From assembly GCF_018390555.1 (NCBI RefSeq), contig NZ_JAHBGB010000002.1, positions 868,001-932,000 of the forward strand: 64,000 nucleotides of DNA. The letters run 5' to 3'. Made by a program: the position numbers and the translations under genes. Below are positions 1 to 64,000 of the stretch, piece by piece. This stretch comes from Ancylobacter oerskovii. Its GTDB lineage: Bacteria; Pseudomonadota; Alphaproteobacteria; Rhizobiales; Xanthobacteraceae. The notes beneath the pieces were generated by a model. It was not told the origin of the DNA and ran no database searches. It worked only from the letters and a program-made list of their open reading frames with translations. How positions within the stretch are numbered: the stretch's first letter is position 1; each line of letters opens with the position of its first letter.

Positions 1-839
1 GACAGCTTGGCCGCCAAAGTGGAGCCGATGGCGACACCGACGGTGAACAGCATGAGGAACAGGGTGACGACCCCCTGGTCGCCGCCGATATTCTCGCGCA
101 CCAGGGTGGGCAGCAGCGACAGCACCACCGCCCCGACCAGCCAGAACCAGCTGACGATCAGCGCGCCGATCCACACCGGCCGGCGAACCTTCAGCTCGGC
201 CAGCAGCCGGGCGGTCGCGCGGAAGATGTTGGCGTCGATACGCAGGTCCGGTGCCGCCGGGCCGGTCGGCGGGATGAAGCGGGCCGCGAGCCAGGAAAAA
301 ACGGTGACGGCGAAGGTGAAGACGGCGACCAACCATTCCCCGGTATGGGTGATGGCGATGGCACCGCCCACCGTGCCGGCGAGGATGGCGATGAAGGTGG
401 CCATCTCGATCAGCGCGTTGCCGGAGACCAGTTCCTCCTTGGCGAGCTGGTCGGGCAGGATGCCGTATTTCACCGGCCCGAACAGCGCGCTCAGCGCGCC
501 CATGAAGAACAGCCCGACGAACAACAGCGGCAAGGACTGCAGCACGAAGCCGATGACCGCCACGAGGATGATCCAGATCTCGGCGAACTTCAGCCGGCGC
601 GCCACCAGCGCCTTGTCGTAACGGTCAGCCAACTGGCCGCCGAGGGCCGAGAGCAGGAAGAAGGGCAGGATGAACACGCCGCCGGCGGCGGTGACGAGGG
701 CGCCCCCATGCGTCTCGCCGAGTCCGTAGAGGATCAGCAGCGCCATGGCGTTCTTCACGAAATTGTCGTTGAAGGCGCTGAAGAACTGGGCCCAGAACAT
801 CGGCGCGAAGCGCCGTGCCGTCATCAGCCGCGTGAACAT
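1..839 (-). CDS. MFS domain of acyl-ACP:phospholipid acyltransferase-type protein, 5' portion
   Basis: The frame reads leftward from an ATG at 839 and is still open at base 1, so only about 279 N-terminal residues are seen. They hold repeated hydrophobic helices and start with the segment FWAQFFSAFNDNFVKNAMAL, followed by FGPVKYGILPDQL. This is the major-facilitator module (LplT-like) that in many Hyphomicrobiales is the N-terminal third of a fused MFS / PlsC acyltransferase / AMP-ligase (Aas-like) protein recycling lysophospholipids at the inner membrane. Whether the acyltransferase and ligase domains follow cannot be seen here. A purine-rich GAAGAGGG lies just upstream of the ATG. A dyad 24 bases upstream suggests TetR-type control. 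A stand-alone MFS transporter is the alternative. Confidence 0.8.
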   Translation of the reverse strand, partial: MFTRLMTARRFAPMFWAQFFSAFNDNFVKNAMALLILYGLGETHGGALVTAAGGVFILPFFLLSALGGQLADRYDKALVARRLKFAEIWIILVAVIGFVLQSLPLLFVGLFFMGALSALFGPVKYGILPDQLAKEELVSGNALIEMATFIAILAGTVGGAIAITHTGEWLVAVFTFAVTVFSWLAARFIPPTGPAAPDLRIDANIFRATARLLAELKVRRPVWIGALIVSWFWLVGAVVLSLLPTLVRENIGGDQGVVTLFLMLFTVGVAIGSTLAAKL

Positions 840-862
840 CCGGCACACCCTCTTCAAATATG

Positions 863-880
863 TTAGTGAACGATCACTTA
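863..880. promoter_or_regulatory. TetR-operator-like inverted repeat
   Basis: TTAGTGA-ACGA-TCACTTA: seven-base arms with one mismatch around four bases, ending 24 bases before the ATG of the leftward MFS gene. The layout and sequence resemble TetR/AcrR-family operators. The cognate regulator is not in this window, so the assignment is inference. Confidence 0.45.
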
Positions 881-1066
881 CAAAATTTGCGCCGTAACGT
901 CAATGCCGGAAACGGGAGCCGAGGCTGCGCGAACGGCAGGCCCGTCCCCGACGCCGGCACCCCGCCGGCACCCCGCCGGTGCTTGCCAGCCCGGCGGGGC
1001 TCGCCTAGACCGGAGGCTCGGGCGAGCGGCGCCGGCGCCGCGGCTTCGAGTGGCGAAAGAGAGGAC

Positions 1067-1357
1067 ATGATCAGGTTTCTGCTGCGCTTTCTCGGACTTT
1101 GGCTGCTTGCCGGCGGCTTCGTGGCGCTGGTGCTCGACGGGGTGCGCTCCATCGCCTCCTCGCGGCTGCTCTACACGCCCCTGGGCGATGCCTGGGCGGC
1201 GGCGAGCGCGACCAGCCTCGGGCAGGCACTGGGCGACGCCGATCTGCCGGCCGGCGGCTGGAGCCACCTCGCCGCGCCGCTGCTGCAAGCGCCGCTGGCG
1301 GCGGTGCTGATCGTCCTCGGCCTGCTGCTGCTCCTCGCCGGGCGCAGGCGCGCCTGA
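1067..1357 (+). CDS. small membrane protein of unknown function (96 aa)
   Basis: Start chosen at ATG 1067, after the purine-rich stretch GAAAGAGAGGAC. The open frame extends further upstream, but that part has no protein-like character. The product has a hydrophobic helix near residues 3-25 (LLRFLGLWLLAGGFVALVL) and a second near the C-terminus (AAVLIVLGLLLLLAGRRRA), with a polar stretch rich in small residues between. It ends in a positively charged tail, so both ends probably face the cytoplasm. No catalytic motif is visible and I do not recognise a named family. It lies 66 bases before msrA on the same strand and might be co-transcribed with it. Confidence 0.6.
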   Translation: MIRFLLRFLGLWLLAGGFVALVLDGVRSIASSRLLYTPLGDAWAAASATSLGQALGDADLPAGGWSHLAAPLLQAPLAAVLIVLGLLLLLAGRRRA

Positions 1358-1423
1358 CGCCTCCCCTCGCAATCGCGACGGCGGATCACCATATTGAGGC
1401 GCGGAAAAGCGAGGGACGTAAAC

Positions 1424-2077
1424 ATGTTCTTCTTCAAGAAATCGCTGGAACTGCCCACCCCGTCCGAGGCGCTGCCGGGACGGGCAAGTCCGTTGCCGAC
1501 GGCCTCGACGCATTTCGTCAATGGCCATGCGCTCAAGGGGCCCTATCCCGAGGGACTGGAAACCGCCGTCTTCGCGCTGGGCTGCTTCTGGGGCGCCGAG
1601 CGCAAATTCTGGCAGACGCCCGGCGTATGGGTGAGCGCGGTCGGCTACATCAACGGGCCGACGCTCAACCCGACCTATGAGGAGGTCTGCTCCGGCCGCA
1701 CCGGCCATACCGAGGCGGTGCTGGTGGTCTTCGATCCCAAGGTGGTGAGCTACGACGAGTTGCTGAAGGTGTTCTGGGAATCGCACGACCCGACCCAGGG
1801 CATGCGCCAGGGCAACGATATCGGCACCCAGTACCGCTCCGGCATCTACACCTTCTCCCCCGAGCAGCAGGCGGCGGCGGAGGCGAGCCGGGCGGCCTAT
1901 GGCGCGGCGCTGGCGGCGAAGGGCTACGATCCCATCACCACCGAGATCGTGCCGGCCCCGGAATTCTATTTCGCCGAGGGCTATCACCAGCAATACCTCG
2001 CCAAGAATCCGAGCGGCTATTGCGGGCTCGGCGGCACCGGCGTCTCCTGCCCGATCGGCACCGGCGTCGGCGCCTGA
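1424..2077 (+). CDS. msrA: peptide-methionine (S)-S-oxide reductase
   Basis: 217 aa. Reduces methionine-S-sulfoxide in proteins and free methionine using thioredoxin, a cytoplasmic repair of oxidative damage. The catalytic motif GCFWG is at residues 53-57, with Cys54 as nucleophile. It is followed by the family block [23 protein letters not shown] and the GTQYRSGIY segment. The C-terminal [10 protein letters not shown] carries likely resolving cysteines. I start at MFFFKK (1424), the usual alphaproteobacterial N-terminus with AGGGACG upstream, and not at the in-frame ATG 30 bases earlier. A long hairpin follows the stop. No neighbouring msrB is seen. Confidence 0.95.
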
Positions 2078-2104
2078 GAGCGCTCCTTTCCTGCGGATGA
2101 AGGC

Positions 2105-2130
2105 GACGGCCGGGACATCTCCCGGCCGTC
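2105..2130 (+). terminator. hairpin after msrA
   Basis: An 11-base perfect stem (GACGGCCGGGA / TCCCGGCCGTC) around a CATC loop starts 28 bases after the msrA stop. No U-tract follows, so it is either a weak intrinsic terminator or an mRNA-stabilising hairpin. Confidence 0.5.
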
Positions 2131-2329
2131 GTCGTGTCGGCTCCCCGGCCAGGATCGGGCCACCCGGCCATGCGGGCAGCTCCGCTCGCCCCGAGGTGCG
2201 ACAACCTTCCCGATCCGCCACGGCCCCCCTTGAACCCGCCGCCGCGTCATGCCACCCCTCTTCGCATCTGCGAGAAGGCGGCGCCGGCGAGCGGCGCGCC
2301 GAACGGGGCAGGCGGAGAATGGGCCAGAC

Positions 2330-2827
2330 ATGGAAAAACTGATCGAACGCTTCATCTTCGTCAGCCGCTGGATCATGGCGCCGTTCTATATCGGCCTCGT
2401 CATCGCGCTGGCGGTGCTACTGTACAAGTTCGGCATCGAGCTGTGGCATTTCGTCAGCCATGCCAACGGCTTCGACGAGAACGACACCATTCTCGGCATC
2501 TTGGCGCTGATCGACCTCACCTTCACCGGCAGCCTGGTGATCATCGTCATCTTCTCCGGCTATGAGAACTTCGTCTCCAAGATCGACGCCGAAGGCCATG
2601 CCGACTGGCCGGAATGGATGACCAAGGTCGACTTCTCCGGGCTGAAGCAGAAGCTGCTCGCCTCCATCGTCGCCATCTCGGCCATCGCCCTCCTGAAGGC
2701 GTTCATGAACCTCGACCGCGGCGTCGACGAGAAGCAGCTGACCTGGCTGGTGATCATCCATGTGGTGTTTGTGGTCTCCGGCGTGGTGCTGGCCTGGACC
2801 GACAAGCTTTCCGAAAAGAGCCACTGA
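2330..2827 (+). CDS. UPF0114 / TIGR00645 family membrane protein
   Basis: 165 aa, starting MEKLIERFIFVSRWIMAPFYIGL, the hallmark N-terminus of the YqhA/UPF0114 family. Hydrophobic helices are visible around residues 12-37, 60-80 (IDLTFTGSLVIIVIFSGYENFVS), 108-122 and 137-156. Family members are small inner-membrane proteins without an established function. The ATG at 2330 follows a GGCGGAGAATGGGCCAGAC leader, and the family length (about 160-170 aa) supports this start. cysG follows on the same strand after about 100 bases, but a hairpin (GCCGGC-ATTCATC-GCCGGC) and a possible -10 box (TATATT) lie in that gap, so they may be separate units. Confidence 0.88.
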   Translation: MEKLIERFIFVSRWIMAPFYIGLVIALAVLLYKFGIELWHFVSHANGFDENDTILGILALIDLTFTGSLVIIVIFSGYENFVSKIDAEGHADWPEWMTKVDFSGLKQKLLASIVAISAIALLKAFMNLDRGVDEKQLTWLVIIHVVFVVSGVVLAWTDKLSEKSH

Positions 2828-2925
2828 GGCCCGGCGCTGCCGGCATTCATCGCCGGCGACACCATGGTATATTGGCGGTTTACCGCGCAGCCACGCTGCG
2901 CTCCGGCACGACGACGAGACAACCC

Positions 2926-4437
2926 ATGGCCGACCCTACGGGCGAATCCCCTCCCCCGCGCCGCCCTGCCGAACAGGGCGGCGGGCGTATGGCGCCGCTC
3001 GCCCGGCTGCCGGTGTTCTTCGCGCTGGAGGGGCGTCGCGTGGTGCTGGCCGGCGGTTCCGACGCCGCCGCCTGGAAGGCCGAACTGATCGCCGCCACCG
3101 GGGCGCGACTCGATGTCTATGCCGCCGAGGCGTCGCCGGCCCTCGCCGGCCTCGTGGCCGAAACCGATGGCCGCGTCACGCTCCATGCGCGCGACTGGAC
3201 GCCGGAAGACCTGAAGGGCGCCACGCTCGCCATCGGCGCCATCGAGGATGACGCGGAAGGCGCACGCTTCGCCGCCGTCGCCCGCGCGACCGGCGTGCCG
3301 GTGAACGTGGTCGACAAGCCGGCCTTGTGCGACTTCGCCTTCGGCGCCATCGTCAACCGCTCGCCGCTGGTGGTCGGCATCTCCACCGACGGGGCGGCGC
3401 CGGTATTCGGCCAGGCGGTGCGGGCCAAGATCGAATCGGTGGTCCCGCAAGGTTTCAAGCAGTGGGCCGAGGCCGCCCGCAGCTGGCGCCCCTTCGTCGC
3501 CGCGCTCGAACTCGGCCATCACGGCCGGCGACGCTTCTGGGAACGCTTCACCCGCCACGCGCTGGAAGCGCCCGACACGCTGCCGGACGAGGCCTTGCGC
3601 GAGGATCTGCTCGCTCGCGCCCGCAGCGCGCGCGAGCAAGACGGCCGCGGCTCCATCACCCTGGTCGGCGCCGGGCCGGGCGACCCGGAGCTTTTGACGC
3701 TGAAGGCGGTGAGAGTGCTGCAATCGGCCGACGTGGTGCTCTATGACGACCTCGTCGCCCCGGCGGTGCTCGACGTCGCCCGCCGCGAGGCGAAGAAGAC
3801 GCTGGTCGGCAAGTCCGGCTACAAGCCCTCCTGCAAGCAGGACGACATCAACGCGCTGATGGTGGCTCTGGCGCAGCAGGGCAAGCGCGTGGTGCGGCTG
3901 AAGGGGGGCGACCCGATGGTGTTCGGCCGCGCCGGCGAGGAGATCGCCGCCGCCCGTGCCGCCGGGCTGCCGATCGACGTGGTGCCGGGCATCACGGCGG
4001 CGCAGGGCGCGGCGAGCCGGATGACGGTGTCGCTGACCCATCGCGACCATGCGCGCCGGCTGCAATTCGTCACCGCCCATGCCCGCGACGGCAAGCTGCC
4101 TGTCGACCTCGACTGGACGGCGCTCGCCGACAAGGCGGCGACCACCGTGGTCTACATGCCCCAGCGCACCTGGGGCGAGCTCGCCGGAAAGGCGATGGCC
4201 GCCGGCCTCGATCCGCATACCCCCGCCCTCGCCGTGTTCTCCGCCACCCGCCCGGAGGAATTCCGGGTGGCAGCGACGGTCGCGACGCTGAAGGATAGGC
4301 TCGATGCGGCGGTGGCGGACAAGTTCGGCGGCCGCCCGTCGGGACCGTGCCTGATCCTGTTCGGCTTCGCCCTCGGCGAGGCGGAAGAATTCGCGCTGGC
4401 GGAAGCCGAAGCGCAGGGGCTGGCGGCGCAGGGGTGA
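2926..4437 (+). CDS. cysG: siroheme synthase (multifunctional)
   Basis: 503 aa. The C-terminal half, from about residue 244 (ITLVGAGPGDPELLTLKAVR), is an uroporphyrinogen-III C-methyltransferase with the signatures RLKGGDPMVFGRAGEE and VPGITAAQGAAS. The N-terminal part (about 26-165) is the precorrin-2 dehydrogenase/ferrochelatase Rossmann domain, whose nucleotide loop reads VVLAGGSDAAAWKAEL, departing from the enteric GGG-VA-RK form. The product makes siroheme for sulfite/nitrite reductases. I chose ATG 2926 because translation in the same frame further upstream runs through the preceding gene. No sulfite reductase genes sit beside it here, so siroheme use must be elsewhere on the chromosome. 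Confidence 0.93.
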   Translation: MADPTGESPPPRRPAEQGGGRMAPLARLPVFFALEGRRVVLAGGSDAAAWKAELIAATGARLDVYAAEASPALAGLVAETDGRVTLHARDWTPEDLKGATLAIGAIEDDAEGARFAAVARATGVPVNVVDKPALCDFAFGAIVNRSPLVVGISTDGAAPVFGQAVRAKIESVVPQGFKQWAEAARSWRPFVAALELGHHGRRRFWERFTRHALEAPDTLPDEALREDLLARARSAREQDGRGSITLVGAGPGDPELLTLKAVRVLQSADVVLYDDLVAPAVLDVARREAKKTLVGKSGYKPSCKQDDINALMVALAQQGKRVVRLKGGDPMVFGRAGEEIAAARAAGLPIDVVPGITAAQGAASRMTVSLTHRDHARRLQFVTAHARDGKLPVDLDWTALADKAATTVVYMPQRTWGELAGKAMAAGLDPHTPALAVFSATRPEEFRVAATVATLKDRLDAAVADKFGGRPSGPCLILFGFALGEAEEFALAEAEAQGLAAQG

Positions 4438-4501
4438 GCGGCGCGCCCCTCGCTCGATACGACACTTTCACCGTCAGGCCGTCATGCCCGCACCGTCAGG
4501 C

Positions 4502-4597
4502 CGTCATGCCCGGGCTTGTCCCGGGCATCCACGCCTTGGGGCCCTGCGCCGGACCGCGCCAAAGACATGGACGGCCGTGCCGAGCCCGGCCATGACG
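4502..4597. repeat. palindromic intergenic repeat, family A (copy 1)
   Basis: Begins CGTC ATGCCCGGG-CTTGT-CCCGGGCAT, continues with a CCACGCCTTGGG-type spacer, and ends with an inverted GGCC...GGCCATGACG arm. The same architecture recurs at 10071-10167, 24256-24370, 43273-43357 and in the array at 63358-64000. It fills part of the 380-base gap between cysG and hisG. Such elements are widespread in Rhizobiales intergenic regions. The apparent MPGLVPGIHALG-like peptides on both strands are artefacts of this repeat. Confidence 0.85.
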
Positions 4598-4658
4598 TCG
4601 TTCTCGTGGCCTAGCTGCACCCGGATGCGCATCCGCCGTCGCCTGCATCGGCCGCCTG

Positions 4659-4780
4659 CGTCCTTCAGGGCCTGGGCTACGCCCCGGGCACCTCAGGATG
4701 AGGAAGGTCGGTTGACAGCGAAAACCTTCGGCTCAGCTTTCCTCATGCTGAGGTGCGAGCGGCACCGAGCCTCGAAGCAC
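4659..4780. repeat. palindromic intergenic repeat, family B (copy 1)
   Basis: CGTCCTTCAGGGCC...GGGCACCTCAGGATGAGG, a spacer, then CCTCATGCTGAGGTGCGAGC...GAGCCTCGAAGCAC. A second copy of the same layout is at 21632-21770 near ribB. The internal CCTCAGGATGAGG and CCTCATGCTGAGG boxes can pair with each other. No gene is present in this gap. Confidence 0.8.
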
Positions 4781-4818
4781 ACAGGCCCGTTGCCAGCAGG
4801 CCCGTTGCCATCCGCCCC

Positions 4819-5802
4819 TCAGCCGATCCGCGCCTCCAGCTTCTCGTAAAGCGGGTTTTCCGCCGCGAAGACATAATCGAGCGGGCCGACCGAAACCGTC
4901 GCCGCGCCCTTCTCGCGCAGGAACACCGCAAGGCCGTGCAGCGTGTCCGGCGGACAGTGCAGCGTCACCATGCCGGAGGAGGTCGGGGCACCGAACGGCG
5001 CGACGGCGCGGAAGCGCTGCACCGCCTCGGCGACCACGGCGGTGTCGCAGGCGGAAAAGCGCGTCTTCACCTCGCGCATGGTGGCGGCACGCTTGGCCGC
5101 GGTGACGCGATCCAGCAGCGCCCGCGCCGCGGCGCGGGCTTGCGGCGTCCAGGCGGCGTTCAGCGAGGCGACCAGATTGGCCTCCGAGCGCAGCATCACC
5201 CCGTCGTCGATCACCTTCAGCGCATTGGCCGCCAGCGTCGAGCCGGTGGTGGTGATGTCGACGATCAGCTCCGCCGTGCCGGCCGCCGGGGTGCCCTCGG
5301 TGGCACCGAGGCTCTCGACGATGCGGTAATCGACGATGCCGTGGCGAGCGAAGAAACTGCGGGTGAGATTGAGATATTTGGTCGCCACCCGCATGCGGCG
5401 GCCTCGGCTGGCGTGGAAATGCGTCGCCACGTCGTCGAGGTCGCGCATGGTGCGCACGTCGATCCAGGCCTGCGGCACCGCCACCACGACATTGGCGTGG
5501 CCGAAGCCGAGGCCTTCGACCAGCAGCACCTTGGAATCGGCGTCGGGGATGGTCTCGCGCACCAGATCCTCGCCGGTGACGCCGAGATGCACGGCGCCGG
5601 AAGCCAGCTGGGAAGCGATCTCCGAGGCGGAGAGGAAGGCGACCTCGACCCCCTCGACCCCCGACAGCGTGCCGCGATAGTCGCGGGCGCCGCGCGACTG
5701 GGCGAGCGTCATGCCGGCGCGACCGAAGAAGGCGCTCGCATTTTCCTGCAGGCGGCCCTTGGAAGGAACCGCGACGACAAGCGAGCTCATCTTTGCGCTC
5801 AT
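4819..5802 (-). CDS. hisG: ATP phosphoribosyltransferase catalytic subunit (HisG, HisZ-dependent)
   Basis: 327 aa. First step of histidine synthesis: condenses ATP with PRPP. Visible family blocks are [13 protein letters not shown] at the N-terminus, [22 protein letters not shown], and the PRPP-binding loop [20 protein letters not shown]. The length resembles other alphaproteobacterial HisG proteins that work with HisZ. The ATG at 5802 overlaps the hisZ stop by four bases (ATGA) and has GGAGG seven bases upstream, so the two are translationally coupled. A second Met (MSSLVV, 5790) is less well placed. Confidence 0.95.
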
Positions 5803-6917
5803 GAACGAGCCTCCAGGGCATCGAGCCGGCCGAGCCAGACCGCGAAGCCGACCGCCGGTATCGGATAGGGCGCGCCGAGCCGGGCGAGCAGCCCGTCATA
5901 GCGCCCGCCGGCCACCAGCGGGGTGTCGCCGCCATTGTCGTGCAGCTCGAACACCATGCCGGTGTAGTAGTCGAGCGGACGGCCGAAGGCGGCGGCGAAA
6001 TGCAGCCGCTCCACCTCGACGCCCTGGGCGGCGAGGAAATTGGTGCGGGTCTCGAAGGCGTCGAGCGGGGCGGAAAGATCCAGCCCGGCATCAGCGGCCA
6101 GCGCCCGGAGCGCCCGGGCGGCGGCGTCCGGCTCGCCGGCAACCGCCAGATAGCGCTCCAGCACCGCCACCTTTTCCGGCGGCAGGCCCTCGGCATCGCC
6201 GGAGGCGGCCTGTTCCAGGAAGCGCTCGGCGATCTCCGACACCGAGCGCCCGGCCACCGTCGAGATGCCGGCGATGGAGATGAGGTCGGTGACGAGGGCG
6301 TGCGCCGCCGCCTTGTCGGAGCCCGCCAGCGCCTTCAGCACGCCGGCATGGGCGGCGACACCGCCGCCGTCTGGGCGCTCGCGCAGCATGGCGAGATCGG
6401 CGCCGAGATCGCCGGAGCGGGCGAAATCCTTGACCAGCCGCCGCCGCCAGCCGGGCGGCAGGTCGAGCGCGTCGAGCAGCGCGGCGAACAGGCCGGCATC
6501 GCCGAGGCGGACATTCGGCTCGGTGACGCCCCACAGCGCCGCGGTTTCGAGGCCGAGGGCGAGCAGCTCGGCATCGGCCGCCTCGCGGTCCGCGCGGCCG
6601 AAGGATTCGACGCCGGCCTGCAGGAACTCGCCATTCGGCGCATCCGAACGGAACACCGGGCCGAGATAGGCGAAGTCGCGCGGCTGGGCGGCGCCGTCGG
6701 CGATATAGAGCCGGCACACCGGCAAGGTGAGGTCGGGGCGCAGGCAGAGCTCGCTGCCATCCTCGCCGGTGGTGACGAACATGGTGCGGCGCATCGCTTC
6801 GCCGGACAGGTCGAGGAAAGCGTCGGCCGGCTGCAGCACCGGCGGATCGACGCGCTCATAGCCGGCGCGGGCATAGAGCGCGAGCAGCTCCTCGGCATGG
6901 GTGGGGGCGGCGGTCAT
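5799..6917 (-). CDS. hisZ: ATP phosphoribosyltransferase regulatory subunit
   Basis: 372 aa HisRS paralogue lacking tRNA charging. It assembles with HisG and gives histidine feedback control. It keeps the class II synthetase fold blocks: [21 protein letters not shown] near the start, [15 protein letters not shown] (motif 2-like), the segment [20 protein letters not shown], and the C-terminal [18 protein letters not shown] followed by [15 protein letters not shown]. The start at 6917 ([19 protein letters not shown]) fits the family. In many Rhizobiales hisS, hisZ and hisG are contiguous. Here hisS lies 1.4 kb upstream beyond an interruption, so hisZ-hisG must have a promoter of its own or depend on read-through. 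Confidence 0.94.
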
Positions 6918-7302
6918 GGTCTCGTCTCTGGCATGCGCCGGCCCAAGGGCGGCATCGGTCCGCGGCTTCTAGCAAAGCGGGCCGGCCGGGTCCATGCACG
7001 GCATGTGACATGGTTGCCGCGCGGAGGTGCAACGCAAGCGCCGAAAGCTCCCCGCCGCGAGCGGCCGGAGTTTGCGGGAGGCACGCTTCGCCGCGTGACC
7101 GGCGGGAAGGCCGGCCGGGAATACAGGGCTTGGGCGGCCATGAACCGGGTGCGTTACGCCCGCTCCATGGCCACCGCCCTCCGCCCGCGCGATCGGCCGC
7201 TGCGGTTGCGCCCCTTCATCGAGCGAGGTGCAGGGAGGATAAGGCCGGGCGGAGGGAGTGCGGATCAGTTTTCTCGCGCCGCGACGACGGCCGAGCCGGC
7301 GC
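6918..7302. other. 385-base intergenic stretch upstream of hisZ
   Basis: No convincing gene, RNA or repeat family was recognised on either strand. It should contain the promoter of hisZ-hisG, but I cannot pick a convincing -35/-10 pair in this GC-rich sequence. Confidence 0.5.
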
Positions 7303-7770
7303 TCAGGGAACCGTGATCACCAGCTTGCCGGCGACATGGCCGCGGGCGCTGACCTCATGAGCCTCCGCCGTGCGCGCGAACGGAAACCGCCGGTCGATAT
7401 TCACGCGCAGATGGCCGTCCGCCCACAGCCGCACCGCCTCGGCGAGCACGCGGTCCGGGTCGCGCGGCGGCCCGGCGGAAAACCGCGCGCCGTAGCGGGA
7501 AGCGGAGAAATCCGCCACGGAGACGACGCGGGACGACGCGCCGACGATCTCGATCAGCTCGGGAAGGATGCCCGATCCGGCGACGTCCAGCGCCGCATCG
7601 ATGCCCTGCGGGGCCAGGGCGCGCACCCGCTCCTTCAGCCCCGGCCCATAGGTTGTCGGGGTCGCGCCGAGATCGCGCAGATAGTCCTGATTGGCCGCGC
7701 CCGCCGTGCTGATGACGGTGATGCCGCCCTCGGAATCAAGCGTTGTCCCTAGTAAGACAGCTTCAAGCAC
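7303..7770 (-). pseudogene. C-terminal remnant of a zinc-type/quinone oxidoreductase-like dehydrogenase
   Basis: The frame encodes about 145 residues matching the C-terminal half of medium-chain NADP-dependent oxidoreductases: ITVISTAGAANQDYLRDLGATPTTYG, then IDAALDVAGSGILPELIEI, and the ending RRFPFARTAEAHEVSARGHVAGKLVI. The GroES-like catalytic domain and the AGGVG nucleotide-binding turn that should precede ITVIS are absent. The sequence upstream of about 7727 is unrelated and leads into an AT-rich stretch. Full-length relatives have about 310 residues, so this is a 5'-truncated relic. The open frame does start with an ATG (7770), so a short product cannot be excluded. Confidence 0.75.
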
Positions 7771-8301
7771 GCCCCGATATCAGCGGGAAACGCTCAGCCC
7801 GTCGGTTGGGCGCTGGAATCGCAAAAACATTTTGTACGAAATCGGAGAAAAATGTGAACGGGTGCCCCCTAGAGCGCAATTCTTGCGGACTCTTCCTATG
7901 CACACCTGTAAAGTTGACTGGCCGGCGCTGAAAAGCGTCCGTAGCAGGGGCCTGCCATGGCAGGCCCCTGCGTTTCGGGGACGCCCCTTAACGGGGCGGT
8001 TTGGGGGCGTCGTCGTGTCACCGGGGGCGCCCCCCTTCCTCGCCAGAGCGAGAAACTCTCAGCAACTTGAGCAGAGTCCAATCACCGCCTCAGCTGCGAA
8101 GCTGTAAGACGGGAACTGCCGACCGGACATCTTGTACGGTAACGACATTCACAACACAGGACGGCCACGACAGCAAGACATCCAAGTTGTGAATTGATTC
8201 ACTTTTTTCTTTAGTGATCGTTTGACTTTTTCGAGCCGACTCCGTCGATATAATTTTCACTTATATATTAACAACTTACGCATCGGTTCAGCTTAGAGGC
8301 C
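7771..8301. other. AT-rich island between relic gene and hisS
   Basis: No gene could be recognised. Base composition shifts here, and 8180-8290 is strikingly AT-rich for this genome. Structures seen: a 28-base perfect palindrome at 7944-7971; CGCCCC-TTAAC-GGGGCG soon after it, around 7982-7998; and GTGAAT-TG-ATTCAC (8189-8202) followed by a T-rich run. A TATAAT occurs near 8252 without a well-spaced -35. The composition and the adjacent truncated gene suggest the scar of a past insertion or deletion separating hisS from hisZ. Confidence 0.5.
7944..7971. repeat. 28-base perfect palindrome
   Basis: A gap-free palindrome centred on CCATGG: one half is GCAGGGGCCTGCCA and the other its exact complement. 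It could extrude as a cruciform or fold as an RNA hairpin, but no T-tract follows on either strand. No second copy was noticed in the window. Confidence 0.8.
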
Positions 8302-9792
8302 TCAGCTCAGCGCGGCCCCGTGCGGCACGCCGTGATGGTCGAGCAGCTCGCGCACTTTTTCGACCAGCTCGGCCTCGCTAGAGGCGAACTGCGCCGGGCG
8401 CGACGAGCGCCACTCGGCATTGTCGGTGATGGCGGCGGCGGCCTTGGCGCCCTCGATCAGGTCCTTGATCTGCACCTGCCCGGCAGCCCGCTCGTCCGAG
8501 CCCTGGATCACCACGCAGGGCGAGTTGCGGCGGTCGGCATATTTGAACTGGTTGCCGAGATTCTTCGGGTTGCCGAGATACATCTCGGCGCGGATGCCGG
8601 CGCTCCGCAACGTCGCGACGAGGCCCATGTAATGGGCGGTCTGGTCGCGATCCATCACCACCACAACGACCGGGCCGTATTCCGGCGCCGCCTCGGCGGA
8701 CTTCAGATAGCTCAGCGCCGAGGCGAGGCGAGAGACGCCGATGGAGAAGCCGGTGGCCGGCACCGGCTCGGAACGGAAGCGGCCGACAAGGCCGTCATAA
8801 CGCCCGCCGCCGCCCACCGAGCCGAAGCGCACCGGGCGGCCCTTCTCGTCCTTCACCTCGAAGGTCAGCTCGGCCTCGAAGACCGGGCCGGTGTAATATT
8901 CGAGGCCACGCACCACGGAGGGGTCGATCTTCACGCGGCCCTCATAGCCGGCCGCCGTGACCAGAGCCGCGATCTCGTCGAGCTCGGCGAGGCCGGCGGC
9001 ATAGGTCTCGTTCGCCGGTTTCTCATAGGAAGCCTGCCGGTCGAGCAGCGACAGCACGACCGCCGCCTGCGCCTCGTCCAGGCCGGCGCCCTTGGTGAAG
9101 TCGCCGCTCTTGGCGGCCGGGTTCTCCCAGCGGCCTTCGCCGAGCAGATCCCGCACGCCCTCGATGCCCACCTTGTCGAACTTGTCGATTGCGCGCAGCA
9201 CGGTGAGCCGGCGGCCGGCATTCTCCTCGCCACCGAGGCCGATGGCCTCCAGCACGCCGTCGAGAACCTTGCGATTGTTGACCTTGATCACATAGTCGCC
9301 GCGCGCGATGCCCAGCGCCTCCAGCGTGTCGGCGGCCATCATGCAGATCTCGGCATCGGCCGCGACGGTGGGGGCGCCCACCGTGTCGGCGTCGAACTGC
9401 ATGAACTGGCGGAAGCGGCCGGGACCGGGCTTCTCGTTGCGGAACACCCAGCCGGCGCGGTAGCTGCGGAACGGCTTGGCCAGGCGGTCGAAATTCTCCG
9501 CGACGTGGCGGGCGAGCGGGGCTGTGAGGTCGTAGCGCAGCGACAACCACTGCTCGTCGTCATCCTGGAAGGAGAACACGCCCTCGTTCGGGCGGTCCTG
9601 GTCGGGCAGGAACTTGCCGAGCGCGTCGGTGTATTCGATGAACGGCGTTTCCAGCGCCTCGAAGCCGTAGAGCTCGTAGACCTTGCGGATGGTCTCGAGC
9701 ATGGCGCGGGTGGAGGCGAGCTCGGCCGGGCCGCGATCGGCGAGGCCGCGCGGCATGCGCGCCTTGAGCTTGGTGGGCTTGTCCTTGGCCAT
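8302..9792 (-). CDS. hisS: histidine--tRNA ligase
   Basis: 496 aa class II aminoacyl-tRNA synthetase. Motif 1 surrounds [19 protein letters not shown]. Motif 2 is [19 protein letters not shown] (about residues 116-134). The histidine-binding element is [17 protein letters not shown], with the motif 3 region in [26 protein letters not shown]. The C-terminal anticodon-binding domain contains [19 protein letters not shown]. Charges tRNA-His in the cytoplasm. It is the first gene of what is usually a hisS-hisZ-hisG cluster, but is followed here by an AT-rich island and a gene relic. Confidence 0.96.
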
Positions 9793-9978
9793 GATGGGCG
9801 CCGTCCTTCGAAGAGGTGTTGCGGCGCGGTTTAGAGGATGGCACGCGCGGCGGCAATGGCGGGGTACGCTGGGCGCGGGTCGCGCGCGGGGCTGCGTGGG
9901 ACCCGCGCCCCGGTGGACGATGGTGGCGGGAGGGGATGCCCCTCTTTCAATAGGCGGCGGTCACGGAGCTGTGCGGCT

Positions 9979-10001
9979 CCCTCTCCCCGACGGGGAGAGG
10001 G
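9979..10001. repeat. short palindrome CCCTCTCCCC / GGGGAGAGGG
   Basis: CCCTCTCCCCG-A-CGGGGAGAGGG is a perfect hairpin upstream of hisS and downstream of phnX. This sequence type is a common small intergenic repeat in GC-rich alphaproteobacteria. No T-tract follows. Confidence 0.65.
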
Positions 10002-10070
10002 AAAGAACGAGGACGTCCTTCCTGTGACCGCATACCTGCCGCCGGCTGCATCGGTCTCTCACGGGATCCC

Positions 10071-10167
10071 CGTCATGCCCGGGCTTGTCCCGGGCATCCA
10101 CGCCTTGGACCGGACGCGCCGTGCGGGAGCGAAGACGTGGATGGCCGGGACAAGCCCGGCCATGACG
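10071..10167. repeat. palindromic intergenic repeat, family A (copy 2)
   Basis: CGTC ATGCCCGGG-CTTGT-CCCGGGCAT at the left and GGCCGGGACAAGCCCGGCCATGACG at the right, separated by CCACGCCTTGGACCGG and a variable core. It lies in the 437-base gap between phnX and hisS, which holds no gene that I can identify. Confidence 0.85.
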
Positions 10168-10229
10168 TTCATCCGCCGGGAATGTCGCTCACGGACGAAG
10201 CCCCGCGGCCAGACGCGCAAGCTTCCGCG

Positions 10230-11030
10230 TCACGGACGAAGCCCCGCCGCGAGGCGGGCTTCTATGGCCTCCAGCACCGGCGGCAGCTCGGCGATGGTAT
10301 CGACCACGAAATGCGCGCCGGCACCGTAGAGCCGGGCGGAGGCGCGGGCGCGCAGATGCGCCCGCTCGTCAGGGGCCAGCGCCGCCAGCTCGTCCTTGGA
10401 CAGGCCGGCGGCATTGCCGGACAAGGCGAGCCCGACGGTCCAGGTGCCGGCGGCCAGCCCCTCGGCGATGCCGGGCTCGGTGTCGTCGATCTTCACGCAC
10501 TCGTAAGGCGGCCAGACGCCGAGATCGGCGAAGGTGCGGTACATCATCAGCGGCGACGGCCGGCCGGCGGCGAGATCGCCGGCGCACACCACATTGTCCG
10601 GCGCGTAGCCCGCTTCCGCGGCGAGCGGCATCAGCTTCTCCATGATCGGCCGCGTGTAGCCGGTGGTGGAGCCGATCTTCAGGCCGCGCGCGCGGGCACC
10701 CGCCACCACGTCGAGCAGGCCGGGGATGAGGTCGGCGTGGCGCGGGATCACCTCGACGTTGAGCGGCTCGAAGATCGCCAGCACCCGGTCGACATCGGCC
10801 TCGGTCGGGGCGGCGCCGTAGAGCGCCTGCCAGCGTTGCGAGACCGAAGGGGAATAGATGAGCGCCGCCACATGGTCGCGCTTGGGCAGGCCCATCGGGC
10901 CGCGCGCCTCCTCGATGGTGAGCGGGATTCCCACCTGCGCGAACGCCTCGACGAAGGCACCCATCGGTGCGCGCGAGCCGAAATCGACCGCTGTGCCGGC
11001 CCAATCGAGAATGAGTGCCTTCAGCGCCAT
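10230..11030 (-). CDS. phnX: phosphonoacetaldehyde hydrolase (phosphonatase)
   Basis: 266 aa HAD-superfamily enzyme that cleaves phosphonoacetaldehyde to acetaldehyde and phosphate. The nucleophile Asp9 sits in LILDWAGTAVDFG. The Schiff-base lysine specific to this family is Lys50 in GPMGLPKRDHV. HAD motif II is IGSTTGYTRP, and the acidic motif III is VKIDDTEPGIAEG. It follows, 76 bases downstream and on the same strand, an FAD amine-oxidase-like gene of a family repeatedly found in phosphonate clusters, so the two probably form one operon. No phnW aminotransferase or phosphonate transporter adjoins it. Confidence 0.94.
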   Translation of the reverse strand: MALKALILDWAGTAVDFGSRAPMGAFVEAFAQVGIPLTIEEARGPMGLPKRDHVAALIYSPSVSQRWQALYGAAPTEADVDRVLAIFEPLNVEVIPRHADLIPGLLDVVAGARARGLKIGSTTGYTRPIMEKLMPLAAEAGYAPDNVVCAGDLAAGRPSPLMMYRTFADLGVWPPYECVKIDDTEPGIAEGLAAGTWTVGLALSGNAAGLSKDELAALAPDERAHLRARASARLYGAGAHFVVDTIAELPPVLEAIEARLAAGLRP

Positions 11031-11106
11031 GCGATGTCCCCCGAGGTCTGGCCCCTGTTGCGAGATCCTGTTGAAAGGTCCTTTTGAGACGCCCTGATGA
11101 AAGGCG

Positions 11107-12228
11107 TCAGTCGAAAAGCTCGGCCACCGCCTCCTCGGCGATGGCGAAGCCGGTGGAGGCGCCGGTGCCGCTGGTCACCACCACCAGGCGGATCGTCGGG
11201 TCCGGCCGGTCGATGAAGGCGAGCCGGTCGGGCGCCGAGGCATAGGTGCCGGTCCAGCGCTCGACGATGCCGGCCGGACGGCGGCCGAACACCGCCTCAT
11301 ATTCGTCGAGGATCAGCGCGTCGACCTGCTCCGGCGCGAACGGGTCCGGCGTCGCCGCATAATGATGGCTGTCGCCGACCACCAGCGAACCGTCCGCCGA
11401 CTGGACGACGATGAGATGCACACCATTGTCGAGCAGCTCGCCCTGCTCGGCGCGCAGCCGGGCCTTGAGCGGCTCGGCCTCGGGCAGCTCCGAATAGCCG
11501 AGATAGCGGCCGAGCGAGAGGTCGCTCATGACGGAACCCGGCAACTTGCCGAGGGCGGGATCGGCGACGCGCAGCATGTGCAGCTTGCAGCGGGTGAGAT
11601 TGTAAGCCTCGAAGCGCTCCGGCAGCAGGGTGCGGAAATCGTCGCCCGGCGCCACCACGATGCGCGCGGCCTCGATGGTGCCCGACGCCGTGCGGACGCG
11701 GCCGGGCTCGACGCCGGTGACGGCGGTGCAGCGGTGGAAGACGACGCCTTTGGCCTCCTCCAGCCAGCGGGCGAGCTGCGGGATCGCCCGGCGCGATTCC
11801 ACCCGCATGTCGTGCGGGCTCCACAGCGCGGCGAGCTGCTGCCCGTCGAGCGCCGGCAGACGGGCCCGCGCCTCGGCAGCGGAAAGCAAGGCGCAGCCCT
11901 CTCCCATCTCGGTGGCGAGGAAGGCTTCCAGCACCGCCACCGCCTCCGGCCGGCGAACGCTGACGAGGAGGCCGCGATGCACCACCTCGATGCCGGCCTG
12001 CGGCGCCACCTCGGCCCAGATGTCGCGCGAGCGCATGGCGCGGCGCCAGCACTCGCCGCGCTGCTGGCCGGTGACGGTGACGAAGCCGAAATTGCGGATG
12101 GAGGCGCCGTTGGCCTGGGCATCGCGGTCGATCACCACCACGCGCAGACCCCGGCGCACGGCGGCCAATGCATGGCCGAGGCCGACGACACCGGCACCGA
12201 CGACGGCGAGATCGAAAGCCTGCGACAT
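11107..12228 (-). CDS. FAD-dependent oxidoreductase, TIGR03364-like (phosphonate-associated)
   Basis: 373 aa DAO-type flavoprotein. The dinucleotide fold LAVVGAGVVGLGHALAAVRRG is at the very N-terminus, followed by GASIRNFGFVTVTGQQRGE, and the C-terminus carries IRLVVVTSGTGASTGFAIAE. TIGR03364 members are syntenic with phosphonatase-like enzymes, and characterised relatives are reported to oxidise 2-aminoethylphosphonate-type amines toward phosphonoacetaldehyde. Being immediately upstream of phnX, it probably supplies that aldehyde. The exact substrate (AEP, an N-methyl or a hydroxylated analogue) cannot be decided from sequence. A generic D-amino-acid or sarcosine oxidase-like role is the alternative. 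Confidence 0.85.
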   Translation of the reverse strand: MSQAFDLAVVGAGVVGLGHALAAVRRGLRVVVIDRDAQANGASIRNFGFVTVTGQQRGECWRRAMRSRDIWAEVAPQAGIEVVHRGLLVSVRRPEAVAVLEAFLATEMGEGCALLSAAEARARLPALDGQQLAALWSPHDMRVESRRAIPQLARWLEEAKGVVFHRCTAVTGVEPGRVRTASGTIEAARIVVAPGDDFRTLLPERFEAYNLTRCKLHMLRVADPALGKLPGSVMSDLSLGRYLGYSELPEAEPLKARLRAEQGELLDNGVHLIVVQSADGSLVVGDSHHYAATPDPFAPEQVDALILDEYEAVFGRRPAGIVERWTGTYASAPDRLAFIDRPDPTIRLVVVTSGTGASTGFAIAEEAVAELFD

Positions 12229-12321
12229 GAGAGCGTTCCGGCGCGGTGGAAGGATACTCTTCCCTTAGCCTGCCGGCCGCGCTGACGCCACGCGACGTTT
12301 GGCCCGTGACACTGCGGCAGG

Positions 12322-14319
12322 TCAGGGCGTGGGGGCGCCGAGGCCGAGAGCGGCGAGGTCGGCGCCGACCTGTCGGGCGATGTGCGGGGCGGGGAAGAAG
12401 CGCGACAGCAGGGCGGCGGTGTCGGTCTTCCACGCCGGCACCAGCGCCACCAGCTTGTCCACGTCCATACGGGCGGTGGCCTCGTCGCCGGCGAGATGGG
12501 TGGCGAGGGCGCGGGCGAGCAGGCCCGGCGCGAAGACCTCGCCCATGAGCCGGTCGGCCGCGGCGGCGGCGCCGGCGGCATCCCCGCGCAGATAGGCGGC
12601 GACGACCCGGTAATAATCCACGGTCGGCGGCATGGCCGGCGCCGCCTTGAGCGCGCTGGCCAGCATCGCCTCGCCGCGGTCCAGCTCCCCGAAGGTGATC
12701 AGCCGGCCGCCATAAGCGGCGAGCGTATCGACGTCGTAGGGGTTCAGCTGCAGGGCGAGATCGCCTTCCGCCAGCGCAGCGCCGCGCTCGCCGCGATAGG
12801 AATGCACGTCGAGCGCCACGCGGCGGAAGAAGCCGCTGGTCGGCGACAGCTCGATGGCCTGCTCGACGGCGGCCAGCGCCCGGTTGACCGCCGGCGGCGT
12901 GGAGCGCGGATTGGCGCCGTTGCGGATCTCGTCGAGATAGAGCTCCGCGAGCAGGGCGTAGCCCAGCGCGAAGGTGTTGTCCGTCGCCACCGCCTTTTCC
13001 AGGCAGGCCCGGGCCGCCGCGTGATCGGCCGGCAGGTAGCTGCGCCAGTAATCATAGGCGAGCAGCACGCAGCCATAGGGACCGGCCTTGGCCGCGCCGC
13101 CCGACGACATCACCCGCGCGCGGGCCCGCGCCTGGATCACGCCATAGGGCTCGGCGAGCGAGGCCATGATCTCGCGCACCAGCTCGTTCTCGACCGCGAT
13201 GGGGTCTTCGGTGGGCCGCAGCGCATCGAAATCGCGCGACCAGACGATGGTGCCGTCGCACAGATCCGACAGGCGCAGCAGCAGCGAGAAGGAGCCGTCC
13301 TCATGGTTCTCGACGAGGCCGCCCAGTGCGAAGGCCGAATGCGGCGAGGCGCCGCCAATGCCGCATTCGAGCCGCGGCCGGGCATCCGGGCTCGCCAGCA
13401 CGTCGAGCAGGTCGAAGCGGGCGAGCGCGTCGCGGATGCGCATCTCCAGCCCGCGCGCCGGCAACTCCCCGCCCGGCGGGCGGGCCGCCGGAGCGGCCGA
13501 CGGCGCCCCCGCGGCCGGTGCGAGAGCGGCGGCGGCGACCGGCATCGAGCCGGCAATATCGAAGGCCCGCACCTCGACCATGGGAATGCCGAGCCGGTTC
13601 GACCGCTCGATGGGGCGCAGGGCAAAGCCCGGGAACAGCGCCCGCAGGCTCGACGTCTCCACCACGTCCACCGCCATCATGATGGCGGTGGCGAGGACGA
13701 GCAGCAGCACGAGACCGCCGATCCATCGCCAGGCGCGGACGCCGCCGGCGCGGGGCTGAACGCCCGGAAGGAAGACCGGCAGGGCCGCGGCATCGGCGGG
13801 CGCCTCGTCCCCGGAGGCCGCCTCCTGCGGTTCGGCGCCGGGCGGGCTGCCGCCGGGCGCGCCACCCTGGGCATCCTGCCGGCGCGGCACGAAGAGCGGC
13901 ACGTAGGAGCCGCGCGGAATGACGATCTCGATCTCGTCGTCGGCACCGGCGCCGGCGTAGTAGCGCTGCAGCGCGCGGCGCAGGCGGGTCGCCTCGACGC
14001 GCACGATGGGATCGATCTGCGGATCGAAGGACGGATCGCGCCCCAGCGCTTCCACGGCGATGGTGTAGCCCTTGATCGCCTCGCGACGCCCGTCGAGCGT
14101 GGCTTCGACCACGAAGCGCAGGATCGTGGAAAGCTGCGGCGAGGCGCGCAGTTCCTCCGCTTCCAGCACGCGGGCGAGCGCCTCCCGTGCCTGGAGCGGA
14201 CTTGCCCCGGCCTGCTCGACCGACGCCGTCCCCGGCGACGTGCCGTCGGAACCGAGAGCGGCCTGCTCCTCGCCCTCGGGCATATCCGTCGGAGTGGATA
14301 GGGACAGGGTGTCGGTCAC
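12322..14319 (-). CDS. membrane-anchored TPR protein with adenylate-cyclase-associated N-terminal module
   Basis: 665 aa. Residues 43-146 form a basic module (ILRFVVEATLDGRREAIKGY ... DPIVRVEATRLRRALQRYY ... IPRGSYVPLF) often found at the N-terminus of alphaproteobacterial proteins annotated as adenylate-cyclase-like or TolB/TPR proteins. A linker rich in Pro, Ala and Gly and one transmembrane helix (about 199-217, GGLVLLLVLATAIMMAVDV) follow. The remainder would be periplasmic: a region with TolB-like organisation (LRLSDLCDGTIVWSRDFDAL) and several TPR-like helical pairs from about 400 onward. No cyclase catalytic domain is visible. It is divergent from the aminotransferase gene, with a 15-base dyad between them. 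The function is unknown. Confidence 0.75.
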   Translation of the reverse strand: MTDTLSLSTPTDMPEGEEQAALGSDGTSPGTASVEQAGASPLQAREALARVLEAEELRASPQLSTILRFVVEATLDGRREAIKGYTIAVEALGRDPSFDPQIDPIVRVEATRLRRALQRYYAGAGADDEIEIVIPRGSYVPLFVPRRQDAQGGAPGGSPPGAEPQEAASGDEAPADAAALPVFLPGVQPRAGGVRAWRWIGGLVLLLVLATAIMMAVDVVETSSLRALFPGFALRPIERSNRLGIPMVEVRAFDIAGSMPVAAAALAPAAGAPSAAPAARPPGGELPARGLEMRIRDALARFDLLDVLASPDARPRLECGIGGASPHSAFALGGLVENHEDGSFSLLLRLSDLCDGTIVWSRDFDALRPTEDPIAVENELVREIMASLAEPYGVIQARARARVMSSGGAAKAGPYGCVLLAYDYWRSYLPADHAAARACLEKAVATDNTFALGYALLAELYLDEIRNGANPRSTPPAVNRALAAVEQAIELSPTSGFFRRVALDVHSYRGERGAALAEGDLALQLNPYDVDTLAAYGGRLITFGELDRGEAMLASALKAAPAMPPTVDYYRVVAAYLRGDAAGAAAAADRLMGEVFAPGLLARALATHLAGDEATARMDVDKLVALVPAWKTDTAALLSRFFPAPHIARQVGADLAALGLGAPTP

Positions 14320-14389
14320 GGAGGTTCCTTCAAGCGGGAATCATTCCCTTTGTCGATCAAACCCCCGGCGGGCGGAATATATGACGTTA

Positions 14390-14404
14390 CGTGACAATGT
14401 CACG
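14390..14404. promoter_or_regulatory. 15-base inverted repeat in divergent promoter region
   Basis: CGTGACA-A-TGTCACG, a perfect dyad with seven-base arms, 71 bases upstream of the TPR protein start and 177 bases upstream of the aminotransferase start. It is probably an operator for a dimeric regulator not identified in the window. Confidence 0.5.
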
Positions 14405-14580
14405 GGGCAAAGTTGATGAACGCCGCCCTCCCCGGGGTCAAGCACGCGCAGGTGGATTTCCCGGTTCGGCAGAAGCGGAGCCGATCACATCATCGAATTT
14501 TTTCGTGAGCGGGACGCTGCCCAAGCATTATACATGACCAAAATCACGGCCCTCGCAGGGCCACTTCCCCGGAGCGGTTC

Positions 14581-15930
14581 ATGTCCCTCGCCTATGATCT
14601 CGATGCCGTCGGCAGCGCGGCGCCCAACGATCTCGAAGCCTTCTGGATGGGCTTCACCGCCAATCGCGCCTTCAAGGCCCGCCCGCGCATGGTCGCGCGC
14701 GCCAAGGACATGCACTACTTCACCCCCGAGGGCCGGCCGATCCTCGACGGCTCTGCCGGGCTGTGGTGCTCCAATGCCGGCCACAACCGGGATTCCATCG
14801 TCGCCGCCATCCAGAAGCAGGCGGCGGAGATGGACTTCGCCCCCACCTTCCAGTTCGGCCACCCGCTGGCGTTCAAGGCGGCCTCGCGCATCGCCGAGCT
14901 GGCGCCGGGCGACCTCGACCATGTGTTCTTCTGCAATTCCGGCTCGGAAGCCGGCGACACCGCGCTGAAGATCGCCCTCGCCTATCACGCCGTCACCGGC
15001 AAGGGCACCCGCACCCGGCTGATCGGCCGCGAGCGCGGCTATCACGGCGTCGGCTTCGGCGGCATCTCGGTGGGCGGCATCTCGCCGAACCGCCGCTTCT
15101 TCGGCGGCCTGCTGGTCGGCACCGACCACCTGCCGCACACCTATGACCGCGACAAGCAGGCCTTCTCCAAGGGCGAGCCGGACTGGGGCGCCGAGAAGGC
15201 CGACGCGCTGGAGGGCCTTGTCGCCCTGCACGACGCCCAGACCATCGCCGCCGTCATCGTCGAGCCGATGGCCGGCTCCACCGGCGGCCTGCCGGCGCCG
15301 AAGGGCTACCTGAAGCGGCTGCGCGAGATCTGCGACAAATACGGCATCCTGCTGATCTTCGACGAGGTCATCACCGGCTTCGGCCGCCTCGGCTTCCCCT
15401 TCGCCGCCGAGCGCTACGGCGTGGTGCCGGACATGATCACCTTCGCCAAGGGCGTGACCTCCGGCGCGGTGCCGATGGGCGGCGTGATCGTGCGCAAGCA
15501 CATCCACGACGCCTTCATGAACGGCCCGGAGCACGTCATCGAGCTATTCCACGGCTACACCTATTCCGGCCATCCGCTGGCCTGCGCCGCCTCGCTAGCG
15601 ACGCTCGACCTCTACCGCGACGAGGCGCTGTTCGAGCGCGCGCGGGCGATGGAACCGATCTTCGCCGACGCGGTGATGGGCCTGAAGGGCAAGCCGGGCC
15701 TGCTCGACATCCGCACCGTCGGCCTGGTTGCCGCCTTCGACATGGCGCCGGCCGCCGAAGGGCCGGGCAAGCGCGGCTACCAGGCGATGGAGCACGGCTT
15801 CCACGACGAGGGCGTGATGTTCCGCGTGACCGGCGACACCATCGCGGTAAGCCCCCCGCTGATCATCAACGAAGCGCAGGTGGGCGAGCTGGTGGAGAAG
15901 ATCGGCAAGACCATCGACGCGGTGATGTGA
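14581..15930 (+). CDS. class III omega-aminotransferase (beta-alanine--pyruvate transaminase type)
   Basis: 449 aa PLP enzyme. Near the N-terminus lies the substrate-side block GSAGLWCSNAGHNRDSI. The cofactor-site segments FFCNSGSEAGDTALKIA and RERGYHGVGFGGISVGG follow. LLIFDEVITGFGRLG carries the PLP-contacting Asp, and Lys290 in ITFAKGVTSGAVPMGG is the Schiff-base residue. FHGYTYSGHPLACAA completes the family signature. It resembles omega-amino acid:pyruvate aminotransferases, which deaminate beta-alanine and other terminal amines to feed carbon and nitrogen metabolism. The ATG at 14581 follows CCCCGGAGCGGTTC. A strong GC hairpin with a T-rich tail follows the stop. Substrate range is not resolved. 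Confidence 0.92.
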   Translation: MSLAYDLDAVGSAAPNDLEAFWMGFTANRAFKARPRMVARAKDMHYFTPEGRPILDGSAGLWCSNAGHNRDSIVAAIQKQAAEMDFAPTFQFGHPLAFKAASRIAELAPGDLDHVFFCNSGSEAGDTALKIALAYHAVTGKGTRTRLIGRERGYHGVGFGGISVGGISPNRRFFGGLLVGTDHLPHTYDRDKQAFSKGEPDWGAEKADALEGLVALHDAQTIAAVIVEPMAGSTGGLPAPKGYLKRLREICDKYGILLIFDEVITGFGRLGFPFAAERYGVVPDMITFAKGVTSGAVPMGGVIVRKHIHDAFMNGPEHVIELFHGYTYSGHPLACAASLATLDLYRDEALFERARAMEPIFADAVMGLKGKPGLLDIRTVGLVAAFDMAPAAEGPGKRGYQAMEHGFHDEGVMFRVTGDTIAVSPPLIINEAQVGELVEKIGKTIDAVM

Positions 15931-15963
15931 GGCACCCCGTCGCTTTGCCCCGCAGAATGCGAC

Positions 15964-15984
15964 GCCCCGGCCACCGGCCGGGGC
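15964..15984 (+). terminator. intrinsic terminator after the aminotransferase
   Basis: GCCCCGGCC-ACC-GGCCGGGGC: a nine-base perfect GC stem with a three-base loop, followed by TTCCGCTTTCC, 33 bases after the aminotransferase stop. Confidence 0.7.
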
Positions 15985-16041
15985 TTCCGCTTTCCGGCCG
16001 GCGGATGACATTGGCTGCCGTCGGCCTTATGTGCGGACGCC

Positions 16042-18528
<2,487 letters not shown>

Positions 18529-18679
18529 GCGCCTCACGCCCCCGCGAGCGGGCGGACGCAAAGCATTAACCACGGAATCGGCTGCCGTCGCCGCCACCCC
18601 CCGCCTTAAGGACCGGTCAACATCTGCGGCGCCAAGGTGCTCCCACAATAAAATCTGTCCCCAGGCAGATATCGGCGAG

Positions 18680-18919
18680 ATGAGCGCAAGCAGAGAGACG
18701 GCGATGAGAGAGGCAGCGGTGAGAGAGCCGGCGATGCGGGACATGTCCCATCGCCGGCGCGCAGCGGTAGCCCGTCGCCCGCAGGGCACCGGGCTGGAAT
18801 ACGGCCTGATCGCCGCCGCCCTGGCGGTAGCGATCGTCACGGTGGTGGCCGGGCTCAGCGCCCGCTATGGCGAACGCGCCTCCGCCGCCACTCCCCAGAT
18901 CGTGCAGACGATACGCTGA
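18680..18919 (+). CDS. orphan Flp/Fap-type pilin-like small protein
   Basis: 79 aa if read from ATG 18680. The core GLEYGLIAAALAVAIVTVVAGL matches the N-terminal helix of type IVb Flp pilins (IEYGLIAALIAV pattern), with Glu40-Tyr41 in place of the conserved Glu+5/Tyr+6. The normal glycine at -1 of the prepilin peptidase site is Gln35 here, with a glycine at +1, so processing is uncertain. The leader is unusually long and basic. The start is ambiguous: ATG 18680, ATG 18704, GTG 18719, ATG 18734 and ATG 18743 are all in frame, three of them in a 15-base tandem repeat. No tad/cpa assembly genes adjoin it. Confidence 0.7.
   Translation: MSASRETAMREAAVREPAMRDMSHRRRAAVARRPQGTGLEYGLIAAALAVAIVTVVAGLSARYGERASAATPQIVQTIR
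18692..18736 (+). repeat. 15-base tandem repeat carrying reiterated start sites
   Basis: Three imperfect 15-base units: AGAGAGACGGCGATG, AGAGAGGCAGCGGTG, AGAGAGCCGGCGATG. Each pairs a purine-rich AGAGAG with an in-frame ATG or GTG after a short spacer, within the 5' end of the pilin-like gene. Confidence 0.75.
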
Positions 18920-18962
18920 CGACCGTCGGGCGGCGCGCCGCCCGACGCCTTCCGAGGCGCCG

Positions 18963-20282
18963 TCAGGTGCCCAGCGGTGCCCGTCGGCGCGGCACCACGG
19001 CGCGCGAGACCAGCAGCTTGTCGATGCGCCGCCCGTCCATATCCACCACCTCGAAGCGCCATCCCTTGGCGGTGAAGGCGACGCCTTCCTGCGGGATCGC
19101 CTTCAATTCGTGCAGCGCATAGCCCGCCGCGGTGTGGAAGCCGGAATCCTGCGGGATGCTGATGCCGAGCAGATCGGCGAGCTCGTCGGTCGGCGTGGCA
19201 CCGGCGACGAGATAGGAGCCGTCCTCGCGCTCTACCGCATGCGGGCCGGAGACGCCGGCCTCGTCCACCATCACCGTGCCGGCGATGGCGTCGAGCAGGT
19301 CGGCCGGGGTGAGGATGCCGACCATGGTGCCGTATTCGTTGACCACCAGCGCCAGCGGCGATTCCGCGTGCCGCAGCTGCTTCATGGCGTCGAGCGCCCC
19401 GGCGGTCTCCACCAGCACCGCGCCCTGCTTGACCAATTGGCGCGGATCCGGCGTCACGCCCTGGAGATAGGCCTCCAGGAGGTCGCGTATGTCGATGACG
19501 CCGACCGGCTCGTCCGGCGAGCCCTCGCAGGCCGGCATGCGGGTGTGGCGGGTCTCGCGTATGGTCTGGCGCACCACTTCCGGGTCGTCGTTGAGGTCGA
19601 TCCAGTCGATGTCGTGGCGCGGCGTCATCACCGCCCGCACCGGGCGGTCGGCGAGGCGCATGACGCCGGCGATCATCCGCCGCTCCTCGGGATCGATGAC
19701 GCCGGCGGTCTCGGCCTCGGCGACGATGGCGCGGATCTCCTCGTCGGTGACGTTGTTGTCGCCGCCGCCGGCGCGATCGCCGATCAGCCGCAGCACCAGC
19801 CGCGAGGACAGGTCGAGCAGCCACACCGCCGGGGCGGCGACGCGCGACAAGATCATCATCGCCGGGGCGACAAGGCTCGCGAGCTGCTCCGGGTTCTGCA
19901 GGGCGAGGCGCTTGGGAATCAGTTCGCCGATGATCAGCGAGACATAGGTGATGGCCGCGACGACGATGACGTAGCCGAGGCCCTCGGCGAGGTTGGGCGA
20001 GACGCCCTGCGTCTCCAGCCAGTCGCCGAGCATGTCGCCCAGCGTGGCGCCGGAGAACGCACCGGCGAGGATGCCGATCAGCGTGATGCCGATCTGCACG
20101 GTGGAAAGGAAGCGGCCGGGATCGGCGGCGAGCTGGAGGGCGGCGCGGGCGCCGGAGGAGCCTTGCTCGGCGCGCGAGCGCAGCCGGGCCGGACGGGACG
20201 ACACGACCGAAAGCTCGGCCATGGCGAGAACGCCGTTCAACAGGACGAGGAGAACGACGACAGCGATTTCAAATAAGGGCAT
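18963..20282 (-). CDS. CNNM/CorC-type hemolysin-family membrane protein
   Basis: 439 aa. The DUF21/CNNM transmembrane domain occupies about residues 1-190 (LFEIAVVVLLVLLNGVLAMAELSVVSSRPARLR, IGELIPKRLALQNPE). A CBS pair follows (VMTPRHDIDWIDLNDDPE to MVGILTPADLLDAIAG), then the CorC_HlyC domain (EDGSYLVAGATPTDELADLLG ... GWRFEVVDMDGRRIDKLLV). Such proteins are linked to Mg2+/Co2+ handling; the older hemolysin label is historical. I place the start at MPLFEIAVVV (20282), because upstream in-frame sequence to 20357 lacks hydrophobic character and overlaps the likely promoter. Confidence 0.9.
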   Translation of the reverse strand: MPLFEIAVVVLLVLLNGVLAMAELSVVSSRPARLRSRAEQGSSGARAALQLAADPGRFLSTVQIGITLIGILAGAFSGATLGDMLGDWLETQGVSPNLAEGLGYVIVVAAITYVSLIIGELIPKRLALQNPEQLASLVAPAMMILSRVAAPAVWLLDLSSRLVLRLIGDRAGGGDNNVTDEEIRAIVAEAETAGVIDPEERRMIAGVMRLADRPVRAVMTPRHDIDWIDLNDDPEVVRQTIRETRHTRMPACEGSPDEPVGVIDIRDLLEAYLQGVTPDPRQLVKQGAVLVETAGALDAMKQLRHAESPLALVVNEYGTMVGILTPADLLDAIAGTVMVDEAGVSGPHAVEREDGSYLVAGATPTDELADLLGISIPQDSGFHTAAGYALHELKAIPQEGVAFTAKGWRFEVVDMDGRRIDKLLVSRAVVPRRRAPLGT

Positions 20283-20439
20283 CGGTTCCAGATGGGGGAC
20301 AAGCCACACCCACCCTATAGCACAAAGCCGGCGATTTGCGATGCGTCTGGCATACACGACCCGCGACGGACGGTTTGACGGGGGCCGGCATGGCGCCTAG
20401 AAGCCCATGCAACGGCCCCGTTCAGCGTGATTTCCGGCG

Positions 20440-21561
20440 ATGTCCTTCAACAGTTTCGGCCAGTCTTTCCGGGTGACCACCTTCGGCGAGAGCCATGGCC
20501 CCGCCATTGGCGGCGTCGTTGATGGCTGCCCGCCCGGCATCGCCTTCAGGCTGGAGGAGATCCAGGCGGCGCTCGACCGGCGCCGGCCCGGCCAATCGCG
20601 CTTCACCACCCAGCGGCGCGAGCCCGACGAGGTGAAGGTGCTCTCCGGCGTGCTGCCCGGCGAGGACGGCCTGCTCACCACCACCGGCACGCCGGTCGCC
20701 TTCCTCATCGAGAATGTCGATCAGCGCTCCAAGGACTATTCGGCGATCTCCGAGAGCTACCGGCCCGGCCATGCCGACTATGCCTATGACGTGAAATACG
20801 GCCTGCGCGACCATCGCGGCGGCGGGCGCTCCTCCGCCCGCGAGACGGCGGTGCGCGTGGCGGCCGGGGCGCTCGCCATGAAGGTGCTGCCCGGCGTCAC
20901 CGTGCGGGGCGCGCTGGTGCAGATGGGCGACATCCATATCGACCGCGCCAGCTGGAACTGGGACGAGATCGGCAACAACCCGTTCTTCTGCCCGGACGCG
21001 CAAGCGGCGGCGCGGATGGCCGACTACCTCGACGGCATCCGCAAGTCCGGCTCCTCGGTGGGGGCGGTGATCGAGGTGGTGGCCGACGGTGTGCCGCCCG
21101 GCCTCGGCGCGCCGATCTACGGCAAGCTCGATGCGGATCTGGCGGCGGCCTTCATGAGCATCAACGCGGTGAAGGGCGTCGAGATCGGCGAGGGCTTCGC
21201 GAGCGCCGCGCTCACCGGCGAGGACAATGCCGACGAGATGCGCATGGGCAATGACGGCAAGCCGATCTTCCTCGCCAACCATGCCGGCGGCATATTGGGC
21301 GGTATCTCCACCGGCCAGCCGGTGGTGGCGCGCTTCGCGGTGAAGCCGACCTCCTCGATCCTGACGCCCCGCAAGACGGTGACGCGCTATGGCGAGGACG
21401 CCGAGATCCTCACCAAGGGCCGGCACGACCCCTGCGTCGGCATCCGCGCCGTGCCGGTGGGCGAGGCGATGATGGCCTGCGTGCTGGCCGACCATGTGCT
21501 GCGGGCGCGGGCGCAGGTGGCGGTGCCGCCGGCGTGGCCGTTCGCCCGGCCGGAGGCCTGA
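20440..21561 (+). CDS. aroC: chorismate synthase
   Basis: 373 aa. Converts 5-enolpyruvylshikimate-3-phosphate to chorismate using reduced FMN, the last common step of aromatic amino acid synthesis. Signatures are present in order: [19 protein letters not shown] at the N-terminus, [30 protein letters not shown] (flavin/substrate loop), and [16 protein letters not shown] near the C-terminus. The start [20 protein letters not shown] is typical. The family B repeat and the ribB promoter follow, so ribB is probably transcribed separately. This link between an FMN-dependent enzyme and riboflavin synthesis may be coincidental. Confidence 0.97.
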
Positions 21562-21631
21562 GGGCGGGGAACCTGAGGGCGGGGGCTGGCGCCGGCGGGC
21601 ACATGCTCCGGCCCTGCTGCATAAGCCGCCC

Positions 21632-21770
21632 GCGTCCTTCGAGGCCCGGCCAAGGCCGGGCACCTCAGGATGAGGAGCCCTGCCTCGTGGCATGAACCTT
21701 CCCTCCCGGCTCCCCACCCTTCCCAACGCTCCTCATGCTGAGGCGCGAGCGCAGCGAGCCTCGAAGCACG
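21632..21770. repeat. palindromic intergenic repeat, family B (copy 2)
   Basis: CGTCCTTCGAGGCCCGGCC...GGGCACCTCAGGATGAGG, a 60-base core, then CTCCTCATGCTGAGGCGCGAGCG...GAGCCTCGAAGCACG. It has the same arrangement as 4659-4780. It fills the left part of the aroC-ribB gap and ends 22 bases before the ribB operator region. Confidence 0.82.
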
Positions 21771-21791
21771 CAGCCCCCAGCATTCGCGCAA

Positions 21792-21859
21792 TTTCAGTAC
21801 GGCTGAAAATGCAATGTTATTTCATTGCAGCTGAACCCGCCCGCTTCTATAATTTCCGC
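21792..21859 (+). promoter_or_regulatory. ribB promoter with two dyads, predicted leaderless start
   Basis: The -35 is TTGCAG (21825-21830) and the -10 TATAAT (21848-21853), with exactly 17 bases between. Counting from the -10, position +1 falls on 21860, the A of the ATG for the helix-turn-helix/RibB protein; no Shine-Dalgarno precedes it. Dyad 1 is TTTCAG-TACGG-CTGAAA (21792-21808). Dyad 2 is TGCAATG-TTATTT-CATTGCA (21810-21829) and overlaps the -35. The region is AT-rich against its surroundings. The product itself has a DNA-binding domain, so autoregulation is a natural hypothesis. No FMN riboswitch fold was recognised. Confidence 0.7.
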
Positions 21860-23167
21860 ATGAAACTGGCGGATTGGCTCACTTCGACCGGCACCACGCG
21901 CAGCGCTTTCGCCCGCGCGTGCGGCCTGTCGCCGGCGAGCATCACCGCCCTGTGCAAGGACGACCCGGCCTGGGTCTCGCGGGAGGCGGCGGCGCGCATC
22001 GCCGCGGCGACGGGCGGCGCGGTGACGCCGAACGACTTCCTCGGGCTCGACATCAGCGAGGTGAAGACCATGACCGACAATCTCCAGGCCCGCGTCCAGG
22101 CGGCCATCGAGGCCTTTGCCCGCGGCGACATGCTGGTCGTCACCGATGACGACGACCGCGAGAACGAAGGCGACATCATCCTCGCAGCCGTCCACGCCAC
22201 CCCGGAAAAGCTCGCCTTCATCGTTCGCCACACCTCCGGCATCGTCTGCACGCCGATCACCGCCGAGCATGCGCGCAAGCTGCGGCTCAACCCGATGGTG
22301 AGCGACAACGACGCCCCGCACTCCACCGCCTTCACCATCTCCATCGACTACAAGCACGGCACCACCACCGGCATCTCGGCCGAGGACCGCACCGCCACCG
22401 TGCGCGGCCTCGCCAACCCCAATGCGGGGGCCGCGGACTTCGTGCGGCCGGGCCACATCTTCCCGCTGATCGCCCGCGAGGGCGGGGTGCTGATGCGCTC
22501 CGGCCATACCGAGGCGGCGGTGGATCTGTGCAAGCTCGCCGGCGTCGAGCCGGTCGGCGTCATCTGCGAACTGGTCAATGACGACGGCACGGTGATGCGC
22601 GGGCCGCAGGTGAGCGACTTTGCCAATGCCCACAAGCTGACCCGCGTCTCGGTGGCCGACCTGATCGCCTATCGCCAGTCGCGCGAGAAGCTGGTGACGC
22701 GTGCTGCCGAGTTCACCGCCCCCACCGTGGTCGGCGACATGCACGGCATCTCCTATGTCACCCCGTTCGAGCCGGTGAACCACCTCGCGCTGGTGCACGG
22801 CAAGATCGGCGACGGCCGCAACGTGCTGGTGCGGCTCCACCGCGCCGACCCGATCGGCGACGTGTTCACCGGCGGCAAGGCGATCCAGACCTCGCTGGAG
22901 CGCATCAAGGCGGAAGGGCGCGGCGTACTCGTCTATCTGCGCGACGGCACCGCCGGCGTGCCGACCACCTCGGTCGGGCAGGAGGAAGGCAAGACCGAAT
23001 CGACGCGGCTGCGCGACGAGGCCTGGCGCGAGGTCGGGCTGGGGGCGCAGATCCTGAAGGATCTCGGCATCACCTCGATTCGCCTCATCGCCTCCCGCAC
23101 GCGCACCTATGTCGGCGTCGCCGGCTTCGGCATCGAGATCGTCGGCACCGAGGTACTGGATGTCTGA
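21860..23167 (+). CDS. ribB: helix-turn-helix domain fused to DHBP synthase (RibB) and degenerate RibA-like domain
   Basis: 435 aa from ATG 21860. Residues 1-65 (MKLADWLTSTGTTRSAFARA, ITALCKDDPAWVSREAAARI) read as a Cro/C1-type helix-turn-helix. From about residue 71 the protein is 3,4-dihydroxy-2-butanone-4-phosphate synthase: DDDDRENEGDIILAA (acidic metal/substrate loop), HSTAFTISIDYKHGTTTGIS, and RSGHTEAAVDLCKLAG. This enzyme makes the four-carbon unit of riboflavin. The C-terminal third is related to GTP cyclohydrolase II, but the zinc cysteines are lost (LVRLHRADPIGD and TGGKAIQ where active enzymes have HSECLTGD and RCDCG), so it should be inactive. A second in-frame ATG at 22070, with GAGGTG six bases upstream, begins a conventional RibB. 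Confidence 0.9.
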   Translation: MKLADWLTSTGTTRSAFARACGLSPASITALCKDDPAWVSREAAARIAAATGGAVTPNDFLGLDISEVKTMTDNLQARVQAAIEAFARGDMLVVTDDDDRENEGDIILAAVHATPEKLAFIVRHTSGIVCTPITAEHARKLRLNPMVSDNDAPHSTAFTISIDYKHGTTTGISAEDRTATVRGLANPNAGAADFVRPGHIFPLIAREGGVLMRSGHTEAAVDLCKLAGVEPVGVICELVNDDGTVMRGPQVSDFANAHKLTRVSVADLIAYRQSREKLVTRAAEFTAPTVVGDMHGISYVTPFEPVNHLALVHGKIGDGRNVLVRLHRADPIGDVFTGGKAIQTSLERIKAEGRGVLVYLRDGTAGVPTTSVGQEEGKTESTRLRDEAWREVGLGAQILKDLGITSIRLIASRTRTYVGVAGFGIEIVGTEVLDV

Positions 23168-23350
23168 CGGTATCTGATAACCCCCGACCACTTCTCCGGC
23201 CATTCCCGCTCACGCGAACGGCATCGAAAGCCTGGCGGTGGCGCCAATTTCGGCTTTCGGCGGCGGCGACCCTCGTGCCACCATGACATGGACGGTTCAT
23301 CGAGCCGTCATCGTGCCGTCGTCGTGGTGCCCTCTCGGACGGAGGTCGCA

Positions 23351-24199
23351 ATGCCGGATGTGCGTGTGGTGCGGTCGACTCTCGCCGCGTTCCTGGCGGT
23401 GCTGGCAGCGGGACTGGCAGCAGGACTTGGGCTGGCGCCGCCCGCGGCGGCGGCGGACGCGACCGTCGATGTCGAACTGGTGCTGGCGGTCGACGTCTCC
23501 TATTCGATGGACCTCGACGAGCTGGCGCTGCAGCGCGACGGCTATATCGGCGCAGTGACCTCGCCGGAATTCCTCAATGCGCTCAAGCTCGGCCCCAATG
23601 GCAAGGTGGCGCTCGCCTATGTGGAATGGGCCGGCGCCGAGGACCAGAAGCTGGTGGTCGACTGGACCGAGATCGGCAGCGAGGCGGAGGCGCGGGCCTT
23701 CGCCGCTGCCATCCGCGCCGCGCCGCTGCGCCGCGTCTACCGCACCTCGATCTCCGGCGCGATGAGCTTCAGCGCCGAGCTGATCAGGAACAACCGCTTC
23801 AAGGGGCTGAAGCGGGTGATCGACATTTCCGGCGACGGCACCAACAATCAGGGCCCGCTGGTCGACGCCACCCGCGACGAGGTGGTCAAGCAGGGCATCA
23901 CCATCAACGGCCTGCCGCTGATGATGAAGGAGCCGGCCGGCTCGATGCTCGATATCGGCCAGCTCGACGTCTATTACGAGGACTGCGTCATCGGCGGGCC
24001 CGGCGCCTTCGTGGTGCCGGTGCGCGGCATGCATGAATTCGCCACCGCCATCAAGACCAAGCTGGTGCTGGAAATCGCCGGGCTGCGGCTGCCGCCGCCG
24101 CGCATCGGCCCGGTGCCGGAGGTGCATCCGGTGGCCGGCGAGAAACGGGTCTCCTGCTCGATCGGCGAGCGCATGTGGATGGAGCGCTGGGGGAACTGA
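23351..24199 (+). CDS. DUF1194 secreted von Willebrand-type protein
   Basis: 282 aa. The N-terminus is a signal peptide (VRSTLAAFLAVLAAGLAAGL ... PAAAADA, cleavage expected near residue 35). The mature protein opens with VDVELVLAVDVSYSMDLDEL, a MIDAS-like D48-x-S50-x-S52 metal site of a von Willebrand A fold, and continues with YRTSISGAMSFSAELI and VIDISGDGTNNQG, which complete the DUF1194 signature. A periplasmic or exported metal-dependent binding protein is likely; the ligand is unknown. GGAGG lies five bases before ATG 23351, which settles the start. It has no obvious operon partner. Confidence 0.88.
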   Translation: MPDVRVVRSTLAAFLAVLAAGLAAGLGLAPPAAAADATVDVELVLAVDVSYSMDLDELALQRDGYIGAVTSPEFLNALKLGPNGKVALAYVEWAGAEDQKLVVDWTEIGSEAEARAFAAAIRAAPLRRVYRTSISGAMSFSAELIRNNRFKGLKRVIDISGDGTNNQGPLVDATRDEVVKQGITINGLPLMMKEPAGSMLDIGQLDVYYEDCVIGGPGAFVVPVRGMHEFATAIKTKLVLEIAGLRLPPPRIGPVPEVHPVAGEKRVSCSIGERMWMERWGN

Positions 24200-24255
24200 G
24201 GCGCGGCGGCGGGGATCGGCCTCCGATTTCCAGCCTGCCGCTACCGGGAGAACGT

Positions 24256-24370
24256 CGTCATGCCCGGGCTTGACCCGGGCATCCACGACTTGGACCGGAG
24301 CACCAACCCCGCACCGCGCGCCGGCCGGGACGGGAAGACGTGGATCCCCGGGCCAAGCCCGGGGATGACG
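24256..24370. repeat. palindromic intergenic repeat, family A (copy 3)
   Basis: CGTCATGCCCGGGCTTGACC at the left and GTGGATCCCCGGGCCAAGCC ... GGGGATGACG at the right, with the CCACGACTTGGACCGG motif inside. It lies between two convergent genes (DUF1194 protein and RNA methyltransferase). Confidence 0.85.
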
Positions 24371-24423
24371 GTGTGCCTATGGGCACAGGTCCGGCCAGAT
24401 CGTGGCCGGCCATTACAGTGGGA

Positions 24424-25713
24424 TCAGCGCCGGAACACGCCGACCAGCTCGACATGGGAGGAATAGCGGAACTGGTCGACCGGCGTGACCCGCTCCAGCC
24501 GGTAGCCGCCCTTGACCAGCAGCGCCGCGTCGCGCGCGAAGGTGACGGGATCGCAGGACACGCCGACGACGAGCGGCACCTTGCTGGCCGCCAGCTGCGC
24601 CGACTGCGCCTCGGCGCCCTGCCGCGGCGGATCGAACACCACGGCGTCGAAGGCCTTCAATTCCAGAGGCAAGAGCGGCCGGCGGAACAGGTCGCGCGCC
24701 TCGCCCGTCACCGGCTTGAGGCCGGACGTGCCGCGCACCGCCCTGCCCAGCGCCTCGATGGCTGGCGCGGAGGATTCATAGGCGGCGACCCGCGCCCGCT
24801 CGGCAAGGCGCAGCGCGAAGGTGCCGACGCCGGAAAACAAATCGGCGATGGATTTGGCGCCGGCCGTCGCCTCCCCCACCAGCGCCGCCAGCGTCGCCTC
24901 GCCGGCGGCGGTCGCCTGCAGGAAGGAGCCCGGCGGCAGCGGCACGCGGGCGCGGCCCATGGTGAGCAAGGGCGGTTCACGCTGCAGCACCAGCTCGCCA
25001 TGACGGGTGAGCCGGGCCAGCTTGTGGGCGCCCGCGAGCTCCGCCAGCGCCGCGACGCTCCTCGGCTTCAGCGGCCCGGAGCCGCGCACGTCGACATCGA
25101 GGCCGGTCTCGCTGGCGGTGACCTGGATATCGAGCGGCTTGGCCACCGGGGCCAGCGCCTGCGCCAGCGCCCAGGCGGCCGGCAGCGCGCCATCCAGCGA
25201 CGGCGCCAGGATCGGGCAGGTATCGATGGCGACCACCGCATGGCTGCGCCAGCCGGCGAAGCCGACGGCCAAGGTGTCACGCCCTTTCGGTGCGGATCCG
25301 CCGGTGCCCCGCGCGTGGAAGGTGGCGCGGCGGCGGCCCTCGCCATGGGCATCCACCAGCGCGGCGACCTCGGTGTCGATGCCAACGCGGGCCAGCGCCT
25401 CCACGACGAGGCCGCGTTTCCAGGCCCGGTAGGGCTCGGCCTGCCAGTGCTGGAAGGCGCAGCCGCCGCACACGCCGACATGGCGGCAGAACGGGTCGAT
25501 CCGCTCCGGGCTCGGCTCGATCACGGAGACGAGGCGCGCGCGCTCGCCCTGCCGTTCCACCTCGACCCACTCGCCGGGCAGCGCCAGCGGCACGAAGACC
25601 GGTCCCTCGGGCGTATCGGCGATGCCGTCGCCGCGATGGCCGAGCCGGTCGATGCGCAGCGTGGCGAGGCCGGACGGGGAAACGCCGTGCACAGACGGGG
25701 CGGACATGCTCAA
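24424..25713 (-). CDS. class I SAM-dependent RNA (uracil-C5) methyltransferase, TrmA/RlmD family
   Basis: 429 aa. An N-terminal TRAM-like OB fold ([28 protein letters not shown]) precedes the iron-sulfur ligands [15 protein letters not shown] and a fourth Cys in DTCPIL. The SAM fold carries [18 protein letters not shown] and [14 protein letters not shown], and the nucleophile sits in [14 protein letters not shown]. It should methylate U-C5 in 23S rRNA; RlmD-like specificity is inferred. It overlaps tlyA by four bases (start 25713, tlyA stop at 25710) and so belongs to a dxs-tlyA-methyltransferase operon. Confidence 0.9.
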
Positions 25714-26510
25714 CCTTCGCTCAGTGTGACGTCGATCAGCGGCGCGGCGGTACGCGCGGCGACGACGAGATGCTCCTCATTGCCGTCGCCGCCGAGGATG
25801 GGCGAGACGAGGCGGTGCGTCGCCAGCCAGCCGAGCTCGCCGAGCCGTGCGACCACCCGGTCAACGGCGGCCAGGCGAACGGCGCGGTCGCGCACGATGC
25901 CGCCCTTCGACACATGTTCGCGCCCCACCTCGAATTGCGGCTTCACCAGCGCCACGAGCCAGGCATCCGGCGCGGCATGGGCCAGCGCGGCGGGAAGCAC
26001 CTGCTCCAGCGCGATGAAGCTGACATCGATGGTGACGATCTCCGCCGGTGGCACCTCGCCGATGGCGAGCCTGCGGATGTCGGTGCCCTCGAGCGAGACG
26101 AGGCGCGGATGGATGCGCAGCTTCTCGGCAAGCTGGTCGCGCCCGACATCCACCGCATGCACGCGGGCGGCGCCGCGCGCCAGCAGCACCTGGGAGAAGC
26201 CGCCGGTGGAAGCGCCGACATCCAGCGCCTCCAGGCCGGTGACGTCGAGCCCGGCGGCGTCGAGTGCCGCCTCCAGCTTCAATCCGGCGCGGGAGACCCA
26301 TTCATAGGCCTCGCGCGCCTCGATGACCGCATCGACGGCGATGGTCTCGGAAGGCTTGGCGACCACCTTGCCGTCGGCGGTGACGAGCCCGGCCTCGATG
26401 GCCGCCTGGGCGCGGGCCCGGCTGTCGAACAGGCCGCGCTCGACCAGCACCCGGTCGGCGCGCTGGCGCTCGCTGCGGGGAGGCTTGGGGACCGGTGCGG
26501 CGTCCGCCAT
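25710..26510 (-). CDS. tlyA: TlyA-family rRNA 2'-O-methyltransferase / hemolysin-like protein
   Basis: 266 aa. An S4 RNA-binding domain spans roughly residues 14-60 ([33 protein letters not shown]). It is followed by an FtsJ-like SAM domain: [23 protein letters not shown] (motif I), [13 protein letters not shown], and ETIDV-like [16 protein letters not shown]. The conserved [17 protein letters not shown] completes the family. Known TlyA proteins 2'-O-methylate cytidines of 16S/23S rRNA; haemolysis is a side label. It lies 17 bases downstream of dxs and is coupled to the next methyltransferase by a four-base overlap. Confidence 0.93.
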
Positions 26511-26527
26511 GGCAGGGTTCCCCGGGC

Positions 26528-28468
26528 CTAGCCCCGGAGAAGGGCCGGCGGCACGTCCTCGGCGCGGCCGAGGGCGGCGAACACGCCGCGCACGATGCCC
26601 TCAGCGTCGAGGCCGGCGTCGCGCAGCTGGGCGGCCGGGGTGTCGTGATCGATGAAGCGGTCCGGCAGCTGCAGCGTGCGGATCTTCAGCCCGCGCTCCA
26701 GCGCCCCCGCCTCGGCGAGTAGGGTCAGCACATGCGAGCCGAAGCCGCCGACCGCCCCCTCCTCCACCGTCACCAGCACCTCATGCTCGCGCGCGAGGCG
26801 CAGGATAAGGTCGCGGTCGAGCGGCTTGGCGAAACGGGCATCGGCGACGGTGGTCGACAGGCCGAAGCCGGCCAACTGGTCGGCGGCCGCGAGGCAGGGC
26901 GCGAGGCGCGTGCCCAGCGACAGCAGCGCCACCTTGGAGCCCTCGCGCACGATGCGGCCACGACCGATTTCCAGCGGTACGCCGTGCTCGGGACGCTCGA
27001 CGCCGACGCCCTCGCCACGCGGGTAGCGGAAGGCGATGGGGCCTTCGTCATAGGCGGCCGCGGTCGCCACCATGTGGACGAGCTCGGCCTCGTCGGCGGC
27101 GGCCATCACCACCATGCCGGGCAGGCAGGCGAGCATCGGCACGTCGAAGGCGCCGACATGGGTGGCGCCGTCGGCCCCCACCAGCCCGGCACGGTCGATG
27201 GCGAAGCGCACCGGCAGGCGCTGGATGGCGACGTCGTGCACCAGCTGGTCATAGGCGCGCTGCAGGAAGGTGGAATAGATGGCGCAGAACGGCTTGTAGC
27301 CTTCGGTGGCGAGGCCGGCGGCGAAGGTCACGGCGTGCTGCTCGGCGATGCCGACGTCGAAGGTCCGTTCGGGGAAGGCCTGCTCGAACAGGTCGAGCCC
27401 GGTGCCGGCCGGCATGGCGGCGGTCACTGCGACGATCTTCGGATCGCGCCGCGCCTCGTCGATCAGGCTGTCGGCGAAGACGCGGGTGTAGGACGGGGCG
27501 TTGGAGATCGCCTTGGCCTGCGCGCCGGTGGCGACGTCGAAACGCTGCACGCCGTGATATTTGTCGGCCGAGGCTTCGGCCGGCGCGTAGCCCTTGCCCT
27601 TCTGGGTGACGACATGCACCAGGATCGGCCCGGTGTCGCTGTCGCGCGCATTGCGCAGCACCGGCAGCAGGTGGTCGAGATTATGACCGTCGATGGGGCC
27701 GACATAATAGAAGCCGAGTTCCTCGAACAGCGTGCCGCCGGTCCAGAAGCCGCGGGCGAACTCCTCCGCCCGCGCCGCCTGGCGCTCGAAGAATTTCGGC
27801 AGGTTGCCGGCCAGCTGCTTGGCGGTTTCCCGCAGCGAACGGTAGGTGCGCCCCGACAGCAGGCGGGCGAGATAGGCCGACATGGCGCCCACCGGCGGGG
27901 CGATCGACATGTCGTTGTCGTTCAGGATGACGATGAGGCGGGAATCCATCGCCCCGGCATTGTTCATCGCCTCATAGGCCATGCCGGCGGACATGGCGCC
28001 GTCGCCGATGACGCAGACCACGTTGCGTCGGGGCGCGGCGGGATCGCCCTCCGCCTCGAGGTCGCGCGCCACCGCCATGCCGAGGCCAGCGGAGATCGAG
28101 GTGGAGGAATGCCCGGCGCCGAAGGGATCGTAGGGGCTTTCGGCGCGGTTGGTGAAGCCGGACAGGCCGGCCCCCTGGCGCAACGTACGGATGCGCTCAC
28201 GCCGGCCGGTGAGGATCTTGTGCGGGTAGCACTGATGGCCGACGTCCCAGATCAGCCGGTCGCTCGGCGTATCGAAGACGTGATGCAGCGCGACGGTGAG
28301 CTCGACCACACCGAGACCGGCTCCGAGATGGCCGCCGGTCACGGAGACGGCGGAGATCGTCTCCTCCCTGAGCTCGGCGGCGAGCTGGGGCAGCTGCTCG
28401 TCCGCCAGCCGGCGCAGATCCGCCGGTTCGCGGAGGGTGTCGAGAAGCGGCGTGGAAGGGCGGGTCAA
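26528..28468 (-). CDS. dxs: 1-deoxy-D-xylulose-5-phosphate synthase
   Basis: 646 aa thiamine-diphosphate enzyme that condenses pyruvate and glyceraldehyde-3-phosphate, entry to the MEP isoprenoid pathway and to thiamine/pyridoxal synthesis. The ThDP/Mg motif is [20 protein letters not shown] with ILNDNDMSI. The transketolase middle domain contains [17 protein letters not shown] and [21 protein letters not shown]. The C-terminal domain includes [16 protein letters not shown]. It is first in the leftward operon with tlyA and the RNA methyltransferase. In related genomes xseB and a histone-deacetylase-like gene often lie directly upstream; here they are separated from dxs by a 3.1 kb block. Confidence 0.97.
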
Positions 28469-28843
28469 GTACTACCTCGGTGCTCGCCGTCCGAACGCGC
28501 GGGGCGCTCCACCGCCCGCCGGACGAAGTTCTAGGGCATACACGCTGGCGCGCAGCCACGCAACGCGGGCCGCCTCACGCACCGGGGAGCCGGCCGCGTC
28601 GCCGGCGATTCACCCCGGCGCCCGCGGCGAGCACCCGTTACAGGGTAGGTGGCGCGCAGCGGGCGGAAATCAACCGCCCCGCCGCCGGCGGCACGCGGAA
28701 CCGCCCGGCGCCGGACCTACGCCCTCCAGTTGTCCGCTCCCGCGGGCCGCGGCCCGCCCCATGGCGCCCAAACCATGTGGAGACCGTCGCCGAACGGCGC
28801 GACGGACATGGAAACGCCCGCCCGCATACATTAGAACCACGCC
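28469..28843. other. 375-base divergent intergenic region (dxs / hydrolase)
   Basis: No gene, RNA or repeat family is recognised. It must hold promoters for dxs (leftward) and for the hydrolase-ICMT pair (rightward); CATACATTAGAAC at about 28825-28837 is the most AT-rich segment but shows no clear -35 partner. Confidence 0.45.
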
Positions 28844-30187
28844 ATGACAGTAGGGGCCCCTCCCGACTCGAACGACCCCAACGTGCCGCTTCCTGCCGCT
28901 CTCGACGGTGGGCGACGCCTGGTGCTGTTCCTGCCCGGCCATGATCCGACGGACATGGACTATCATCACGGCCGCTTCGCCAACCAGGCGGGGCGCTTCG
29001 CCACGTTGTGGTCCTGCCGGACCGAGGTGTCGGGGCGCCGCGACGAGCCGGACCAGCCGGTGAGCCTGTGGAGCGCCCGCAGCGAAGGGCCCAACTGGCG
29101 GCAGGACACCGATTTCGCCGTGCTGCGCTGGGACGACATCGTGGTGGCGCTCGACGAGCGCCTCGCCCTGGTGCGCCTCTGGCGCGGGCTGGCGGCGCTC
29201 TACGAATTCGCGCGCAACGGCACCAGCCGCCGCTATTTCAAGGCGACGCTGCGCTACGGCATCTTCTGCCTGTTCCCGGTGGCGATCCTGGTGCTGCTGC
29301 TGCTCGGGGGGCTGCTGGCCGGGCTGGCCGGCGCCTTCATCGCCGACCTCCTCATCCCGCCGGACGTCGGCGGGCACCCCGCCACGCTCGCCGGGCTGGT
29401 GGTCGGATCGCTGGTTTTTCTCGGCCTGTTCCACCAGCCGGGGCGGCGATGGCGACTGCATCAGGCGCTCGACGACTGGGACCTCGCCCGCGACTATCTG
29501 CACGGGCACACCCCGGTGCTGGACGAGCGGCTGGGGCGTTTCGCCGACTACCTCGTGGAGAAGGTCCGCACCGGCGGCTATGACGAGGTGATCCTGGTCG
29601 GCCACAGCCTCGGCGCCACGCTGGCGCTGCGGGTGCTGGTGCAGGCTTTCGCGCGCGATCCCCAGTTCGGGCGGCGCGGCACGCGGCTGAACCTGCTGAC
29701 CTGCGGCGCCACCATCCCGAAATTCGCGCTGCATCCCGGCGCCGGCGCCATACGCGCCGAGGCCGAGGCCATCGCCCGCCGGGGCGATCTGGTCTGGACC
29801 GAATACCAGGCGCGGCACGACGCCATCAATTTCTACAAGTTCCATCCGGTGAAGCTGCAGCGGGCGGAATTCGACACGGCGGAATACGGCCAGCCAGTGC
29901 TGAAGAACGCCAATCTCAAGCAGATGATCTCGCGCGAGAAGCTGCGGGCGCTGCGCTGGCACATCATGCGCCTGCACTACCAGTTCCTGCTGGCGAACGA
30001 GATGAAGGCCCCCTACGACTTCTTCATGATCGCCCTCGGCCCGGTGCCCTTCGCCGAGCTGTGCGCCTCGCGCAACGGACCGATCAGCCTGTTCGCCGAG
30101 GACGGCTCGGTCCTGCCGCCGCAGAACCCCACGGATACCAGGAACGAGGCCTCCGCGCCGCAGGACGCCCGAGAGGACGCTTCATGA
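28844..30187 (+). CDS. membrane-associated alpha/beta-hydrolase-like protein
   Basis: 447 aa. The serine-hydrolase nucleophile elbow GHSLG is at about residues 253-257 (VILVGHSLGATLALRVLVQA). Two hydrophobic segments lie before it (about 140-168, FPVAILVLLLLGGLLAGLAGA, and about 180-200, LAGLVVGSLVFLGLF). The N-terminus (RRLVLFLPGHDPTDMDYHHG) looks like the first strand and oxyanion region of the fold. The product probably sits in the inner membrane with the catalytic part cytoplasmic. The substrate is unknown; lipids are plausible. It overlaps the next gene by four bases (ATGA), so the pair is translationally coupled. Confidence 0.75.
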   Translation: MTVGAPPDSNDPNVPLPAALDGGRRLVLFLPGHDPTDMDYHHGRFANQAGRFATLWSCRTEVSGRRDEPDQPVSLWSARSEGPNWRQDTDFAVLRWDDIVVALDERLALVRLWRGLAALYEFARNGTSRRYFKATLRYGIFCLFPVAILVLLLLGGLLAGLAGAFIADLLIPPDVGGHPATLAGLVVGSLVFLGLFHQPGRRWRLHQALDDWDLARDYLHGHTPVLDERLGRFADYLVEKVRTGGYDEVILVGHSLGATLALRVLVQAFARDPQFGRRGTRLNLLTCGATIPKFALHPGAGAIRAEAEAIARRGDLVWTEYQARHDAINFYKFHPVKLQRAEFDTAEYGQPVLKNANLKQMISREKLRALRWHIMRLHYQFLLANEMKAPYDFFMIALGPVPFAELCASRNGPISLFAEDGSVLPPQNPTDTRNEASAPQDAREDAS

Positions 30188-30771
30188 ACCTCATCATCGC
30201 CGCCAAGATCATCTGGGCCATCGGCGTCGTCGGCTGGTACGTCATCCGCATTCCCTTCGAGCAGAAGGTGAAGCGCGAGAAGGTGGTCGACGCCCGCCAC
30301 AAGGTGCGCGAGCTGATCCTCCTGTCCTGCTCGACCTGCGGGCTCGGCATCATCCCGCTGTTGTGGGCGACCTCGGACCTGTTCGACTTCGCCGACTATC
30401 CCTATTCGGCGGCGCAGCTGGTACTCGGCGCGCTCACCTTCGCCTTCTCGCTCTGGCTGTTCCGCCGCACCCATGAGGACCTCGGCAAGAACTGGTCGGT
30501 GACGCTGGAGATCAAGGACACCCACAAGCTCATCACCGGCGGCGTCTACCGCTATGTGCGCCACCCGATGTATTCCGCCTTCTTCCTGTGGGCGCTGGCG
30601 CAGCTGATCCTCATCCCCAACTGGATCGCTGGCCCGGCCGGGGTGATCGGCTTCGGCATCCTCTATCTCTTCCGCGTCGGCCGCGAGGAGGCGATGATGC
30701 TCGACACTTTCGGCGACGAATACCGCGCCTACATGGCCCGCACCGCCCGCATCGTGCCGGGCGTGCTCTAG
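30184..30771 (+). CDS. isoprenylcysteine carboxyl methyltransferase (ICMT)-family membrane protein
   Basis: 195 aa. Several hydrophobic helices are followed by the ICMT/PEMT signature: VYRYVRHPMYSAFFLW and, at the C-terminus, EEAMMLDTFGDEYRAYMARTARIVPGVL, which form the SAM site in this family. Bacterial members methylate diverse small or lipid substrates, and the usual substrate is unknown. ATG 30184 overlaps the upstream hydrolase stop by four bases. The coupling of a hydrolase with a methyltransferase in one transcript suggests consecutive action on one substrate, possibly a membrane lipid, but this is inference. Confidence 0.85.
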   Translation: MNLIIAAKIIWAIGVVGWYVIRIPFEQKVKREKVVDARHKVRELILLSCSTCGLGIIPLLWATSDLFDFADYPYSAAQLVLGALTFAFSLWLFRRTHEDLGKNWSVTLEIKDTHKLITGGVYRYVRHPMYSAFFLWALAQLILIPNWIAGPAGVIGFGILYLFRVGREEAMMLDTFGDEYRAYMARTARIVPGVL

Positions 30772-30830
30772 GTTTTCCTTGCGCGAACCGGCATCCGCTT
30801 CGCGCGAAAAGACTGCAGGGAGAGGCCCCC

Positions 30831-31082
30831 ATGCTGGAACTGCGCCCGGGCTGCGAGTGCTGCGACCGCGATCTGCCGCCGGCGTCGCGGGAGGCGATGA
30901 TCTGCACCTTCGAATGCACCTTCTGCGCCGATTGCGCGGACAGGGTGCTCGGCGGCATCTGCCCCAATTGCTCGGGCGAGCTGGTGCGCCGGCCGGTGCG
31001 GCCGGAGGCGGCGCTGGCACGGAACCCGGCTTCGACGCGGCGGGTGTTCAATCCCGACTGCGCGACCCGCAAGGCAGGCTGA
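30831..31082 (+). CDS. DUF1272 cysteine-rich protein
   Basis: 83 aa. It begins MLELRPGCECCDRDLPP and has ten cysteines in paired arrangements (CECC, CTFECTFCADC, CPNC), which suggests a small zinc-ribbon fold. Its function is not known. The start ATG 30831 follows GCAGGGAGAGGCCCCC. The 3' end overlaps the convergent DUF1284 gene by 35 bases, and the stop codon lies inside a 15-base tandem duplication. The 59-base gap to the ICMT gene contains a small palindromic repeat (GCGAACCGGCATCCGCTTCG type). Confidence 0.88.
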   Translation: MLELRPGCECCDRDLPPASREAMICTFECTFCADCADRVLGGICPNCSGELVRRPVRPEAALARNPASTRRVFNPDCATRKAG

Positions 31083-31545
31083 TATCCGGCAGGCTGATAT
31101 CCGGCGCACCGCTTTCCGCCGGCGTGCCCTTCAGGCGCACCCGGCGGAAGCCACCGGCGGCGATGTCGTCGCACAATCGCGTCCACTGGCAGCCGACACA
31201 GGCGGCCCGGCTGGCGCCGCTGGCAAAGGCCGCGCGCATCGCCGCGAGCCGCGGCGCCGACAGGTCGAGACGATCGCCCGGCGCGAAACCGCCGCCAAAC
31301 AGCCCGGCCAGCGCGGCGCGTGCCCGCGCGTCGCGTGCGACGACACTGTCGTTCAGGCAGTGATGGCCGGCCTCGCCCAGCATCGGCGTGCAGATATCGT
31401 CCGGCCCCTCGACCAGTTCGGCCGGCTCGCCGGCATCGAGGCGGAGGACGAGGGCGTCGTAATGGGCGGTGAAGGCCGGCGTGTAGCCCCGGCCGACATA
31501 GGTCATCAGGCAGAGCAGATGGTGGCCGCGCAACCGGATGCTCAT
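31048..31545 (-). CDS. DUF1284 family protein
   Basis: 165 aa. The N-terminus RLRGHHLLCLMTYVGRGYTPAF is the DUF1284 hallmark (His-His-Cys), followed by LVEGPDDICTPM and, later, CVGCQWTRLCDDIA. The cysteines and histidines suggest a metal or iron-sulfur centre, but no biochemical role is established. The C-terminus carries a duplicated PDISL-PDISL caused by a 15-base tandem repeat, and this tail overlaps the end of the DUF1272 gene on the opposite strand. The extra C-terminal residues are probably not part of the conserved domain. Confidence 0.85.
   Translation of the reverse strand: MSIRLRGHHLLCLMTYVGRGYTPAFTAHYDALVLRLDAGEPAELVEGPDDICTPMLGEAGHHCLNDSVVARDARARAALAGLFGGGFAPGDRLDLSAPRLAAMRAAFASGASRAACVGCQWTRLCDDIAAGGFRRVRLKGTPAESGAPDISLPDISLPCGSRSRD
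31073..31102. repeat. 15-base tandem duplication at DUF1272/DUF1284 overlap
   Basis: Two perfect copies of GGCAGGCTGATATCC (31073-31087, 31088-31102) followed by GGC. The first copy contains the TGA of the DUF1272 gene. On the other strand the repeat encodes the duplicated PDISL at the DUF1284 C-terminus and keeps its frame. Confidence 0.9.
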
Positions 31546-31581
31546 CCGCGAACGCTCATCCGCGCGGGCGTCCCGGCCGCC

Positions 31582-31827
31582 TCACTCGCCGTCCAGCGGC
31601 ACGGTGCCGGCCGGACGACCGTCGGCACCGAGCGTGATCTTCTCCACCCGCGCCTCGGCATCCTTCAGCAGCGCGTCGCAGCGCGCCTTCAGCGCTTCGC
31701 CGCGGGCATAGAGGACGATGGATTCCTCCAGAGGCACATTGCCACCCTCGAGCTTGCCGACGATGGTCTCGAGCTCCGCCAGCGCCTTCTCGAAGCTCAG
31801 CGTCGCGACATCCGCAAAATCGGTCAT
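31582..31827 (-). CDS. xseB: exodeoxyribonuclease VII small subunit
   Basis: 81 aa. The family sequence [50 protein letters not shown] is complete, and the helical pair binds the XseA large subunit. Together they degrade single-stranded DNA to acid-soluble oligonucleotides. The start is ATG 31827, with GGAGG upstream (AGCGGAGGATGCC); upstream in-frame sequence overlaps the preceding gene. The histone-deacetylase-like gene lies 62 bases upstream on the same strand, a conserved pairing in Rhizobiales. xseA is not in the window. Confidence 0.95.
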
Positions 31828-31889
31828 GGCATCCTCCGCTCGTGCGAGAGGCTCGAATCGGCGCCCCTCGCGTCCCGCCTTATACCCGA

Positions 31890-32819
31890 TCAGCCACGCA
31901 TCAAGGTCAGCACATGCTGCTCGGCCGAGCGGGTGAGGCCCTCCAGGTCGTAGCCGCCCTCCAGCACCGAGACGATGCGCCCGCCGCAATGCTTCTCGGC
32001 GAGTTCCATCAGCTTGAGCGTCACCCAGCGGTAATCGTCCTCCAGCAGACAGATATTCGCCAGCGGGTCGCGCACATGCGCGTCGAAACCGGCGGAGATG
32101 ATCACCAGTTCCGGCCCGAACGCCTGCAGCCGCGGCAGGATGCGGCTCTCGAAGGCCTCGCGGAAGCGCTCGCCGGTGTCGCCCGCGCGCAGCGGCGCGT
32201 TGACGATATTGTCCGAGGTGCCGCGCTCGCCCACCGAGCCGGTGCCGGGAAACAGCGGCATCTCATGCGTCGAGGCGTACATCACGCTGGGGTCCGACCA
32301 GAAGATCTCCTGCGTGCCATTGCCGTGATGCACGTCGAAATCGACGATGGCGACGCGGCCGAGGCCGTGCACCGCCTGCGCGTGGCGGGCGGCGATGGCG
32401 ACATTGTTGTAGAGGCAGAAGCCCATCGGCGTGCGCGTCTCGGCATGGTGCCCCGGCGGGCGCATGGAGACGAAGGCGTTGGCGACCTTGCCGGTGACGA
32501 CTTCGTCCACCGCCAGCACCGAGCCACCCACCCCGCGGGAGATCGCCTCGCCGGTGCCGGGCGACATCACCGTATCGCCGTCGATGCGCACCAGCCCCTC
32601 TTCGGGACTGGCCTCGGCCAGCGCGTCCACATAGTCGGCCGGATGCACGCGGATGATGTCCTCGCGGCTGGCGAGCGGCGCCTGCACGCGCACCAGCGTG
32701 GCGAACTCCTCCTTCTCGAACAGGCGGTTGAGCACCCGCACGCGGTCGGGACGCTCCGGGTGGCCAGGCGGCGTGACATGGTCGAGGCAGGCGTCGTGCG
32801 CGATCAGCAGCGTGTTCAT
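31890..32819 (-). CDS. histone-deacetylase-family protein (acetylpolyamine/acetyl-lysine amidohydrolase-like)
   Basis: 309 aa. The zinc amidohydrolase signatures are all present: [28 protein letters not shown] (tandem His), [16 protein letters not shown] (Asp/His zinc ligands) and [14 protein letters not shown] (second Asp). [11 protein letters not shown] carries the Tyr-containing loop. Bacterial homologues deacetylate small amines or proteins. I prefer [14 protein letters not shown] at 32819 to the ATG six bases earlier because the AAGG element is then better spaced. The neighbour xseB is co-oriented. The true substrate is unknown. Confidence 0.9.
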
Positions 32820-32825
32820 GGGCAT

Positions 32826-33177
32826 CCTTGGACGGTCGTTTCACCGCCTCGATGAAACGACGAAGCGTTCGGGTTCGTGGCTCTCCGCATTTTCTGCAGG
32901 CGAACCGGCATGCGCTTCGCTCGAAAATGCACCGGGGCGGACGGCGTTTATCGGTTTTCTGGAGCCATCCGATGGTGGACGATATGCCACGCCGACCCGG
33001 CAGGCCAGCGCGGCAGCGTGAGATCGCCGGCTTTTTTCACCGCCCCCGATCCGGCCGGCACCGCATGCGGCCCCTGAACCTCCATCGCTTCCGCCGCGCC
33101 GGTTCGGCGGCGAAAGCCATTCCACTTTCGCGGAACATGCTCTAAGCGGAAGCGGATTTTCCCCCGAGGACCGCGCC
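32826..33177. repeat. intergenic region with small Rhizobiales-type palindromes
   Basis: No gene was recognised in these 352 bases. They contain GCGAACCGGCATGCGCTTCG...CGAAAATGC near 32900, similar to the sequence just before the DUF1272 gene (30780-30810), and GCCATTCCACTTTCGCGGAACATGCTCTAAGCGG near 33115-33150, a common small intergenic repeat type. Confidence 0.55.
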
Positions 33178-34167
33178 GTGACACTGGCCACCCCGATCAT
33201 TGCCACCCGGCTGGTGCCGGCGGACGAGGACGGCATTGCGGAGACGGCGCAGGTGCTGCGCGAAGGCGGGCTTGCCGCCATCCCCACCGAAACGGTCTAC
33301 GGCCTTGCCTGCGACGCCACCGACCCGCATGCGGTGGCGAAGCTCTACGCGGCCAAGGGGCGGCCGAGCTTCAACCCGCTGATCGCCCATGTGCCGGATA
33401 TCGAGGCGGCGCTGAAGGTGGGCCGCTTTTCGCCGACCGCCACGGCGCTCGCCCAGGCCTTCTGGCCGGGACCGCTGACGCTGGTGGTGCCGGCCATCGA
33501 GGAGGCCACCTCGCCGCTCGCCCGTGCCGGCCTGGCGAGCGTCGCCGTCAGGGTGCCGGCGCACAAGGTGGCGCGGGCGGTGCTCAAGGCGGCCGGCCGG
33601 CCCATCGCGGCGCCGAGCGCCAACCGCTCCGGCCATGTCTCGCCCACCACCGCCGGCCATGTGATGGCCGATCTTCTCGGCGCCATCGACCTGGTGCTCG
33701 ATGCCGGCCCGGCGCCGGTGGGGGTGGAATCCACCATTCTCGACTGCACCGGCGAAGTACCGGCGATGCTGCGGCCCGGTGGGCTGGCGCGCGAGGACAT
33801 CGAGGCGGTGCTCGGCCATCCGCTCGCCCTGCCCGAGCGCGTCACCGACGAGGAAACGCCGCAGGCGCCCGGCATGCTCGCCTCGCATTACGCACCCTCG
33901 GTGCCGGTGCGGCTCCAGGCCGGCGAGCTGCATGAAGGCGAGGCGCTGCTGACCTTCGCCGGGCGGGCGCTGCACGGCACGCCACCCGTGCGCACCCGCG
34001 ACCTCAGCCCCGTGGGCGACCTGGTGGAAGCCGCCGCCAATCTCTACGCCTATCTGCGCGAACTCGACGCGCCCGGCGTCGCCGGCATCGCGGTGGTGGA
34101 GCTCCCCTCGCAGGGTCTCGGCGAAGCCATCGCCGACCGTCTGCGGCGGGCGGCGGCGCCGCGTTAA
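33178..34167 (+). CDS. L-threonylcarbamoyladenylate synthase (Sua5/YwlC/TsaC)
   Basis: 329 aa, GTG start at 33178 with GAGGA seven bases upstream. The YrdC-like domain comes first: LREGGLAAIPTETVYGLACDAT, YAAKGRPSFNPLIAHV (KGRP motif), and VPAHKVARAVLKAAGRPIAAPSANRSGHVSPT. The C-terminal Sua5 domain begins near residue 215 and contains PQAPGMLASHYAPSVPVRL. Makes threonylcarbamoyl-AMP for the t6A37 modification of ANN-decoding tRNAs; the long two-domain form is the Sua5 type. It is monocistronic as far as can be seen. Confidence 0.95.
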   Translation: MTLATPIIATRLVPADEDGIAETAQVLREGGLAAIPTETVYGLACDATDPHAVAKLYAAKGRPSFNPLIAHVPDIEAALKVGRFSPTATALAQAFWPGPLTLVVPAIEEATSPLARAGLASVAVRVPAHKVARAVLKAAGRPIAAPSANRSGHVSPTTAGHVMADLLGAIDLVLDAGPAPVGVESTILDCTGEVPAMLRPGGLAREDIEAVLGHPLALPERVTDEETPQAPGMLASHYAPSVPVRLQAGELHEGEALLTFAGRALHGTPPVRTRDLSPVGDLVEAAANLYAYLRELDAPGVAGIAVVELPSQGLGEAIADRLRRAAAPR

Positions 34168-34268
34168 CCGCGCAGCAAGGTTAATACGCGACAACCATGA
34201 GGCCCGGCGCGCGGGGCCTTGCCTGATGCGCGGCCGCCACGCCGGGCGGGTCGGGCCGCGGAGCGGCC

Positions 34269-35651
34269 ATGTTGCGTAGGCGCCGCGTCATGAAGGTTTC
34301 GCATCGGTCGGTCTGGACATCGCGCTGGCAACACTGGCGACGCCAGCGCCTCATCGCCGGCCTCGCCTTGGCCGGCGTGGTCACGCCCTTCCTCGCCAGC
34401 GGCATCGGCCACCAGGACATCGCTGCCCTGCTCACCCACAATCCTGGCGTGGTGGCCAAGGTGCGGCTCGACGTGCTGCCCGGCACCTTCCGCACCCTGA
34501 AGGCCGCGACCTTCGCCTGGCCGGCCACCTCCTCGCTGCCGCCCGGCTCGGCCATTCCCTCGCCGCCACGGCTCGCCCCGCTTGCCATCGACATCGACCG
34601 CTCCGGCAAGGGCGACCGGCTCCCCGGGCAGGAGCCCGCCGAACCCGGCCTGCCCGACGCCCTCGCCGCGGCGGGTACGGCGAGCCTCGCCGCTCCCGCC
34701 GGCACGGGGACCGGCTCGGCCCCGACCGCCGCCGGCATGGGGACCGGCACCGGAGTCGGCACGGCGCTCGCCCGTTCGGGAACCGGCACCGATCCCTATG
34801 AGGCCGGCGAGGACGTCGCCGACGCCAACGACCTCGCCGCCTATTCCGGCGACGCCGGCGACCCGACCGGCGACCCCACCGAGCTGGAGAACGCCGCCAG
34901 CGCCGGTGACGACGCCATCGTCGCCAGGCTCGGAGAAGGCGGTCTGACCGGGCCCGCCTATGCCGATCCCTTTGCCAGGACCGATGGCGGGCGGCTCGGC
35001 GCGGCCGAAGGCGCGCTGCCGATCTACCGGCAGGCCAGCCTGATCTTCGGGCTGGACGGCACGCCGGCACAGCGCTTCCTCGGCGGCGATGAGACCCCGG
35101 ATGACGGATCGGGCAGCTCGGTAGCGGCGAAGGATGCCGATGACCCGGAGGATGCCGACGACGTGGACGGCGCCGACACCCCGACGCTCGGCCAGATGGC
35201 CGGCGCCTCGCCGGCCGAGAGGCTCGGGCTTGACGGCCGCCGCCGGGCAAGGGCCGAGAAATGCCTCGCCGAGGCGGTGTATTTCGAGAGCCGCGGCGAG
35301 CCGGAGCGCGGGCAGATCGCCGTGGCGCAGGTGGTGATGAACCGGGTGTTCTCCGGCTACTACCCCGCCGATGTCTGTCGCGCCGTCTACCAGAACGCCC
35401 GGCGCAAATTCGCCTGCCAGTTCACCTTCGCCTGCGACAATATCCGCGACGTCGTCACCGAGCCGCGCCTGTGGAAGCAGGCCGAGCGCATCGCCGCCGA
35501 CATGCTGGACGGCAAGCTGTGGGACACCAGGGTCGGACGCGCGACCCATTATCACGCCCGCTCGGTCCGCCCGTTCTGGATCCGGGAAATGCGCAAGCTC
35601 GACCGTATCGGCGAGCACACCTTCTATCGTCCTCGGCGCTGGACCAGCTGA
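34269..35651 (+). CDS. SleB-type cell-wall hydrolase with long low-complexity linker
   Basis: 460 aa. A basic N-terminus and a hydrophobic segment (about 28-46, LIAGLALAGVVTPFLASGI) suggest membrane anchoring or export. Residues 90-310 are low-complexity, rich in Gly, Ala, Pro and Asp (GTGTGSAPTAAGMGTGTGVG; EDADDVDGADTP). The catalytic domain is at the C-terminus (about 326-460): KCLAEAVYFESRGEPERGQIAVAQVVMNRV, with the SleB/Hydrolase_2 Glu, and ATHYHARSVRPFW. It probably cleaves peptidoglycan at the septum or during remodelling. An alternative start is ATG 34290. Confidence 0.88.
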   Translation: MLRRRRVMKVSHRSVWTSRWQHWRRQRLIAGLALAGVVTPFLASGIGHQDIAALLTHNPGVVAKVRLDVLPGTFRTLKAATFAWPATSSLPPGSAIPSPPRLAPLAIDIDRSGKGDRLPGQEPAEPGLPDALAAAGTASLAAPAGTGTGSAPTAAGMGTGTGVGTALARSGTGTDPYEAGEDVADANDLAAYSGDAGDPTGDPTELENAASAGDDAIVARLGEGGLTGPAYADPFARTDGGRLGAAEGALPIYRQASLIFGLDGTPAQRFLGGDETPDDGSGSSVAAKDADDPEDADDVDGADTPTLGQMAGASPAERLGLDGRRRARAEKCLAEAVYFESRGEPERGQIAVAQVVMNRVFSGYYPADVCRAVYQNARRKFACQFTFACDNIRDVVTEPRLWKQAERIAADMLDGKLWDTRVGRATHYHARSVRPFWIREMRKLDRIGEHTFYRPRRWTS

Positions 35652-36396
35652 CATCCCGAAACTCGAGGCGGCGCCCGCCGACAAAAGCGGAAGACTTTTT
35701 TGCCGTCGTGGGGAATCCGGGCAGATCGCGGTCCGAGCCTAATCCGATGCGGCGGAAAGCCACCTCCCATTACATCCGAAGAATGCATGGGACTCCGGCG
35801 GATCGCTCCGGCGACCAGCCTCACGCCATGGTTTGACGGGCGGCGCAAGCCTGCTCCCCTCCGCAGCCTCGCATGCGTCGCTTCGTGAGGCCTCTTGCGG
35901 CCCATCCTCGAACATCGCCGTCCCCCGACATGGAGTGAGTTGCCTCGGGAGATGACCCTGGGACAGGACCGCAGACCCGTCCACGCGGCGGGCCATATAC
36001 AGTGCGCCGAGCCCCCAGCCCGCACCTCGGCCAGCCGATCGGTACTCCGGCGACGCCTCCGCGAGAAATGAGGCCGGTGGCCAACTGGCCAATCCGGACG
36101 GCGCAGATGGATGCACGGCGATAATGCGGTGTGGCTGGCCAAAGGAGAGGCGTCCATCGGAGAGTCGTGAAGGCAGCGAGATCATGCCCTGAACGACCTG
36201 GCGAGACGATATGCTCCCGAGCCGGCAGAGCGCGGCGCCCTCCCCCGCCGGCGATGAGCGGCCAGCCGAGATGGCCGAGCCCTCCACCCTGGTCGGCGAC
36301 GCGCGACCTCGGCACCACGGCGTGAGCCGCTCCGCATGGCCGGCGAGCGCAGCCTGCGCGCTGTCGGGCGGCTGTCCGCGCCGTACCCTCGCGCCA
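35652..36396. other. 745-base stretch without a recognisable gene
   Basis: Between the cell-wall hydrolase and the ATP synthase terminator. Open frames on the minus strand have no recognisable domain, and their Arg/Gly/Pro/Ala-rich composition is typical of GC-rich antisense frames. I do not see rnpB, tmRNA, SRP RNA or 6S signatures, or a family A/B repeat. It may be decayed coding sequence. Confidence 0.5.
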
Positions 36397-36425
36397 AAAG
36401 CAAAAGCCCGGCACAGGGCCGGGCT
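36397..36425 (-). terminator. intrinsic terminator of the atpI-B-E-F'-F operon
   Basis: Read leftward: AGCCCGGC-CCTGT-GCCGGGCT followed by TTTTGCTTTT. An eight-base GC stem with a U-rich tail, 45 bases beyond the atpF stop. Confidence 0.88.
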
Positions 36426-36469
36426 CTCGGATCGTCAGGTCGGCGGCGCGAGCCACCGGCGTGCGCCGC

Positions 36470-36952
36470 TCAGTTGAGCCGCGACTTCACCTCGGCAACC
36501 GCCGAATCCAGCAGCCGATCGGCGGTTTCGCCGACGACATTCGCCGCCAGCACCACCTCGGCCGCCTTCACCGCCGCATCGGCGGCGGCAGCGCGCACAT
36601 CGGCCAAGGCCTGCGCTTCGGCCTGGGCGATCTTCTGCTCGGCCATCTTGGTGCGACGGGCGATCAGGTCTTCCAGCTTCGCCTTGGCCTCGGCGGCGAG
36701 GCGCTCGGCCTCCGCCTTGGCGGTGGTGACGATCGCCTCGGCCTCGGCTTCCGCCTCATGCTGCTTGCGGCGATATTCCGCCACCAGCTTCTGGGCCTCT
36801 TCCTTCAGCCGGCGGGCTTCCTCCAGCTCGGCGCGGATGCGTTCGCCGCGGGAATCGAGCTTGGCGGCGATGCCGGAGAAGGCGCCGAACTTGGCCACGA
36901 TCGCCATGAAGATGACGAAGGCGACCAGTACCCAGAAAGTATCGCTACCCAT
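36470..36952 (-). CDS. atpF: ATP synthase Fo subunit b
   Basis: 160 aa. A single N-terminal transmembrane helix (TFWVLVAFVIFMAIVAKFGAF) is followed by a long charged amphipathic helix (RIRAELEEARRLKEEAQKLVAEYRRKQHEAEAEAE), the peripheral stalk that ties Fo to F1. The operon also encodes a second, b'-type subunit directly upstream (six-base gap), so the stalk is a b/b' heterodimer as in other alphaproteobacteria. It is last in the operon; a strong terminator follows. The F1 genes are not in this window, as expected for the split atp operons of this class. Confidence 0.95.
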   Translation of the reverse strand: MGSDTFWVLVAFVIFMAIVAKFGAFSGIAAKLDSRGERIRAELEEARRLKEEAQKLVAEYRRKQHEAEAEAEAIVTTAKAEAERLAAEAKAKLEDLIARRTKMAEQKIAQAEAQALADVRAAAADAAVKAAEVVLAANVVGETADRLLDSAVAEVKSRLN

Positions 36953-36958
36953 GGCGCG

Positions 36959-37582
36959 TCAGCTCCCGATGGCCTTGTCGACCGCCGCTTCCACCGCCTG
37001 GGGGGCGGGGGCGGCACCGGTCAGCTGGTTGACGATGGCGCCGGCCGCGTCGACGGCGATGCCGCGCACATTGGTCATGGCGCTCGTCTTGGTCGCCGCG
37101 ATCTTGCTCTCGGCATCGGTCAGCTTGGCGTTGAGCTCGGCTTCGAGCGACTTGCGGCTCGCCTCGGCTTCCGCCGTCAGCTTGTCGCGGGTCTCGCTGG
37201 CGATGGAGGTCGCCTTGCCGCGGGCACCGGCCAGCGCCTGCTCATAGGCCTTGGCCGCCGCCTCGCTCTCCGCCTTCAGCTTGCCGGCCTCCTCGAGATC
37301 GTCGGCGATGCGATCGTGACGTTCTTCGAGAATGGTGGCGATGCGCGGGAGCGCGACCCGGCTCATCAGCCAGTAGAGCGCGACGAAGGCGATCGCCAGC
37401 CAGATCAGCTGCGAGGGGAATGTCGTTGCATCGAAGGGCGGGAATCCGGCGCCATGGGCTTCCGCGGGGGGCACGCCGATCTCCACGCCACTATGGGTGC
37501 CCGTACCGGGCGCCGGCGCCTCGGGCGTCGCGCTGGTCTGGGCGATGATGAAGGTACCGGCCGGACCGTGGGTCTCGGACAT
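36959..37582 (-). CDS. atpF': ATP synthase Fo subunit b'
   Basis: 207 aa. A Pro/Ala/Gly-rich N-terminal extension (about residues 1-50) precedes [35 protein letters not shown], the membrane helix with its conserved FP-S-QLIWL lead-in. A long coiled-coil stalk follows ([29 protein letters not shown]). Pairs with subunit b to form the peripheral stator stalk. It lies 73 bases downstream of atpE and six bases upstream of atpF, all leftward. Confidence 0.93.
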
Positions 37583-37655
37583 GGTGCGGGCTTCCTCGGA
37601 GGATAGGGCCAGCGGGCGCGCGAAACAAGCGCACCCGCCGCCTCAAGTCAGGACG

Positions 37656-37883
37656 TCAGACCACGAACAGCAGGACGAGGGCGACGACGAGCGAGAAGAT
37701 GCCCAGACCTTCCGCGAGCGCCGCGCCGATGAAGGCGCGGGCGAACTGGCCGTCGGCCGCCGACGGGTTGCGCAGGGCGCCCGAGAGGAAGTTGCCGAAG
37801 ATGTTACCGACGCCGATGCCGGCGAGGCCCATGCCGAGACAGGCGAGACCGGCGCCGAGGAACTTGGCGGCTTCCGCTTCCAT
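37656..37883 (-). CDS. atpE: ATP synthase Fo subunit c
   Basis: 75 aa. Two transmembrane helices are joined by the polar loop RNP (residues 38-40), the contact to the rotor stalk. The proton-carrying carboxylate is Glu58 ([25 protein letters not shown]), as is usual for alphaproteobacterial c subunits in place of the Asp61 of E. coli. The first helix is glycine-rich ([29 protein letters not shown]). Many copies form the proton-driven ring. Confidence 0.97.
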
Positions 37884-37948
37884 GATCTTCTCCTATTGAA
37901 TTCGCAAGATTGAGTTGAAGGCTTTAAGGGGTCCCGCGAGCGCGCCGA

Positions 37949-38707
37949 TCAGTGACCCGGATGCAGCGCGTCGTTGAGATAGATGCAGGTCAGCACCGCA
38001 AACACATAGGCCTGCAGGAAGGCGACCAGGAATTCGAGGGCGGTGAGCGCCACCACCATGGCCAGCGGCAGCACCGCGCCGAGGAAGCCGGCGACGCCGC
38101 CCGCGGTCATCATCACGATGAAGCCGGCGAACACCTTCATGGCGATATGGCCGGCCAGCATGTTGGCGAAGAGACGCAGCGACAGGCTGATCGGGCGCGA
38201 GAGGAAGGAGATGACCTCGATCACCACCATGAAGGGCAGCAGGAAGGCCGGCACGCCCGACGGCACGAAGAGGTGCAGGAAATGCGTGCCGTGGCGCACA
38301 AAGCCGTAGGTGATCACGGTGCCGATCACCACCAGCGCCAGCGCGGCGGTGACGATGAGATGGCTGGTCACCGTGAAGGCATAGGGGATCATGCCGACGA
38401 AATTCGCGACCAGCACGAACATGAACAGCGAGAAGACGAGGGGGAAGAACTTCATGCCCTCGTTGCCGGCCGTCGTGCGGACCGTGGAGGCGACGAACTC
38501 GTAGGAGAGCTCGGCCAGCGACTGCAGCCGCCCGGGCACCAGCGTGCGCCCGCGGGTGGCGAAGGTCAGGAAGAAGAAGATGACGGCCACGATGCCGAAC
38601 ATGAAGGCGGCGGAATTGGTGAAACCGAGATGGACGCCGCCCGGCGCCCCCAGATCCACGATATTGAAGATCTGGAACTGATGGATCGGATCGATCTCGA
38701 CTGCCAT
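37949..38707 (-). CDS. atpB: ATP synthase Fo subunit a
   Basis: 252 aa. I start at [20 protein letters not shown] (38707), the conserved N-terminus; in-frame sequence upstream is not protein-like. Transmembrane segments include [21 protein letters not shown] and [21 protein letters not shown]. The essential arginine lies in [20 protein letters not shown], which faces the c-ring glutamate. The terminal helix is [28 protein letters not shown], with the usual QAYVF. Forms the two proton half-channels. It is 65 bases upstream of atpE and 248 bases downstream of the atpI stop. Confidence 0.96.
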
Positions 38708-38955
38708 CGCCGGTCGCTGCCCTCGTCCCGGGTCGCCCCGCCATGGAGCCCCGCCCTGCCTGACCGCACCGCCCGGACGGGCGGCACGCATGAATTCACC
38801 GATCCGAAGCGACACCGGCGGCCCCGACCACCCGGCCCTTCAGGCGCCGCCCACGGGCGGCGTCTTCGTCAACTTCACGCCACCTTTCGGCGGCAGCCTC
38901 GACCCACGCACCGCATCGCGGCGGGATCCGGCCGGCGCCCGGCGGCGCCCTGGTC

Positions 38956-39336
38956 CTAAGCGCCGCCCTTCGGCGGCGTCTTGCGGCCGAACTCGCCGGC
39001 CGCCCGCATCATGTTCACCACGCTCGCCCCGAAGCCGAGCAGCAGGAACACGATCATTCCCCACGGCGTGGTGCCGAGGACGTAATCGATACCCCAGCCG
39101 AGGCCGGCACCGACGAGCACCCCCGCCACGAACTCGGCGCCCAACCGGAAGGCAAGCGCCATGCCGGAAGCCGCGGACGTCGGATCCGCCTTCGGATCCG
39201 CCGCCTCGGCCTTGCGGTCGGCCTGCACCCGCTGGAGTGCCGCGCCGAGGCCGCTGAGCCGGCCGGAGAGTTCGGAATCGGAAGGCTCAGCCCGAGCCCG
39301 GCCGCCCTGGTCGTCCGATTTATCGCGGTCGCCCAT
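38956..39336 (-). CDS. atpI: ATP synthase accessory protein AtpI
   Basis: 126 aa. A charged N-terminal region (MGDRDKSDDQGGRARAEPSDSE) is followed by two transmembrane helices: LGAEFVAGVLVGAGLGWGIDYVLGTTPWGMIVFLLLGFGASVVNMMRA. The motif GWGIDYVLGTTPWGM is the AtpI/AtpZ hallmark. Thought to help insert or assemble the c-ring or carry Mg2+. As first gene of the operon it defines the promoter region, 39337-39609. Confidence 0.93.
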   Translation of the reverse strand: MGDRDKSDDQGGRARAEPSDSELSGRLSGLGAALQRVQADRKAEAADPKADPTSAASGMALAFRLGAEFVAGVLVGAGLGWGIDYVLGTTPWGMIVFLLLGFGASVVNMMRAAGEFGRKTPPKGGA

Positions 39337-39535
39337 GATCCGTGCTCGGTCCTGACCGGAGACGATTTCCCTACCCCGAAGTCGGCCGCACCATAGTGAT
39401 CGCCCCCTAGGGTGTCAAGGCGACGCGCGCATCTTTCAAGTCATTGAAAATGATCGATAAAACTCTCAAGGGGACGCCGTGTCGCAGGTGTTTTGCACGC
39501 CTCCCCGCACCAAGGGAAGCTGTCCGCTGTGTTTT

Positions 39536-39568
39536 TGGCATGCCAGAGACCGCGATTCTGGCATGCCA
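39536..39568. repeat. inverted repeat built from two TGGCATGCCA palindromes
   Basis: TGGCATGCCAGA (39536-39547), nine bases, TCTGGCATGCCA (39557-39568): 12-base perfect arms, each containing its own ten-base palindrome. It lies between the smc stop and the atpI promoter. Five thymines precede it on the + strand, which would be adenines on the leftward transcript, so it is not a typical smc terminator. It could be a double operator upstream of atpI. Confidence 0.55.
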
Positions 39569-39609
39569 GAACGCCGCCCCGAGGCAAGGCGACCTCGCGG
39601 CGGCCGACC

Positions 39610-42600
39610 TCAGCTCGCCTCGCGGTAGCTTTCCGCGGTCGCGAGATCGACCGACACCAGCCGGGAGACGCCGCGCTCGGCCATGGTGACGCCGAACAGC
39701 CGGTTCATGCGGCTCATGGTGATCGGATTGTGGGTGATGGTGACGAATCGGGTCTGTGTGAGACGCCGCATCTCGTCGAGCAGGTTGCAGAAGCGCTCGA
39801 CATTGGCGTCGTCGAGCGGCGCGTCCACCTCGTCGAGCACGCAGATCGGCGACGGGTTGGTGAGGAACACCGCAAAGATGAGCGCCATGGCGGTCAGCGC
39901 CTGCTCGCCGCCCGACAGCAGCGACAGCGATTGCGGCTTCTTGCCCGGCGGCTTGGCGATGATGTCGAGGCCGGCTTCCAGCGGGTCTTCCGAATCGGTG
40001 AGCACCAATTGCGCCTCGCCGCCGCCGAACAGCGTGCCGAACAGCTGGCGGAAATGCCCGTCCACCACGGCGAAGGAGGCGTTCAGCCGCTCGCGCGCCT
40101 CGCGGTTGAGGCTGGAAATGCCCTGACGCAGCCGCTTGATCGCCTCGGTGAGGTCGTCGCACTCGGCGGCGAGGCCCTGCTGCTGGCCCTCGACCTCGGC
40201 AAGCTCCTCCTCCGCGCGCAGATTGACCGCGCCGAGGCGCTCGCGCTCGCGCTTCAGCCGGTCGAGATCGGCCTCCACCGCCTGCGGATCGGGCAGGTCC
40301 CGAGGTGAATCGGTCTCGATGCCGGCGATCTGCCGGGCGCTTTCCGGCGGGCCGTCCAGCGTGTCGGCGATCTCGCGGATCAGGTCCTCGCGGCGCTGGC
40401 GGGCGCCCTCCAGCCGGGTTTCGGCCCGGGCCGACGCCTCGCGCGCCGCCGAGAGCGCCTCGAGCGCGGCGCGGGCGTCCTGCTCGGCCTGGCGGCTGGC
40501 CGCCTCGGCGGCGACCAGCGAATCGGAACGGTCGCGGCGGGCGGCCTCGGCCCGCTCGATGGCGGAGAGCAGCTCGCGGCGGCGGGCGGCGAAAAGTGCG
40601 GGCGCGTCGTCGAGATCGGCCCGCTCGATCGCCGCCTCCTCGCGGCGGGCCTCGATGGCGTCCACCCGCTCGCCGGTGCCGGCGGCGCGGCCCTTCCACG
40701 ATTCGCGTTCGTGCAGGATGGCGTCGAGCCGGCGCCGGCGCTGGTCGCGCTCGCGCACCAGCCCCTCCGCCGCGGAACGGGCCTCGGCCAGGGCGGCGCG
40801 ATATTGCGCGACGGCGAGCCGGGCTTCCGCCAGCAGCGCCTCCGCGGCGCCGGGCGGAGGGAGCGCGGCCAGCGCCTCGTGCGCCTCTTCCAGCGCGACC
40901 GCGTGCTGCTCGCGCTCCGCCGTGGCACGTTCCAGATTGGCGTCGAGCGCCGCCTTGCGGGCGGCACGCTCGGCGCCGGCGCGCTCGGCCCGGGCATAAT
41001 CCTCGCGCGTGGCCTCCGTGGCGCGCAGGGCCGCCCGCCGTGCCTCGCGGGCGTGGCCTTCCCTCGAACCGGCGGCGCGCAGGGCCTGCTCGGCGGCGTT
41101 CAGCGCCGCGCGATGGGTGGCGACCTCGTCGCGGGCGGCGGCGAGCTGGGCGTCGAGGTCGGCCAGACGGTTGCGCTCGGCAAGACGGCGGGCGGCCATG
41201 GTGGGTGCGTCGGCGGCGGCGGCGAAGCCGTCCCAGCGCCAGAGGTCGCCCTCGCGGGAGACCAGACGCTGGCCGGGAGCGAGACGGGCGAGCAGATGCG
41301 GGCCGTCCGCCCGCGCGACCACGCCGATCTGCGCCAGGCGACGGGCCAGGACGGCAGGCGCCTGGACATGGACGGCCAGCGGCTCGGCCCCCGGCGGCAA
41401 GGCGGAATCGGCGGGACGCGGCGGCTGCAGCGGCAACTCGCCCTGCCCGGTCGGCGACCATCGCACCGGCGCCTCGCCGGCCGCGGCGAAATCGACGGCC
41501 GGCGCATCGAGATCGTCGCCGAGCGCCGCGCCGAGCGCGGTCTCGAAACCGCGCGCCACCGAAATCTGGTCGAGCACCGGCGGGAAGCGCTTGGGGGTGC
41601 CGACATCCAGGAGCTTCATCAGCGTGCGCTGCTCGGTATCGAGCCGCTGGGCGGCGCGTTCCGCCTCGGCGAGCGGGCGACGCGCATGATCGAGTGCCGC
41701 GCGGGCCGCCGCATGCGCGGCCTCCACCTCGCCCACCAGGGCCTCGGCCTCGGCGAAGGCGGCCGCGGCCGCCTCGGCGGCCGCGCGGCGCTCCTCCAGC
41801 CGGTCGGCGTCGGCGGAGGCCGCGAAGGCGCGGGCCTGCTCGGCCAACTGCGCCAGCTCGCGGTCGAGCCGGGCGAGGCGATCGGTTTCCTCGCGCAGCA
41901 CCCGCTCGGCGCCGGCGCGGCGGGCGCTGCCCTCGGCGTTGGCGGCGGTGGCCTCGGTGAAGGCCGCCTCGGCACCGGCGAGCGCCTCCTCGGCGATCAC
42001 CCTCTCCTCCTGCGCCACCTCGAGAGCCTCGGTCGCGCCGGCCTCGATCTCCTGAAGCGCCGCCGTCTCCTCCTCCAGCCGGGCCAGCATGCCGTCCGCG
42101 TCGGCGGCGAGCGCGGCCTCGCGCTGCAGGTCGCCGGCGAGCTGGGCGAGGCGACGGTCCAGTTCGGCGACGCGGGCGCTGGCGCGCGCCTCCTCGCCGT
42201 CGAGCTCGCCGCGCGCCAGGGTGAGGCGCTGCAGCGCGGCGGCGGCGGCGGCGTCCGCCTCGCGCAGCCCCGGCAAGCCATGGGCGGCGACGGCGGCGGC
42301 GCGCGCGGCCTCGCCCTGCGCCGTCGTGCAGGCGGCCACCTCCCGCACGGCGAGGTCGAGGGTACGGCTCGCTTCCGCCAGCGCGCCGGCCGCTTCCGAC
42401 CAGCGCAGCCACAGCAGCGTCGCCTCCGCCTTGCGGATGTCGCCGGAGATCGCCCGGTAGCGCACCGCCTGCCGCGACTGCCGGCGCAGCGCGTCGAGCT
42501 GGGTGCCGATCTGGCCGATCACGTCCTCGAGGCGGGCCAGGTTCGCCTCGGCGGCGCGCAGCCGCATCTCCGCCTCGTGGCGACGGGCATGCAGGCCGGC

Positions 42601-43110
42601 GACGCCGGCGGCCTCCTCGAGGATGCGGCGACGGGCGGTCGGCTTGGAGCCGACGATCTCGCCGATCTGCCCCTGCCGCACCATGGAGGGCGAGCGCGAG
42701 CCGGAGGAGGCGTCGGCGAACAGGATCTGCACGTCGCGGGCACGCACCTCGCGGCCGTTGATGCGATAGGAGGAGCCGGCCTCGCGCTCGATGCGGCGGG
42801 AGACCTCCAGCCGGTCGGCATCGTTGAAGATCGCCGGCGCGGTGCGGTCCTCGTTCTCGATGACCAGCATCACCTCGGCGGTGTTGCGCGCCGGGCGGGT
42901 GGTGGTGCCGCCGAAGATGACGTCGTCCATCCCCTCGGCGCGCATCGCCTTGTAGGAGTTCTCGCCCATCACCCAGCGCAGCGCTTCGACGAGGTTCGAC
43001 TTGCCGCAGCCGTTCGGGCCCACCACGCCGGTCAGGCCGGGCTCGATGAGCATCTCGGTCGGCTCGACGAAGGTCTTGAAGCCGAGAAGGCGCAGCCGGG
43101 TGAATTTCAT
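39610..43110 (-). CDS. smc: chromosome segregation protein SMC
   Basis: 1166 aa from MKFTRLRLLGFKTF (43110); upstream in-frame codons are not part of the family. Walker A GPNGCGKS is at residues 31-38. Long Ala/Glu/Arg-rich coiled coils flank a hinge around the middle. The ABC signature LSLLSGGEQALTAMAL lies near residue 1065, and Walker B PICVLDEVDAPLDDANVERF near 1090. Acts as a dimer with ScpA/ScpB to condense and separate chromosomes. In many Rhizobiales smc lies directly downstream of dsbA; here dsbA is 8 kb away on the opposite strand. Confidence 0.97.
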   Translation of the reverse strand: MKFTRLRLLGFKTFVEPTEMLIEPGLTGVVGPNGCGKSNLVEALRWVMGENSYKAMRAEGMDDVIFGGTTTRPARNTAEVMLVIENEDRTAPAIFNDADRLEVSRRIEREAGSSYRINGREVRARDVQILFADASSGSRSPSMVRQGQIGEIVGSKPTARRRILEEAAGVAGLHARRHEAEMRLRAAEANLARLEDVIGQIGTQLDALRRQSRQAVRYRAISGDIRKAEATLLWLRWSEAAGALAEASRTLDLAVREVAACTTAQGEAARAAAVAAHGLPGLREADAAAAAALQRLTLARGELDGEEARASARVAELDRRLAQLAGDLQREAALAADADGMLARLEEETAALQEIEAGATEALEVAQEERVIAEEALAGAEAAFTEATAANAEGSARRAGAERVLREETDRLARLDRELAQLAEQARAFAASADADRLEERRAAAEAAAAAFAEAEALVGEVEAAHAAARAALDHARRPLAEAERAAQRLDTEQRTLMKLLDVGTPKRFPPVLDQISVARGFETALGAALGDDLDAPAVDFAAAGEAPVRWSPTGQGELPLQPPRPADSALPPGAEPLAVHVQAPAVLARRLAQIGVVARADGPHLLARLAPGQRLVSREGDLWRWDGFAAAADAPTMAARRLAERNRLADLDAQLAAARDEVATHRAALNAAEQALRAAGSREGHAREARRAALRATEATREDYARAERAGAERAARKAALDANLERATAEREQHAVALEEAHEALAALPPPGAAEALLAEARLAVAQYRAALAEARSAAEGLVRERDQRRRRLDAILHERESWKGRAAGTGERVDAIEARREEAAIERADLDDAPALFAARRRELLSAIERAEAARRDRSDSLVAAEAASRQAEQDARAALEALSAAREASARAETRLEGARQRREDLIREIADTLDGPPESARQIAGIETDSPRDLPDPQAVEADLDRLKRERERLGAVNLRAEEELAEVEGQQQGLAAECDDLTEAIKRLRQGISSLNREARERLNASFAVVDGHFRQLFGTLFGGGEAQLVLTDSEDPLEAGLDIIAKPPGKKPQSLSLLSGGEQALTAMALIFAVFLTNPSPICVLDEVDAPLDDANVERFCNLLDEMRRLTQTRFVTITHNPITMSRMNRLFGVTMAERGVSRLVSVDLATAESYREAS

Positions 43111-43272
43111 ACCCCTAGGGTGCGGCGCGGGAGCCACAAGTTCAAGTGGTCGCCGGCGCGCGATCCACGACATGTTGGGGATTTCCGCCGCTCGGCGCCG
43201 TCATGAGGGCGTTCGGCTCCGGCCTGGATGGCCCGGCCGGGAGGGTGGCGAGGGATGGAGGGCCGGGCACGC

Positions 43273-43357
43273 CGTCATGGCCGGGCCTCCATCCCTCCGG
43301 TTCCGACGGCGCATCCGGTCCACGTCGTGGATCCCCGGGACAAGCCCGGGGATGACG
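43273..43357. repeat. palindromic intergenic repeat, family A (copy 4, diverged)
   Basis: GTCATGGCCGGGCCTCCATC at the left and GTGGATCCCCGGGACAAGCC ... GGGGATGACGG at the right. It lies in the 413-base gap between the divergent smc and AsnC-type regulator genes; nothing else was recognised in the gap apart from the regulator's upstream region. Confidence 0.75.
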
Positions 43358-43523
43358 GCCTGCCCTGCGACGGCAGCGTGTGGGGAATGACGGCGTGCCC
43401 CCGGGGAGGCTGCGAAATGTCAGCCTTCCTGACCGAAAGGCCAATGGACCTCTAGCGGGTTCTGCCGGCAAACTCCTCCTCGTCGGCCGATCCTGCCGCA
43501 ATCCGCCTCCATGGAGACAGAGC

Positions 43524-44075
43524 ATGCGCCCTCCCGTGGTCGATACGTTCGATATGCGCATTCTCAGGGAATTGCAGGAGGACGGACGGCTGACCAATGC
43601 CGAGCTGTCCGAGCGCATCGGCCTGTCGCCCTCGCCCTGCCTGCGGCGCACAAGGCGCCTCGAGGAAGAGGGGCTGATCGCCGGCTATCAGGCGCGGCTC
43701 GATGCCATGAAGCTGGGGCTCGGCGTGCTCGCCTTCATCCAGGTACATCTGGAGCGGCAGGTCGAGGAAGCGGCGCGGGATTTCGAGGCGGCGGTGCTGG
43801 GCCGGCCGGAGGTGATCGCCTGCTACAGCGTCACCGGCGACAGCGACTACCTCCTGCATGTGGTGTGCGAGGATCTCGACGGCTTCGCCCACTTCGCCCA
43901 TGACGTGCTCATGGGCCTGCCGGGGGTGCGCGGCGTGCGTTCCTCGCTGGCGCTGAAGCGGGTGAAGGAAAGCGGCACCCTGCCGCTCGGCCATCTACGC
44001 CCCTCGCCGGTGGCGCCCGAATCCGTTGCCGAAAAGATGGGCACCGACAGCGGCAAGCCAAAAATGCGGCGCTGA
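43524..44075 (+). CDS. Lrp/AsnC-family transcriptional regulator
   Basis: 183 aa. The N-terminal helix-turn-helix is VDTFDMRILRELQEDGRLTNAELSERIGLSPSPCLRRTRRLEEEGLI. The AsnC/RAM ligand domain follows (LGVLAFIQVHLERQ, VIACYSVTGDSDYLLHVVCEDLDGF). The C-terminal 35 residues extend beyond the domain and are charged. The ATG at 43524 follows GGAGACAGAGC. It lies upstream of, and co-oriented with, an EamA exporter gene whose promoter carries a perfect dyad, so it probably regulates that exporter in response to an amino acid. Confidence 0.93.
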   Translation: MRPPVVDTFDMRILRELQEDGRLTNAELSERIGLSPSPCLRRTRRLEEEGLIAGYQARLDAMKLGLGVLAFIQVHLERQVEEAARDFEAAVLGRPEVIACYSVTGDSDYLLHVVCEDLDGFAHFAHDVLMGLPGVRGVRSSLALKRVKESGTLPLGHLRPSPVAPESVAEKMGTDSGKPKMRR

Positions 44076-44120
44076 CGGCAGAATCTGCCGCGCAACGCCG
44101 CCGCCCTCCCGCAGAACGCA

Positions 44121-44157
44121 AGGACATGCCGGGCATAGGTCAACTATACTGACCTAT
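44121..44157 (+). promoter_or_regulatory. EamA-gene promoter with operator over the -10 box
   Basis: A possible -35 AGGACA (44121-44126), 18 bases, then -10 TATACT (44145-44150). A perfect dyad ATAGGTCA-ACTATAC-TGACCTAT (44135-44157, eight-base arms) covers the -10. Binding there would block polymerase. The adjacent AsnC-type regulator is the obvious candidate, but other dimeric regulators are possible. Confidence 0.65.
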
Positions 44158-44218
44158 ATCGGTGATCCGCGGTGACATCCACCGCCCCGGCGTTTCCTGA
44201 AAGCGAGGAGGCAGCGTC

Positions 44219-45187
44219 ATGGCATTCGTGGCAGACACGTTGAATCCGCTCATCTCCGGCACGGCAAGGCACCGCGAAGCTGGTCGCCCGCAGCTGCCAC
44301 CGGCCAGCTTCGCCGCCCTGGCGCTCACCGGCGCGGCGCTGCTGTGGTCCGGCAATTTCCTTGCCGGGCGCATGGCCGCCGAGGTGCTGCCGCCGGCCAC
44401 CTTCTCCGCCGCCCGCTGGGCTCTCGCCCTCCTGCTGCTGTTGCCCTTCACCTTCCGCGAGATCCGCGCCAAGGCCGACGAGCTGAAGCGCCGCTGGCCG
44501 CTGTGGATGGCGGCGGGCGTGCTCAACATCGCGGTGTTCACCGTGATGATCTATGCCGGCCTCGCCCATACCACCCTCGTCAACGGCTCGATCATCGGCT
44601 CGGCGGCGCCGATCCTGGTCGGCCTGCTCGGCTGGCTCATCCTGCGCGAGCGCACCAGCCGCCGGGCACGGCTGGCGCTCGGCATCTCCACCCTCGGCGT
44701 GGCGCTGATCGTCACGCGGGGCAACATCGCCAACCTCGCCGGCCTCGCGCTCAACCCCGGCGACCTCGTGCTGTTCGGCGGCATCAGCGCCTTCGCGCTC
44801 TATGCGGTGCTGCTGAAGCGCTTCCCCGGCGGGCTGTCCGCCGCCGCCGCGCTGGCGGTGTCGATCCCCTTCGGCCTCGTCGCGCTGGCGCCCTTCGCCG
44901 CCCTCGAGATGGCGCAGGCCGGAGCGGGTACCGCCCATGCGGGAGAGATCGCGCTGCTGATCGCCTATACCGCCGTCTTTCCTACCCTTGGCTTCGTGCT
45001 GTGGGCCCGCGGCGTCGCGGTGCTCGGCCCGACCCGCGCCGGCCAGTTCCTGCAATTGATGCCGGTATTCGGCGCGGCGCTGGCGGTCGGCCTGCTCGGC
45101 GAGGAACTGCATCTCTATCACGTCGCCGGCCTCGCCTTGGTCGCCGCCGGCCTCGCCTTGCGCGACAGGCGGGTGACGATGGCCTGA
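44219..45187 (+). CDS. EamA/DMT-family transporter
   Basis: 322 aa with ten predicted transmembrane helices in two EamA repeats. The first begins at FAALALTGAALLWSGNFLAGRMAAEVLPPATFSAARW and the second near LFGGISAFALYAVLLKRFPGG. The end of each repeat carries the APILVGLLGWLILRERTSRRARLALGIS and MPVFGAALAVGLLGEELHLYHVAGLALVAAG signatures. Such proteins export amino acids or related metabolites across the inner membrane. Regulation by the upstream AsnC-type gene is likely, with a dyad over the promoter. The substrate cannot be read from sequence. Confidence 0.9.
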   Translation: MAFVADTLNPLISGTARHREAGRPQLPPASFAALALTGAALLWSGNFLAGRMAAEVLPPATFSAARWALALLLLLPFTFREIRAKADELKRRWPLWMAAGVLNIAVFTVMIYAGLAHTTLVNGSIIGSAAPILVGLLGWLILRERTSRRARLALGISTLGVALIVTRGNIANLAGLALNPGDLVLFGGISAFALYAVLLKRFPGGLSAAAALAVSIPFGLVALAPFAALEMAQAGAGTAHAGEIALLIAYTAVFPTLGFVLWARGVAVLGPTRAGQFLQLMPVFGAALAVGLLGEELHLYHVAGLALVAAGLALRDRRVTMA

Positions 45188-45242
45188 AATTCGCCGCAAG
45201 CGGGGTTTAGTGGCCGGCTACCTTTCTCGGGAACCAGCCGCC

Positions 45243-45892
45243 ATGAACGACAAGTCCTCGCCGGTGGGCCAGCCGACGCCGAGCATCGATCTCGGGTCCG
45301 TGCAATATCTGCGCAAACTCGCCCTGTTCGGCCTCGGCGCCCTCGCGGTGCTGGTGCTGCTCACCGGCCATTCGCTGTGGCCGGACAGCGAGGACAGCCT
45401 GCACGAGATCATCGAAACGGTGGGCCTCGCCCTGCTGTTCGTGGCGATCGCCGGGCGCACCTGGTGCTCGCTCTATATCAGCGGTCGCAAGAAATCGGAG
45501 ATCGTGGCCCTCGGCCCCTATTCGATCTGCCGCAACCCGCTCTACGTGTTCTCCTTCATCGGCGCCGCCGGCGCCGGCGCCCAGTTCGGCAGCCTGACCG
45601 CCGCGCTGGCCGCGACGCTGCTGACCTGGGCGGTGTTCTCGATCGTGGTGCGCAAGGAAGAGCGCTTCCTCGCCGAGCGCTTCGGCGAGACCTATCTCGC
45701 CTACAAGGCGCGGGTGCCGCGCTTCTGGCCAAACTTCCGGCTGTGGCAGAACGTCGACACGCTGGAGATTCGCCCGCGCATGGTGATGCAGACCTTCGTC
45801 GACGCCTGCGTGTTCCTCGCCGCCATTCCGCTGGCCGAAGGCATCGAGATGGCGCAGGCCGCCGGCTGGCTGCCGGTGCTGTGGCTGGTGCC

Positions 45893-45896
<4 letters not shown>
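45243..45896 (+). CDS. methyltransferase-family (ICMT-like) membrane protein
   Basis: 217 aa. Two N-terminal membrane helices (LALFGLGALAVLVLLTGHSL, VGLALLFVAIAGRTW) precede GPYSICRNPLYVFSFIGAAGAG and VVRKEERFLAERFGETYLAYKARVPRFWP, the SAM-binding signature of the ICMT/PEMT superfamily (R-x-P-x-Y and E-x-x-x-x-x-x-x-G-x-x-Y). It is a different branch from the ICMT-like gene at 30184. ATG 45243 follows a GGAACCAGCC leader. It ends four bases into the convergent FUSC gene. The substrate is unknown. Confidence 0.85.
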
Positions 45897-48267
<2,371 letters not shown>

Positions 48268-48306
48268 CTTTTCGATAAGCTGCCGGCCTAGACTGGGGGG
48301 CCGCCG

Positions 48307-48912
48307 ATGATCACGCTCTACGACATGCCGGACTCCGGCAACAGCTACAAGGTACGCTTGGCCGCCGCCCATCTCGGGCGGCCGCTCAGGCGGGTAACGA
48401 TGTCCTCGCGCGACGGCTCGACCCGCAGCCCGGACTTCCTCGCCAAGAACCCGATCGGCAAGCTGCCGACCCTCGAACTGGAGGACGGCCGCTTCCTCGG
48501 CGAATCCAACGCCATCATGCTCTATCTGGCGGAGGGGTCGGCGCTGGTCCCCGCCGACGCCTATGACCGCGCCAAGATGTATGAGTGGCTGTTCTTCGAG
48601 CAGTACAGCCACGAGCCGGCCATCGCGGTGCGTCGCGCGCTGTTCGTCTATGAGGAACGCCGGCACCTGGCGACGCCCGAGCGGCTCGCCCAGCTGCTCG
48701 AGGCCGGCAACCGGGCGCTGGCGGTGATGGAGACGCGGCTCGCCGGCCATGGCTGGCTCGCGGGCGATGCCTTCAGCCTCGCCGACATCTCGCTCTACGC
48801 CTACACCCACACGGCGGAGGAAGGCGGCTACGATTTCGGCGCGTTCCCCGGCATCCGCCGCTGGCTCGACCGGGTGGCGGCGCGGCCCGGCCATATCGGG
48901 CTGGCGGACTGA
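48307..48912 (+). CDS. glutathione S-transferase family protein
   Basis: 201 aa. An N-terminal thioredoxin-like domain (MITLYDMPDSGNSYKVRLAAAHLG with Ser14 as possible active residue, NPIGKLPTLELEDGRFLGESNAIMLYLAEG, the G-site) and an all-helical C-terminal domain (DAFSLADISLYAYTHTAEEGGYDF). It probably conjugates or reduces electrophiles with glutathione. The 39-base gap after ccrM suggests co-transcription, although a functional link is not obvious. A bidirectional hairpin separates it from the convergent csbD-like gene. Confidence 0.92.
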   Translation: MITLYDMPDSGNSYKVRLAAAHLGRPLRRVTMSSRDGSTRSPDFLAKNPIGKLPTLELEDGRFLGESNAIMLYLAEGSALVPADAYDRAKMYEWLFFEQYSHEPAIAVRRALFVYEERRHLATPERLAQLLEAGNRALAVMETRLAGHGWLAGDAFSLADISLYAYTHTAEEGGYDFGAFPGIRRWLDRVAARPGHIGLAD

Positions 48913-48933
48913 ACCCGCTTCTGAAAACGAAAA

Positions 48934-48951
48934 GGCCGCCTCGCGGCGGCC
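48934..48951. terminator. bidirectional terminator between GST and CsbD genes
   Basis: GGCCGCC-TCGC-GGCGGCC, a seven-base GC stem with a four-base loop. Leftward it is followed by TTTTCGTTTTC, rightward by CTTCCTC; both flanking genes point at it. Confidence 0.8.
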
Positions 48952-48972
48952 CTTCCTCGCTCACGGCCGGGC

Positions 48973-49167
48973 TCAGTGAGGCGCCGCTTTCTTCACGGCG
49001 TCCTTCGCCTTGCCCATGGCCTTCTGGCCCTCGCCCTTCAGCTCCTGCCCCTTGCCTTCGGCCTGGAGCTTCTTCGAGCCCGCCATCTTGCCGACGGCCT
49101 GCTTGGCATGGCCCATCGTCTCGTTGGCATGGCCCTTGGCCTTGTCCATCGCGCTACCCATGGTCAT
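48973..49167 (-). CDS. CsbD-family stress-response protein
   Basis: 64 aa, hydrophilic and low in aromatic residues, with the repeated Lys/Gly/Ala pattern MDKAKGHANETMGHAKQAVGKMAGSKKLQAEGKGQELKGEGQ, the CsbD signature. Members are general-stress proteins of unknown mechanism. Two start Mets lie close together (MTMGSAMDKAKG); 49167 has AGGAGACG directly upstream (GATCAGGAGACGATG). It is convergent with GST, with a shared terminator. Confidence 0.92.
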   Translation of the reverse strand: MTMGSAMDKAKGHANETMGHAKQAVGKMAGSKKLQAEGKGQELKGEGQKAMGKAKDAVKKAAPH

Positions 49168-49246
49168 CGTCTCCTGATCGCCTGCAACCCGTGCAGGCCG
49201 AGCCGATAACGCGCGAGCGGCGCGGAGGTTCGCTCCCCGCGGCGAA

Positions 49247-50353
49247 TTAGTCGATGTATTCCAATACCTTGACCATCACGCTGGGAAAGGCTTCCGCCTC
49301 GAAGCCCTCCCGCTTCACCCAGCGGTGGCCGGCCGGCGCCGGCGTGCCGGCGGCCACGCGGGCGCGCCAGACCGTGAGTTCCAGCGCGAAATGGCTGAAC
49401 ACATGGCCGACCGTCCCGTTGAGGGCCTGCCAGGGCGCGGCCAGCGGCGCATGGGCGGCGGGATCCGCCGGCTCCCCCTCCAGCCACGGCGTCGAGGGCA
49501 CCTCGCTCATACCGCCCAGCAGACCCTTTTCCGGGCGGCTGCGCACCAGCACCGCGCCATCGGCCCGCACCGCGAGGAAGGCGACACCGCGCCGTGTCGG
49601 CCGCGCCGCCTTGGCCGCCTTGACCGGGTAGGCCTCGGGATTGCCCTGCGCCTGCGCCACACAACTCCCGCGCCAGGGGCAGAGGATGCAGGCCGGCTTT
49701 CGCGGCGTGCACACCGTGGCGCCCAGATCCATCATCGCCTGCGCGAAATCGCCGAAGCGGGCGTCGGGGAGCAGCGTTTCCGCCAGCGCCCGCAGGCGCT
49801 TCCTCGCCTTGGGCAGCGCTTCCTCCACCGCGAAGAGGCGGGCGACGACCCGCTCCCAATTGCCGTCCACCGGCGCCGCCCGTCGCTCATGGGCGATGGA
49901 GGCGATCGCCGCGGCGGTGTAGGGGCCGATGCCCGGCAGCGCGAGCAGTCCCGCCTCGGTGTCGGGAAACACGCCGCCATGCGCGTCGGCGACGGCGCGG
50001 GCGCAGGCATGGAGATTGCGGGCGCGCGCATAATAGCCGAGCCCGGCCCAGGCGGAGAGCACCTCCTCCAGCTTCGCCGCCGCCAGCGCCGCCACCGTAG
50101 GCCAGCGGGCGAGAAAGGCGGCGTAATAGGGCCGCACCGTCACCACGGTGGTCTGCTGCAGCATGATCTCCGACAGGAACACCCTGTAGGAATCTTGCCG
50201 CGTGCCGGGCGCGGCGCGCCAGGGCAGCTCGCGGCGATGCCGGTCGTACCAGCGCAGCAACGCGCGCGGATCCGGCGCGGCAAGGGCGACGTCGCCACGG
50301 CCGGCCGGCTTTGTCGGCGGCGAAACGGATGCTAGGCTCGCGCGTGCGGGCAT
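49247..50353 (-). CDS. mutY: A/G-specific adenine DNA glycosylase
   Basis: 368 aa. Removes adenine mispaired with 8-oxoguanine. MLQQTTVVTVRPYYAAFLARWP is the usual MutY helix-turn segment. The helix-hairpin-helix is LPGIGPYTAAAIASIAH, and the catalytic Asp follows in APVDGNWERVVAR (family form VDGNV). The iron-sulfur cluster is CTPRKPACILCPWRGSC (Cys-x6-Cys-x2-Cys-x5-Cys). The C-terminal NUDIX-like domain (RRGVAFLAVRADGAVLVRSRPEKGLLGGM ... GTVGHVFSHFALELTVW) reads 8-oxoG. I start at MPARASLASV (50353); the frame stays open far upstream but only as antisense of the next gene. Confidence 0.95.
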   Translation of the reverse strand: MPARASLASVSPPTKPAGRGDVALAAPDPRALLRWYDRHRRELPWRAAPGTRQDSYRVFLSEIMLQQTTVVTVRPYYAAFLARWPTVAALAAAKLEEVLSAWAGLGYYARARNLHACARAVADAHGGVFPDTEAGLLALPGIGPYTAAAIASIAHERRAAPVDGNWERVVARLFAVEEALPKARKRLRALAETLLPDARFGDFAQAMMDLGATVCTPRKPACILCPWRGSCVAQAQGNPEAYPVKAAKAARPTRRGVAFLAVRADGAVLVRSRPEKGLLGGMSEVPSTPWLEGEPADPAAHAPLAAPWQALNGTVGHVFSHFALELTVWRARVAAGTPAPAGHRWVKREGFEAEAFPSVMVKVLEYID

Positions 50354-50509
50354 GGATGCGGTGCGGAAGCTCCCTCGGATGCCTGCCCAAGGTGGGTGCG
50401 CGCCTCGCCCCCGGCAAGCCCGCCGGTGCCGCCGCCCACAGCCTATCCGGCTCGCACGAGCCGGCCGTCTCGTTCCCCGGCTTCCTCGAGCCCGCTTCAG
50501 CTGACCGCC

Positions 50510-51001
50510 ATGCCTCCCCGCTCCCACCCCAAACCGCTCGCCGACCTCATCGACGCGACCATCGCGGCGAGCTGCAAGCAGCGCGGCCTCGCCTCGGTGG
50601 AGATCGTCACCCGCTGGGCCGACATCATCGGCGACGACCTCGCCCGCCGCGCGCAGCCGATCAAGCTCGCCTGGCCCTCGCGGCCGGACAGCGAGGAGCC
50701 CGGCGTGCTGCATGTGCGGGTGGAGGGCGGCTACGCCATCGAATTGCAGCATCTGGCGCCGGTGGTGATCGAGCGGGTGAACCGCTATTTCGGCTGGCGC
50801 TGCATCGGCCGGCTCAGCCTGAAGCAGGGGCCGGTCCCCGTTCTCGCGCGTCCCCGCCGGCGGCCCGAGGAGCCCGGCGCGGAGGAATGCGCCCGCGTGG
50901 GCGCCCGCATCGGCCGCTTCGGCACCATCGAGGACCCGGCGCTCGCCGCCGCCCTGGCCCGGCTCGGCGCGCTGGTGGCGCGCGAGCGCAATCGGAAATG
51001 A
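50510..51001 (+). CDS. DUF721 / DciA-like protein
   Basis: 163 aa. The DUF721 core PLADLIDATIAASCKQRGLASVEIVTRWADIIGDDLARRAQPIKL is followed by VLHVRVEGGYAIELQHLAPVVIERVNRYFGWRCIGRLSLKQGPV. Relatives of DciA load the replicative helicase in bacteria lacking DnaC/DnaI; a similar role is inferred but unproven for this subgroup. It is divergent from mutY across 156 bases and followed by dsbA on its own strand. The mutY-DUF721-dsbA neighbourhood is widely conserved in Rhizobiales. ATG 50510 has no strong Shine-Dalgarno. Confidence 0.9.
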   Translation: MPPRSHPKPLADLIDATIAASCKQRGLASVEIVTRWADIIGDDLARRAQPIKLAWPSRPDSEEPGVLHVRVEGGYAIELQHLAPVVIERVNRYFGWRCIGRLSLKQGPVPVLARPRRRPEEPGAEECARVGARIGRFGTIEDPALAAALARLGALVARERNRK

Positions 51002-51141
51002 CCTTGCGTAAGACGCAAAAACGCTTCACGCAGCAGTGACCAAAGGCGGAGCTGCCGTACCGTTGCCATGATCGCAGGCTCGCTGTAGGCGCATGACTTG
51101 TCCGGGCGAGCCTTTCGGCCGCCTCCGATCTGGAGAGACTC

Positions 51142-51825
51142 ATGATCGACCGCCGCCGCTTCCTCGAAGGCACCGGCACCGTCCTTCTCACCGCGGCGGC
51201 GCTGCTGGCGCTTTCCGGCCCGCGCGGCCTCGGCCTCGGCGAGCTCGGCTTCGTCGGCCAGGCCGATGCGCAGACGGTCGACGCCGCCAAGCTGCTGGAG
51301 GCCGGCCCACTGCCGGACCAGTGGCTCGGCAAGGAGGACGCGCCGGTCACCATCGTCGAATATGCCTCGATGACCTGCGGCCATTGCGCGCATTTCCACG
51401 CCACCACCTGGCCGGTGCTGAAGGAGAAGTACATCGACACCGGCAAGGTGCGGTTCGTGCTGCGCGAGTTCCCGCTCGACATCGTCGCCAAGGCCGCCTT
51501 CATGCTGGCGCGCTGCTCGGGCGAGGGGAAATATTACCCGATGGTCGACACGCTGTTCGACAACCAGAAGAACTGGGCCTTCACCAACAATCCGGCGCAG
51601 GCGCTGCTGGCCATCGCCAAGCAGAGCGGCATGACCGAGCAGCAGTTCAACGCCTGCCTGTCGGACGCCAAGCTGGCCGGCGAGATCGACCAGTCCGCCA
51701 AGCGCGGCGCCGAGCTCGGCGTCGATTCGACCCCGACCTTCTTCATCAACGGCAAGAAGGTGCCCGGCGCCCTCAGCCCCGAGGACCTCGACAAGGAACT
51801 GGCGCCGCTGCTCGGCTCGAACTGA
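51142..51825 (+). CDS. DsbA-family thiol-disulfide oxidoreductase with Tat-like signal
   Basis: 227 aa. The N-terminus MIDRRRFLEGTGTVLLTAAALLAL carries an RRxFL twin-arginine motif before a hydrophobic segment, an unusual export signal for this family. The active-site CGHC is at residues 79-82 (VEYASMTCGHCAHFH), and the cis-proline loop is in VDSTPTFFINGKKVPGAL. Functions in periplasmic disulfide chemistry. The last about 84 bases of the gene are the first unit of a 159-160-base tandem array extending to 52303. GGAGA precedes the ATG at suitable spacing. Confidence 0.94.
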   Translation: MIDRRRFLEGTGTVLLTAAALLALSGPRGLGLGELGFVGQADAQTVDAAKLLEAGPLPDQWLGKEDAPVTIVEYASMTCGHCAHFHATTWPVLKEKYIDTGKVRFVLREFPLDIVAKAAFMLARCSGEGKYYPMVDTLFDNQKNWAFTNNPAQALLAIAKQSGMTEQQFNACLSDAKLAGEIDQSAKRGAELGVDSTPTFFINGKKVPGALSPEDLDKELAPLLGSN

Positions 51826-52303
51826 CCGCGGATGACAGGCCCGGGAACCGCGTCTCCCCGGCGGCCTCGGCGGCGGGATCGGGGGTAGATCCCCGGGGCC
51901 TTCATCAACGGCAAGAAGGTGCCCGGCGCCCTCAGCCCCGAGGACCTCGACAAGGAACTGGCGCCGCTGCTCGGCTCGAACTGACCGCGGATGACAGGCC
52001 CGGGAACCGCACCTCCCCGGCGGCCTCGGCGGCGGGATCGGCGTCGATTCCATCCGGGCCTTCATCAAGGGCATGGAAGTGCCCGGCGCCCCCCGCCCGG
52101 GGAACTCGACAAGGAACTGGCGCCGCTGCTCGGCTCGAACTGACCGCGGACGGATGGCCCGGGAGCCGCGTCTCCCGGGCGGCAGGATCGGCGGGATCGG
52201 CGTCGATTCCATCCGGGCCTTCATCAAGGGCATGGAAGTGCCCGGCGCCCCCCGCCCGGGGAACTCGACAAGGAACTGGCGCCGCTGTCGGCTCGAACTG
52301 AGC
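51742..52303 (+). repeat. tandem array of the dsbA 3' end (four units, period 159-160 bases)
   Basis: Units begin at TTCATCAA: 51742 (inside dsbA), 51901, 52061 and 52220. Each carries the codons for the DsbA C-terminus (LDKELAPLLGSN) and its TGA stop. The first 110 bases of units 1 and 2 are identical. Units 3 and 4 share derived changes (AAGGGCATGGAAGT, and a contracted GCCCCCCGCCCGGGG). Unit 4 has lost one base near its end. The downstream copies lie beyond the first stop and are not translated as part of DsbA. Confidence 0.93.
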
Positions 52304-52522
52304 AAAGGCGACCGATCCAGAAACCGCGCCTCCTGGACCGGCTGCCATGGTCGGCACTTTCAGGAGCGGGACGGATGCCCGGCCATGCCGCCGGCATCCT
52401 GTGCCCGCCTCGAAGCCGGAGGCCGGCAAGAAGCGGCCGGCCCGGCCTCGATGACTTTCACGCTCGCCGGGCGGACAGGCCGGCATGAGCCGAAGGCCCG
52501 CCTCGCCCGGCGCGGCGAGGGG

Positions 52523-53002
52523 TCATTCCGGCAAGATCACCCGCCCCTCGCTATCGAGGGGGAAGGCCGGATTGTGGGCGATCTCCCACGGATGGGCATC
52601 CGGGTCGGCGACATAGCCGGAATAGCCGCCCCAGAAGGTTTCCTGCGCCGGGCGCAGCGCCCGCCCGCCGGCGGCCACCGCCCGGGCCAGCGTCGCGTCG
52701 ACCTCGGCCCGGCTCGACCGGTTGCAGGCGAGCGCTATGCCGCCGAAGCTGCCGAACCGGCCGGGGATCACCCCGGCATCGGCGGCGAGCTCATGGCGGG
52801 GATAAAGCGCCAGCACCACGCCGCCGGCACCCGGCCGCCGCCGGCCATCCGCCTGGAAGAACACCACGCCGGTGGTGCCACGGTCGCGCCGCACCATGCC
52901 CAGCGCCTCATAGAAGGCCGCCGATCGGGCGAGATCCGCGACGCCCAGCGTCACCAGCGACAAAGCGAGCGGCGGCACCTCCGCGATCTCCTCCCTTCGC
53001 AT
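52523..53002 (-). CDS. VOC (glyoxalase/bleomycin-resistance) family protein
   Basis: 159 aa from ATG 53002 (MRREEIAEVPPLALSLVTLGVADL). Two beta-alpha-beta modules of the vicinal-oxygen-chelate fold are visible: LVTLGVADLARSAAFYEALGM, and GGYSGYVADPDAHPWEIAHNPAFPLDSEGRVILPE, a C-terminus typical of a common lyase/dioxygenase-like subfamily. The metal ligands are not obvious. Earlier in-frame Mets (to 53086) are possible but less likely. It is isolated between the dsbA array and a short-repeat region. Function unknown. Confidence 0.85.
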   Translation of the reverse strand: MRREEIAEVPPLALSLVTLGVADLARSAAFYEALGMVRRDRGTTGVVFFQADGRRRPGAGGVVLALYPRHELAADAGVIPGRFGSFGGIALACNRSSRAEVDATLARAVAAGGRALRPAQETFWGGYSGYVADPDAHPWEIAHNPAFPLDSEGRVILPE

Positions 53003-53359
53003 TCTCCCGGCTCCCACAGCCAAACCCGAACATTCCATCGCAGCCTCCCCTGCCTGCATTTCCGCCCCTCCGCGCCGATCCCGCATTGGCAGGAAAGGCG
53101 GCGGAGAGAGCCTGCAACGCCCCGGAGGCCATTGCTGGCAGCATCACCTTCCACGCCCGACTCGTCGCGACCGAGACCTGCTCCCTCGTCGGCACGGCCG
53201 GTGCCCGTCCTCCCGCAACACGGCGGAGGTCCATGCTCTCGCGAATCTCGCCCGCCTCGCCGCCGGCCGGATCCCTTCGCAAGGCCAGGCCTTCCGCCAT
53301 GCCGGCAAGGGGCCGACGGGGACAGGCGAAGACCCCTCCACCACGCAATGTCCACCGCC

Positions 53360-53429
53360 ATCCGCCACATGCCGTCCGCCATGTGCCGTCCGCCATGTGC
53401 CGTCCGCCACATGCCATTCACCACGTGCC
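53360..53429. repeat. 14-base minisatellite, five units
   Basis: Units of the form GTCCGCCATGTGCC: two exact copies in the middle (53374-53387, 53388-53401), flanked by variants ATCCGCCACATGCC, GTCCGCCACATGCC and ATTCACCACGTGCC. It lies just downstream of the radical SAM gene stop, in a 463-base gap with no gene. Confidence 0.85.
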
Positions 53430-53465
53430 ATCCGTCGCTGGCCGCCTCCTTCCCGGCGCCGGCGG

Positions 53466-54728
53466 TCATCCCGGCTCGCCGAACAGCGACAGCTGCTCGC
53501 CCTTTTGCGGCGGGCGGCGGAAATGCCGGGTGGTGAGCCGCACGCTGCGCCGGTTCAGCTCCAGGCGCCGGACGGCGAGCTCGAAGCGGCGCCCCACCGT
53601 CCAGGCATAGGGGCCTGAGCCGGTCATGCGCTGGCCGAAGGCGGCGTCGTATTCCTTGCCGCCGTGCAACTCCTTCACCAGCGACAGCACATGGCGGTAG
53701 CGGTCGGGGAAATGCGCCAGCAGCCATTCCTTGAACAGGTCGCGGATCTCCAGCGGCAGCCGCAGCATCACATAGCCCGCCTCCCCCGCCCCGGCCGCCG
53801 CCGCGGCGTCGAGGATGCGCTCGAGCTCGGCATCGTTGACCGCCGGAATCATCGGCGCCGCCAGCACCGCCGTCGGCACCCCGGCCTCGGAAAGGCGGCG
53901 GATGGTCTCGATGCGCCGCATCGGCGTGGCCGCGCGCGGTTCCATGATGCGCGCCAGCTTGTGGTCGAGCGAGGTCACCGACAGCGCCACCTTGACCAGC
54001 CCCCGCTCGGCCATCGGCGCGAGAATGTCGAGGTCGCGCAGGATCAGCGCCGATTTGGTGACGATGCCCACCGGATGGCCGAAATCGCTGAGCACCTCGA
54101 GGAGGCGCCGGGTCAGCCGCCACTCCTTCTCGATCGGCTGGTAGCTGTCGGTGTTGATGCCGAGCGCGATGGTGCGCGGCTCGTAGCCCGACCTGGACAG
54201 CTCCTTGACCAGCAGTTCCGGCGCATCCGGCTTGGCGAACAGCTTGGTCTCGAAGTCGAGCCCGGCGGAATAGCCCTGATAGGCATGGGTCGGCCGCGCG
54301 AAGCAATAGACGCAGCCATGCTCGCAGCCGCGATAGGGATTGATCGAGCGGTCGAAGCCGACATCGGGGGAGGTGTTGCGGGTGATGATGGTGCGCGCCC
54401 GCTCCGCCGTCACCGTGGTCTGGAAGGCCGGCAGGTCGTCGAGGCTCTGCCAGCCATCGTCGAACGCTTCCCGCGCATGCGGCTCGAAGCGGCCGGCGGC
54501 GTTGGAGAGCGCCCCGCGCCCGCGGCGGCGCTCCGTCTCCACCGCCGGCAGGTCGCCCTCGCCCGCCGGCAGGTCGAGATCGGCGGCCGCGGCGCGCTCG
54601 CGCCGCGCAGCCTCTTCCGCCGCGCGCCCGGCACGCCGCTCCTCCGCCAGCTGCCCGAGATGCTTCGGGGCCGGCGGGGGCCGCAGCGGGGCGGCGGGAT
54701 CGGCAGGGGGCGTGAGGCGGCGTTCCAT
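53466..54728 (-). CDS. PA0069-family radical SAM protein
   Basis: 420 aa. The radical SAM cluster motif is CEHGCVYC (NPYRGCEHGCVYCFARPTHAYQGYSAGLDFETK), Cys-x3-Cys-x2-Cys, with the partner block GINTDSYQPIEKEWRLTRRLLEVL and VPTAVLAAPMIPAVNDAELERIL. The family (TIGR/PA0069) is related to spore photoproduct lyase-type enzymes, but its reaction is unknown. An Ala/Arg-rich N-terminal region of about 70 residues precedes the domain. The start MERRLTPPADPAAPLRPP is at 54728. The gene appears monocistronic. Confidence 0.9.
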   Translation of the reverse strand: MERRLTPPADPAAPLRPPPAPKHLGQLAEERRAGRAAEEAARRERAAAADLDLPAGEGDLPAVETERRRGRGALSNAAGRFEPHAREAFDDGWQSLDDLPAFQTTVTAERARTIITRNTSPDVGFDRSINPYRGCEHGCVYCFARPTHAYQGYSAGLDFETKLFAKPDAPELLVKELSRSGYEPRTIALGINTDSYQPIEKEWRLTRRLLEVLSDFGHPVGIVTKSALILRDLDILAPMAERGLVKVALSVTSLDHKLARIMEPRAATPMRRIETIRRLSEAGVPTAVLAAPMIPAVNDAELERILDAAAAAGAGEAGYVMLRLPLEIRDLFKEWLLAHFPDRYRHVLSLVKELHGGKEYDAAFGQRMTGSGPYAWTVGRRFELAVRRLELNRRSVRLTTRHFRRPPQKGEQLSLFGEPG

Positions 54729-54916
54729 GTTCCCAAGCTAGCGGAATGACGAGAACATATCAAGAACGTCATGCGTTTTCATCGCACGCACCGCTTCACC
54801 TGCCCGAGCTTGTGTTGTAGGCAACGCAAGGATTTGCAGGAGCCGCCGCCGGCGGCGGCTTCCCGATTGCGACAACGGCCGGCAGTTTCGGCGCACAAAA
54901 GGGACGGGCGGACCGC

Positions 54917-55507
54917 GTGATTTCGGTGGTGATTCCGACACGCGAGTCGGGCGGCCTTCTCATACCCACCCTCGCGGCGCTGGTTCCCGGCGCCGCCGCC
55001 GGCCTCGTGCGCGAGGTGCTGCTGGTCGATGGCGCCCCGGAATCCTCCAGCGAGATCGCCGAGGTCGCCGATGCCGCCGGCTGCGAGTATTTGCCCGGCC
55101 CCGCCGATACCGGCGCCCGGCTCCGCCTCGGCGCCGAGGCGGCGCGCGGGCCGTGGCTGATGTTCCTCGAACCTGCCGGGCTGCTGCAGGAAGGCTGGAC
55201 GCGCGAGGTGCGCAGCTTCATCGACCAGGCGGAACGGACCGGCAGCGCCGGCAGCCGCGCCGCCAGCTTCCGGCCCGCGCTCGACGGCTTCGGCCTCGGC
55301 ACCCGGCTGCGGGAGGCCACCACGATGCTGTGGCAGGTCACCACCGGCCGCACCCGGCCGGCGCAGGGCCTGCTGATCCATCAGCGCCTCTACCGCCAGC
55401 TGGGCGGCCATGAGGAGGGCGAACGGGCGCCGCACAGGCTGATCGCGCGCCTCGGCCGCGGCCGCATGGTGCTGCTGCGCTCGCACATGCTGATGCCGGT
55501 GCGCTAG
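54917..55507 (+). CDS. short glycosyltransferase-like protein
   Basis: 196 aa, GTG start at 54917 (MISVVIPTRESGGLLIPTLAALV). The N-terminus is the first strand of a family 2 glycosyltransferase, VREVLLVDGAPESSSEIAEVADAAGC is the second half of the nucleotide-binding site, and AARGPWLMFLEPAGLLQEGW replaces the usual DADD motif. In place of the metal-binding Asp-x-Asp it reads LEPAG, so activity is doubtful or differently coordinated. It lies tail-to-tail with moaB, an arrangement common in Rhizobiales. Confidence 0.8.
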   Translation: MISVVIPTRESGGLLIPTLAALVPGAAAGLVREVLLVDGAPESSSEIAEVADAAGCEYLPGPADTGARLRLGAEAARGPWLMFLEPAGLLQEGWTREVRSFIDQAERTGSAGSRAASFRPALDGFGLGTRLREATTMLWQVTTGRTRPAQGLLIHQRLYRQLGGHEEGERAPHRLIARLGRGRMVLLRSHMLMPVR

Positions 55508-55568
55508 CCGCGCCTCCGCCGCCGCATCCTCCCGGGCCGCATCGTCCCGTGCGGCATCCTCCCGCGCG

Positions 55569-56147
55569 TCAGCTCTTCGCCTTGTCGCGCTTCAGGTGCT
55601 CGTCCAGCCGGGGCAGGATCTCGACGAAATTGCAGGGCCGGTGGCGGATGTCGAGCTGCTTGACCAGGATCTCGTCCCAGCCGTCGCGACAGGCGCCCGG
55701 CGAGCCGGGCAGGCAGAAGACGTAGGTGGCGTTGGCCACCCCCGCGGTCGCCCGGCTCTGCAGCGTCGAGGTGCCGATCTTGGCGAAGGACACCATGTGG
55801 AAGACGGTGGAGAAGCCCTCCATCCGCTTCTCGAACAGCGGCTCGACCGCCTCCGGGGTGACGTCGCGGCCGGTGAAGCCGGTGCCGCCGGTGGTGATGA
55901 CCACGTCGATGCCGGCATCGGCGATCCATCCGGCGACGCGGCTGCGGATCGCCTCGACATCATCCGGCACGATGGCGCGGTCGGCGAGACGATGCCCGGC
56001 CGCCTCGATGCGGGCCGCCAGCGTGTCGCCGGAGCGGTCGTCGGCCAAAGTGCGGGAGTCGGAGACGGTCAGCACCGCGATGGCGAGCGGCACGAAGGGC
56101 CGCTCGGCGGCGGCAGGCGATGGCTGGAACGTCGTCGGGTGGGACAT
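55569..56147 (-). CDS. moaB: molybdenum cofactor biosynthesis protein B
   Basis: 192 aa. MogA/MoaB fold: PLAIAVLTVSDSRTLADDRSGDTLAARI at the N-terminus, DVVITTGGTGFTGRDVTPEAV (the MPT-binding TTGGTG loop) in the middle, and FCLPGSPGACRDGWDEILVKQLDIRHRPCNFVEILPRL at the end. Adenylates or transfers molybdopterin in Moco synthesis. I start at MSHPTTFQPS (56147), the better match to family length. Adjacent genes do not belong to the moa pathway. Confidence 0.92.
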   Translation of the reverse strand: MSHPTTFQPSPAAAERPFVPLAIAVLTVSDSRTLADDRSGDTLAARIEAAGHRLADRAIVPDDVEAIRSRVAGWIADAGIDVVITTGGTGFTGRDVTPEAVEPLFEKRMEGFSTVFHMVSFAKIGTSTLQSRATAGVANATYVFCLPGSPGACRDGWDEILVKQLDIRHRPCNFVEILPRLDEHLKRDKAKS

Positions 56148-56240
56148 GGCAACGGCCTCGAAAGCGTCGGGGGGATACCGATATGTGGTGGCCATCGCCA
56201 CCTTTCGAGCCCCGGCCGCCGGCGGCCGGGGCCTTTCCCC

Positions 56241-57149
56241 TCAGATGTTGCCGCTGCCGAAGGTGTTGCACTGCTGCAGCGAGCCGGATTGCAGCCCGCG
56301 CTTGAACCAGCTCACCCGCTGCGCCGACGTGCCATGGGTGAAGCTGTCCGGCACGGCATAGCCCTGCGACTGCTTCTGCAGCCGGTCGTCGCCGATGGCG
56401 GAGGCGGCGTTCAGCGCCTCCTCGATGTCGCCGTCCTCGAGGATCTTGAAGCGCGCATCGGCGTGGTTGGCCCACACGCCGGCCAGGCAGTCGGCCATCA
56501 GCTCGACCCGCACGGACAGCTGGTTGGCCTCGGCGCGCGACACCTGCTGCTGGCGCTCCTGCACCTTGGCGAGCAGGCCGATCTGGTTCTCGACGTGATG
56601 GCCGACCTCGTGGGCGATCACATAGGCGGCGGCGAAGTCGCCGGAGGCGCGGAAGCGGGTCTTCATCTCCTGGAAGAAGGAGAGGTCGAGATAGACCTTC
56701 TGGTCGAGCGGGCAATAGAACGGCCCCATCGCCGATTGCGCCGCGCCGCAGCCCGAGCGGGTGGAGCCGGAGAACAGCACCATGCCGGGGTCCTTGTAGG
56801 TCTTGCCCTGCTGCTTGAAGATCTCCGACCAGACGTCCTCGGTCTGGGCGAGCACGGTGGCGGCGAATTGCCCGAGCTGGTCGTCCGGCGCGCCGCGATT
56901 CGCACTCTGGCTCGGCTGTTGCTGCTGCTGGGACTGGCCGCCGCCGCCCATCAGGATCTCGGCGCCGCCGATCAGCACCGCCGGATTGATGCCGGTCGCC
57001 CAGGCGATGAGGCCGACGATGATCAGCCCGCCAATGCCGAGGCCGCCGCGTCCACCGGGCACCCGCCCGCCGCCGAGGCCGCCGCCGAGGCCGCCCTGGC
57101 CCCGCCGATCCTCGACATTGTCGCTGCGCCGGAAATCTTCCCACCGCAT
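56241..57149 (-). CDS. neutral zinc metallopeptidase (YpfJ family)
   Basis: 302 aa from MRWEDFRRSDNVEDRRGQGG, the family N-terminus. A glycine-rich stretch leads into a single membrane helix (about 39-58, GLGIGGLIIVGLIAWATGINP). The zinc motif HEVGHH is at residues 180-185 (AAAYVIAHEVGHHVENQIGLL), and the third ligand region is RVELMADCLAGVWANHAD. Conserved Cys pairs (SGCGAAQSAMGPFYC) suggest a periplasmic fold with a disulfide. Substrate unknown. Start chosen at the second Met (57149) on family grounds. Confidence 0.93.
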   Translation of the reverse strand: MRWEDFRRSDNVEDRRGQGGLGGGLGGGRVPGGRGGLGIGGLIIVGLIAWATGINPAVLIGGAEILMGGGGQSQQQQQPSQSANRGAPDDQLGQFAATVLAQTEDVWSEIFKQQGKTYKDPGMVLFSGSTRSGCGAAQSAMGPFYCPLDQKVYLDLSFFQEMKTRFRASGDFAAAYVIAHEVGHHVENQIGLLAKVQERQQQVSRAEANQLSVRVELMADCLAGVWANHADARFKILEDGDIEEALNAASAIGDDRLQKQSQGYAVPDSFTHGTSAQRVSWFKRGLQSGSLQQCNTFGSGNI

Positions 57150-57325
57150 GGTCGCCTCCTGCACCCGTCACTCGCCGGCCATAACGGTCCGAACCCGGAC
57201 CATAATAGGGGGAGCGGCGGTGATCCAGCCACACCCGTGCAGCAATGCGCGGAGCCGCCGCCGGTTCCATGGTCCGGCGGCGGTCTTCGCTACAGGCAGG
57301 CCGGATCGGACCGGCGCGTCGCGGC

Positions 57326-57982
57326 TCACGCCGGGACGGAAAGTCCGGCCACGAAGCGGTGCGTCAGGCCGAGATCCGGCGAGGACAGGCCATGGCCGGC
57401 CGGCAGTACCTGGCGTGTCACCTCCGCGCCGGCGCCCTTCAGCGTGGCGGCGAGGCGGGCGGCGTCCGCTGCCGGCACGATCGGGTCGGCATCGCCGGAC
57501 AGTAGCAGCACCGGCGTGCCGGGGATCGCCGCCACCGGATCGGCGAAGCGCGAGTTCTCCGCAAAGGGCGACATGGCCCGCAGCAGCACCGCGCCGGCGA
57601 GCGTTCCGGGCCGCAGGAGCAGCATCGCCGCGGCGATGTTGGCGCCGTTGGAGAATCCGATCGCCACCGGCGCCGGCACGTCCTCCTGCGCGCGGATCGC
57701 GTCGACGAAATCGGCGAGCTCATGGGTGCGGGCGGCGAGGTCCTCCTCGTCGAACACCCCTTCGGCGAAGCGGCGGAAGAACCGGTTGGCACCGCCTTCG
57801 CGCACCTTGCCGCGCGGCGAGATCAGCGCCGAGCCCGGCGCCACCCGCTCGCCGAGCCCGAGGAGGTCGTCCTCGTTGCCGCCGGTGCCGTGCAGCAGCA
57901 GGATCGGCGGGCGGCCCGGCGCGGAGGCCGGCACATAGCGGTGGACGAAGGTCGAGGGCGCGGCGGCGCGGGCGGCGGTCAT
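57326..57982 (-). CDS. alpha/beta hydrolase (phospholipase/carboxylesterase, MhqD-like)
   Basis: 218 aa. The oxyanion strand PPILLLHGTGGNEDDLLGLGERVAPGSALISPRGKV is followed by the nucleophile elbow region VAIGFSNGANIAAAML (G-x-S-x-G) and the catalytic Asp and His in LLLSGDADPIVPAADAARLA and VLPAGHGLSSPDLGLTHRFV. It follows a ring-cleaving-dioxygenase-like gene on the same strand, 70 bases away, with a long hairpin between. The pair resembles the mhqO-mhqD arrangement known from quinone-stress operons in Firmicutes, so a role in breaking down quinone-derived or aromatic electrophiles is inferred. Confidence 0.9.
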   Translation of the reverse strand: MTAARAAAPSTFVHRYVPASAPGRPPILLLHGTGGNEDDLLGLGERVAPGSALISPRGKVREGGANRFFRRFAEGVFDEEDLAARTHELADFVDAIRAQEDVPAPVAIGFSNGANIAAAMLLLRPGTLAGAVLLRAMSPFAENSRFADPVAAIPGTPVLLLSGDADPIVPAADAARLAATLKGAGAEVTRQVLPAGHGLSSPDLGLTHRFVAGLSVPA

Positions 57983-58013
57983 GTCAGCCTCCTGTCGGAG
58001 AAGAATGAAGGAA

Positions 58014-58046
58014 CCGCCCCGTCCCCGATTGCCGGGGGCGGGGCGG
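58014..58046 (-). terminator. hairpin between dioxygenase and hydrolase genes
   Basis: CCGCCCCGTCCCC / GGGGGCGGGGCGG arms (one non-Watson-Crick pair) around GATTGCC, followed leftward by TTCCTTCATTCTTC. It lies in the 70-base gap and may reduce hydrolase expression relative to the dioxygenase. Confidence 0.6.
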
Positions 58047-58052
58047 CAGAGG

Positions 58053-58997
58053 TCAGGCGACGTCCGGCAGCACCGCCTCGATATTGGCGCGGCGGCTCTC
58101 CAGGAAGTCGGGCAGCTTCAGCGCTTCGCCGAGATGGGCCACCGGCTCGTCGGCGGCGAAGCCGGGGATGTCGGTGGCGATCTCGAACAGCACATGGCCG
58201 GGTTCGCGGAAGTAGACGGACCGGAAGTAGTTGCGGTCCTTCTGCTCGGTGGTGCGAATGCCGTGATTTTCCTGCAGCTTCCTCACCATCTCGAACTCGG
58301 CCGCGTCGTCGGCGGCACGGAAGGCGATGTGATGCACCGAGCCGCCGCCCATGCGCGCCGGCAGGAAGCCGCCGGCCTCATGGATGTCGACGATGCTCCC
58401 CATCTGGCCGCCGGCATCGCTGCCTTCCGCCTGGAAGCGCACCAGCGAACCCTCGCGGCCGACCTCCCTGAAGCCGAGCACGTCGGTCAGGATGGCGCCG
58501 GTGGGCGCCGCCTCGGCGAGCAGCAGGTTCACCGAGTGGAAGCCACGGATCGCATGCTCGGCGGGGACGTCGGCGCCGAGCCAGGCCGGCTCGTTCTCGA
58601 CGCCGGGCACGCCGACCAGGGCGAGACGCATGCCGTGCGGGTCCTTGAAGCTCAGCACGCTCTGGCCGAAGCGCTTCACCGGCGCCTGATAAGCGACGCC
58701 CTTGTCGGTGAAGCGGTGCGTCCAGTAGCCGATCGAGGCCTCCGGCACGCGGAACGCGGTCTCCTGCGTCTCGCCGATGCCGAGCCGGCCGGGCGCCACA
58801 TGGTCCCACGGGAAGAAGGTGAGGATGGTGCCGGGCGAGCCGACCTCGTCGCCATAATAGAAGTGATAGGTGCCGGGATCGTCGAAATTGACGGTCTTCT
58901 TCACCAGACGCAGCCCGAGGGTGCGGGTGTAGAACTCGACATTGCGACGCGCGTTGCCGGCGATCGCGGTGACGTGGTGGATGCCGTTGCGGTTCAT
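58053..58997 (-). CDS. ring-cleaving dioxygenase-like VOC protein (MhqO/LinE type)
   Basis: 314 aa with four VOC modules. The first (GIHHVTAIAGNARRNVEFYTRTLGLRLVKKTVNFDD) and the third (GGGSVHHIAFRAADDAAEFE) provide the metal-ligand histidines of hydroquinone dioxygenases, and the late Glu is in FREPGHVLFEIATDIPGF. The order H, H, E matches iron or manganese extradiol enzymes. LYHFYYGDE-like GTYHFYYGDEVGSPGTILTFFPW is characteristic of this group. It is divergent from a LysR regulator and probably co-transcribed with the hydrolase. Hydroquinone-type substrates are inferred. Confidence 0.9.
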   Translation of the reverse strand: MNRNGIHHVTAIAGNARRNVEFYTRTLGLRLVKKTVNFDDPGTYHFYYGDEVGSPGTILTFFPWDHVAPGRLGIGETQETAFRVPEASIGYWTHRFTDKGVAYQAPVKRFGQSVLSFKDPHGMRLALVGVPGVENEPAWLGADVPAEHAIRGFHSVNLLLAEAAPTGAILTDVLGFREVGREGSLVRFQAEGSDAGGQMGSIVDIHEAGGFLPARMGGGSVHHIAFRAADDAAEFEMVRKLQENHGIRTTEQKDRNYFRSVYFREPGHVLFEIATDIPGFAADEPVAHLGEALKLPDFLESRRANIEAVLPDVA

Positions 58998-59092
58998 GGC
59001 TCTGTCCTCTCCGGTGCGCCGGCCGATATGCGCCGGCGCTCTCTCGTGGCTCTACAAATATGCCCGGAACTCCGGCTTGCCACGTCATTTCA

Positions 59093-59108
59093 ATTGCATT
59101 GACGCAAT
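59093..59108. promoter_or_regulatory. LysR-type T-N11-A box
   Basis: ATTGC-ATTGAC-GCAAT, an inverted repeat containing T-N11-A, in the divergent region 48 bases upstream of the LysR ATG and 96 upstream of the dioxygenase start. It fits a regulatory site for the LysR protein. Confidence 0.6.
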
Positions 59109-59155
59109 CGACGCTGTGCTGATATGTAGGCGGGGCTGCAAGGGGGGCATGGACC

Positions 59156-60112
59156 ATGGCCGATCCGTTCAAGAATCTAGCCTGGGACGATTTCCGCCTG
59201 ATCAAGGCGGTGGCCGACGCGAAGGGCCTGCCGGCGGCGGCGGCGCAGATCGGCGTCAACCATTCCACCGTGTTCCGGCGGCTGAAGCAGATCGAGGACG
59301 CGCTCGGGACCACGCTGTTCGAGCGCCACCGCACCGGCTACGCGCTCACCCCCGCCGGCGAGGAACTGGTGGGCCTCGCCCAGCGGCTCGACGAGGAGAT
59401 CACCTCCACCGGCCGGCGCATCGCCGGGCGCGAGCCGGCCCCCTGCGGCGAGCTGCGCGTCACCACGCCGGATTCGCTGCTGATCCACCTCCTGATCCCG
59501 ATGATGGCGGATTTCCGCCGCCGCTACCCGCAGGTGCAGCTCGACATCGTGCTGTCCAACCAGGCGCTGAACCTGTCGCGGCGCGACGCCGACGTCGCCA
59601 TCCGCGCCACCGACAACCCGCCGGAGAATCTGGTCGGGCGCCGGCTCGCCCGCATCGCCTGGGCGCTTTACGGGCGGGCGGAGGACTTCCCCGAGCCGGC
59701 GGCGGTCGACGAGGCCCGCCTGTTCGCCTGCAACTGGGTGGCACTGGGCGAGACCATGGGAGCGCTCAAGGCCGTCAAATATGTCGAGAAGCACGTACCG
59801 CCGGAAAATCTCGGCTACCGCGTCAACACCGTGCTCGGCCTCGCCGAGGCGGTGGAGGCCGGGCTCGGCATCGGCCACATACCCTGCATGATCGGCGACG
59901 CCCGCCCCTCGCTGGTGCGGCTCACCCCGCCGGTGCCGGATTTCGCCGCCGACCTGTGGCTGCTGACCCATCCCGACCTGCGCCATGCGCCGCGGGTGCG
60001 CGCCTTTCTCGATTTCCTCGCCGAGCAGATCGGCAAGCACCGCCGCTTCATCGAGGGCAACGGCCTGTCCGTGGACGCGCCCGCCCCGGCCGCCGCGGAA
60101 AGCGCGGCGTAG
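59156..60112 (+). CDS. LysR-family transcriptional regulator
   Basis: 318 aa. The DNA-binding domain is DDFRLIKAVADAKGLPAAAAQIGVNHSTVFRRLKQIEDALGTTLFERHRTGYALTPAGEE. The effector domain runs from GELRVTTPDSLLIHLLIPMM onward. It is divergent from the ring-cleaving-dioxygenase/hydrolase pair, and a T-N11-A inverted repeat lies between them; an aromatic or quinone effector is therefore likely. The 3' end is three bases from the convergent OhrR-like gene, so transcripts collide tail-to-tail. The C-terminus is Ala/Pro-rich. Confidence 0.93.
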   Translation: MADPFKNLAWDDFRLIKAVADAKGLPAAAAQIGVNHSTVFRRLKQIEDALGTTLFERHRTGYALTPAGEELVGLAQRLDEEITSTGRRIAGREPAPCGELRVTTPDSLLIHLLIPMMADFRRRYPQVQLDIVLSNQALNLSRRDADVAIRATDNPPENLVGRRLARIAWALYGRAEDFPEPAAVDEARLFACNWVALGETMGALKAVKYVEKHVPPENLGYRVNTVLGLAEAVEAGLGIGHIPCMIGDARPSLVRLTPPVPDFAADLWLLTHPDLRHAPRVRAFLDFLAEQIGKHRRFIEGNGLSVDAPAPAAAESAA

Positions 60113-60115
60113 GGC

Positions 60116-60565
60116 TCAGCTCTTCACCTTGGCGAGCAGCGTGTCGCGCAGGGCCGCGAGCTCGCCGGTCAGCTGCTGCACCGCCTGGCGGTCGCGGGCG
60201 AGGCAGAGGCCCATCTCCTTCGGCACCGCCAGCGCCTCGGCCTTCAGCGAGCGCCCCTTCTCGGTGAGATGGATGCGCACCTGCCGCTCGTCCTGCGCGT
60301 CGCGCACCCGGCGCACCAGCCCGGCGGTCTCCAGCCGCTTCAGGAGCGGGGTCAGCGTGTTGGTCTCCAGGAGCACCTTGTCGCCGATCTGGCCGACGGT
60401 GAGGCCGTCCTGCGCCCACAGCGTCACCATGGCGAGATATTGCGGATAGGTGAGCCCCAGCCGGTCGAGCAGCGGCTTGTAGACGCGGTTGAACGCATGG
60501 TTCGCCGAATAGACGGCGAAACACAGGAAATCGTCGAGTTTCAGCTTGTCTGCGGTGTCGGGCAT
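60116..60565 (-). CDS. MarR-family regulator of OhrR type
   Basis: 149 aa. The OhrR signature is complete: reactive Cys15 in LDDFLCFAVYSANHAFNRVYKPLLDRLGLTYPQYLAMV, with the conserved tyrosines, then the winged helix LWAQDGLTVGQIGDKVLLETNTLTPLLKRLETAGLVRRVRDAQDERQVRIHLT. Peroxide oxidation of this Cys releases DNA in known members. The usual target ohr (organic hydroperoxide reductase) is not in the window, so the regulon may include the neighbouring detoxification genes or a distant ohr. The stop lies three bases from the LysR gene end. Confidence 0.9.
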   Translation of the reverse strand: MPDTADKLKLDDFLCFAVYSANHAFNRVYKPLLDRLGLTYPQYLAMVTLWAQDGLTVGQIGDKVLLETNTLTPLLKRLETAGLVRRVRDAQDERQVRIHLTEKGRSLKAEALAVPKEMGLCLARDRQAVQQLTGELAALRDTLLAKVKS

Positions 60566-60682
60566 GACGGGAGACTCTGCCCCCGATCGCGGGCCACCTC
60601 AAGCGGGATTTCGCGTCCTCGACAGCCTGCGCGCGATCCCGCGCGCGCCCGGCGGCGCGGTGTGGCGCGGCGCGATCGCCGA

Positions 60683-60701
60683 ATTTCCGCTCGGCGGAAA
60701 T
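60683..60701. promoter_or_regulatory. 19-base inverted repeat between OhrR-like and SorC genes
   Basis: ATTTCCGC-TCG-GCGGAAAT, perfect eight-base arms, in the 220-base divergent gap. It does not match the AT-rich OhrR consensus, so a SorC operator is as likely. A possible SorC promoter (TTTGAA, 18 bases, TATAGC) lies to its right. Confidence 0.55.
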
Positions 60702-60785
60702 CGTACCCGCCCTGCGGACAGCATTTGAAGATGCGGGGCCTCTCCTCTATAGCATCCGGGACGGAACGAAGGGGGAATGGGTCAG

Positions 60786-61805
60786 ATGTCCGAAGGCGAC
60801 GCGAAAGCCGGCCCCGCCTCCCCTTCCGCCGAGGCCTATGCCGGGCTCAGCGCCACCGGCCGGCGTTCGGCGCGGCTGCGGCTGCGCGCCGCCTGGATGT
60901 ATTACGTCGAGGGTATGACGCAGAGCGCCATCGCCGAGGCGCTCGACATCGGCCGCGTCACCGTGGTGCGCCTGCTCGCCGATGCCCGCAGCCTCAACGA
61001 GGTGAAGATCTCGCTGTCGCGCGAGATCGCCGAACTGCCGCGGCTGGAGATGGGGCTGCAGAAGACCTTCGGCCTCAAGGAGGCGATCGTCGCCCCGGTC
61101 TCCGATCCGCAGGCCGACCCCACCCATGCCATCGGCGCCGCCACCGGCCAGTTCATCTCCGAGCTCATCCGCTCCGACATGACCATCGGCTTCGGCTGGG
61201 GCCGCACGCTGATGCGCGCACTGGGCTTCATCGACGAGAAGTCGGTGACGAACCTGTCGGTGGTCTCGCTGCTCGGCGGCATCACCAAGGCCAAGCAGTA
61301 CAACCCGTCGGAATTCGCCTGGCAACTCTCGCGGCTGTTCCAGGCCGACTGCCACCTCATCGCCGCCCCCGCCATCGTCGACAGCGTCGAGACCAAGCGG
61401 GCGCTGATCGAGCGCTGCGGCCTCTCCAACGTCTATAACCGCGCCCGCGAGATGGACGCGGTGGTGCTGAGCGTCGGCGAGATGGAGGAGACCAGCACCT
61501 CGCTGCGATTCGGCTTCTTCTCCCCGGCCGACTGGGAGTCGCTGGTGGCGGCCGGCGCGGTGGGCGACATCGCCTACAACTTCATCGATCTGGAGGGCCG
61601 GCCGGTCGACCATCCGATCAATTCGCGGGTGATGTCGATCCCGCTGGAGACGCTGTGCGCCACCCCGCAGCGCATCCTCACCTCCGGCGGACCGGGCAAG
61701 ACCGAGGCCATTCTCGGCGCCCTGCGGCTGCTGCGCCCCACCGTGTTCATCACCGACGAGGCCACCGCGGCGCGTGTCCTGACGGCAGCGGGCGCGCATT
61801 TCTGA
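60786..61805 (+). CDS. SorC-family sugar-binding transcriptional regulator
   Basis: 339 aa from the ATG at 60786. The helix-turn-helix is RLRAAWMYYVEGMTQSAIAEALDIGRVTVVRLLADARSLNEVKI, and the C-terminal SorC/phosphosugar-binding domain follows (GLQKTFGLKEAIVAPVSDPQ, SDMTIGFGWGRTLMRAL, VVSLLGGITKAKQYNPSEFAW, LTSGGPGKTEAILGAL). GGGGGA lies nine bases upstream of 60786; the alternative ATG at 60777 puts it too close. It is followed by a SAF-domain dehydrogenase gene, which is the most likely target. The sugar or sugar-phosphate effector is unknown. Confidence 0.88.
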   Translation: MSEGDAKAGPASPSAEAYAGLSATGRRSARLRLRAAWMYYVEGMTQSAIAEALDIGRVTVVRLLADARSLNEVKISLSREIAELPRLEMGLQKTFGLKEAIVAPVSDPQADPTHAIGAATGQFISELIRSDMTIGFGWGRTLMRALGFIDEKSVTNLSVVSLLGGITKAKQYNPSEFAWQLSRLFQADCHLIAAPAIVDSVETKRALIERCGLSNVYNRAREMDAVVLSVGEMEETSTSLRFGFFSPADWESLVAAGAVGDIAYNFIDLEGRPVDHPINSRVMSIPLETLCATPQRILTSGGPGKTEAILGALRLLRPTVFITDEATAARVLTAAGAHF

Positions 61806-61902
61806 GCGCGAAAGTCACATCCGCATTTGACTCAGAACAAATGTCGGGTAACCGAAGGGCGCTGATGTGCGGTTCACGGCCGCGCCGCCCCGGGAGTTTG
61901 CC

Positions 61903-63237
61903 ATGCACGTCGATAACAGGATCGCGCGGTCGGGTCTCGCCGCCGAACTGGATAGGTGGACGCAGGCGCATGGCCCGGTGACGATCGGCCTCGCCGGCGC
62001 CGGGCAGATGGGCACCGATCTCGTGGTGCAGGTGGCGCTGATGCCGGGCGTGCGGATCGGCGCGATCTCCGAGATCGACGCGCAGAACGCCATCGACGCG
62101 GCGCTGATGGCCGGCCATGAGCGGGACAGCCTCGTCGCCGCCTCCAGTCCCGCCGCCGTCGACCGCGCCATCGAGGCCGGCCAGATCGCCATCACCGACG
62201 ATTTCCGTGCCTTCTGCGCCGCCGGCCGCATCGACGTGGTCATCGACGCCACCGGCAATCCCAATGCCGGCACCGAGGTGGCGCTCGACGCCATGCGCCA
62301 CGGCAAGCATGTGGTGATGCTCAATGTCGAGGCCGACATCACCATCGGCCGCTGGCTGAAGCAGGAGGCTCGCAAGGCCGGCGTGGTGCTCACCGGCGCC
62401 GCCGGCGACGAGCCGGCCGCCACCATCGAGCTCATCGGCTTCGCGCAGTCGCTCGGCTTCGAGATCGTCGCCGCCGGCAAGGGCAAGAACAACCCGCTGA
62501 AGTTCGACGCCACTCCGGACGAGTTCGAGGCCGAGGCCCGCGCGCGCCACATGAATCCGCGCATGCTGGTGGAGTTCGTCGACGGCTCCAAGACCATGGT
62601 GGAGATGACCGCGCTCGCCAACGCCACCGGCCTGGTGCCGGACGTGCCGGGCATGCACGGCCCCACCGCCACCCGCGAGGAACTGGCGCAGGTGCTGTGC
62701 ACGAAGGAGGATGGCGGCCTGCTCTCGCGCTCCGGCGTCGTGGACTATTCGATCGGCAAGGGCGTGGCGCCCGGCGTGTTCTGCGTGGTGAAGCCGCGGC
62801 ATCCGCGGGTGATCGAGCGCATGGCCGACCTCAAGGTGGGCCCCGGCCCCTGCTTCGCGCTGGTGCGCCCCTATCATCTCACCAGCCTGGAAGTGCCGCT
62901 CTCGGCGGTGCGCGCGGTGCTGCACGGCCGGCCGGACATGGAGGTGCTCGACCATCCGGTGGCCGAATGCACGGCGGTGGCCAAGCGCGACCTCAAGCCG
63001 GGGCAGGTGCTGGGCAAGATCGGGGAATATGATTATCGCGGCTTCGCGATGGAATGGCGCGAGGCGCGCGACAGCTTCGCCCTGCCGCTCGGCCTCGCCG
63101 AGAAGGCGCGGGTGCTGAAGCCGATCCGCGCCGGCGAGCGGCTGACCTACGAGAACTGCGCCCCCGACGAGGCGCTGGTCGTCACCCAGATGCGCCGCCG
63201 CCTCGACCAGTCCGACGCGCAGTACATCGCGGCATAG
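61903..63237 (+). CDS. NAD(P)-dependent oxidoreductase with SAF domain
   Basis: 444 aa. The Rossmann fold (PVTIGLAGAGQMGTDLVVQVALMPGVRIGAISEID) is followed by a homoserine-dehydrogenase-like core (VDVVIDATGNPNAGTEVALDAMRHGKHVVMLN; FEIVAAGKGKNNPLKFDATPDEFEA). The C-terminal SAF domain (AVAKRDLKPGQVLGKIGEYDYRG) leads such genes to be mislabelled FlgA. Family members act in sugar-acid or tetrose-type catabolic clusters in rhizobia. The ATG at 61903 has GGGAG six bases upstream, better than the in-frame ATG 36 bases before. The adjacent SorC gene suggests sugar induction. Substrate unknown. Confidence 0.85.
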   Translation: MHVDNRIARSGLAAELDRWTQAHGPVTIGLAGAGQMGTDLVVQVALMPGVRIGAISEIDAQNAIDAALMAGHERDSLVAASSPAAVDRAIEAGQIAITDDFRAFCAAGRIDVVIDATGNPNAGTEVALDAMRHGKHVVMLNVEADITIGRWLKQEARKAGVVLTGAAGDEPAATIELIGFAQSLGFEIVAAGKGKNNPLKFDATPDEFEAEARARHMNPRMLVEFVDGSKTMVEMTALANATGLVPDVPGMHGPTATREELAQVLCTKEDGGLLSRSGVVDYSIGKGVAPGVFCVVKPRHPRVIERMADLKVGPGPCFALVRPYHLTSLEVPLSAVRAVLHGRPDMEVLDHPVAECTAVAKRDLKPGQVLGKIGEYDYRGFAMEWREARDSFALPLGLAEKARVLKPIRAGERLTYENCAPDEALVVTQMRRRLDQSDAQYIAA

Positions 63238-63357
63238 GCGAGCGGTCGCTCCGGCGGGCGGCGCGAAGCTTCGCCCTTCCCGGGAGCCACCTCCCGAACC
63301 CGAGAGCCACCTCATCCCGAGGCGCCCGGCCGCCGGCCCGGCCTCCCCACGACCACC

Positions 63358-64000
63358 GTCATGCCCGGGCTTGTCCCGGGCATCCACGTCTTGGGCCGGG
63401 TACGCCCTATGGAAGGCGTGGATCCCCGGGACAAGCCCGGGGATGACGGCGCGGGCGTCAAACCGGCCGTGACGATGCGGACGCAAGGCGCCATGTCCGC
63501 GCCGGGCCGGCACCCGAGAGCGCCTCGCCTCCCCATGAGCAGCGTCATGCCCGGGCTCGGCCCGGGCATCCACGTCCTGGGCCGGGCACACCCCAGGGAA
63601 GGCGTGGATCCCCGGGACAAGCCCGGGGATGACGATGCTGGCGTCGAACCGACCGTGACGACGATGCGGACGCAAGGCGCCATGGCCGCGCCGGGCCGGC
63701 ACCCGAGAGCGCCTGGCCTCCCCATAAGCAACGTCATGCCCGGGCTCGGCCCGGGCATCCACGTCCTGGGCCGGGCACGCCCCCGGGAAAGCATGGATCC
63801 CCGGGAACAAGCCCGGGGATGACGGCGCTGGCGTCGAACCGGCCGTGACGACGATGCGGGCGCAAGGTGCCATGCCCGCGCCGGGCCGGCACCCGAGAGC
63901 GCCTCGCCTCCCCATGAGCAACGTCATGCCCGGGCTCGGCCCGGGCATCCACGTCTTGGGCCGGGTACGCCCTATGGAAGGCGTGGATCCCCGGGACAAG
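63358..64000. repeat. tandem array of family A repeats, runs off the window
   Basis: Left boxes (ATGCCCGGGCT...) begin at 63360, 63546, 63735 and 63925, spaced 186, 189 and 190 bases. Each pairs with a right box (GTGGATCCCCGGGACAAGCC ... GGGGATGACG), separated by a conserved spacer GACGCAAGGCGCCATG...GCCGGGCCGGCACCCGAGAG. At least three full units and part of a fourth are seen. Bases 63238-63357 before the array contain nothing recognised. Confidence 0.92.

Follow-up and report, generated by a model that had tools for sequence, protein, structure and literature searches.

The ribB gene in a 64,000-nt stretch of Ancylobacter oerskovii DNA (hereafter, the window) probably encodes an enzyme that represses its own synthesis. 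A leaderless product made of a Cro-like helix-turn-helix (HTH) and RibBX would act on two operators, O1 and O2, and an internal start would make free RibBX. The name RibBX stands here for a RibB domain followed by a GTP-cyclohydrolase-II-like part, a type to which we take this protein to belong. An initial annotation of the sequence had proposed the core of this interpretation. It is supported when 114 distinct fused genes are compared: as judged from their sequences, the architecture, the operator, the covariation of operator and HTH, the 5′-terminal start and the internal start are conserved. The relevant features are as follows, with operator positions given relative to the first ATG:

21792–21808, no strand: candidate operator O1, TTTCAGT-N3-RCTGAAA, a conserved dyad centred at −60.

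21810–21829, no strand: dyad TGCAATG-N6-CATTGCA, overlapping the −35.

21820–21836, no strand: candidate operator O2, a weaker copy (TTTCATTGCAGCTGAAC) centred at −32, overlapping the −35 and 28 bp from O1.

21825–21830, forward strand: −35-like TTGCAG; ATTGC is found here in 29 of 30 Ancylobacter loci.

21848–21853, forward strand: −10 TATAAT, beginning at −12 relative to the ATG.

21860–21862, forward strand: leaderless start codon and putative +1.

21860–23167, forward strand: coding sequence (435 aa) for a Cro-like HTH, RibB and a cysteine-free GTP-cyclohydrolase-II-like domain (RibBX type).

21860–22045, forward strand: N-terminal Cro/C1-like HTH domain, residues 1–62, supported by Pfam HTH_26, profile A2 and dN/dS.

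21929–21958, forward strand: putative recognition helix, residues 24–33 (SPASITALCK), placed by analogy with the Cro fold.

22058–22063, forward strand: internal Shine-Dalgarno sequence GAGGTG, 6 nt before the ATG at 22070.

22070–22072, forward strand: internal start ATG (residue 71), which would yield RibBX without the HTH.

22100–22672, forward strand: RibB (DHBP synthase) domain, residues 81–271 (Pfam DHBP_synthase, 279.7 bits).

22700–23146, forward strand: cysteine-free GTP-cyclohydrolase-II-like domain, residues 281–429 (Pfam GTP_cyclohydro2, 100.6 bits).

The initial annotation had described the reading frame as an HTH followed by RibB. Both domains are present, and the GTP-cyclohydrolase-II-like third part had been overlooked. 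The HTH scores weakly against HTH_26 (cut-off 22), with 23.0 bits when residues 1–70 are taken by themselves and 19.0 in the full protein, and the HTHs of relatives lie well above the Pfam threshold (for instance, HTH_3 with 36.4 against 23 in L059). A profile of the HTH family, A2, matches the phage Cro chains 8co2 and 8c7k with E values of 3–4e-7 over positions 1–59 of 63. The domain is under purifying selection (dN/dS 0.01–0.26 in six pairs), which ruled out mis-annotation. In the enzyme part, residues R100-E101, E103-G104-D105 and G215-H-T-E-A219 of RibB are invariant in 44 fused proteins, and these residues together with the Pfam score predict an intact RibB domain. No cysteine follows residue 280 in the A. 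oerskovii protein; among 113 fused proteins longer than 400 aa, the second domain contains no cysteine in 91, one in 21 and three in one. The only enzyme domains detected in the fusion are RibB and the GTP-cyclohydrolase-II-like part, and the riboflavin kinase domain that would characterize an RbkR protein is absent. The ORF upstream of ribB (20440–21561) resembles chorismate synthase AroC by eye, and a motif search found an AroC motif at 53 of the retrieved loci, duplicates counted.

The fusion is found in a sizeable group of genomes, from many bacteria of soil and water. All 29 other Ancylobacter genomes compared match residues 1 to 434 or 435. In the order, 92 of 397 sampled genomes have the HTH at E 1e-8; the matches number 93, and 74 of the 91 that were examined (G124 and G439 were left out) are fused in frame to RibB. 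These fusions are distributed among the families coded f1, f20, f23, f28, f35, f41, f42 and f50, and two further RibB fusions occur in f94, outside the order. In a sample of the phylum, the HTH is matched at the same threshold in 11 of 249 genomes, two of which, with weak and partial matches, lie outside the class. Removal of rows identical in both upstream region and HTH left the comparison set of 114 fused ribB genes, 30 of them from Ancylobacter. In a RibB tree of 106 rows, for which six Ancylobacter rows were kept, six changes are required to account for the label ‘free’, and four free forms from the family of Ancylobacter sit among fused ones; the tree points to an ancient fusion that was later lost in places, transfer being possible. 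A mobile origin was discarded, as tblastn searches with the HTH against phage and plasmid collections gave no match at E 0.01.

The promoter described in the initial annotation is present upstream of the ATG at 21860: TTGCAG is followed after 17 nt by TATAAT, and 6 nt separate the latter from the A of the start codon. A promoter scan that requires four of six matches detected no promoter; TTGCAG agrees with TTGACA at three positions only. Among the fused genes, a TANNNT element begins at −13 to −11 in 71 of 114, whereas no control slot has more than 8; its distance to the ATG in those genes is 5–7 nt (6 nt in 56), and the remaining 43 genes lack the element at the expected place. The statement that no Shine-Dalgarno sequence precedes the first ATG holds for 113 of the 114 genes, a Shine-Dalgarno-like 4-mer being found in one. 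An in-frame stop lies within 30 nt upstream of the first ATG in 68 genes; in the A. oerskovii window, the frame is open back to 21692. Position −1 is a C in 91% of class I fused genes. From the gap of 6 nt after the −10 and the lack of a Shine-Dalgarno sequence, we infer a leaderless mRNA with a 5′-terminal AUG.

Upstream of this start, perfect 5-bp inverted arms separated by 5 nt are found within 100 nt in 100 of the 114 fused genes, compared with 12.6 expected from dinucleotide shuffles, and in 36 of 44 diverse representatives; 14 of the 114 genes lack a perfect dyad. Spacers of 3 and 7 nt also give high counts (77 and 95 genes), as longer arms would produce them. In most genes of class I, the site reads TTTCAGT-N3-ACTGAAA, as O1 does in A. 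oerskovii, and its centre lies near −60 or −61. The pattern TTTCAGTNNNNCTGAAA, searched with up to two mismatches, detects exactly two sites in the 64 kb, 21792–21808 and 21820–21836, with 0.05 matches expected. A second site is also common elsewhere: of the 67 genes in which an exact O1 lies upstream of −50, 51 have a best second site that reaches 10/14 or more (36 of 3350, about 1%, in a shuffle control), and an O2-like site with a score of 9 or more lies 27–29 bp from O1 in 60. In G035, O1 is found without mismatches and O2 with one, 27 bp apart. The distance of 28 bp in A. oerskovii does not correspond to an integral number of helical turns. Positions are clade-specific. Class II, found in f23 and made of 12 of the fused ribB genes including L136, has a TATTAGC-N3-GCTAATA-like site on the −10, centred at −16 to −18 in 10 of the 12; in the f20 clade the best operator-like site is at −34. 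Depending on the clade, the candidate operator lies at about −60, at −34 or at about −17 over the −10.

The initial annotation had pointed to two dyads whose conservation in relatives of the same architecture was a check set in advance. TTTCAG-N5-CTGAAA, at 21792–21808, is present and conserved across the fused homologues. In contrast, TGCAATG-N6-CATTGCA, searched as GCAAT-N6..8-ATTGC, is kept in 5 of the 30 distinct Ancylobacter loci and was rejected as the main operator: it is lineage-specific on these sequences, and the conserved operators are those at 21792–21808 and 21820–21836.

The mechanism that we favor is the following. The leaderless mRNA would begin at the A of the ATG at 21860 and produce HTH-RibBX. 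DHBP synthases dimerise, and a dimer formed through the enzyme part would pair two HTHs on the 17-bp operators, in which 10 bp separate one half-site from the other. With O2 over the −35 and O1 28 bp upstream, binding of abundant fusion protein would switch the promoter off. The same mRNA would also be translated from the ATG at 22070 by means of its own Shine-Dalgarno sequence, yielding free RibBX. As these subunits pair with the fusion or with each other, dimers that have a single HTH or lack it altogether would form and the fusion would be diluted. The ratio between initiation at the 5′-AUG and internal initiation would, in consequence, set the threshold of repression.

Repression is preferred because the sites overlap the −35 or the −10 in most clades examined. 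The position of O1 has, however, another side: an operator centred at −60 occupies a classical activator position, and activation is therefore conceivable. The fusion might be an activator, or an activator at O1 and a repressor at O2: O1 would aid a weak −35, and the filling of O2 would turn the promoter off at high levels of the fusion, an activator-then-repressor pattern of the kind known for lambda CI at PRM. The centre of O1 at −60/−61 in most class I genes fits such a scheme, as do the poor −35 and the fact that O1 is the stronger site and O2 a degenerate one. Sites at −34 in f20, or at about −17 in 10 of the 12 class II genes, would in contrast block the polymerase, and we regard activation as unlikely.

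The autogenous repression that we favor includes a second product, and the second in-frame ATG noted in the initial annotation, at 22070 with GAGGTG before it, is there. Its counterparts are widespread: 102 of the 114 fused genes have an in-frame ATG, GTG or TTG in the linker with AGGA, GGAG or GAGG at 4–11 nt (71 ATG, 29 GTG and 2 TTG). The number expected from resampling of synonymous codons in the 114 genes is 57.3 (sd 3.9; highest value 68 among 300 draws), so that the protein sequence alone accounts for about half of the signal. In the 44 diverse representatives, the combination is found in 40 (25 ATG, 14 GTG and 1 TTG), compared with 18.6 in synonymous resampling (maximum 26 in 1000 draws) and 8.3 in codon shuffles (maximum 16). 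When windows of equal length elsewhere in the genes were scored, seven of eight gave 0 to 8; the one at residue 200 gave 82 of 114, because of conserved codons. A second isoform is thus predicted from a conserved in-frame start that has its own Shine-Dalgarno sequence.

The internal signals also admit an explanation in which the leaderless fusion is the sole product and the internal ATG or GTG, with its Shine-Dalgarno sequence, is a relic of the ribB start that existed before the fusion. Free RibB proteins of relatives do begin near the internal start, about half of the score is reproduced by resampling, and 10 of the 30 Ancylobacter loci, which make up ten of the 12 misses overall, lack a strict 4-nt Shine-Dalgarno core. 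Against this stands the retention of the internal start in 40 of 44 representatives, in a linker that is variable and where the start codon alternates between ATG and GTG. Nor is such a site found in residues 55–80 of the listed fusions of a related HTH to CoaBC, MeaB, glutamine-synthetase-like proteins or SucA; among 18 longer non-RibB genes with the HTH module, a start with a Shine-Dalgarno sequence in that interval is found in one only (L169, with two TTG codons). A relic therefore seems rather improbable to us.

Operator and HTH appear to belong together. With one mismatch allowed, the O1 site occurs once per genome in 28 of the 30 Ancylobacter genomes, always before ribB; the two exceptions, L027 and L028, have the site with two mismatches, and a reversed control pattern finds a match in 6 of the 30. 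No operator-like site is present in the 280 nt upstream of 16 free ribB genes. In the family, 17 of 61 genomes have an O1-like match; in the part of these 17 that was examined, G033 and G034, whose ribB is free, have one-mismatch matches away from that gene. The A. oerskovii genome has one strong copy of the HTH module according to profile A2 (112 bits, the next match having 23), and the broader profile A4 adds a partial match of 44.3 bits at C39:96193, in a 109-aa frame with a different upstream dyad. Exact TTCAG-N5-CTGAA is found twice in this genome. The second copy (C39:156470–156484, L232) is flanked by ORFs that resemble phage tail and portal proteins by eye, not by rib genes, and a wider regulon was rejected.

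Residue 30 of the HTH varies with the third base of the half-site, a gene being counted if either half matches [AT]T[CT]AG. The combinations found in the 114 genes are Ala with C (87), Ala with T (0), Gln with T (16) and Gln with C (2), and in the remaining nine Ala (3), Gln (5) or Gly (1) accompanies another base. Some of the scored genes have one imperfect half-site, such as L131 (TTTAG/TTCAG). Relatedness of the genes weakens the covariation: a tree-aware analysis has four independent pairs, with a mean of 2.8 concordant, 0 opposed and 1.2 without difference (p ≥ 0.25). The match between the operator at the ribB promoter and the HTH domain that the gene encodes is a comparative one. The weak Pfam score of the HTH would accommodate a different view, namely that another regulator binds the dyads and that the HTH is structural or vestigial. 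That view is very unlikely given the covariation of residue 30, the lack of the operator at 16 free ribB genes, the fact that 28 of 30 Ancylobacter genomes have exactly one site, and the purifying selection on the HTH.

Many rib genes elsewhere, commonly ribB among them, are controlled by FMN riboswitches, and such control has a negligible probability here: no Rfam family reaches its gathering score in the 64-kb window, RF00050 was not found under strict filters in A. oerskovii or in G008, five of the 61 family genomes have RF00050 and no ribB was detected in the 3-kb stretches around it (L048–L052), and a leader does not fit between the −10 and the ATG. The initial annotation had likewise recognized no such element. 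Next to the riboswitches of L050–L052 lies an ORF that resembles lumazine synthase RibH by eye. As to RibA, none of the 30 Ancylobacter genomes has a match above the TIGR00505 cut-off. A relative with 171–178 bits is present in ten of them and a match of 47–58 bits in 29; apart from these, the RibBX domain alone matches. In A. oerskovii, the match of the 47–58-bit type (C12:774829–775263, L234) belongs to a PRK07198 cyclohydrolase that has a DUF1688 gene next to it.

A related HTH heads proteins other than RibB. It precedes CoaBC, an enzyme of coenzyme A synthesis, at seven loci of f32 (L137, L140, L144, L148, L149, L151 and L153; TIGR00521 with 400.8 bits in L144), SucA, the E1 component of 2-oxoglutarate dehydrogenase, in L168 (PRK09404 with 616.5 bits over the available part, the model cut-off being 764), PyrB in one genome (L219; PRK00856 with 394.5 bits), MeaB in L174, L185 and L191, glutamine-synthetase-like proteins in L178, L180, L186, L188, L209, L213 and L228, and a NarJ/TorD-like protein in L169 (Nitrate_red_del). 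The fusions to SucA, PyrB, MeaB, glutamine-synthetase-like and NarJ/TorD-like proteins come from other Alphaproteobacteria. Pfam or NCBIfam models were applied to L144, L168, L169, L174, L178, L180, L185, L186, L209, L219 and L228, and the remaining non-RibB partners were assigned by sequence likeness only; L170 (198 aa) had no Pfam family match. Dyads of the 5-N5-5 type are found in 9 of 16 non-RibB fusions (1.8 expected) and in 15 of 22 stand-alone HTH genes (4.0 expected), many of them centred at −12 to −21, and a clear dyad is missing in several module genes, such as L137 and L178. The CoaBC fusions have TTACA-N5-TGTAA near the −10, exact in L148, L149 and L153 and degenerate in the other four. 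Small HTH proteins of about 65–181 aa were also seen (L150, L155–L160, L175, L183, L187 and L189), most of which look leaderless and have a palindrome whose centre lies between −17 and −20. Leaderlessness is not universal among module genes, as the start is preceded in L172, L179 and L219 by a leader that contains, by eye, a purine-rich and Shine-Dalgarno-like stretch.

A tentative view, for which the odds are slightly less than even, is that a portable leaderless cassette, made of promoter, operator and a Cro-like HTH translated from a 5′-terminal AUG, repeatedly captured alphaproteobacterial metabolic genes, and that ribB kept its old start. Each in-frame fusion would give an enzyme a private feedback loop in one step. 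From ribB, one mRNA would make the free enzyme as well as a repressor-enzyme, and repression would be tuned by how often initiation is leaderless relative to Shine-Dalgarno-dependent.

Fusions of enzyme and repressor are already known. BirA and PutA are autogenous enzyme-repressors (‘trigger enzymes’) that have an enzyme and a DNA-binding domain in one chain and act on their own promoter, as predicted here. However, their enzymes and DNA-binding domains are others, and HTH-RibBX differs from them in its leaderless start, internal second start, Cro-like HTH and apparently single-gene regulon. The archaeal RbkR, another known case, also joins an HTH to an enzyme of the flavin pathway; that enzyme is a riboflavin kinase and its regulon is wider, whereas HTH-RibBX contains RibB, and 28 of 30 Ancylobacter genomes have a single operator locus. 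Phage Cro binds short palindromic operators and represses itself. It and small Cro-like repressors such as 8co2 and 8c7k share the HTH similarity but are free small proteins. RibBX proteins share the RibB domain and the cysteine-free GTP-cyclohydrolase-II-like domain (residues 77–429 here). The longest solved matches, 6mnz and 4i14 (RibBA), begin at residues 77–79, and the A. oerskovii protein has an additional HTH of 62 aa in front. In Wolbachia, the transcription factors wBmxR1 and wBmxR2 are reported to bind upstream of the bifunctional riboflavin gene ribA, at its promoter, and to act as positive regulators of a ribA promoter reporter (PMC3518464). They too are alphaproteobacterial riboflavin regulators, but they are separate proteins and not fused to the enzyme (PMC3518464). 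In the open-licence literature searched, no description of RibB or CoaBC fused to an HTH was found. The present case differs in the RibB partner, in the combination of a leaderless start with a conserved internal one, in a regulon of apparently one site, and in the presence of the HTH on unrelated proteins.

Should our interpretation hold, a sizeable share of the Hyphomicrobiales, in which 74 of 397 sampled genomes have the HTH-RibB fusion, would control riboflavin synthesis through an enzyme of the pathway itself and not through an FMN riboswitch. The gene would then be a natural one-gene feedback circuit with built-in control through the ratio of leaderless to Shine-Dalgarno translation. Tests are simple, as the candidate operator is known for most fused ribB genes. 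With a related HTH at the head of at least six further kinds of protein, a single fusion step may be a general route to enzyme autoregulation.
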